Shown: positions 1-20,848 of the stretch, piece after piece | Position numbering within the stretch: position 1 is the first letter of the stretch | How the letters are laid out: every line of letters starts with the position of its first letter | Translations under genes and position numbers: made by a program | Origin: a virus | Length of the DNA stretch: 20,848 nucleotides | Direction: 5' to 3' (one strand) | Virus record (IMG/VR): IMGVR_UViG_3300020377_000043 | Span: 1-20,848 of that record | The notes under the pieces: generated by a model | Databases searched by the model: none | Told to the model about the DNA's origin: nothing | Seen by the model: only the letters and a program-made list of their open reading frames with translations

Positions 1-40
1 TGAAGGTGCAATGTTTGCTACTGCATATTTATTAGGATAA
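1..40 (+). CDS. 3' end of an unidentified upstream gene (partial)
   Basis: Frame 2 is open from the left edge and reads EGAMFATAYLLG before a TAA at 38-40. A clean AAGGAG ribosome binding site and a new ATG follow within 21 bases, so this is probably the last 12 codons of a real gene running in from the left. Twelve residues are too few to identify it. The next genes suggest a virion-structure module, so a structural protein is a reasonable guess and no more than that. Confidence 0.45.
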   Translation, partial: EGAMFATAYLLG

Positions 41-60
41 CAAAAACAAGGAGAAGAATT

Positions 61-327
61 ATGGCAGATTATACTGTTAAACTTACAGACACAGAAGATA
101 AAGCAATGTCTTACTGTGCTTTATCAACACAAGAGTGGGTAGACAATGCTCTTAAAAACAGAGCAAGGATTGCTAAAGACGAAATCATTGCAGCTAACAC
201 AGCACATTGTAATGCTAATAATATTCAAATAGCAACAGGTGAAGATGCACAAGTAACACAAGCCTTTACTTTGAAAGTTGTTAAGACAGCTAAAGAAGTA
301 AGCGAGGAATCAACACTACCTAAGTAA
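61..327 (+). CDS. Conserved small phage protein, function unknown (88 aa)
   Basis: An 88-residue soluble protein begins at ATG 61, seven bases after AAGGAG (48-53), so the start is secure. It has no signal peptide or membrane segment. It looks mainly helical in the middle (about residues 20-50, rich in Ala, Lys, Asn), followed by a strand-like stretch near residues 65-75 (QAFTLKVVKTA) and an acidic tail. I recognise it only as the type of small protein often found beside fibre and structural genes in marine phages, without an assigned role. The next gene starts ten bases after its stop with its own AAGGAG, so the two are surely co-transcribed. No function is proposed. Confidence 0.85.
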   Translation: MADYTVKLTDTEDKAMSYCALSTQEWVDNALKNRARIAKDEIIAANTAHCNANNIQIATGEDAQVTQAFTLKVVKTAKEVSEESTLPK

Positions 328-337
328 GGAGAACTAA

Positions 338-931
338 ATGGCTATCACAAAACTAAAAGCTCTCGGAGTCACCGATGGTACTCTAACTAATACACAAATA
401 AATGCAAGTGCTGCGATAGCTTCATCTAAATTAACTATGCCTACTGGTTCTGTAATACAAACTTTATCAGCAACAATAACTGATGTAAGAACATTTCAAT
501 CTACAAGTTGGACTGATATATCTGGGCTATCTTTAAATATAACTCCATCAGCTACTGCTAATAAAATATTAATAACTGGTTTTGTTTCAATAGGTCCGAC
601 AATAGATACTACACCTATGATTGCAATATATGCAGGAAGTGGGCATGTTGGATCAGGAACTGGTGGTAATAGAACAAAAGGACATACTGGGTTAGGTTAT
701 TGGTATATACAATCAGCTTCAGCACAAGATGAACAATATGGATTTTTTCAATGTCCTATTAATTATTTATGGGCTGCAAATACAACTTCTCAGCAAACTA
801 TAAAATTACAAATGATAAATGGCGATAGTACCAATGCAGAGTTCTATATTAACAGATCTAGAAGAGGTGATAATTCAGATTGGTTAGGTTCATCAACTTC
901 AAATTTAACTATTCAGGAAATTAAAGGATAA
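338..931 (+). CDS. Small fibre-like virion protein (197 aa), putative receptor-binding or decoration protein
   Basis: ATG 338 follows AAGGAG (326-331) by six bases. The N-terminal 35 residues hold a fibre-spacer pattern (TLTNTQINASAAIASSKL) common in marine phage tail fibres. The rest is rich in Ser, Thr, Asn and Gly with alternating hydrophobic residues, as in a beta-sandwich. It has a typical SLNITPSATANKILITG strand pair near residues 65-81 and ends in a strand, SNLTIQEIKG. This is the layout of small trimeric fibre or capsid-decoration proteins; homology to a named family was not tested. It lacks the trimerising repeats seen in the larger fibre at 6364-7827, so it may be an accessory tip or a short second fibre. 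The stop TAA is followed directly by the next ATG. Confidence 0.7.
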   Translation: MAITKLKALGVTDGTLTNTQINASAAIASSKLTMPTGSVIQTLSATITDVRTFQSTSWTDISGLSLNITPSATANKILITGFVSIGPTIDTTPMIAIYAGSGHVGSGTGGNRTKGHTGLGYWYIQSASAQDEQYGFFQCPINYLWAANTTSQQTIKLQMINGDSTNAEFYINRSRRGDNSDWLGSSTSNLTIQEIKG

Positions 932-1162
932 ATGAAACTTTCAACGGAGACTAAGATGTCACAAGAACAAAAATTAGAAATTGCTTTAGCTAGACTAGAA
1001 GAAAGAGTTGAAGCTATGCAAGAAGACATGAAAGAAATGCGGGACAGTGTTAAAGATTTAAAAGCTACCGCTAACCGTTGGAGAGGCGCCTTCTGGTTAA
1101 TGATGGGATTAGGAGGTACTATAGGTGTTGTTAGTAATATAACAGCAGGCTGGATGAAGTAA
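932..1162 (+). CDS. Coiled-coil plus membrane-segment protein, XhlA/holin-like (76 aa)
   Basis: Residues about 10-48 are a charged heptad-rich helix (ALARLEERVEAMQEDMKEMR), probably a coiled coil. One hydrophobic segment follows (about 53-70, WLMMGLGGTIGVVSNITAG) and a very short tail. This is the architecture of XhlA-type and related holin-associated phage membrane proteins, so a part in host lysis or membrane anchoring is likely but not proven. Start: ATG 932 abuts the previous stop, but ATG 956 (residue 9) lies six bases after ACGGAGA (944-950), and the shorter 68-residue form is at least as plausible. The stop overlaps the next start as TAATG, which implies translational coupling to a second membrane peptide. 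Confidence 0.75.
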   Translation: MKLSTETKMSQEQKLEIALARLEERVEAMQEDMKEMRDSVKDLKATANRWRGAFWLMMGLGGTIGVVSNITAGWMK

Positions 1163-1338
1163 TGCTATGGGTGCTGATTGTATTCTTAGCGGGTAAAGAA
1201 CAAGAGCCCGTTTACTTTAATGACTTAGATGTTTGTTTAGAGTACTCAGCAAAAGTAGCACATCAGAATCATAATCAAAGAGTGGCAGGGGACAAAATAT
1301 ATGTGAAAGCATACTGTATACCGAGGAAGAAAGACTAG
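1162..1338 (+). CDS. Small membrane-anchored peptide with two cysteines (58 aa)
   Basis: ATG 1162 overlaps the previous stop (TAATG) and the frame runs 58 codons to TAG 1336-1338. The first ten residues (MLWVLIVFLA) are hydrophobic and can act as a signal anchor. The remaining 48 are polar with Cys25 and Cys52, which could pair if exported. Genes on both sides respect its borders: the upstream stop overlaps its start and the downstream ribosome binding site overlaps its stop. No enzyme motif is visible. It probably belongs to the lysis/membrane cassette; a signal-anchored periplasmic peptide fits the sequence, but its role is unknown. Confidence 0.7.
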   Translation: MLWVLIVFLAGKEQEPVYFNDLDVCLEYSAKVAHQNHNQRVAGDKIYVKAYCIPRKKD

Positions 1339-1351
1339 AGAGGTATAATAT

Positions 1352-1828
1352 ATGGATCCTGTAACGGCCCTTGCGGCGGCCTCAAGCGCCTTCACGTTAA
1401 TTAAGAAGGGCTTCCAGATGGGAAAAGATGTCGAATCAATGTATGGCGACATAGGACGATGGATGGGTGCAGTCTCTGATGTTAATCAATCAGCTAAGAT
1501 GGCAACTAATCCACCGGTATTTAAAAAATTATTTGCAGGGAGTAGTGTAGAACAAGAAGCTATGGATGCATTTGCAGCTAAAAAGAAAGCCGAGGCAATG
1601 GAAGAAGAATTACGTAACTGGATTAACTTAACACATGGCCCAAACGCATGGCAAGATCTTTTAAAGATGCAAGTTAAAATACGGAAGCAACGACAAGAAA
1701 CCTTATATAAACAAGCTGAGCTACGTAGAAACTTACTTCAAATAGTAGGAGTCATATTACTAGGAATCGTCTTTGTAGGAGCCATCGTAGGAACTTTATG
1801 GATGCTAGTACAACGGGGAATACTTTGA
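1352..1828 (+). CDS. Tail-anchored membrane protein, function unknown (158 aa)
   Basis: ATG 1352 lies eight bases after AGAGAGG (1337-1343). The N-terminal third is Ala/Gly/Ser-rich and moderately hydrophobic. Residues about 65-127 form a long charged helix rich in Glu, Lys, Gln and Arg. A single strong membrane segment follows (about 128-152, LLQIVGVILLGIVFVGAIVG) with a short tail, so most of the protein should sit on one face of the inner membrane. I recognise it as a recurrent but unassigned marine-phage protein. A lysis or superinfection role is possible from its neighbours. The first about 30 codons are clearly richer in G+C (about 55% over 1361-1440) than the rest of the gene. Confidence 0.8.
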   Translation: MDPVTALAAASSAFTLIKKGFQMGKDVESMYGDIGRWMGAVSDVNQSAKMATNPPVFKKLFAGSSVEQEAMDAFAAKKKAEAMEEELRNWINLTHGPNAWQDLLKMQVKIRKQRQETLYKQAELRRNLLQIVGVILLGIVFVGAIVGTLWMLVQRGIL

Positions 1829-2052
1829 TTTATGCACATAAGAATTATAAACTGGAAATAAATAAAGATAAAGGTAAATTTTATAATAATAATAAACTGT
1901 TATTCCAGGGATTTGCGTTTAAAGCATTGATGATATTTATAGATAATTGTAATAATACTAATGTAAAAGAAAAATTTAAATCACAATTAAATATGAGAGA
2001 ACAATGTAAGTTTAAGGAAAGGAAAAAAGATGATAAGGAGAAAACTTTATGA
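1798..2052 (+). CDS. Lys/Asn-rich small protein, function unknown (84 aa, or 75 aa from a TTG start)
   Basis: A basic, Asn/Lys-rich soluble protein with a short hydrophobic stretch around FAFKALMIFID. Two starts compete. ATG 1798 follows AGGAA with only four bases between and overlaps the previous gene by 31 bases. TTG 1825 lies five bases after GGGGA (1815-1819) and overlaps the previous stop by just three bases, the usual style here. I slightly favour TTG 1825 but give the longer span. The stop overlaps the next start as ATGA (2049-2052), so it is coupled to the lipoprotein gene. No family is recognised. That both ends mesh with neighbouring genes is the best evidence that it is real. Confidence 0.6.
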   Translation: MDASTTGNTLIYAHKNYKLEINKDKGKFYNNNKLLFQGFAFKALMIFIDNCNNTNVKEKFKSQLNMREQCKFKERKKDDKEKTL

Positions 2053-2468
2053 GGTACTTAATACTACCTATGTTACTATTAGCGAGTTGCCGTACAGACT
2101 TTTCAGATTTGGTTACGGGTGCTGGCGCGTCTGGAGCTGCAGCTGTTGCAAGTCTGGTTACAAGCAGTCCTGCGATCGTTGCAGGTGTGACTGCGGGTGG
2201 TGCGTTGGCTGGAAGTCTCGCAGTGGATGATAAGCCTTTAAGTGCTGCCGATTACGGTGGTGAAGATGGACAAATAAATTCGTTTTACGAACTAATGTCT
2301 TTTGCTATTGCAAACTTTATGCAGTATATGATTGGTATAGCTGTAGTTATTGGAGTGCTATGGATATTAGCAGGTTACTTAGGTGCTAGAAAGAAGCGTC
2401 CAGAAGAGAAAGCATTAGAGTCACAAATCAATGTATTAGTTGATAAAATTGGTAAAATGAAAGACTAA
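2049..2468 (+). CDS. Lipoprotein with a C-terminal membrane segment; candidate unimolecular spanin (139 aa)
   Basis: ATG 2049 follows AAGGAG (2035-2040) by eight bases. The N-terminus is a lipoprotein signal, a hydrophobic run ending in the lipobox LASC with Cys14 as lipidation site. Arg15 at +2 is not an inner-membrane retention signal. Residues 21-60 are a Gly/Ala/Val-rich, mildly hydrophobic stretch, then a polar linker. A strong membrane segment spans about 86-111, followed by ARKKRPEEK and a short amphipathic tail expected in the cytoplasm. A lipid anchor at one end and a membrane segment at the other is the layout of unimolecular spanins (phage T1 gp11 type, similar in length), which fuse inner and outer membranes in the last lysis step. 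The alternative is an inner-membrane lipoprotein with two membrane segments. Function is inferred from architecture. Confidence 0.75.
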   Translation: MRYLILPMLLLASCRTDFSDLVTGAGASGAAAVASLVTSSPAIVAGVTAGGALAGSLAVDDKPLSAADYGGEDGQINSFYELMSFAIANFMQYMIGIAVVIGVLWILAGYLGARKKRPEEKALESQINVLVDKIGKMKD

Positions 2469-2485
2469 TTAAATGTCCCCTATAA
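2469..2485 (+). promoter_or_regulatory. First copy of the shared intergenic motif
   Basis: TTAAATGTCCCCTATAA begins right after the stop of the lipoprotein gene and runs into the 5' arm of the hairpin over the nrdJ ribosome binding site. The second copy lies at 20738-20754. These are the two longest gaps between genes in the window, which is where a promoter would be expected. Confidence 0.3.
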
Positions 2486-2502
2486 CATCGTAATTTTAGG
2501 GG
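2477..2502 (+). promoter_or_regulatory. Hairpin covering the nrdJ ribosome binding site
   Basis: CCCCTATAA (2477-2485) pairs with TTTTAGGGG (2494-2502) in a nine-position stem with one T-T mismatch and an eight-base loop. The 3' arm contains the only plausible Shine-Dalgarno sequence of nrdJ (AGGGGG, 2498-2503), seven bases before ATG 2511. No T-run follows, so it is not a typical terminator. In RNA it should restrain nrdJ translation until opened. Regulation is inferred; the pairing is visible. Confidence 0.5.
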
Positions 2503-2510
2503 GTGCAATA

Positions 2511-4256
2511 ATGCATAATACAGAATACTTAGGACCAGAAACATCTATATCAAAAGAAATTGATATGATGAAATATAGACAAAAAGATGAAAGCTTTGAT
2601 GAAAAAATTAAAAGAATATCAAGAGCTTTATCAGATAGTGATGAACATAGATATGAACTAGAAGATATACTAGGTAATATGAGATTCTTACCAGCAGGTA
2701 GAGTGCAAGCTGCAATAGGATCTAATAGGATTACAACTGCATATAACTGTTTTGTTTCAGGTGTAATCGAGGATAACATGAACAGTATAATGGAGAAGGC
2801 CAGTGAAGCTGCTGAGACGATGCGTAGAGGGGGTGGGATTGGTTATGACTTTAGTCGCATCCGACCAAGAGGTGACAAAATTAAATCACTCGATAGCCAG
2901 GCTAGCGGCCCTGTTTCCTTCATGGGTATCTTTGATGCTGTGTGTCAAACCATCGCTAGCTCAGGACACAGACGTGGGGCGCAGATGGGTGTCCTCAGAG
3001 TCGACCATCCGGATATTGAAGAGTTCATTACTGCTAAACGTAATTCTGATAATCTCACTGGTTTTAATATTAGTGTTGGTATAACTGATAAATTTATGGA
3101 GGCATTAACAAATGATTTGGATAGCAGCTTTACGTTGGAATTCGAAGGAAAGCCATACAGGACTATATGCGCAAAAGACCTTTGGGATAAAATCATGGAT
3201 AGCACTTGGGACTGGGCTGAGCCTGGTGTTTTATTTATTGATCGCATAGGTGAGATGAATAATCTTTTTTATTGTGAAGATATATTTGCTACAAATCCGT
3301 GTGGCGAACAACCATTACCTGCATATGGTGCCTGCTTATTAGGATCTTTTAATCTTACAAAGTATTTAGATGAAGAACAAATAGCTGGTGGTGAAAAAGC
3401 AGAATCACATTTTGAGTTTAATTTTAAAAAGTTTAAAGAAGATATATACGAAGTAGTTCGAGCAATGGACAACGTAATTGATAGAACTATTTATCCGTTA
3501 AAGAAACAAGCTGACGAGGCAAAAGATAAAAGAAGAATGGGACTAGGTGTTACAGGCTTAGCTAATGCTGGTGAGCTAATAGGTTTACCTTATGCATCAG
3601 ATGGATTTATGACTTGGGCTGAAAAAATATTTGCATGCTTAAGAGATACTACATATAAAGCATCTGCATTATTAGCAAAAGAAAAAGGTGCTTTCCCATT
3701 ATATAGAGAAGATTATTTAAAGTCAAATTTTATTAGAGGATTACCAGCATCAGTTAAAAAATTAATTAGAGAGTATGGTATTCGTAATAGTCATTTAACT
3801 TCAATAGCTCCAACTGGTACAATTAGTTTAGTAGCTGATAATGTAAGTGGAGGAATTGAACCTGTATTTAGTCATTACTATGATAGAACAATACAAACTT
3901 TCGAAGGTCCTAAGACAGAAAGAGTTGAAGACTATGCTTATAGAAAAGGAAAAGAAGGACGATCTGCTAATGATATAAATGTACAAGAGCATTTATCAGT
4001 ATTATTATTAGCACAAAACTATATAGATAGTGCTTGTTCTAAGACATGTAATGTAGGAGATGACGTTACATATGAAGATTTCAAACAAGTATATGTTGAT
4101 GCCTGGAAAGGTGGTGCGAAAGGTTGCACGACGTTTCGACTTAGTGGCAAAAGATTTGGCGTCTTACAAACAGTGGAAGAAGATAAAGACACTTCAGATG
4201 AAAAAGTCGAAGCGTGTTTTATAGATCCTGAAACTGGTCAAAAGGAATGTGCATAA
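2511..4256 (+). CDS. nrdJ: Class II (adenosylcobalamin-dependent) ribonucleotide reductase
   Basis: Reduces ribonucleotides to deoxyribonucleotides for phage DNA synthesis, using adenosylcobalamin for radical generation. The active-site motif NPCGE (262-266) provides Asn262, the thiyl-radical Cys264 and Glu266. Cys80 and Cys275 fit the reducible pair; the 11-residue gap from Cys264 to Cys275 equals that of Cys408 to Cys419 in the Lactobacillus leichmannii enzyme. Also visible are GGGIGYDFSRIRPRGD (107-122), the phosphate-binding APTGTIS loop (433-439), GCTTFR (538-543) and C-terminal Cys569/Cys580, suited to regeneration of the active-site disulfide. At 581 residues it is compact, with no sign of an N-terminal ATP-cone. 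No class I small subunit or class III activase lies nearby, as expected for class II. It sits between lysis-like and tail genes, not with replication genes. Codons 84-163 are about 50% G+C against 25-32% on both sides, suggesting a mosaic gene. Confidence 0.93.
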   Translation: MHNTEYLGPETSISKEIDMMKYRQKDESFDEKIKRISRALSDSDEHRYELEDILGNMRFLPAGRVQAAIGSNRITTAYNCFVSGVIEDNMNSIMEKASEAAETMRRGGGIGYDFSRIRPRGDKIKSLDSQASGPVSFMGIFDAVCQTIASSGHRRGAQMGVLRVDHPDIEEFITAKRNSDNLTGFNISVGITDKFMEALTNDLDSSFTLEFEGKPYRTICAKDLWDKIMDSTWDWAEPGVLFIDRIGEMNNLFYCEDIFATNPCGEQPLPAYGACLLGSFNLTKYLDEEQIAGGEKAESHFEFNFKKFKEDIYEVVRAMDNVIDRTIYPLKKQADEAKDKRRMGLGVTGLANAGELIGLPYASDGFMTWAEKIFACLRDTTYKASALLAKEKGAFPLYREDYLKSNFIRGLPASVKKLIREYGIRNSHLTSIAPTGTISLVADNVSGGIEPVFSHYYDRTIQTFEGPKTERVEDYAYRKGKEGRSANDINVQEHLSVLLLAQNYIDSACSKTCNVGDDVTYEDFKQVYVDAWKGGAKGCTTFRLSGKRFGVLQTVEEDKDTSDEKVEACFIDPETGQKECA

Positions 4257-4267
4257 AGGAGAATTAA

Positions 4268-6367
4268 ATGGCGAGTAAAGTTATACCTATTAATGACCTA
4301 ACTAAATTTGGTGTAGTTAAAGATACACCTACAGTTGGGTTAGCGCCTAACGTATTTACTGATGCCAGAAATATAAGATTTAGAGATATGGCTGCTCACA
4401 AAATGAAAGGTGATGTAGCATTAACAGCTGACTTAACTATACCAATGCCTGGAGGATCTACTGCAGGAGATATATTATTTATAACATGGTGGAATAATCC
4501 TAACTTAGTTCCATCTAATACTACTTATTATGTATTTGTAGCTGAACAAAAAATAGGTGGTAACGTAGTAGGTAATCGTACATTTCTTTATAGAACTGAT
4601 GGTACTATAAATGATATAACACCTACCATAGACTTACAAAGTACAGGAGCTAATAAAGGTTTTTCTGCAAGTGAAAACTGGCAGTCAACTGAGTTTGCTG
4701 GTGGATTTTGTTTAATAATAAATAATGGTATACAAGCACCTCATTATATAATGGATGATGTTGACAATACAGATATAGCTGCAGTACCTAACTTTGCTAA
4801 ACTACCAGGATGGGAATCATATAACTCAGCTCCTAAAGTATTAGAAGCTACAGTTAAGTTAGCATTTGGTAATACAGGAGTTACAGTTGATAATCCTAGA
4901 TTATTTGATTTAGGACAAAAAATAGATTTTACTAAGAACACTCTATTTGTAACTAAACAAACACCTAATGAAACTACAACTGAATGTGCACCTATAGCTG
5001 CTGGTACTAATGCAGGAAGTAATGCACCTAATGGTGGTGTAATAGCTACAAACTTTGTACCAGGAGATGTACCAGCAACTCCAGCTACTTCAGCTAATAC
5101 TAACTTTCAATATGCGATATATACTAATACAGAAACAGATACTACTAATATTGTTTTTAATACTAATATTGTAGAGAATGATGTTGTAAGATGTTTTGTT
5201 GTATCAAGAAATCCAATATTTACTAGATGCGGTGTTATAAGATCTTTTGGTAACTTTTTAGTTGCAGGTAATTTAAAAGAAAGTACAACAGCTGGTGTTA
5301 TACGTAGCTTACCAGGAGTTGTAAGAACTTCAGATGTAGCAGTACCAGGTTCAGTACCACAGAACTGGAATCCATTTGCAGAAGGAACTAATACAGCTGA
5401 TGAGTTTACATTATCAGATACTGCAACTGTACAAGACTTAGTACAGCTTCAAGGTAATATGTATATTTATACTAATACCTCTATACATAATTTAAGATTA
5501 ACTAATAGCCTTGTAACACCTGTTGCATTTTCACCAGTTACTTCACAGTACGGTGCGCAAACAACTAATGGTGTTATAGAATTTAGTGGTAGACATTTAG
5601 TTATTGGTAGTAATGATATATACATATTTACAGGAAATCCTGGTAATATAACTTCAATAGCTGATGCAAGAGTAAGAGATTATTTTTATAGCAATTTAAA
5701 TAATGCAAAAGCTAATAAGCTATTTGTATTACGTAATCAAAAAGAAGATGAGATATGGATTAACTATCCTAAAGGTACTAGCACAGTTTGTAATGAAGCA
5801 TTAATATATAATTTTAGATTAAACAATTGGACATTAAGAGATTTGAATGGAGTTGTATCTGGCGTTATCGCACCTGTTAAAGGTTCAGGAAATAATGAGA
5901 GACCTTGGACTACAAGCACAGTTAGCTTTGATAAATTATTTCCAGTGTTTGCACAAGTATGCACATCAGGAACAAGTAACTCTGGCTCTTCTATCTTAGC
6001 AGCTGATATAGGTTATACACATAGAGTATTAGATAATAGTGATGATCCTTATACTTCTCATTTAGAACGTAATACATTATCTATAACACCTGAATTTTAT
6101 ACAGAACAATTTAGTTCAATAGCTTTATTAACTCAGGGTACTGGCACATTAAATGTTAAAACAATTTCAAGTAATAATCCAGGAGCTGCAATAGACTTTG
6201 CTAATCCTACTCTTACAGGTACTTTTGATGTTGCTGCTTCTTATAAATCAGATGCTAGATTAAATGGTAGATTTATGAGTTATAGAGTAGATGATGGTAC
6301 AGCTACATCAACATCATGGAATTTATCAGGTCTTCAAATAGAAGTTCAAGATGGAGGAACTAGATGA
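4268..6367 (+). CDS. Tail nozzle / tail tubular protein B-like (699 aa)
   Basis: ATG 4268 follows AAAGGAG (4255-4261) by six bases. The N-terminus (residues 8-50, KFGVVKDTP... DARNIRFRD) matches the opening typical of podovirus tail tubular B/nozzle and stabilisation proteins, where an 'asNvrf' strand precedes a large beta-propeller. The body is almost all beta: Thr, Asn and Ser-rich with blade-like repeats such as FGNFLVAGNL, GRHLVIGSNDIYIF and EIWINYPKG followed by ALIYNFRLNNWTLRDL. T7 gp12, of similar size (about 794 residues), forms the nozzle below the adaptor. Placement just before the fibre gene supports this. Residues about 230-300 are low-complexity Asn/Thr/Gly and may be a surface loop. 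The assignment rests on pattern and context. The stop overlaps the fibre start (ATGA). Confidence 0.62.
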   Translation: MASKVIPINDLTKFGVVKDTPTVGLAPNVFTDARNIRFRDMAAHKMKGDVALTADLTIPMPGGSTAGDILFITWWNNPNLVPSNTTYYVFVAEQKIGGNVVGNRTFLYRTDGTINDITPTIDLQSTGANKGFSASENWQSTEFAGGFCLIINNGIQAPHYIMDDVDNTDIAAVPNFAKLPGWESYNSAPKVLEATVKLAFGNTGVTVDNPRLFDLGQKIDFTKNTLFVTKQTPNETTTECAPIAAGTNAGSNAPNGGVIATNFVPGDVPATPATSANTNFQYAIYTNTETDTTNIVFNTNIVENDVVRCFVVSRNPIFTRCGVIRSFGNFLVAGNLKESTTAGVIRSLPGVVRTSDVAVPGSVPQNWNPFAEGTNTADEFTLSDTATVQDLVQLQGNMYIYTNTSIHNLRLTNSLVTPVAFSPVTSQYGAQTTNGVIEFSGRHLVIGSNDIYIFTGNPGNITSIADARVRDYFYSNLNNAKANKLFVLRNQKEDEIWINYPKGTSTVCNEALIYNFRLNNWTLRDLNGVVSGVIAPVKGSGNNERPWTTSTVSFDKLFPVFAQVCTSGTSNSGSSILAADIGYTHRVLDNSDDPYTSHLERNTLSITPEFYTEQFSSIALLTQGTGTLNVKTISSNNPGAAIDFANPTLTGTFDVAASYKSDARLNGRFMSYRVDDGTATSTSWNLSGLQIEVQDGGTR

Positions 6368-7827
6368 CGATTAATGAACCTTCTTTAGATATTAATAAAG
6401 ATGACTCAACGTTAGCATGGGAAAAGTCTGTTACTGAAGCTACTAATAGAATACAACATCAAATAGATAATATAAATGAATCAGTAAATGTGCCTCAAAA
6501 TTTAATTGCAGTATATTCTAAAACACAAGATGGTGCAGTACAACAGTTTACACCATTTGCAGACGGTGATGGTTTTGTTGCGTATGTTGCATATGCAGAT
6601 GTCTTACCAGCTTTACCTGTAAGTGGTCAAACTTTTTCGCCATACTCAGATGAAGAAATAGATGTTATAATAAAACAATATAGAGAAGTAGCAGCAAGAC
6701 CTACTAATCCAGGTACAACATCTTATCAAGTATCAGGAGCTGTATGGAATTCAAGTGCAGGATGGACTAAAACAAAATTAGATAGAGCTGGTATTAATGT
6801 ATGGTTTTCTGAAGCTAGAATAAAAGGCCAAGCCGGTCAAACAGTTACTGCTAAATGGAGTAATGCTAAATTACTATATGGTGGTGCAGTAGCTTCTGGT
6901 ATACTATATTATAATGTAGCATCTACAGGTGCACCCTCAGCTCCAACAGCCACTGGTTATGATTATGATTCAGGTGTATTTACAGGATTAACTTCTGGCT
7001 GGCAGTATGTTCCTATTACTACAGCAGTAGGTGGTGGTACAACTATATCACATAAACATTGGCAAGTTACATTTCATGTTGAAACTAGTGAAGTTACTAA
7101 CGGACAGATAATAACTTTTGGAACTGTAGAAGGATTTATACCTATAGGCTCTGTATTGCAATCAGATAATTATAGTGCTGGTAGTGCAGGTTGGCAGATA
7201 CAAAGAACTGGGGATGCTGATTTTAATAACGTTAATATTAGAGGTAACTCAACAGTACAAGGTAGTGTATTAGTTAATGGTACAGTAGCTGCTGGTAAAA
7301 TAAGTACAACTAACTTAGCAGCTATTAGTGCTGACTTAGGAACTATTACTGCAGGTACTATTAATGGTGGTACTATTAATGCAGGAAGCGTTACAGTATC
7401 AGGAGGATTTACAGCACCTCAGTTAAATGTTGGTGTTATTATGAATACTCAGGGTGGAGCAGGATCTGTTACAATTCCTTCTCAAACTAATACTAGCGTA
7501 AATATTTTTTCATTTACTGCAACTAATAATGCAAATTTTAATACTAGACTTTTATTTTTCTGTGGTGGTAAATTAACTAATGGTGGTGGAGATCAAAATA
7601 ATCCTCCCTCTCTTGGTTTAACTTTAGCCGTTACAGGATCAGGAGTATCTGGTGCTAGTTTTGGTGTTAGTAGAACAGGTAGAAATGTTTTTGGAGATTT
7701 TACAGGTGCTTTTAATTCTGGAAACTTAACTAAAGGAGCTACATATACTTGTACTTTAAGTATAAGTGGTTCACAAGATGGTAGTGGAATAGGTCATATA
7801 ATGTTAATTGAGTATAAGGTGGCATAA
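6364..7827 (+). CDS. Tail fibre, lambda-J-like central region, probable receptor-binding protein (487 aa)
   Basis: ATGA overlap with the nozzle gene, with GGAGG (6353-6357) just upstream. The N-terminal 45 residues are a helical, probably trimerising attachment segment (EKSVTEATNRIQHQIDNINE). Residues about 115-262 form a beta-rich domain. Residues 274-313 (SAGWQIQRTGDADFNNVNIRG and following) match the pattern found in host-specificity proteins of the lambda gpJ type. Next comes a run of five-residue repeats GTI[TN][AG] (326-340), suited to a triple beta-helix shaft, and a C-terminal beta domain (350-487) that is the likely receptor-binding tip. It should form a trimeric fibre on the tail. 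The stop overlaps the next start as TAATG, linking it to its probable assembly chaperone. Family is likely; receptor unknown. Confidence 0.75.
   Translation: MTINEPSLDINKDDSTLAWEKSVTEATNRIQHQIDNINESVNVPQNLIAVYSKTQDGAVQQFTPFADGDGFVAYVAYADVLPALPVSGQTFSPYSDEEIDVIIKQYREVAARPTNPGTTSYQVSGAVWNSSAGWTKTKLDRAGINVWFSEARIKGQAGQTVTAKWSNAKLLYGGAVASGILYYNVASTGAPSAPTATGYDYDSGVFTGLTSGWQYVPITTAVGGGTTISHKHWQVTFHVETSEVTNGQIITFGTVEGFIPIGSVLQSDNYSAGSAGWQIQRTGDADFNNVNIRGNSTVQGSVLVNGTVAAGKISTTNLAAISADLGTITAGTINGGTINAGSVTVSGGFTAPQLNVGVIMNTQGGAGSVTIPSQTNTSVNIFSFTATNNANFNTRLLFFCGGKLTNGGGDQNNPPSLGLTLAVTGSGVSGASFGVSRTGRNVFGDFTGAFNSGNLTKGATYTCTLSISGSQDGSGIGHIMLIEYKVA
7339..7398 (+). repeat. 15-bp in-frame tandem repeats in the fibre shaft
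   Basis: Three 15-bp units begin at 7339, 7354 and 7369. The last two share 13 consecutive bases (GGTACTATTAATG), and a diverged fourth unit follows at 7384. Each encodes five residues (GTITA, GTING, GTINA, GSVTV). Being in frame and a multiple of three, they could lengthen or shorten the shaft by slippage without breaking the gene. Confidence 0.8.
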
Positions 7828-8180
7828 TGTATAATGTAATTGTATATAACAATAAACCCATTAGATGTAGTACAGGTGAAATATCTACTGAAATTGAAGG
7901 TGAAATTTTAGTAACAACAAGTCAAGATGTAATAAGTAGTATAACTGATTGGACTTATGATCCAGTAAATAAAAACTTTTTTAAAGGTAACGATTATAAA
8001 TTTAAGTCTATTAGAATTAAAAGAGATCAACTACTTAAAGATTCAGACTACACACAATTATCTGACAGCACATACCCAAGTACACAAGATGCATGGAAAA
8101 CTTATAGACAACAACTTAGAGATATAACTAAAGGAGTTACAGATCCTGATACGATTGTATTTCCTGAGGAGCCAAAGTAA
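7827..8180 (+). CDS. Tail-assembly-chaperone-like protein (117 aa)
   Basis: The C-terminal half (about residues 62-117) reads RIKRDQLLKDSDYTQLSDS, then WKTYRQQLRDITKG and PEEP near the end. This is the signature of the phage tail assembly chaperone / fibre-assembly family (Phage_tail_APC type): an Arg-Asp-x-Leu-Leu helix, a Trp..Tyr-Arg-x-x-Leu-Arg-Asp helix and a Pro-rich end. The N-terminal 60 residues are beta-like and may bind the fibre. In many phages such a gene directly follows the fibre gene and its product helps fibre folding or can itself be part of the fibre tip. The TAATG overlap with the fibre gene supports a shared job. The usual Trp before the final Pro run is Phe here (VFPEEP). 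Confidence 0.72.
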   Translation: MYNVIVYNNKPIRCSTGEISTEIEGEILVTTSQDVISSITDWTYDPVNKNFFKGNDYKFKSIRIKRDQLLKDSDYTQLSDSTYPSTQDAWKTYRQQLRDITKGVTDPDTIVFPEEPK

Positions 8181-8657
8181 TTGAAGATAAGATTAATAGA
8201 GGACAATGATACATTAGACGCAATACGTTTAATGAAAGAATACGTTACAATCAATGGTGAGTTTCATGGCTTTGAATATAATGAAGCTGTATGGATGAGA
8301 TACTTTTTAGATATAGTTGAACATCAAAAAACAAATCCACATTATTTAGCAATAGGTTGTTATACCGAACATAATATACAGGGATTCTTAACAGCGCATG
8401 CATATGTTAATTATTATAATAACAAATATATAATGGATGTTAAAGATTGTATTGTAAATTTAGAGAATAAGAATAATGCTTACATAGTATATAAATTATT
8501 TGATGCTATGATAGAGCATACTAAAAAACATGGTGGTAAACACTGGAGAGCAGACTCAGTGAGAGGGGAAAGTGATTCATTGAGATATGGAAAACTATTA
8601 GCAAAAAGATATAATGCTAAATTAAGTACTTCAATAAGGGGTATCATAGGAGAATAA
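8181..8657 (+). CDS. GNAT-like acetyltransferase-fold protein, positional counterpart of T7 gp13 (158 aa)
   Basis: Starts at TTG 8181, directly after the previous TAA and ten bases from GAGGAG (8165-8170). No in-frame ATG occurs before codon 18, and the first residues (KIRLIEDNDTLDAIRLMKEY) look like the first strand and helix of the GNAT fold, so TTG is very likely the true start. A central strand pair follows (HYLAIGCYTEHNIQGFLTAHAYV), then a strand and helix (KDCIVN...AYIVYKLFDAMIEHTKKHG). The usual acetyl-CoA loop (Q/RxxGxG/A) after the fourth strand is not evident, so it may bind a changed ligand or be non-catalytic. It lies just before the putative internal virion genes, as T7 gp13 does; gp13 belongs, as far as I recall, to a GNAT-related family. 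Confidence 0.62.
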   Translation: MKIRLIEDNDTLDAIRLMKEYVTINGEFHGFEYNEAVWMRYFLDIVEHQKTNPHYLAIGCYTEHNIQGFLTAHAYVNYYNNKYIMDVKDCIVNLENKNNAYIVYKLFDAMIEHTKKHGGKHWRADSVRGESDSLRYGKLLAKRYNAKLSTSIRGIIGE

Positions 8658-8660
8658 ATT

Positions 8661-9227
8661 ATGGGTGGAGGAAGCAGAGCGCCACAACAAACGGTTACTC
8701 AATCAGGTATTGATCCGGAGTTTAAGCCGTATTTAGAAAAAGTTTTAAAAGATGTTACAGGTCAATACGAAACAGACATCGGTAAAATTAGAGAAGGAGA
8801 TACAAGTAGTGTTGTAGCTGCAATGGATCCTAGTCAAACAGCAGCATTAGAAGCACAGAAAAAATTAGCTAACCAAGCTATTACAGGAACGGGTGCATTT
8901 GATTATACAGGTGCAGCTCAAAGAGATATATCTAATCTTGCAGGTACTGCAGCAGGTCAAGCAGCTATGGGTGGTTCATTAGGATCTGCACGTAATCAAG
9001 CAGCTTTAACAGGTGCATTAGCAGATAGATCAATGCAGTTTCAACAGCAACAACAAAAAGATATAGCATTAGGCACTAAAGGACTTGGTGATGTTGGAAG
9101 TACTTATCAAGCATACGAACAACAAAAGTTAGATGCTCCGGGTACCGTAGCTAAAAGATATTTTGGTTACTTAGGCGCTGCGCCTCAACAAACAACACAA
9201 ACTAGTACTGGTGGTGGAGGTAAATAA
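8661..9227 (+). CDS. Putative internal virion / DNA-ejection protein, Gln/Ala/Gly-rich (188 aa)
   Basis: ATG 8661 follows TAGGAGA by seven bases. The protein opens with MGGGSRAPQQ and ends in TSTGGGGK. Between them are a short helical region beginning PEFKPYLEKVLKDV (19-32), a long Ala/Gln/Gly-rich helical stretch (55-135, with RNQAALTGALADRSMQFQQQ) and a final segment QAYEQQKLDAPGTVAKRYFG. This pattern recurs in small podovirus proteins encoded just before large ejection proteins; they are presumed to be packaged and to help build the DNA-delivery channel. There is no signal peptide, membrane segment or catalytic motif. It is the positional counterpart of T7 gp14, without clear sequence similarity. 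Its stop overlaps the next start (TAATG). Confidence 0.65.
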   Translation: MGGGSRAPQQTVTQSGIDPEFKPYLEKVLKDVTGQYETDIGKIREGDTSSVVAAMDPSQTAALEAQKKLANQAITGTGAFDYTGAAQRDISNLAGTAAGQAAMGGSLGSARNQAALTGALADRSMQFQQQQQKDIALGTKGLGDVGSTYQAYEQQKLDAPGTVAKRYFGYLGAAPQQTTQTSTGGGGK

Positions 9228-9751
9228 TGGCTGTAAAATTAGCTAAATCAAATGAGGAAGAACAACAATTAGCTGCTGCTCAATACTCAGCACGACCTGG
9301 ACCAATGCAAGCACAACAACCTGGTGCTATGGAGACTATTGGTATGGCTGCAGGCCAATCAGCTGCTGGTAAATTAGGTGAAGCTGCTGCAGGTAAACTA
9401 ATGTCAGGTAGTTTATTTGGTGCACCGGCTGCTAGTACTGCCGCGGCTACGGGGTTAGGTGCTGGAGCACCCGCAGGCGCTTTGTTAGCTGGTCCCGGAT
9501 CGCTAGCCGCTACTGGTGCTGGTAGTGCTGCAGCTGCAGGTGGTATGGGTGCATTAGGTGCATTAGGTACTGCTATTCCTTATGTAGGTATGGGATTACT
9601 TGCAGGTAAAGCATTTGGTTTGTTTAATCATGGTGGTATGGTACCAGAAATGATGATGGGACCTTTATCAAAAATAAGATATAAAAGAGGCGGAGGCGAA
9701 GTCGCCGAAGAAATAGAAGTTACATACGGACCATTAGCTAAAGGAGCTTAG
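9227..9751 (+). CDS. Ala/Gly-rich hydrophobic protein, putative ejection-channel component (174 aa)
   Basis: TAATG-coupled to the gene before. The first 60 residues are polar and helical. Residues about 62-133 are an unbroken run of Ala, Gly, Leu, Thr and Ser (for example LGAGAPAGALLAGPG) that could insert in a membrane, ending in GMGLLAGKAFGLF. Then come HGGMVPEMMMGP, a basic KIRYKRGGG segment and an acidic tail. Such glycine-zipper stretches are usual in ejected virion proteins that form channels across the envelope; the role here is inferred. The stretch 9421-9540 is about 66% G+C, the richest in the window, partly because of Ala/Gly codons but also because of GCC, GCG, CCG and GGC codons that the next segment avoids. 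Confidence 0.65.
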   Translation: MAVKLAKSNEEEQQLAAAQYSARPGPMQAQQPGAMETIGMAAGQSAAGKLGEAAAGKLMSGSLFGAPAASTAAATGLGAGAPAGALLAGPGSLAATGAGSAAAAGGMGALGALGTAIPYVGMGLLAGKAFGLFNHGGMVPEMMMGPLSKIRYKRGGGEVAEEIEVTYGPLAKGA

Positions 9752-9752
9752 C

Positions 9753-12700
9753 ATGAAGTTAAAAAAGTTTACACAAAAAGATCGCTACGGGAATATGAGG
9801 TCTTTCGAGTTTGATATTGCAGAAGGACAAATGGAAGTTCCTCCTATGACTTCCTCCATACCCATGTATGATCATCCCGGAGAACCTAGAGGTACTGATA
9901 CGGTACCAGCATGGCTTACTCCTGGTGAATTTGTAGTAAACAAAGAAGCTACAGATATATATGGTCCTGTGATTAAACAGATGAATGATGTAGGTAGAGA
10001 AATACAGGATATGAAACCTGAGTATGCACAAGTTGGCATGCCTGTACCTAAGCCTAGTAAAGATGTTATAGCTGGAGAAAAGTTTAAAAATAAAAGAAGT
10101 AGACAATCTGATATTTATAACCATCTAAAAGAAAACTATCCTCAATTAACTGATAATGCTATTGCAGGTATTATGGGAAATATTGGTGTTGAAACTGGGT
10201 ATACTTATAATTATGAAACAAAACAAAACGAAAATACCGGTGAAAAAATAGGTCCGGGAGAAGGCTTACTTCAATTTGATTGGCATAGACCTTATTATAA
10301 AAAATGGTTAAACGCAAATGATAGATCTGATTCTATGGCATCTCAATTAGATTATTTTATGCAAAGTATTTTTACAAAAGATGCTGTTCCAAATCCTAAA
10401 GATAAAAGTGGATTTGCAGTAGGTGCAGGTAACGTTAAAGAACTACAAGAAGCTCTTACCTCTAATAGCTCTCCTGGAAGTATAGCTACTACTATAACAA
10501 AGCTATTTGAAAATCCTAAAAAAGGATCAGAGCATTATGATAGAAGACAAAATAAATCTAAAGAAATAAAAGAGCTAATAGATAATAAAGCATTTGGCGA
10601 TCCTTCAATTTATGATAAGTATAGAGAGGCAGGGGTAGAAGTGCCTCCCAGTTCAGATGGATTTAGCTTTAACATTCCTAATCCCTTTAGTGGTATTAAA
10701 GAAAAAGCTACTAGCGTTGCTGAAACTGTAAAAGATTTTATAGATCCAAATAATATTGGTTTTAAGTTTGATAAACCAGAAAAAATAAGTCCTTTTAAAG
10801 AAGGTGGTGCAGTGCACTTAGATCCTGGTGGTAGAGTATATGGAACTACCGGTCAGGCTACTTCTACAATGGATGATGATATAATGAAACTTATATTTGA
10901 TTCACAACAAAATGTAGCTAAAGCTAATGAAATATTAAATAATAACTCGTTAAGTTCTGTTCAAGTACCTGAAGATGATAGCACATCTATATCAATGGAT
11001 ATGAGTGTGCCACCAGTACCTAAAACTTTTGAAACTATACCTTTTGGTGCTGATGATATGATTATGGAAAGTAATATTCCGGATCCTATAGGTAGAAGTA
11101 ATACTAAAATTAAAACAGGTTTTGAAGAAGATATATCTGACGTATTACCATTAGATCAACAAACATTCGTACCTTCATATGATCCTCAAGGGTTAGGTGA
11201 AGAGCGTGCTCCAGAAGAAATACTAGGACAAATAAAAGAAGATGATATAACTGCAGAAGCTATGTCAACTGAACGTCCTACTTATGGCGCAGGTAACTTT
11301 GGTTATGATGTAAATAAATCTGATAGAACCACTAAAGCTATTGATAATGAAATTAATACTAATAAGAAAAGAATTAATAAATTATTACAAGATATTTCTA
11401 ATACAAATGATAATGATAAAATAGAAAGATTTAGAAATCAAGTTATAGACTTAGAGAAGCGACAGCAACAATTAGAAATTGATAGACAAAAATCTATTGA
11501 TTTACCTATTGATAAACCTAGTGAATTATATCAGGGTTTAATGGATGAAGCTGAAATTAAAAATATAATAGTTAATGCTAAAGCAGTATTAAATAATCCT
11601 AACGCTACACAATCTGAAAAGTTAGCAGCACAAAAAGTGATAGATACAAATCAACCTAAGCTACCTCAACCTGATACTAGTGAAGCTGAAATTAATTTAA
11701 ATAATGCAGCTAATCAAATGGATGATACAACAGCTAATGAAATATCAAATAAGCTTGCAACTAATGAGGGTAAAGCAAACTTAACAACTAATACAGATCC
11801 AAAGAATCCTAATGTACAGAAAGCTAAAGACGCTATGAAGTTTTTATTTGGTGATCTTATAGATGCTAAAGAAATCGGAAGAGCTGCAGCTGTTTATTTA
11901 GGTTCAAGAGCATTAGGCTATGACCATAACAGTTCAATTAATTATGTTGCTAAACAATATCTTAAAAGAGTAGATGCTAAGACTGCTCAGATAGATAAGT
12001 ATATAGCTGATAATTCTGATAAGTTTGAGGCTGCATCTTTACAAGCATTTAAAGATTCTCGAGGTGACTATACTAAGTTAATGCCTAAGGGTGCAAAGGT
12101 TAGAAGTACTGGTGAAAGAAAAGTATGGTATGGTAAAGACACTGGACCTTCTGGTCAAATGGCTTATAAATTTAAAATGAAAACAAATGAAGGTGATGTA
12201 GTTTATTGGTCATTTGATGAAAATGGTAAGAGCCGAATAGGTGCAGGGTATAGTCAAGATGGTACTAAAGTACGTAATAGTGATCCATTTAATGCTGCAG
12301 CTGAAAAGAAAATACCTGTTATTGCAGACCAAATGAAAGCCTTTTTAGAAAAGTTTGGTAGAAGAAAAACAAAAAGAGATAAGGCTACTCAAGTAATGCA
12401 ATATGAAGATTTTACAGATATTTTACCTGAAATAGATGCACAAAGAGTTGCTTTCTGGGCACAAGAAAATGGTGTACCTTTAACACGATTAGCTGAAGGT
12501 TTAGAAATAGCTATGAGAGATGCAGTTAAAAATTATACTGATCCTCAAAAGGGAAAGACATCATCAAAAGCAGGTAGTGTAATACCTTATTTAGAAGAAG
12601 CCACTATAAAACAAAGATTAGATAGGATGGTCCCAGGTTTAACTCAGGCTAAAGTTGGAGATGAAGTTGTTCAAATAGATACAGCTACTCTAATAAATAT

Positions 12701-12938
12701 TAATGATAGAGTTAAATCAGTATCTCTAGATATTAATAGTTTTTATAATGAAGCTGCAAATATTTGGAATAATAGAGGTAAAGATAGTAACGGTAAACCT
12801 AAAGGTATTAATCCAGACACAGGTAAATTATGGCGAAAAGAATATGAAGAAGCTGCAAAGAAACCCGGAAATGAAGGGCTAACACCGTATGCATTATTTG
12901 TAATTGATATTACTAATAAACTAAGTGGAGTTAACTAA
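9753..12938 (+). CDS. Giant virion protein with phage-lysozyme domain (1061 aa)
   Basis: ATG 9753 follows AAAGGAG by about seven bases. Residues 47-72 hold the motif GTDTVPAWLTPGEFVVNK, well known from tail tape-measure and similar virion proteins. Residues about 112-275 resemble the phage tail lysozyme family: helix IYNHLKENYPQLTDNAIAGI, then GNIGVETGY with the probable catalytic Glu147, then GPGEGLLQFD (167-176). It should cut peptidoglycan locally while DNA enters the cell. A GGAVHLDPGG element lies at 351-360. The middle (about 375-690) is polar and probably flexible, with a coiled coil near 530-585. The C-terminal about 370 residues are a soluble helical region I do not recognise. As the first of three giant genes at the T7 gp15/gp16 position, it is probably ejected. 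T7 has its transglycosylase on gp16 instead. Confidence 0.8.
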   Translation: MKLKKFTQKDRYGNMRSFEFDIAEGQMEVPPMTSSIPMYDHPGEPRGTDTVPAWLTPGEFVVNKEATDIYGPVIKQMNDVGREIQDMKPEYAQVGMPVPKPSKDVIAGEKFKNKRSRQSDIYNHLKENYPQLTDNAIAGIMGNIGVETGYTYNYETKQNENTGEKIGPGEGLLQFDWHRPYYKKWLNANDRSDSMASQLDYFMQSIFTKDAVPNPKDKSGFAVGAGNVKELQEALTSNSSPGSIATTITKLFENPKKGSEHYDRRQNKSKEIKELIDNKAFGDPSIYDKYREAGVEVPPSSDGFSFNIPNPFSGIKEKATSVAETVKDFIDPNNIGFKFDKPEKISPFKEGGAVHLDPGGRVYGTTGQATSTMDDDIMKLIFDSQQNVAKANEILNNNSLSSVQVPEDDSTSISMDMSVPPVPKTFETIPFGADDMIMESNIPDPIGRSNTKIKTGFEEDISDVLPLDQQTFVPSYDPQGLGEERAPEEILGQIKEDDITAEAMSTERPTYGAGNFGYDVNKSDRTTKAIDNEINTNKKRINKLLQDISNTNDNDKIERFRNQVIDLEKRQQQLEIDRQKSIDLPIDKPSELYQGLMDEAEIKNIIVNAKAVLNNPNATQSEKLAAQKVIDTNQPKLPQPDTSEAEINLNNAANQMDDTTANEISNKLATNEGKANLTTNTDPKNPNVQKAKDAMKFLFGDLIDAKEIGRAAAVYLGSRALGYDHNSSINYVAKQYLKRVDAKTAQIDKYIADNSDKFEAASLQAFKDSRGDYTKLMPKGAKVRSTGERKVWYGKDTGPSGQMAYKFKMKTNEGDVVYWSFDENGKSRIGAGYSQDGTKVRNSDPFNAAAEKKIPVIADQMKAFLEKFGRRKTKRDKATQVMQYEDFTDILPEIDAQRVAFWAQENGVPLTRLAEGLEIAMRDAVKNYTDPQKGKTSSKAGSVIPYLEEATIKQRLDRMVPGLTQAKVGDEVVQIDTATLININDRVKSVSLDINSFYNEAANIWNNRGKDSNGKPKGINPDTGKLWRKEYEEAAKKPGNEGLTPYALFVIDITNKLSGVN

Positions 12939-15900
12939 TGACTATTAATATAGATGTGTCTGGTTTTGATAGACCACCACCTATAGATAATATGGAGCAT
13001 CGTTTTATTGATGGTGATACTCTTGTAAATAAAGAAGGTAATCTTCTTAGAATACAAGGTTTAAGTGCACCTGAAATAATGCGTATGATAGATGGTAATT
13101 TAAAACCTGGAACTGCTGGTGGTTGGGAAGCTACTAAACAAATTAGAAACCTAGCTGAACAGTTTGACTTTAACAACGTACATTATCTTACAAATTCTGA
13201 TGGTACTCCTATGATGGATGCTACTGGTACTAGACAGTTAGTTAGAATTACTGATCCAGATGGTAGAGATTTTGTAGAAACTTTAAACTCTTATGGTATA
13301 GGTAAGCTAAATAGATTTAGTTCACCTGAAGAAATAAGAGCATCACAAATAGGTGCAATGCTTAGAGCAGAAGGCACACCTAGCTTACAAGATGAAAGCT
13401 TAGATCAGTTTGATAAAGCAAGAATAGCTATTAATCAAATGGCTGATAGTGAAAAGTTTTATGAAACTGAATTTAAAAAAGTAGCACTTGATGAACAAAC
13501 ATTAGCTAGGTTAAATGCTGAAAGACAACCTGGTGAATCAAATGCTATGTATGCTTTAAGAAAAAGAAGAGCTGCTGATTACTCTAATAATATGGTATAC
13601 AAAAGGCATGGCGATAGAACACTTCAAAATAAAGCACTTCATCCTTGGTCTGAAAGTTTTGATACAGGATGGACTGGTGTTATTGAAGGTGCCTATGGTA
13701 TGGCTGATATGATCGGTGAAAAAACTGGTATCAATTGGTTAGAAGAGCTTGGTAAAGAAGGTATTAAAAGACAACACGAATATCTTGCTAACAAACCTGA
13801 AACAAAAAATAATATACTAAAATATAAATTAGATGATGATGGTAATGTTACAGGAAATGAATGGGATATAGATGGTGTTGGTGGTTTCTTTGAGTATATG
13901 GGAAACATGACAGCTATGGCTTTACCTTATATGGGTGTAACTATAGGTGGTGCTGCGTTAGCTCCTGTAACTGGTGGTACATCTTTAGCAGGTGCTACAG
14001 GTATTGCTGCGCTATCTAATGTTGGTGCTAGTATGCTTGCGCCTGTTTCAGTATATGCAGGACAGAACTGGAATGAAATGGAAGGTGAAGATAAGAGTGC
14101 TAGCTTAGCTGTAGCAGCTGGTGTTACTATGTCGGTGCTAGATAGACTAGGTCTTAAAGGACTTATGGGAGGTGCTAAGGGTACTTTATTAGATTCTAAG
14201 TACAGAGATACTATGATACAAGCATATAAGCAGGCTAACCCAGGAGCAACTGATGATATAGCTAAAGCAGCTATAGGTAATATGACTCGAAAAGAATCTG
14301 CAAAGTTAGCAGGTGATGTAGTAAAAGTTGCAAAGGATCAATTAAAGTTTGGTAGTTTATTAAAAAACTTTTCAAAGAATGCCGCTAGAGGATTTGGTAT
14401 AGAATCAAGTACTGAATTAGGTCAAGAACTTACTGGTTATATGGCAGCAGTATATGGTAGTGATAAGCCATTTGATTCTGTTGAGCTATCTAATAGATTA
14501 ATTAATGCTTATATTGCAGGAGGAACTTTAGGTGCAGGATTTTCTGTACCTGGAACAGCTTATAATGCAGGCGCATGGGCTGATGTAGCTGTAAGACAAG
14601 CGCCAGCTGAAGATAAACGTTTATCTCAAGAAGGTAAATGGGCTGAAGAAGAAATGACTTTAAATAATGGTATACAAAGAAGTAATAAAGATATAGCAGA
14701 AGAAGCTAAGAAAAGAGCTAGAGCTAGACCATTATCACCGTCTGATGATTTTAATGCTATGGCAGATGCTGGTGAACAACAAGCTAAAGATAGAGATACA
14801 TGGTCAAGTGTAAAAGAAACTGCTAAAGAATTACCATTCTTATGGAAAGGCGCTATGCCTCATTTATTTTGGAAGGATTCTTTTCAAAGTAAAGCTATAA
14901 GAAAATTAGGTTCATTAGTAAATGGTTACTTACATCGAATACATTCTGGTGAAACATTTGAAGAATACAAACATCTTCAATTAGCAGAATATAAAAATAT
15001 GGCTATGACACCTTCTCAAGTTGCACAAGCTTTAGGAAAAAATAATAGAGACCCTATAAGAGATTCAAAATTAATATATGCTTTTGGTAGATGGTTAGTT
15101 TCTAAAGGTGATCCTACTAAAATAATGAATATAGATTGGAATACTTTACCAACTGATTTTGAAGGTGAGTTTGATTTAAAAGCAAATGAAAAGTTTCTTA
15201 GAGAATATTATGTAAAAATAAATAAGCTTGGTAATAAGTTATTTAATGATCAAGTTAAAGTTGAAGAAGAATATAGTGATGGTACTAGAACAGGTAAACA
15301 AAGTAAATTAAGAGATAATAATGGTAAAGATAGATTTACTAAAAACTATTTATTAAAATATAAGTCTTTAAATAAAGCTAGTATTGAAAAGAACAAGAAT
15401 GAATTTATTAAAGCATTGCAAGATGAATTTGGATTTACTTTAGATAGTGCTACTGATTTAACAAATGATATACTTGATAATAATGAAATGGTTGATCAAG
15501 AAAGTATATATCAAGTTGGTAAAGGTAAACATGTACCAGCACAATTTAAAAGAAGATCATTAGGTTTATCAGAGCGTGCTAGATTTAATCAGTTTATGGA
15601 AGAAGATCATTTTGTAAACATATCTAATGCAGCTAAATCAGCTACAAGATTTATAGCATACGAAAAGTTTCTTGGTGATAATAATGAAGTTTTTGCACAG
15701 CTATTAAGAGAAGCTAAAGCTGAAGGTTTATCTGAAGAAAGAGTTAATAGAATAGCAGCAGGCTTAAGAGATTACTTACAAGCTGAATCAGGTAACTATA
15801 AAAGAATACAAAATAAAACATTAGAAAATATACAAAAGAATATATTAGTATGGACTACACTTGCAGGATTACCTTTAGCAACTGTATCATCTTTTGTAGA

Positions 15901-17035
15901 ATTTATGATGACTATGAGAGCTTTAACACCTGAACAAATACGTACAGTAATAGGAGTGTCTGCTAAAGAATTTGCACAAGCATTATGGAGTGGCATAACA
16001 AATCCTGGTATTAATTCTGTACAAGCAAGACTTAATAAAGAAAAAAGACAAGCTCGTTTACAGAAGTTAGGATTCTTTGATTGGGATGTTGGTGCATCAC
16101 AAACTACAGGTGCTACAGAAAATACTTATGCTTCAAGATATTTATTAGATAAATACTTTAGAGTAATTGGTTTACAACAATGGACAGACTACACACGTAA
16201 TATAAGAGCTGCTATAGCTGATGATTTTATTATGGATCACTTAGCTACTATACAAGTTGCTAGACAAGGTGGTGGAGTTAAAACTAATGAAGTACAAGAA
16301 GCTGAAGAACAATTAAGAAACTTAGGTATTAATGTTAATAGACTTTTAGATTTAGCTAATCAACCAGTTAATGTAATGCCAGGTGAAAGCATACAGAACT
16401 ATAGATTAAGAAGATCACAAACAGATGCAGAGCTAGATAGAATATTTATGCAAGCTGAATACAATTTTGTTAATGAAGCTATTGCATTACCTGGTACTGC
16501 TAATAGACCTTTGTTTTATAACAACCCACACTTAGCTTTATTCACACAGTTCCAAGGTTTTATAGCTACATTTACAGCTAATCAAATACCTAGAATGTGG
16601 GGTGATTATGTTAAACGTGGTACACCTGCAATGAAGTATAATGCTTTTGCAGTTATGTCAACAATGGTTATGCTAGGATTTGTATCACAGTATTTAAAAG
16701 ATCTATTAAAATATGGTATGGCTACACCGTATTTAGATAGAGCTGAAGTAATTCAAAGAGGTATAGGTGCATCAGGATTAATTGGTGTAGCTGAAAGACC
16801 TTTAAACTTCTTCTTTCCAATCTATGAAACATCATCAAGTAACATGGTAGAAGAATTATTTCAAACAGTATCAGGAGAAGCAGCTGCGTTATCTAATATA
16901 ACAAGAGCTGCTACAGGTGTCGGTCAAGTTGTAGAAGGGAAAACTGAAACAGGTATCTATAAAATATTAAAGACTATGCCTATTATCGGACCTGTTAACC
17001 AGCTTAACAGAAATATAGCCGAGCTATTTGCATAA
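12938..17035 (+). CDS. Giant ejection protein with N-terminal SNase-like nuclease domain (1365 aa)
   Basis: TAATG-coupled to the gene before. Residues about 20-128 match the staphylococcal nuclease pattern: FIDGDTL (Asp25, Asp27), LRIQGLSAPE (Arg38, Glu46), an insert, then DPDGRDF (Arg110) and LNSYGIGKLN. These align with SNase Asp19, Asp21, Arg35, Glu43 and Arg87, and the Arg-to-Glu spacing of eight is identical. SNase Asp40 is Ser43 here, so metal binding may be altered. Residues about 315-412 are strongly hydrophobic and Gly/Ala-rich, suited to membrane passage. A long helical body follows. The C-terminal 180 residues (HLALFTQFQGFIATF..., YLDRAEVIQRGIGASGLIG...) look like the end of T7-gp16-type or large polyvalent internal virion proteins that sit in the portal core. 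It is probably packaged and ejected. Nuclease activity is inferred; it might act on host DNA, incoming rival DNA or be structural only. Confidence 0.78.
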   Translation: MTINIDVSGFDRPPPIDNMEHRFIDGDTLVNKEGNLLRIQGLSAPEIMRMIDGNLKPGTAGGWEATKQIRNLAEQFDFNNVHYLTNSDGTPMMDATGTRQLVRITDPDGRDFVETLNSYGIGKLNRFSSPEEIRASQIGAMLRAEGTPSLQDESLDQFDKARIAINQMADSEKFYETEFKKVALDEQTLARLNAERQPGESNAMYALRKRRAADYSNNMVYKRHGDRTLQNKALHPWSESFDTGWTGVIEGAYGMADMIGEKTGINWLEELGKEGIKRQHEYLANKPETKNNILKYKLDDDGNVTGNEWDIDGVGGFFEYMGNMTAMALPYMGVTIGGAALAPVTGGTSLAGATGIAALSNVGASMLAPVSVYAGQNWNEMEGEDKSASLAVAAGVTMSVLDRLGLKGLMGGAKGTLLDSKYRDTMIQAYKQANPGATDDIAKAAIGNMTRKESAKLAGDVVKVAKDQLKFGSLLKNFSKNAARGFGIESSTELGQELTGYMAAVYGSDKPFDSVELSNRLINAYIAGGTLGAGFSVPGTAYNAGAWADVAVRQAPAEDKRLSQEGKWAEEEMTLNNGIQRSNKDIAEEAKKRARARPLSPSDDFNAMADAGEQQAKDRDTWSSVKETAKELPFLWKGAMPHLFWKDSFQSKAIRKLGSLVNGYLHRIHSGETFEEYKHLQLAEYKNMAMTPSQVAQALGKNNRDPIRDSKLIYAFGRWLVSKGDPTKIMNIDWNTLPTDFEGEFDLKANEKFLREYYVKINKLGNKLFNDQVKVEEEYSDGTRTGKQSKLRDNNGKDRFTKNYLLKYKSLNKASIEKNKNEFIKALQDEFGFTLDSATDLTNDILDNNEMVDQESIYQVGKGKHVPAQFKRRSLGLSERARFNQFMEEDHFVNISNAAKSATRFIAYEKFLGDNNEVFAQLLREAKAEGLSEERVNRIAAGLRDYLQAESGNYKRIQNKTLENIQKNILVWTTLAGLPLATVSSFVEFMMTMRALTPEQIRTVIGVSAKEFAQALWSGITNPGINSVQARLNKEKRQARLQKLGFFDWDVGASQTTGATENTYASRYLLDKYFRVIGLQQWTDYTRNIRAAIADDFIMDHLATIQVARQGGGVKTNEVQEAEEQLRNLGINVNRLLDLANQPVNVMPGESIQNYRLRRSQTDAELDRIFMQAEYNFVNEAIALPGTANRPLFYNNPHLALFTQFQGFIATFTANQIPRMWGDYVKRGTPAMKYNAFAVMSTMVMLGFVSQYLKDLLKYGMATPYLDRAEVIQRGIGASGLIGVAERPLNFFFPIYETSSSNMVEELFQTVSGEAAALSNITRAATGVGQVVEGKTETGIYKILKTMPIIGPVNQLNRNIAELFA

Positions 17036-17045
17036 GGAGAATTAT

Positions 17046-20000
17046 ATGGCAATAAATGTTAATGTACCAGGACAAACCCCTTCAATAACTCAGGGCAATT
17101 TACCTACGGATATATTAGAAAAATCTAAAAACTTACCGCTAGCAGGATTCATGCCTACGATTGCTGAAGATACTTTTGTACAGCAGCAAGATGTTGCTAG
17201 AGTTATGGGTGCAGACTTACAAGATCCAGGTATTACAGAGCAACCTGAGCAAGGTAATGCAGAACCTTCAGCACAAATTGAAATACCAGATCAAGTAGTT
17301 AAGCCTGCTCCTGGAGAAGGTATATCTATTGAAGCTCAGCAAAGAGAACAGGAAAGAGTTAAGTCAATACCAGAAGTACAAGGAGTAGTTACATTAGCTG
17401 GATTAGATGCAGTTATTAATGGAACTGATTCTGCTATGGTTGGTCCTATGATAAGAGCTAAAAATTTACAGGGTATTAATGTAGGTGGTCAGGCTTTTGG
17501 TAGATTAGAAAGAGAAACTTTAGCAGATACAAATAGTTGGGAAGCAACTTTTACTGCAAGAAGAAAAGCAAATGAAGCTAAGAAAACTGGTAAAGATCCA
17601 GTAGATGTAGAGCTGACTACTAAGTTTCCTTTACTAAGAAACTCTACAATTGAAATGAGTAATAAAGCAATACTATATCATCCTGAAGTATTAGATGCAG
17701 GATTAATAGATGATCAAGGTTTAGTACAATTAGATAATGATTTATTAACAACTATGGGTTTAGTAGCTGAGCAGTTTTATATTCAGGGTATGTATACTAC
17801 AGATAATAAAAGTGCTGAAGCTATAGATGAAACTGAATTGGCTGATGGTAATGTAGCTAAACAAATTAAGTATAGTAAAGCACAGGGAAGAGCACAATTA
17901 GGTAGAGAAGTATTTAAACAATATAAAAGATTGCAAGCAGATAAAAGAGGTTTACCTACAGATACTTATGCTGCTAGTATGCAATCAATTCCTAATCATG
18001 TATTTGTACAGATAGGTGACTTAGCTAAAGAAGGGTATCATAGAGCCAACCCAGATATGCTTACACGCTCATTAGAAAATGGGCAAGTTACTTTTACTTT
18101 AACACCAAAAGGTTCTGGTATATTTGAAAATTTATATCACATGTATTCAGGTTTATTTGGTAGAGAAGAAGTTAAACCTATGGTTGCACCAAGTGAAGAC
18201 GGCCAAATGGTTTTTGAGGGTCAGACATATACTAGGAAAGTTACTACACAGATTGGTGATCTTGGTGATACAACAAAAGTATTTGAAGCAATGTCTAATA
18301 TGAATAAAGTTGCTTTTGTAAATGATCCTCGTAGAGAAGCTACTAGTGTTATGTTATTTATGTTAGCATTAGCAAATGCAGGAAGACCTGAAAAAGTACA
18401 AGATAATCAAGAACCTATGTATAGATCTAATCCTACAACAGATGACTATGCTAATATGTTTAAGATAGGTAAACAGAAATATCAAAACTTAGTTAGTGAA
18501 AAAGCAAAACTATTTAATGCTGCTGAAAGAGCTTCACAACAGAGTAAAGATAAAAAAGCAGCATCGCTAAGAGCACAAGCAGAAGCTTATGATCCTATTA
18601 ATATTCTTAATCTTGAAAGAGAAAATGCAATAGGTATTGTTGAAGGTATGCTAAGATACTCTGGTAAAGCTAATTATTTAACTTTTGCTATGCAAGCATT
18701 AACTGGAAGGATGCATGCACAACAAACTGTATATAATCCTCAGGCAAAGAAAATAATTAGAAGTGTTGTAGGTAGTGGTAATGTTTATCAATGGGTTCCA
18801 GGTCAAGGTAAACTAGACACAACTTTTATTGAAGCTATGTCTGCACATTTATTTGAAAATCCAAAGCTATCTGGAATGGATGTAAACTTTAAAAAGAAAT
18901 ATGGTATTGCTAGAACACCACAAGAAAGAATTAAAGTTTTTAAACAAGAAGAATTAAATGCTGAAACTAATCCTGCTAATAGTTTATATATGAAATATGT
19001 AGCAATGGGTGAAGAATTAATTAAGCTTACTCGTAATTATAAAACAAAAACTGCGCAAGGATTATTAGCTAGATTTAAAAATGCTACAAGTCCTAGTGAA
19101 GTAAGATCAATTAAACAAACTATAGGTCAGCAGTTTGGTGGTGATCCTATGACGCAGGGTTTAAAATCTTATCTAGCAAAGTATGAAGATGAAGCTGTAT
19201 TGCAAGCAGATTATTTAATGGCATTAGCAGATTATCATAGAATTAAACAAGCTAACTTAAAAAATCCAAGTAGCCCTCAAACTTTTAAATCTACTATTTC
19301 ATTAGAGATGGATGGTAAAACTCATGGTCCTTCTACTATGGCTGTGTTATTAGGTAGTACTAATATGGCTAAAAGATCTGGTATTATAATGGATCAGAAC
19401 TTTGAAAAGATGGTAGAGTCCGGTGAATTTGCAGATCTTAGAGATGCTATGGCTGATACTATGATAAAGAAATTTGATACAATAACTCAAGGTGTTACTT
19501 ATATTAATCATGAAAATCAGGATGTATATAGAGATATACTTATTGCTGCTATTGATGATAGAGAAAACTTTTTAAAGAAGTCACCTATGACTATGGGTTA
19601 TGGTCAAGAGATTGGATCATTAGTTGGTCATGTAGATAATGCAGTATTTATGAGTTCTGATATTCAAGATATGATTAGAGATCATAACTTAAATACTAAT
19701 GAGGTTGTAGAATTTTTACACACAATATTAGTTGATTCTATATTTGAAACTATGGATCCTGAAACATTAGCAGCAGCTAGACTTATAAAAGCTAATGCAT
19801 TTATGTCTGCTATATCAGGATCATTAATGAAAATTAAGCAACCTACTGGAATACTTTCTACAATTGCAGGTACAGATTCTTTACAGGATGGTGCTACACA
19901 ATATGAATTAGATGGTAAACCTACTACAGTACAACAATATAAAACTGTTACTAACCCAGGAGCATCAAGAAAATTATTTGGTGAAACTGAAATTGCTGGT

Positions 20001-20741
20001 GCCTTTACTACTGGTAGATTATTACCTGCATTAACACAAGGCTTTGATGCTAATATGATTACTAGAACTTTTACAGATTCATGGTCAGCAATACAACAAG
20101 CTGCTAAATCAAATGGTGCTTCAAATACTTTTGTGCTACCTATCTTTGATGCGTTTTTATTAGACTTAGGAACTGCTGATATAGTTAGGAAAGAAGCAAA
20201 TAGACATCATAAAGAATCATTAATTAATGAAGATTTCTTAGAAAAAGTTACAGGATATTATAACAATAAATTTAAAAGTGACTTAAATAAAATACCAGAT
20301 AATGAAGTATTTGATACTACAGAAGATGCTAGTAAATTTAAAGTTATTAGTGAGCTATTTGAAGTAAGTGAAACTAATAGATCTTCTACAGGAACTTCAA
20401 AAGGTATTGCACAAATGCTTAGAGCACTAGGCTTTGGTAAATATAATTGGAATAGACAAGAAACTTTAGCAGAGTGGAATGATAGAATATCAAAACAATC
20501 TTTTATTGATTCTAAAATAATTGAAGCTAAGCTAGATAAGATGTTAAAGAAAAAAATATCTACTAGTTTAGATAAGCTTACTGGTAAAGAAATAAAAACT
20601 ATTATAAAAGAAATAGATAATGCTTTACAAATAGCAGCTAGAAATAAAGGTGCTGAAAAAATAATAGGTGATAAAAGAGCAGCTGTAAGAAGTATTGTTA
20701 ATAGTGATATGAATACAGTTAACGTAGATCACAATACTTAA
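17046..20741 (+). CDS. Single-subunit RNA polymerase-like protein, candidate virion RNA polymerase (1231 aa)
   Basis: The frame opens at TTG 17028, but AAGGAG (17034-17039) lies six bases before ATG 17046, so I place the start there. The C-terminal half has single-subunit RNA polymerase motifs in order: LTGRMHAQQTVYNPQ (Arg555; cf. T7 DWRGRVYAVSMFNPQ), motif A LEMDGKTHGPSTM (Asp756; cf. T7 Asp537 in DGSCSGIQH), motif B KKSPMTMGYG (Lys844, Tyr852; cf. T7 KRSVMTLAYG, Lys631, Tyr639) and motif C VLPIFDAF (Asp1035; cf. T7 IHDSFG, Asp812). A-to-B is 96 residues (102 in T7) and B-to-C 183 (173). The Asp of T7 DxxGR is Ala551 and the His of HD is Phe1034. The N-terminal part is longer than in T7. 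Last of the three giant ejection-type genes, it may be packaged like N4 vRNAP. MT before YG and DG in motif A argue against a family A DNA polymerase. Confidence 0.75.
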   Translation: MAINVNVPGQTPSITQGNLPTDILEKSKNLPLAGFMPTIAEDTFVQQQDVARVMGADLQDPGITEQPEQGNAEPSAQIEIPDQVVKPAPGEGISIEAQQREQERVKSIPEVQGVVTLAGLDAVINGTDSAMVGPMIRAKNLQGINVGGQAFGRLERETLADTNSWEATFTARRKANEAKKTGKDPVDVELTTKFPLLRNSTIEMSNKAILYHPEVLDAGLIDDQGLVQLDNDLLTTMGLVAEQFYIQGMYTTDNKSAEAIDETELADGNVAKQIKYSKAQGRAQLGREVFKQYKRLQADKRGLPTDTYAASMQSIPNHVFVQIGDLAKEGYHRANPDMLTRSLENGQVTFTLTPKGSGIFENLYHMYSGLFGREEVKPMVAPSEDGQMVFEGQTYTRKVTTQIGDLGDTTKVFEAMSNMNKVAFVNDPRREATSVMLFMLALANAGRPEKVQDNQEPMYRSNPTTDDYANMFKIGKQKYQNLVSEKAKLFNAAERASQQSKDKKAASLRAQAEAYDPINILNLERENAIGIVEGMLRYSGKANYLTFAMQALTGRMHAQQTVYNPQAKKIIRSVVGSGNVYQWVPGQGKLDTTFIEAMSAHLFENPKLSGMDVNFKKKYGIARTPQERIKVFKQEELNAETNPANSLYMKYVAMGEELIKLTRNYKTKTAQGLLARFKNATSPSEVRSIKQTIGQQFGGDPMTQGLKSYLAKYEDEAVLQADYLMALADYHRIKQANLKNPSSPQTFKSTISLEMDGKTHGPSTMAVLLGSTNMAKRSGIIMDQNFEKMVESGEFADLRDAMADTMIKKFDTITQGVTYINHENQDVYRDILIAAIDDRENFLKKSPMTMGYGQEIGSLVGHVDNAVFMSSDIQDMIRDHNLNTNEVVEFLHTILVDSIFETMDPETLAAARLIKANAFMSAISGSLMKIKQPTGILSTIAGTDSLQDGATQYELDGKPTTVQQYKTVTNPGASRKLFGETEIAGAFTTGRLLPALTQGFDANMITRTFTDSWSAIQQAAKSNGASNTFVLPIFDAFLLDLGTADIVRKEANRHHKESLINEDFLEKVTGYYNNKFKSDLNKIPDNEVFDTTEDASKFKVISELFEVSETNRSSTGTSKGIAQMLRALGFGKYNWNRQETLAEWNDRISKQSFIDSKIIEAKLDKMLKKKISTSLDKLTGKEIKTIIKEIDNALQIAARNKGAEKIIGDKRAAVRSIVNSDMNTVNVDHNT

Positions 20742-20759
20742 ATGTCTCCTTTAAGAGGA
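20738..20759 (+). promoter_or_regulatory. Candidate regulatory element after the polymerase gene (shared motif plus small hairpin)
   Basis: TTAAATGTCTCCTTTAA (20738-20754) matches 2469-2485 at 15 of 17 positions. Overlapping it, TCCTT (20747-20751) can pair with GAGGA (20755-20759), the inner pair being T-G, around a three-base loop TAA. The following sequence GAAAAGTGG has no T-run, so a normal terminator is unlikely. It may be a promoter or RNA-processing site for the next gene; this is inference. Confidence 0.3.
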
Positions 20760-20795
20760 AAAGTGGAAATATATTATATGATGTGAGACAATACG

Positions 20796-20848
20796 ATGAT
20801 AAGTAAATTTTTTAGGAGAAGATTTTTAGATTTTAATTATGACTATGT
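20796..20848 (+). CDS. Possible 5' end of a new gene (partial)
   Basis: ATG 20796 opens a frame that reads MISKFFRRRFLDFNYDY and stays open to the right edge. The ribosome binding site is weak (GTGAG about eight bases upstream). A better AGGAGAA (20813-20819) lies inside this frame but about 20 bases before the next ATG (20839), too far for usual spacing. So 20796 is the better start, with low certainty. The stretch 20742-20795 before it holds no other gene. Confidence 0.35.
   Translation, partial: MISKFFRRRFLDFNYDY

Follow-up and report, generated by a model that had tools for sequence, protein, structure and literature searches.

A divergent staphylococcal-nuclease-like domain at the amino-terminus of a putative ejection protein from a lineage of mostly marine short-tailed phages

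Wall-cutting domains are a known feature of the ejection proteins in short-tailed phages. In phage T7, the amino-terminus of gp16 contains a lytic transglycosylase, as the first-pass annotation of the present locus had correctly stated, and this amino-terminal domain is periplasmic after ejection (PMC8954989). Staphylococcal nuclease (SNase) domains are common in phages as stand-alone genes. Among published fusions of such a domain to a virion component, the closest we found comes from B. thuringiensis israelensis: the BtI1 baseplate-hub protein has an SNase-related domain at its amino-terminus, for no obvious reason according to its authors (PMC2147016). It resembles the protein described here in carrying such a domain at its front, but it is a single case from a large, atypical Bacillus phage lineage and the carrier is unrelated. 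An SNase domain on the ejection protein of a podovirus is not described in the open-access literature that we searched; the paper on phage CRP-7 contains no word starting with "nuclease", and nucleases are unmentioned in the ejection-protein review. The SNase fold is known and so is the type of carrier, while their lineage-wide combination is apparently undescribed.

The window analysed here is the whole 20,848-nucleotide stretch of IMG/VR virus record IMGVR_UViG_3300020377_000043. The features of its structural region are:

4268..6367, + strand: tail-tube/needle-head-like virion protein, LUZ24 type (phrog_3287, E-value 7e-60)
9753..12938, + strand: preceding protein, 1061 amino acids, with a phage tail lysozyme domain (Pfam PF18013, E-value 1e-16)
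10104-10574, + strand: the phage tail lysozyme domain, residues 118-274 of the preceding protein (Pfam PF18013)
12938..17035, + strand: giant virion/ejection-type protein, 1365 amino acids, open frame (phrog_6958 and LUZ24/PaP3/tf matches)
12986..13366, + strand: predicted SNase-fold domain, residues 17-143 (core residues 20-125, 12995-13312), from AF2, Foldseek, VIA-align and hhalign
13895..14167, + strand: Gly/Ala-rich hydrophobic stretch, residues 320-410 (hydropathy peaks)
15518..16807, + strand: carboxy-terminal core, residues 861-1290, common to LUZ24-type proteins without the SNase domain
17028..20741, + strand: following protein, 1237 amino acids, third giant of the cassette (CRP-7 gene order)

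From its amino- to its carboxy-terminus, the 1365-residue protein (open reading frame 12938-17035) is made up of the SNase domain, a helical linker, the Gly/Ala-rich hydrophobic stretch and a LUZ24-type core. Hydropathy peaks are located at the Gly/Ala-rich stretch in the window protein, its relatives, CRP-7 and tf_51, and residues 320-410 of the window protein form a possible membrane-active region. The core (residues 861-1290) matches virion structural proteins of LUZ24-type Pseudomonas phages and of CRP-7, including phrog_6958 (virion structural protein) with an E-value of 5e-18; in tblastn searches with the window protein, 72 phage records were matched via residues ~860-1286. The LUZ24/PaP3/tf protein (phrog_6958) is homologous in its hydrophobic stretch and carboxy-terminal core, while tf_51 (1021 amino acids) lacks the first ~150 residues and begins past the SNase domain. 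The LUZ24-type Pseudomonas relatives are without an SNase domain.

The product of 4268..6367 also resembles LUZ24-type proteins named "particle/tail/needle head". Downstream of the gene for this tube-like protein, the three giant genes of the window form a cassette (1061, 1365 and 1237 amino acids) that is syntenic with that of CRP-7 (1223, 1368 and 1235 amino acids, in the order gp35-gp34-gp33); the 1237-residue protein has a likely ATG start at 17046, with AAGGAG ahead of it. CRP-7 gp34 (MK613349, 1368 amino acids, annotated as hypothetical) belongs to the same family, lies in the same three-gene cassette and has an amino-terminal SNase-like domain. It is ~21-29% identical in this domain and, unlike the window protein, keeps Asp40 (VRFGFGDAGE, DPYGRQ). 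The core homology to the LUZ24/PaP3/tf virion structural proteins, together with the synteny with CRP-7, speaks for the assignment as an ejection protein made in the first-pass annotation. We consider the 1365-residue protein to be probably the ejection protein, LUZ24-type and gp16-like, of a marine podovirus, extended at its amino-terminus by a fused SNase domain. By homology, it is likely to be present in the virion and ejected. With T7 gp16 it would share the giant size of an ejection protein, an enzymatic amino-terminal domain and hydrophobic segments, the likeness being one of architecture; where gp16 has its lytic transglycosylase, the window protein has a nuclease-type domain.

Unlike in T7 gp16, the phage-lysozyme domain in the window is located in the gene preceding the SNase carrier. 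This upstream giant gene contains a Phage_lysozyme2 domain in the window and two relatives, and a Pesticin-type lysozyme domain in CRP-7, while Pfam recognised no domain in the upstream giant gene of relatives L004 and L010. The wall-cutting domain of the neighbouring gene therefore varies where the SNase domain is fixed, which suggests modular swapping beside a constant SNase domain. Here the wall-cutting role that belongs to the amino-terminus of gp16 in T7 is apparently filled by the adjacent gene and freely swapped. The upstream giant gene itself keeps its place (window 9753-12938, L004:810-4310, L005:4384-7977, L010:2234-5992, L016:3670-7341). By eye, the L004 and L010 genes looked lytic-transglycosylase-like, for which Pfam gave no confirmation. 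Among the tail and structural genes of the window there is also an adenosylcobalamin-dependent (class II, NrdJ-type) ribonucleotide reductase (2511-4256, + strand); CRP-7 likewise has an adenosylcobalamin-type ribonucleotide reductase, next to the structural genes and split in two by its annotation.

The first-pass annotation had proposed an SNase-like domain at the front of the 1365-residue protein, with the motifs IDGDT and LRIQGLSAPE inside 12995-13330. The positions are borne out, and fold, profile and conservation all agree with the proposal: residues ~17-143 are, as modelled, a divergent SNase domain. Structure prediction, which the annotation had put forward as a check, gave an OB-type SNase fold. 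The AF2 model of the domain calculated with 40 relatives has a pLDDT of 88 and a pTM of 0.81, and its topology (b-b-b-...-helix-b-b-helix) follows the SNase OB-fold order. When it was compared with the PDB using Foldseek, all 50 matches listed were SNase variants or SNase repeats of human SND1 (best E-value 2e-4, probability 1.00), the active ternary complex 1snc being among the SNases matched. VIA-align superposed 117 residues with an r.m.s.d. of 3.3 and a Z-score of 9.5, and its list consists entirely of SNases. An earlier AF2 model, based on 20 sequences, was patchy (pLDDT 60); Foldseek nonetheless placed SNases first (E-value 3e-3), and the VIA list for this model has SNases mixed with extended-Tudor domains at a Z-score of ~6.

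Profile-profile alignment of the family with seven phage SNases by hhalign gave an E-value of 1.6e-5 with 22 sequences and of 3.3e-7 (probability 93) with 40; none of 200 column shuffles matched the observed score in a rerun with the 22-sequence profile. The profile of the window subclade alone aligned weakly, with 5 of 200 shuffles equally good, in an unchanged register. The Pfam SNase profile (PF00565) did not match the window protein, and three relatives (L139, L141 and L146) stayed below its curated cut-off of 21 bits (15.8-16.5 bits, E-values 0.012-0.02), so the window domain is best filed as a divergent SNase relative and not as a Pfam member. The more divergent relatives spell the motif RLKGIDAPE, and L139 also matches phrog_452 (endonuclease). 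The sole clear family match of the window domain is PHROG 18798 (E-value 1e-4 to 6e-6), an unannotated profile that is matched by a hand-written SNase consensus as well (6e-9) and so represents SNases itself. Searches of the PDB sequences with phmmer (window domain) and hmmsearch (small profiles) returned no SNase; with the 40-sequence profile SNase was found at E-values of 0.03-0.15, but under an unrelated foldase at 0.018, and the PDB sequence search on its own is therefore no evidence. Weak matches to Gordonia tape-measure proteins (tblastn E-values 0.08-0.3) were put down to chance, the matched stretch having no DGDT motif.

When compared with S. aureus thermonuclease and the PF00565 family, the window domain shares the predicted OB-type fold over ~117 residues and, with their order unchanged, counterparts of D19, D21, R35, E43 and R87. 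It differs in having only ~20% identity, in missing the Pfam cut-off, in being fused to the amino-terminus of a giant virion protein, in having a serine for Asp40 and in the location of Arg99 on a longer loop. Its motifs are IDGDT (D25, D27, T28), LRIQGLSAPE (R38, S43, E46), DATGTRQLVRI (R99) and DPDGRD (R110), and the residues concerned are:

13010..13018, + strand: Asp25-Gly26-Asp27; D25 corresponds to SNase Asp19 and D27 to Asp21 (metal ligand), both invariant in 51/51 relatives
13049..13051, + strand: Arg38, counterpart of SNase Arg35; invariant in 51/51, from the hhalign alignment
13064..13066, + strand: Ser43, substituted at the SNase Asp40 position (family counts; Asp in the tree outgroups)
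13073..13075, + strand: Glu46, counterpart of SNase Glu43; invariant in 51/51
13232..13234, + strand: Arg99, counterpart of SNase Arg87; invariant in 51/51, aligned on the YGR arginine
13262..13267, + strand: Gly109-Arg110; Gly109 invariant and Arg110 variable among 51 relatives, no catalytic counterpart

Conservation was analysed over 51 non-redundant domains with less than 90% mutual identity (mean pairwise identity 39%, minimum 21%). The only invariant positions are D25, D27, R38, E46, R99 and G109, five of which are the counterparts of SNase D19, D21, R35, E43 and R87. A simple column draw puts the chance of finding all four catalytic columns in the invariant set at ~4e-6, a figure that serves only as a guide, as it disregards that charged residues and glycines stay conserved for many reasons. 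The first-pass annotation had named Asp27, Arg38, Glu46 and Arg110 as the counterparts of Asp21, Arg35, Glu43 and Arg87, and proposed a survey of these residues in homologues. The first three assignments stand, each residue being invariant, while Arg110 varies freely (R27, E16, Q2, N2, D2, V1, T1) and lies in the segment equivalent to "ADGKMVNEAL" of SNase. The true counterpart of Arg87 is Arg99, which the profile-profile alignment with the seven phage SNases places on the arginine of the "YGR" motif and whose site reads HGRQL or DPYGRQ in relatives; Arg110 is ruled out for this role. Because Arg110 was the wrong residue, its variation does not refute the assignment as an SNase.

Ser43 had rightly been recognised as a changed Asp40 counterpart. 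At this position the 51 relatives have D29, S9, E8, N3, Q1 and T1, so that it is changed in 22 of them, with the carboxylate gone in 14. On a tree built on residues 171 onward, thus excluding the SNase domain, both outgroup lineages (the CRP-7 type and the L044/L047 type) have aspartate, and serine, threonine and glutamate are confined to the window clade. Aspartate looks ancestral, and Ser43 would then be a derived, tolerated change. Asp40 is the least critical acid of the SNase active site, while changes at Arg35, Arg87 and Glu43 are severe; the conservation pattern of the family agrees with these severities. Between the window and the 95%-identical relative L002, dN/dS is 0.05 for the domain and 0.16 for the whole gene, the former value indicating strong purifying selection on the SNase domain.

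Relatives were gathered by the carboxy-terminal core alone, with the amino-terminus excluded. An SNase-like domain is present in 59 of 60 distinct 5'-complete relatives, the exception (L157) being a 439-residue fragment; the architecture is lineage-wide in these mostly marine short-tailed phages. A separate, Pfam-recognisable SNase was absent from the 13 phage records tested, and a plasmid search with the SNase domain of a relative gave no matches. According to a published study, LUZ24-like structural modules are widespread in oceanic metagenomes, and the larger clade is assigned to Pelagibacterales phages (PMC10386132). The contig of a 77%-identical relative (L156) was binned with a Candidatus Pelagibacter MAG, a weak host clue. 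Another relative, L158 (CALGTL010000115.1), from a Dehalococcoidia MAG, has an SNase-type amino-terminus with the sequence RLESIDAPE; its placement suggests either a host range beyond marine alphaproteobacteria or a binning error.

The strict conservation of the catalytic set makes an injected nuclease plausible and favours it. The best reading, to our minds a moderately probable one, is a catalytically competent, virion-borne nuclease that is delivered with the genome. Judged from the sequences, the SNase domain is likely to be active in the family as a whole, and reasonably likely in the window, given Ser43. It would be a functional, metal-dependent phosphodiesterase that is packaged into virions, then delivered with the genome into the cell envelope or cytoplasm, and that cuts nucleic acid as infection begins. 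Host DNA would be its most likely substrate, with early breakdown of the host genome and supply of nucleotides. This target is slightly favoured by the adenosylcobalamin-type ribonucleotide reductases encoded by both the window and CRP-7, which fit nucleotide recycling, and by the SNase of SPbeta-group phages, which is annotated as a chromosome-degrading nuclease. The retention of Asp40 in CRP-7 gp34 also counts for a delivered nuclease. Against it count the removal of a metal-ligand carboxylate by Ser43, the weak match of the window subclade to SNases and the missing PF00565 match, the control that an active nuclease packed with its own genome needs, and a topology that, if like that of T7 gp16, would put the domain in the periplasm, away from the host chromosome. 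In the lineage of the window, losing the carboxylate at the Asp40 position would probably weaken or retune metal binding without ending activity.

SNases want millimolar calcium, which is present in seawater and absent from the cytoplasm. This dependence speaks for a serious rival to host DNA as the target, rather unlikely in itself: a periplasmic nuclease, active in the millimolar calcium of seawater and idle in the low-calcium cytoplasm, that destroys DNA from competing phages or free DNA present in the envelope. We know of no exclusion phenotype, which weighs against such a role, as does the loss of the calcium-ligand carboxylate in the window lineage. The location of the SNase domain, amino-terminal to the hydrophobic segments, would suit it, and so would the periplasmic position of the amino-terminal domain of gp16 after ejection of T7 (PMC8954989). 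Taking the structural place of that same gp16 domain, a dead SNase fold might bind DNA or build the ejection tunnel, which we think unlikely. The loss of the Asp40 counterpart in 22 of the 51 relatives, and of the carboxylate in 14, would fit a dead fold, but most relatives retain Asp40, and a pure binder is not expected to keep the counterparts of Glu43, Arg35, Arg87 and Asp21 in 51 of 51 amid near-total change elsewhere. The earlier suggestion that the changed metal ligand might mean a binding-only domain is disfavoured likewise, position 40 being variable and the counterparts of E43, R35 and R87 invariant.

Action on the phage's own DNA, for instance trimming or nicking of the entering end, is very unlikely. 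If the protein is an internal one, the domain would be packaged together with the genome, and for tf, a phage of LUZ24 type, localized single-chain interruptions of the DNA are annotated in the record; however, SNases cut with little sequence specificity, and tf, the nicked relative, is without an SNase domain. Most improbable of all is that there is no kinship with SNase and that the likeness of the motifs is convergent or accidental. The window has no Pfam SNase match and the profile of its subclade is weak when used alone, but fold, profile, the intermediate relatives (L139, L141 and L146) and catalytic conservation together contradict this explanation. Returning to the delivered nuclease, we tentatively put forward a broader and rather doubtful proposal: in this mostly marine podovirus lineage, a virion-delivered nuclease may be a standard part of the ejection machinery, inactive inside the capsid and activated by the metal conditions that it meets in the compartment of delivery, with the Asp40 position retuned by lineage.

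If ejection proteins do carry a strictly conserved nuclease, these phages could attack nucleic acid ahead of any phage gene expression. The consequences would extend to the takeover of slow-growing hosts by marine phages, to the exclusion of rivals, and to how a virion holds a nuclease without ruining its own genome. The lineage of SNase-bearing phages is widespread in marine metagenomes, and the family offers natural variants at one metal ligand (Asp, Glu, Ser, Asn, Gln and Thr), which makes the mechanism directly testable.

In Anoxybacillus phage A403 (L062), an SNase gene (521-1681) is located directly 3' of the tail tape-measure gene; it reads VNTPE, with asparagine at the Asp40 counterpart, and is a further instance of an SNase within a tail module. 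Kinship of this nuclease with the carrier described here was ruled out, as it is related to the stand-alone YokF-type nucleases. PHROG 8809 (2317 positions), a giant unannotated phage family, has an internal SNase at 1101-1205 and is weakly matched by L139 (E-value 2.6e-5). Finally, the window encodes a 158-residue protein (8181-8657, + strand) that is acetyltransferase-like by eye, with no Pfam match, and that is kept in L005, L010 and L012 at a site flanked by the tail-fibre region on one side and the giant genes on the other.
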